Positions 1 through 5,030 of a DNA stretch of 5,030 nt are shown here, piece by piece (the stretch's first letter is position 1; every line of letters starts with the position of its first letter). The stretch spans positions 1 to 5,030 of the forward strand of contig JAQUPC010000135.1 in NCBI GenBank assembly GCA_028716765.1. The letters run 5' to 3'. Made by a program: the position numbers and the translations under genes. The stretch comes from Alphaproteobacteria bacterium (GTDB lineage: Bacteria; Pseudomonadota; Alphaproteobacteria; UBA9219). The notes under the pieces were generated by a model. That model saw only the letters and a program-made list of their open reading frames with translations, was not told the origin of the DNA and searched no databases.

Positions 1-371
1 GGTGCGTTCCACGGGATATTTTTACCGGTCATAAGGGTTATGGCGCGCCGCTTAAGCTTTCCGGCCCTTTCGATGACGTTTTTCAGTAACGCCGTTCCTA
101 TCCCCTGCCGCCCGCAATCTCTCCTGACAAAAAGATGGCTTAGGTAAAGATCGTTGTCCTGATCGAAGGCCATACTGTAGCCCTGCGGCCTGTCGTCCGG
201 ATCAACGGCAACGACAATGTCTTCGCCGTTGCAATGCTCTTCAAACGCCTCTTTTTGAAAAGGCCAGGGCACGTATTCTTCGCCGTATCTCCGCCCCGCA
301 TCGGTTTTAATCGCGGCAAGGACTTCGAACTCATCAACGCGGGCCGGACGGAGAATAATATTCAGGGCCAT
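1..371 (-). CDS. GNAT-family N-acetyltransferase, C-terminus cut off by the window edge
   Basis: GNAT enzymes move an acetyl group from acetyl-CoA to an amine of a small molecule or protein. The reading frame from ATG at 371 gives 123 complete codons and runs off the left edge. It begins MALNIILRPARVDEFEVLAA, the usual first beta strand and helix of this fold. Residues 76-97 (LYLSHLFVRRDCGRQGIGTALL) hold strand beta-4 and motif A; the acetyl-CoA pyrophosphate loop is the R-x-x-G-x-G/A type, seen here as RQGIG. About 20-50 C-terminal residues are probably missing. The start lies one base after the panD stop, with no strong Shine-Dalgarno (only a purine-rich AAGAAAA), so translation is probably coupled to panD. 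The substrate cannot be read from the sequence. The family call is secure; any link to PanD maturation is inference from position. Confidence 0.85.
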   Translation of the reverse strand, partial: MALNIILRPARVDEFEVLAAIKTDAGRRYGEEYVPWPFQKEAFEEHCNGEDIVVAVDPDDRPQGYSMAFDQDNDLYLSHLFVRRDCGRQGIGTALLKNVIERAGKLKRRAITLMTGKNIPWNA

Positions 372-372
372 T

Positions 373-732
373 CTAGGTTTTCTTGACCGCCTGGCTAACC
401 TGGTTGTTTTCGTCGACAAGCACGACGACGGGCTCGGCCTTTTCACCGGCATTGCGCCAACCCCACGCGGCTATGATGAGGACGTCGCCCACGGCCGCGC
501 CGCGCGCCGCCGCGCCGTTTAGGCCGAGTTCGCCCGACCCCGCCGGGGCCTCGATGACATAGGTCTCAAGACGCATGCCGTTGTTCACGTTCCAGACGTG
601 AATGGCCTCGTACGGTTCGAGCCCCGCCGCCTTGATCAGATTCTTGTCGATGGACAAACTGCCTTCGTATTCCAGATCGACTTTCGTCAACCGGGCGCGA
701 TGGATTTTGCATTTGAGTTGCTTAATCAACAT
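373..732 (-). CDS. panD: Aspartate 1-decarboxylase (pyruvoyl-dependent) proenzyme
   Basis: PanD decarboxylates L-aspartate to beta-alanine, the precursor joined to pantoate in pantothenate (coenzyme A) synthesis, in the cytoplasm. The proenzyme cleaves itself between Gly24 and Ser25, and Ser25 becomes the pyruvoyl cofactor. The 119-residue product has the cleavage motif YEGS at residues 22-25. It also has the family's functional residues at the E. coli positions: Lys9, His11, Tyr22, Arg54, Thr57, Tyr58, Asn72 (in LNGAAA) and Ile86. Length is close to the usual 115-127. The start at 732 is supported by exact register with the E. coli enzyme at Gly24-Ser25. The ribosome binding site is weak (AAGAACGG region). 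It lies about 100 bases after the unknown 108-residue gene and directly before a GNAT gene. No panB or panC is in view. Confidence 0.97.
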   Translation of the reverse strand: MLIKQLKCKIHRARLTKVDLEYEGSLSIDKNLIKAAGLEPYEAIHVWNVNNGMRLETYVIEAPAGSGELGLNGAAARGAAVGDVLIIAAWGWRNAGEKAEPVVVLVDENNQVSQAVKKT

Positions 733-752
733 GGGCCGTTCTTAGACTAAAA

Positions 753-770
753 CGGCAACGGCGGCAACGG
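753..770. repeat. Tandem 9-bp repeat in the panD leader
   Basis: CGGCAACGG occurs twice, head to tail with no spacer (753-761 and 762-770), 21-38 bases upstream of the panD start. The rest of the 97-base gap between the 108-residue gene and panD (733-829) shows no clear promoter. It has only a weak 4-5 bp hairpin at 781-792 without a T-run in the transcription direction. The repeat could be replication slippage or a protein or RNA contact site; nothing in the sequence decides between these. Confidence 0.5.
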
Positions 771-829
771 CTCCGAATAAGGCTTAAAAGCCCTTGGCGG
801 AAAGAGGACACTCGATCCGTTCTTAATCC

Positions 830-1156
830 CTAATGATACGCAAACTGCGTGACCTCAGGAACGTGCGTCGCCTTTTGATTTACAATCGCCGGGAGCATCG
901 GCTCGCAAACCGGCTGATCGACATGAACCGGGTATACTCTGTGATCATGCATCAAGACGGTCGGCGCTTTTTTCGCAGGGGTTTTGGCGCGCGTCGATTG
1001 TTCCTGTCTCAACGTCATATAGTGTGTAAATCTTCTTTGTCCGGGGCTTCTCACATAAATCTTTATTCTTCCATCGTCGAATTCCACCCTTCTTCCCTCG
1101 ACATATTTTCTGGCTATTTCCAAGTCAACGGGTTCGACCTTCTGTACGACTGCCAT
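830..1156 (-). CDS. Conserved-looking hypothetical protein, 108 aa, unknown function
   Basis: I do not recognise this protein. The start is taken as ATG at 1156, not the in-frame GTG at 1192, because AAGGGAGG sits 5 bases upstream of that ATG. The product begins MAVVQKVEPVDLEIARKYVE. Residues 1-50 look like a small folded domain: one amphipathic helix (about 10-21) followed by two or three strands (VEFDD, RIKIYVRS, RFTHYMTL). Residues 51-65 are a basic Lys/Arg/Thr/Ala linker. The C-terminal part (66-108) is rich in His, Val and Pro, with one Cys at 84, and looks less ordered. There is no signal peptide or membrane segment, so a cytosolic, mildly basic protein is expected. It sits between an orphan solute-binding protein and panD, behind an intergenic region with CtrA-type sites, so cell-cycle-linked expression is possible. 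An overlapping plus-strand frame is judged a shadow because it lacks a comparable ribosome binding site. Confidence 0.7.
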   Translation of the reverse strand: MAVVQKVEPVDLEIARKYVEGRRVEFDDGRIKIYVRSPGQRRFTHYMTLRQEQSTRAKTPAKKAPTVLMHDHRVYPVHVDQPVCEPMLPAIVNQKATHVPEVTQFAYH

Positions 1157-1161
1157 AACAC

Positions 1162-1169
1162 CCTCCCTT
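1162..1169 (-). promoter_or_regulatory. Strong ribosome binding site of the 108-aa gene
   Basis: Minus strand AAGGGAGG ends 5 bases before ATG at 1156. It is one of the two best Shine-Dalgarno matches in the window, and it decides the start over the upstream GTG at 1192. Confidence 0.8.
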
Positions 1170-1206
1170 GTAAAAGCATGTGTGTAATTCACGCTTCCAG
1201 AGTACC

Positions 1207-1240
1207 ATCCTACTCACGAAACTAATTAAAAAACCTTTAA
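1207..1240 (-). promoter_or_regulatory. Putative CtrA-type promoter (TTAA-N7-TTAA over the -35 region)
   Basis: A perfect TTAA-N7-TTAA lies at 1226-1240 (TTAA at 1226-1229 and 1237-1240). This is the established full binding site of CtrA, the cell-cycle response regulator of Alphaproteobacteria. A -10-like hexamer TAGGAT (4 of 6 to TATAAT) lies on the minus strand at 1212-1207. This puts the centre of the CtrA site (1233) where the -35 element would be, the usual arrangement in CtrA-activated promoters. The implied transcript would start near 1200, with a leader of about 45 bases before ATG 1156. The motif is seen directly; its function is inference, and the surrounding DNA is AT-rich, which raises the chance of an accidental match. 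Confidence 0.4.
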
Positions 1241-1256
1241 GGTGGCTTTCAAAAAA

Positions 1257-1330
1257 GATTCGTGCGCGGGGAGGCTATTTCAAGAATCATATGTGTCAAA
1301 CTGTTATGTGTTTAATTTTTTCGTGGATTC
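1257..1330. other. Cluster of three GANTC (CcrM-type methylation) sites
   Basis: GATTC at 1257-1261, GAATC at 1284-1288 and GATTC at 1326-1330 fall within 74 bases of non-coding DNA. GANTC is the target of the cell-cycle methyltransferase CcrM in many Alphaproteobacteria, where sites in promoters can tie expression to replication. By eye, the rest of the window carries only about ten such sites, so this is a local cluster. Confidence 0.45.
1272..1299 (-). promoter_or_regulatory. Possible alternative housekeeping promoter (perfect TTGACA, weak -10)
   Basis: On the minus strand a perfect -35 TTGACA (1299-1294) is followed after 16 bases by TAGCCT (1277-1272), which matches TATAAT at only three positions. 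If used, the transcript would begin near 1265 and carry a leader of about 110 bases, with the CtrA-like site at 1226-1240 downstream of the start and able to act as a block. This is weak evidence. Confidence 0.25.
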
Positions 1331-1336
1331 GGAAAA

Positions 1337-1352
1337 TCATGGTTAACCATGA
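1337..1352. promoter_or_regulatory. 16-bp perfect palindrome, possible operator
   Basis: TCATGGTTAACCATGA reads identically on both strands. It contains TTAACCAT on each strand, overlapping at the central TTAA; as I recall, this matches a CtrA half-site form reported in Caulobacter. A partial third copy, GGTTAAC, lies at 1368-1374. The palindrome sits in the gap between the solute-binding protein gene and the 108-aa gene, about 190 bases upstream of the latter's start. It could bind CtrA or an unrelated dimeric repressor. As RNA it would have no loop room for its full length, so a DNA-binding role is more likely than a terminator. Confidence 0.45.
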
Positions 1353-1373
1353 CGTTTCTGCAACATCGGTTAA

Positions 1374-1396
1374 CTCTGAAAATTACCTATTCAGAG
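1374..1396 (-). repeat. Hairpin over the stop codon of the solute-binding protein gene
   Basis: CTCTGAA (1374-1380) and TTCAGAG (1390-1396) form a 7-bp perfect stem. The 9-base loop contains the TAG stop of the gene that ends at 1387. There is no T-run after it on the minus strand (TTAACCG follows), so it is not a standard intrinsic terminator. It may protect the 3' end of the transcript or slow the polymerase. Confidence 0.4.
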
Positions 1397-2277
1397 ATGC
1401 GATAACCCGGCGCAACACGCAGAAAGTCCCCCGGATGCTCCTCGTATTTCGCGATGATCCTATCGATCTTTCCGCTGTCGAGAAGTTCTTGCGTCGCAGT
1501 ATTCAGCATACGGCGAAACCGGTCCTGTCCTTGCGCGATTGCAATGGTATTGCCGAATACGCGTAACGGCGCCTTGGCGGCTAAGCGCCTTATTTTTCCG
1601 GGATTGTGCGCCATATAATTCGACGCAGCCGCGTTGTCGGCGATGGCGACATCGGCCTTTTTCGCGACAACATTCGCGAACAATTCCGCCTGACTCGCCA
1701 GCCCCGTCAATTGAAACGATTTGGCCTTGGGAAAATCGCTGGCCGCGATCAACTGATCGATATTGCCGTCAACGGTCACGACCGTGACCGACGGATCGTT
1801 TATGGAATCGACATTATTATCGAACCGTTTGTCATCAGCGCGGACGTAGGCGTATTGAGCGACATAGTAGACCGGCGCGGTAAAGTCGAGTTCTCGCGCC
1901 CGCGCAGCGCCCGGCCATATCGAATAACACATGCCATCAACCCGTTCCGCTTTCAAAGCCGCCGCAAAATCCGCGCCCCCAATTTCCTCGGCCCACACAA
2001 TCTTCAGTTTCAGGGCCTTCCCAAGTTCTTCAACGTAATCGTAAAAAATACCGGAAAGTTCGCCGCTGTTGAGGTCTTTGTTAAGGAGCGGCGGCCATAT
2101 GCCGTAACCGCAGCGAATTGTCTGCGTCCGCATAACGCGGTCATAGACATCATCGTGCGGTGATCGAACACCGTCCGCTTTCATGAGGAAAGGTTGCGCG
2201 ACCGCTGCAACGCAGGCCCCGGCGAAACCCGCCAGCAAAGCGATGGCGACAAGCCATAATCCGTTCGGTTTTCTCAT
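1387..2277 (-). CDS. Periplasmic solute-binding protein, SBP_bac_3 (polar amino acid) type
   Basis: Proteins of this family capture a polar amino acid or similar ligand in the periplasm and deliver it to an ABC permease, or act as sensor domains. The 296-residue product has an N-terminal hydrophobic segment at residues 7-30. It could be cleaved after AVA at residue 27, or be a lipoprotein at Cys22 (AGAC, a weak lipobox), or stay as an anchor. The two-lobe fold follows from about residue 50 to 285. Recognisable parts are IRCGYGIWPP (54-63), GIFYDYVEELGKAL (76-89), and DGMCYSIWP...RARELDFTAP (114-135). Arg126 of the last aligns with the ligand-carboxylate Arg of HisJ-type proteins. DVAIADNAAASNYM (209-222) has Asp214 at the second-lobe ligand position. 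Cys56 and Cys117 precede similar G/S-I-W-P segments. The gene lies 35 bases after frr with no clear promoter, so it is probably read through from frr. No permease or ATPase gene is visible. Ligand unknown. Confidence 0.87.
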   Translation of the reverse strand: MRKPNGLWLVAIALLAGFAGACVAAVAQPFLMKADGVRSPHDDVYDRVMRTQTIRCGYGIWPPLLNKDLNSGELSGIFYDYVEELGKALKLKIVWAEEIGGADFAAALKAERVDGMCYSIWPGAARARELDFTAPVYYVAQYAYVRADDKRFDNNVDSINDPSVTVVTVDGNIDQLIAASDFPKAKSFQLTGLASQAELFANVVAKKADVAIADNAAASNYMAHNPGKIRRLAAKAPLRVFGNTIAIAQGQDRFRRMLNTATQELLDSGKIDRIIAKYEEHPGDFLRVAPGYRISE

Positions 2278-2312
2278 TAATGCCCGGCCTTATAACGGTT
2301 GCCGAATTTATA

Positions 2313-2861
2313 TTAAACCGTCGTAATGTCCTTTTCCTTATGTGCCAGCGTTTCGTCGATCTTCTTGATGTGCTGATCGGTGAGCTGCTGAACCTTGTCG
2401 CTCAGGTTCTTGATTTCGTCTTCGGACGTCTTGGCGTCTTTCTGTTGTTTTTTCAGTTCGTCCATCGCGTCGCGCCGCACATTTCGCACGGCCACACGCG
2501 CGCCTTCGGCATATTTGCCTGCGATCTTGACGATCTCCTGCCGCCGTTCCTGGCTCAGCTCCGGCACCGGAACGCGGATCAGCGCGCCATCAGGCTGGGG
2601 ATTAAGACCGAGCCCGGCCTCACGGATCGCCTTCTCCACCGCCTTTACCAGACCTTTGTCCCAAACCTGAACCGACAAAAGGCGCGGCTCCGGCACGCTG
2701 ATGGAAGCCACCTGATTGAGAGGCATAGGCGAACCGTAGGCATCGACGTGAACGGGCTCAAGCATCCCGGTCGAAGCGCGGCCCGTACGGAGACCGGAAA
2801 ACTCTTTATGAAGGGCGGTCACCGCGCCTTCCATGCGTTGTTTGACCTGATCGAGATTCAT
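2313..2861 (-). CDS. frr: Ribosome recycling factor
   Basis: RRF works with EF-G to split the post-termination ribosome and release mRNA and tRNA in the cytoplasm; it is essential in bacteria. The 182-residue product has close to the usual length (about 185) and two domains. Domain I is a helical bundle made from residues 1-29 and 105-182, and domain II is a small beta domain at about 30-104. Family signatures are LRTGRAS (24-30), PEPRLL (57-62), [10 protein letters not shown] (125-134) and the C-terminal KEKDI (175-179). It starts 4 bases after the pyrH stop, with AAGGA embedded in the end of pyrH 8 bases upstream, showing tight coupling with pyrH as in most Proteobacteria. A 6-bp inverted repeat (2295-2300 with 2316-2321) spans its stop but lacks a T-run, so I see no terminator between frr and the next gene. 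Confidence 0.98.
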
Positions 2862-2865
2862 GATC

Positions 2866-3597
2866 CTATTCCTTATCCGTGATGATCGTAAAACGCCCCT
2901 TGCCTTTCAGCACGTCCGCGAACGCGCCGTGCGTGAAGATCGAGAAGACGATGATGGGAATGCCGCTTTGCCGCGCCAGCGAAATGGCCGACGTGTCCAT
3001 CACCTGCAAATCCTGGGATAAAACGTCCATATAGGTCAGGCGGTCGTAGCGCTTGGCGTTTTTCACCTTCGTCGGATCGGCACTGTAAACGCCGTCGACC
3101 TTCGTTCCCTTCAGCAGCGCATCGACCTGCACTTCCGCGGCGCGTAGCCCGGCGGCGGAGTCGGTCGTGAAGAACGGATTGCCGGTTCCGGCGGTAAAAA
3201 TGACGACGCGGCCCTTTTCCATGTGCCGGATGGCGCGGCGGCGGATGTAGGGCTCGCAAATCGACGACATCGGAATGGCCGTCATCACGCGCGTCTGCAC
3301 GTTCTGCTTTTCGAGCGCGTTCTGCATAGCCAGCGCGTTGATGACCGTGGCCAGCATGCCCATGTAGTCCGCCGTGGCGCGATCCATGCCGTTGGCGGCG
3401 CCGGAAACGCCGCGAAAGATATTGCCGCCGCCGATGACGATGCAAACCTGTACGCCCGAGGCCGCGACATCCCTGATTTCCCCGGCTATGCGATCGACGA
3501 TTGCGGGGTCGAGTCCGTAGTCGCGCGCGCCCATCAAGGCTTCGCCCGAGAGTTTCAGCAAAACGCGTTTGTATTTGACAGATGGGGCTTTTGACAT
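2866..3597 (-). CDS. pyrH: UMP kinase
   Basis: PyrH phosphorylates UMP to UDP with ATP, the first step committing UMP to UTP and CTP synthesis; the bacterial enzyme is a hexamer of the amino acid kinase fold. The 243-residue product has the phosphate-binding KLSGEAL (15-21), the glycine loop GGGNIFRG (56-63), [14 protein letters not shown] (71-84), the UMP-binding [10 protein letters not shown] (137-146) and [10 protein letters not shown] (166-175). The start at 3597 is preferred over an in-frame TTG 18 codons upstream, because AAGGAG lies 6 bases before this ATG and the family begins near MSK...YKRVLLK. The sequence is strongly alphaproteobacterial in character. Normally it follows tsf closely; here two AT-rich genes lie between. 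Its GC content is visibly higher than that of these genes (hand count 40 of 60 bases at 3361-3420). Confidence 0.98.
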
Positions 3598-3603
3598 TCT
3601 CAA

Positions 3604-3609
3604 CTCCTT
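3604..3609 (-). promoter_or_regulatory. Ribosome binding site of pyrH
   Basis: Minus strand AAGGAG ends 6 bases before ATG 3597 and fixes the pyrH start, excluding the longer in-frame TTG start. The 69-base gap to the upstream small gene (3598-3666) shows no recognisable promoter or terminator. Confidence 0.8.
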
Positions 3610-3666
3610 AGGTGCACGGCAGAGACTACAGCCCTTCGGTTGCCACAGCAAGTAAGGCGCCTAGAG

Positions 3667-3957
3667 CTAGAAAGAGTCCGTCCAGCCTGTCGGGAGAGTA
3701 ATAGGAGCTATGTTTGCCGGAGGATTAGGTAAAGCAGGAGACGTAGGCTTAGTACGCGGCTGCTTAGGCACGGGCCGAACACTAAATTGGTTAATAATTA
3801 TGTATTTATCTTTCCAAAGTTGGCCGCGGAATACCCCAGATTCGTCCCACACATATTTTCCTTCAATCCAGCCCAAATAATCCCCGTCCCGAGAAAAAAG
3901 ATATCCATTTGAGATGAACCCAAGATAGGTTCCTGAAGTTTTATAGATGGATGACAT
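3667..3957 (-). CDS. Small 16-residue-repeat protein resembling a 4-fold beta flower domain, proline-rich tail
   Basis: The 96-residue product has an exact 16-residue periodicity. Aromatic positions Tyr5, Phe21, Trp37 (then Ile53) recur in step with Gly9/Gly25/Gly41, Tyr11/Tyr27/Phe43, Gly13/Gly29/Gly45 and Ile15/Ile31/Leu47. The unit is roughly [YFW]-x3-G-x-[YF]-x-G-x-[IL]. Three full units plus a closing strand (52-58) fit a small symmetric all-beta fold, and I recall the '4-fold beta flower' family having this look; the name is from memory, not a search. Residues 60-90 hold ten prolines, followed by a GWTDSF end. There is no signal peptide or membrane segment. The start codon shares its A with the protease stop (TAATG), and GAGGG lies about 9 bases upstream, so the two are co-translated and probably act together. 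Function unknown; a ligand- or peptide-binding partner of the protease is inference. Confidence 0.72.
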   Translation of the reverse strand: MSSIYKTSGTYLGFISNGYLFSRDGDYLGWIEGKYVWDESGVFRGQLWKDKYIIINQFSVRPVPKQPRTKPTSPALPNPPANIAPITLPTGWTDSF

Positions 3958-4706
3958 TATTCGGGACCCTCGCCTTTTTTTGCTCTGTCTGTTTTCTTCA
4001 CACTCGGTTCTTTCATATCTGGTTTAATAATTTCTTTATGATCCGGTATATAAGAAGCGGGTACAGCGTAACCGATGCCCAATTGAACATTTGATATAAG
4101 CGCCTGATAAATTTCCACAAGATCAAGTCCATGTATAGAGATTGCGCCAAGCGACATAGCCTCAACCTTGTTCAGAAGATCCGCTCGTTCCCTCCTTTTC
4201 GCGTTCACTACTCCGAGAATTTCACCTTTTGCATTCATTAGGGGACATCCACTATTTCCCGAATTTACAGTACCATCAATTAGATAAGTTGTAACGCCAA
4301 CCGCATCGACAGTAATTGCTGAAAGAATGCCTTGATGTGTCGTAAGATCATTTAAATTTAAAGGATACCCAGAAAATATAACCGGCATTCCCGCACGAAT
4401 CTCTTTTATAGATTCGTCACTTAGCTGAGGCAGGGGTTCTCGATCAACATCAACTTTAAGCAGAGCGAGATCATGTTCTTGATCTCGTAGCGCAACTTTT
4501 GCTTGATGAAATGTATTTTCATCATCGTCAGAAAATTTGCATATTAATGAATGACTTCCCTCAACGATGTGATCGCAAGTTACCAGTATTCCTTTTTTTG
4601 CATATAGAAAGCCGGACCCTGTACCAACAATGTTGCCAACATTATTGAAACAGTAGAGTTTCGCCACGCTAGGTGAAATCTTTGAGACGATGTCAGAACA
4701 GTCCAT
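3957..4706 (-). CDS. Cytosolic trypsin/HtrA-like serine protease without PDZ domain
   Basis: A serine endopeptidase of the chymotrypsin fold (S1 family, HtrA-like). The 249-residue product shows a full triad: His46 in VTCDHIVEG, Asp79 in EHDLALLKV and Ser152 in GTVNSGNSGCPL, with GNSGCP in place of the common GNSGGP. The core begins almost at once (IVSKISPSVAKLYCF, 6-20) and ends near 217. There is no signal peptide, transmembrane segment or PDZ domain, unlike housekeeping DegP/DegS. Residues 225-249 form a charged, Lys-rich tail. A cytosolic location is therefore expected. The gene is AT-rich against its neighbours (hand count 19 G+C in 60 bases at 4501-4560) and sits between tsf and pyrH, suggesting transfer. 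It overlaps the next small gene by one base. The start at 4706 has a poor ribosome binding site but fits the family's N-terminus. Stand-alone cytosolic trypsins of this kind occur in proposed bacterial conflict systems; the substrate is unknown. Confidence 0.9.
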   Translation of the reverse strand: MDCSDIVSKISPSVAKLYCFNNVGNIVGTGSGFLYAKKGILVTCDHIVEGSHSLICKFSDDDENTFHQAKVALRDQEHDLALLKVDVDREPLPQLSDESIKEIRAGMPVIFSGYPLNLNDLTTHQGILSAITVDAVGVTTYLIDGTVNSGNSGCPLMNAKGEILGVVNAKRRERADLLNKVEAMSLGAISIHGLDLVEIYQALISNVQLGIGYAVPASYIPDHKEIIKPDMKEPSVKKTDRAKKGEGPE

Positions 4707-4779
4707 AAGCTGACCAAAAAGCAGAGCCGAAAGTTACTGGATTAAAGCAGCAATTTTCTCAAACGTCTAGATATGATCA

Positions 4780-4798
4780 TTTGCGAGAGCTTCGCAAA
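4780..4798. repeat. Perfect 7-bp hairpin between tsf and the protease gene
   Basis: TTTGCGA (4780-4786) and TCGCAAA (4792-4798) are a perfect inverted repeat with a 5-base loop. An alternative 5-bp hairpin (AGCTT 4788-4792 with AAGCT 4797-4801) overlaps it, so the two are mutually exclusive. On the minus strand it is followed by TGATCAT, with no T-run, so it is not a typical intrinsic terminator. It lies 74 bases upstream of the protease start and may be an operator or leader structure. No convincing sigma-70 promoter was found in 4707-4867. Confidence 0.45.
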
Positions 4799-4800
4799 GC

Positions 4801-4851
4801 TGAAGCAATACACAATGACTAATATCAACTAAGCAACCACACATTGCTTCA
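4801..4851. repeat. 9-bp inverted repeat with 33-base loop just after tsf
   Basis: TGAAGCAAT (4801-4809) pairs perfectly with ATTGCTTCA (4843-4851); an extra AAGCAA copy sits in the loop at 4831-4836. The outer arm begins 16 bases past the tsf stop and the inner arm ends two bases before the hairpin at 4780-4798. It may be a weak terminator or attenuator for tsf, or a regulator-binding region for the protease gene. Confidence 0.4.
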
Positions 4852-4867
4852 ATCGCAGGAAAACTTA

Positions 4868-5030
4868 TCACCCCGCCATTTTCGCTACTTCCGCGGCGAA
4901 ATCGCAATCAGGAGCCTTTTCGATCCCTTCGCCGAGCTGGAAGCGGGCGAATCCCGCCAGTTTGACGGGCGCGCCAAAGTCCTTGGCTGCTTTTTCCACC
5001 ACCTGCTTCACGCGGCTTTCGCCGTCGACG
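4868..5030 (-). CDS. tsf: Elongation factor Ts, C-terminal end only (start beyond the right edge)
   Basis: EF-Ts is the nucleotide exchange factor that releases GDP from EF-Tu during translation. Only the last 53 residues are in the window: [18 protein letters not shown], then a C-terminal strand region with [12 protein letters not shown] and the closing [11 protein letters not shown]. The FxRFxLGEGIEK segment followed by DFAAEVA is the typical end of alphaproteobacterial EF-Ts. It closes with TGA followed at once by in-frame TAA, a double stop. In most Proteobacteria pyrH follows directly; here about 1.27 kb separates the tsf stop from the pyrH start. The upstream partner rpsB would be expected just outside the window. 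Confidence 0.95.

Follow-up and report, generated by a model that had tools for sequence, protein, structure and literature searches.

A linked serine protease and beta-flower gene pair, probably acquired, at the tsf-pyrH junction of a metagenomic contig

The window, by which is meant the whole stretch of DNA that was analysed (5,030 nucleotides), carries on its minus strand, in this order, the end of tsf, a serine protease gene, a beta-flower gene, pyrH, frr, the gene of an SBP_bac_3 protein, an ORF of 120 amino acids, panD and a GNAT fragment. The features in and around the tsf-pyrH interval are the following.

4868-5030, minus strand: 3' end of tsf, identified by its translation, which matches other tsf C-termini
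4707-4867, minus strand: AT-rich leader from tsf to the protease gene, GC 0.39
4801-4851: 9-bp perfect inverted repeat in the leader, with arms at 4801-4809 and 4843-4851
3957-4706, minus strand: ORF for an HtrA/S1C-type serine protease of 249 amino acids, triad H46/D79/S152
3955-3959, minus strand: TAATG in the sequence, joining the protease stop and the beta-flower start with one base in common
3667-3957, minus strand: 4-fold beta-flower protein of 96 amino acids (PF21784, 45.4 bits) with a proline-rich C-terminal tail that is predicted to be folded
3598-3666, minus strand: spacer from the beta-flower gene to pyrH, GC 0.565; an AGGAG-type ribosome-binding site ahead of pyrH was recognised by eye
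2866-3597, minus strand: pyrH (PF00696)
2313-2861, minus strand: frr (PF01765)

The initial annotation had described a protease and a small protein that lie between tsf and pyrH and overlap at TAATG, and both open reading frames are found there. The overlap amounts to one base, within ...GAATAATG..., and the beta-flower gene is probably translated through coupling at the TAATG. The leader at 4707-4867 contains neither a terminator-like nor a sigma-70-like match, and the fold of the leader as a whole is not notable (z -1.46; 16 of 200 shuffles fold equally well). A search against Rfam at the gathering threshold found no structured RNA in the window.

The protease matches Trypsin_2 (PF13365) with 74.0 bits against a cut-off of 27.6, and the Pfam search gave no PDZ match, in agreement with its earlier description as a PDZ-less trypsin. 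As judged by eye, the enzyme appears to be cytosolic. The PDZ domain is a common peptide sensor in HtrA-type proteases. The triad H46, D79 and S152 is intact in all 120 of the listed homologues, which are the best 120 of 360. Residues ~170-210, ahead of the last strand, make up a strongly conserved stretch of ~40 residues that was modelled poorly (block pLDDT 54-62) and that is read here as a putative insertion. Membership in the DegP/HtrA family TIGR02037 was considered and rejected, as the score was 84.8 bits against a curated 416.2 and a PDZ match was absent. The protease domain also matches the phage profiles phrog_11383 (1.9e-24, unknown function) and phrog_9683 (protease), and related protease domains therefore occur in phages.

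The second product, earlier called a 'small repeat protein', is a member of the Bflower family (PF21784), with its 45.4 bits set against a cut-off of 25; its match to PF21785 lies below the cut-off and no other Pfam family was matched. PF21784 was described in 2023 (Durairaj et al. 2023, PMC10584680) in a paper that apparently gives no tested function for the family and whose main text makes no mention of trypsin. There, beta-flowers share Pfam clan CL0395 with the lipid-binding Tubby-like proteins, to which phosphoinositide binding or scramblase action is ascribed (PMC10584680). The fold expected of the family is a shallow four-fold barrel made of eight short strands. The structural model of the protein has a mean pLDDT of 95.3 and eight strands of at least 3 residues, as counted from the model output. 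The tail is modelled with confidence as well (block means 90-97), suggesting that the proline-rich segment is folded together with the flower. A comparison with solved folds returned no match at E<=0.001. The beta-flower profile gave a weak match to the PucA-LH2-gamma protein of 7zcu (E 0.00058 for the whole, 0.54 for the best stretch), a protein that is itself repetitive.

The tail is conserved among the relatives. Full-length sequences account for 112 of the 121 listed beta-flower homologues, and among these 112 the C-terminal residue is F in 95 and the third residue from the end is D in 98. In the alignment of these 112 sequences, conservation reaches 100% at P77 and N82 and 98% at D94 and F96; position 83 holds I, L or V in 91%, and I, V or T occupies position 86 in 97%. 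Fifteen of the 17 sequences that do not end in F run 1-6 residues beyond that F, suggesting that a free C-terminal end is apparently not what is recognised. Other PF21784 proteins with proline-rich tails, some with RPS/KPA repeats, occur without the protease at loci L087, L089 and L090. Five beta-flower ORFs (P0156, P0166, P0167, P0172 and P0174) carry long N-terminal extensions, which by eye resemble decayed protease tails attached to the flower, and two of the five comprise 14-19 member sequences. P0173 is a single ORF of 251 amino acids with the second half of PF13365 followed by PF21784, either a fusion or a frameshift; since its protease part begins midway, a frameshift is possible and it was not counted as evidence.

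The base composition of the pair departs from that of its surroundings. The GC counts given in the initial annotation are exact (19 of 60 bases at 4501-4560 against 40 of 60 at 3361-3420), and the comparison per gene that it had proposed likewise separates the pair from five neighbouring genes (panD, sbp, frr, pyrH and the partial tsf) in GC3 and in codon adaptiveness. GC is 0.408 in the protease gene and 0.450 in the beta-flower gene against 0.550-0.609 in the five neighbours, and GC3 is 0.304 and 0.423, respectively, against 0.62-0.795. For relative codon adaptiveness, the two genes score 0.447 and 0.451 and the neighbours 0.661-0.777, a contrast that arises partly by construction because the five neighbours form the reference set. 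Among the 1040-base segments of the contig, the one with the lowest GC begins at 3783 and overlaps with the pair, and the segment that coincides with the pair itself ranks 246 of 3991. The GNAT fragment is intermediate (GC3 0.58, adaptiveness 0.586), as is the 120-amino-acid ORF at 830-1192, which has no Pfam or NCBIfam match (GC3 0.52, adaptiveness 0.496).

The nearest order of the window was inferred from a PyrH identity of 76-83% to members of the order of L001; among the best 80 hits, identity to other taxon-named matches was at most 75% and to other phyla 56-64%. The beta-flower was not found at E<=0.001 in 33 draft genomes of this order, in 32 of which PyrH was recovered by the same kind of search. 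Protease matches at E<=1e-10 were present in 29 of the 33 (best 3.7e-17), in open frames of 378-557 amino acids with 31-39% identity. Identities of up to 80% occur among the best 120 of 360 protease relatives, and the matches listed include proteins from Verrucomicrobiota (75%), Rhizomicrobium (75%), Phenylobacterium (71%) and Patescibacteria (66%), taxon names that were taken from metagenome bins and of which individual ones may be incorrect. In a protease tree of 116 rows, midpoint-rooted for drawing only, the window and the Verrucomicrobiota protein share, with moderate support, a clade of 20 rows (82/93). Two named Alphaproteobacteria are found in a separate group (92/78), and the half of the tree that contains the window also contains two Patescibacteria proteins. 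Transfer of the unit apparently took place among Alphaproteobacteria, Verrucomicrobiota and Patescibacteria, the last of these a poorly understood group. The earlier proposal of an acquired module is thus upheld by the foreign composition, by the failure to find the pair in the 33 order genomes and by the relatives in other phyla.

Wider genome sets, each searched without a positive-control genome, gave no protease match in the class of L001 at E<=1e-30 (0 of 385 genomes), in the family of L034 at 1e-35 (0 of 249), or in the phyla of L032 (0 of 297), L058 (0 of 179) and L068 (0 of 2); PF21784 was likewise absent from a further set of 10 genomes without such a control. Several vehicles of transfer were considered and rejected. 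A plasmid origin was set aside since the plasmid collection held no protease match at E<=1e-20, and a phage origin since just 4 phage records matched at E<=1e-10, partially and with 34.3-37.5% identity. No relative was recovered from the viral-contig collection using the protease, the protease alignment or the beta-flower alignment. The attC core of integron cassettes has the consensus RYYYAAC / GTTRRRY, and no such core is present on either strand of the window, so that an integron cassette was also rejected. The ends of the insert are not joined by direct repeats of at least 10 bases, and alignment of its boundaries with the order-mates gave merely 12-13-base matches at chance level.

The recurrence of the pair was evaluated by comparing the listed proteases (the best 120 of 360) with 121 listed beta-flowers (drawn from 33 of 33 and the best 120 of 284). 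For 31 of the 121 beta-flowers, the longest contig is equal in size to that of a listed protease, and on contigs of at least 3 kb this holds for 20 of 47. When the sizes were shifted by 1 to 25 in either direction as a chance control, the mean number of matches was 2.2 and the maximum 6. One match (P0167/P0069) was dropped before the co-divergence test because its two genes together do not fit into 987 bases, and chance may account for about two of the 30 that remain. One pair from Verrucomicrobiota bears the consecutive locus tags QOH39_2479/QOH39_2480. Co-divergence was assessed on 32 pairs, namely the 30 equal-size-contig pairs, the tagged pair and the window. The Mantel correlation between protease and beta-flower distances was 0.59, and none of 5000 permutations reached as high a value, a correlation that could partly reflect shared host ancestry. 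The initial annotation had asked how often the two genes are neighbours, and the equal-size contigs (31 of 121, with ~2 expected), the consecutive tags and the co-divergence all point to a recurrent pair. The gene order elsewhere is suggested by equal contig sizes, with about two matches by chance, and by the one tag pair. The other 90 listed beta-flowers have no shown partner, a number that, given lists of the best 120 of 360 proteases and the best 120 of 284 beta-flowers, speaks neither for nor against pairing. Within the phylum of L001, 7 of 299 genomes also contain PF21784 proteins, two of them as weak partial matches, and no such protease was seen in the sequence covered around these seven loci, up to 1.5 kb on each side. 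The pairing therefore seems to be proper to this subfamily and not to beta-flowers at large.

The junction occupied by the pair was examined in relatives. A firm tsf match was obtained in 32 of 42 PyrH-scan loci, and the tsf-pyrH gap measures 4-213 bp in 30 of these 32; the exceptions are gaps of 433 bp (L002) and 926 bp (L036). The gap of L036 contains, at 5139-5738 and in reverse orientation, Gp49-like and addiction-module antidote genes that resemble a toxin-antitoxin pair. Among 80 PyrH loci there was no beta-flower and no close protease, and three weak protease matches (24-29%) occurred in Slackia loci. The nearest order contributed 30 PyrH loci. Upstream tsf was found in 21, with gaps of 74-1374 bp that reach at least 647 bp in six. 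The other nine gave no match to the probe, the window's 53-residue tsf end, with which a diverged tsf could be missed, and seven of them have 1.45-1.5 kb of upstream sequence. The cargo of the gap varies by genome: L105 carries a pentapeptide-repeat protein (99.8 bits), L104 and L110 carry receiver-like ORFs under the cut-off, and L097 and L100 carry ORFs with no Pfam match. A terminator-like hairpin directly follows tsf in 7 of the 21 order-mates, against a rate of ~1% in mononucleotide-shuffled controls, and the hairpin-bearing loci with long gaps include L096, L100, L104 and L110; no such hairpin follows tsf in the window. Of the order-mate loci L093-L122, 25 have frr, and in these the pyrH-frr gap spans 2-930 bp, with ORFs in L093, L096 and L105. 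In L001, L093, L098 and L120, pyrH is detached from tsf and, by eye, adjoins infB-, ferrochelatase- or ispG-like genes.

In the nearest order, the tsf-pyrH junction thus frequently separates two operons and tolerates insertions. The initial annotation had considered the gene order to be among the most conserved and the pair to lie inside an essential operon. Neither expectation is supported in this order, where the gaps are loose (74-1374 bp) and filled with differing cargo, none of it a beta-flower, and where six of 21 are at least 647 bp, seven of 21 have hairpins and seven loci lack a tsf match. The result at this locus corrects the expectation, in that accessory genes come and go at tsf-pyrH in this uncultured order. 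The position of the pair is therefore explained by a permissive operon-boundary junction without any link to translation or growth, and the pair need have no role in translation.

Composition, gene anatomy, sporadic distribution, recurrent pairing and co-divergence are direct observations, and a linked, acquired protease/beta-flower pair is well supported. The coupled genes and their co-divergence point to two proteins that meet. The reading that we prefer, with a probability of about 0.5, is a horizontally acquired two-gene unit in which the protease is soluble and the beta-flower is its dedicated partner, most likely as a client with a clipped tail. A PDZ-less protease would require an alternative switch, for which the stretch at 170-210 and the dedicated partner would be natural candidates. 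The beta-flower may dock on the protease insertion; on a cue, the protease would clip the conserved tail, with the bond after residue 86 as a candidate, and clipping would open the flower, so that the tail would act as a gate. Taken by itself, the client role is favoured tentatively, at somewhat less than even odds, because the tail is folded, almost invariant and provided with aliphatic residues fit for an HtrA-type S1 pocket. It is also favoured because, in the account of PMC12799240, the trypsin-like protease of Hachiman activates a gated nuclease by cutting after isoleucine, and that of AVAST cuts adjacent to isoleucine. However, the conserved aliphatic residues may just pack the fold, and a structured proline-rich tail does not appear to be an obvious cleavage site. 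A role as inhibitor is unlikely, and any other role more so.

The possibility was considered that the beta-flower is instead a regulator or adaptor, a membrane- or substrate-binding subunit that substitutes for the PDZ domain, with the unit serving as a small protease for stress response or quality control. This role is nearly as likely as that of a client, and tentative in the same way. The protease is HtrA-like with no PDZ match, regulation by a partner would account for the conserved stretch at 170-210, and beta-flowers are grouped with Tubby-like lipid binders of clan CL0395 in the text of PMC10584680; however, no membrane anchor is evident by eye in either sequence, and a strongly conserved folded tail is not obviously required. 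The initial annotation had likened the pair to a conflict system. In such a defence module, infection would trigger the protease, and growth would be halted by the cleaved flower or by the protease itself. The sporadic, cross-phylum distribution, the two-gene form and the known paired trypsin-like protease systems of antiviral immunity, as presented in PMC12799240, are in line with this, and the top PADLOC matches are RT-Protease_XI, LmuA, PDC-S45 and HamA. However, these matches span the protease part only and are partial (the best, 9.6e-21 to RT-Protease_XI, covers profile positions 343-490 of 506), PADLOC returned nothing for the beta-flower and no full-length match to a system gene, and the window has no adjacent sensor, nuclease or helicase. 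The plasmid and viral-contig collections searched gave no close relative, and the phage hits were the four weak ones. A defence role, suggested by resemblance, is regarded as unlikely.

A toxin-antitoxin-like pair, with a toxic protease and the beta-flower as its inhibitor, is less probable again. The overlap of the genes, the small partner and the sporadic spread would fit, but neither sequence bears the marks of a toxin or an inhibitor, and the toxin-antitoxin-like pair in the tsf-pyrH gap of L036 demonstrates just that the site is permissive. Finally, the window appears to be a 5030-base metagenomic contig, its own protease being listed on a contig of this length, and an assembly chimera, or unrelated genes that landed together by chance, had to be considered. 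This is very improbable: in a chimera, two separate joins would have had to put tsf and pyrH back on either side of the insert in the right order and on the right strand, inserts in this gap occur in order-mates as well, an identical beta-flower is present on a 1535-base contig, and the pair recurs elsewhere.

Should a PDZ-less HtrA enzyme have the flower as its client or regulator, as in the preferred reading or its closest rival, this would be a new control mode for that protease class. In either case, the pair gives the flower fold a first likely working partner, and with a recurrent, co-diverging protease partner the role of the beta-flower is therefore testable with two purified proteins. 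A more specific version is a mobile switch in which clipping of the tail by the protease turns a soluble beta-flower into an active effector, perhaps on membranes. This is a long shot; if true, it would amount to a zymogen system of two genes without sequence relationship to gasdermins or pro-nucleases and give the beta-flower fold its first function.

The pair appears to be undescribed in the open-licence PubMed Central papers searched, with known components in a new combination. Its small protein shares the fold family and size of PF21784 proteins and exceeds the curated cut-off of that family (PMC10584680 for the family as described), although the subfamily seen here is tied to a protease, whereas the seven other fetched PF21784 loci are not. 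Compared with HtrA, DegS and DegP (S1C), the protease is 249 amino acids long, has no PDZ match, scores far under the curated cut-offs, contains the conserved stretch at 170-210 and has a partner gene attached. Bacterial gasdermin operons place a small effector beside a protease. The window likewise has a small gene beside a protease, and activation by clipping is possible; it differs in having no gasdermin match in Pfam, and a membrane action of beta-flowers is putative. A nuclease-protease pair of the HamM/Avs1a type was rejected, the partner matching PF21784 (PF21785 lying below the cut-off) and not a metallo-beta-lactamase-fold nuclease. The nuclease-protease pairs of Hachiman, AVAST, Lamassu and DRT, as they are set out by Tuck et al. 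2025 (PMC12799240), resemble the present pair in coupling a trypsin-like protease to a second gene, in recurrent acquisition and in similar gene trees. In those systems, the protease forms a fusion with a defence enzyme, and its partner, a metallo-beta-lactamase nuclease, is typically encoded upstream (PMC12799240), whereas the protease of the window is not part of a fusion and its partner, a beta-flower, is encoded downstream.
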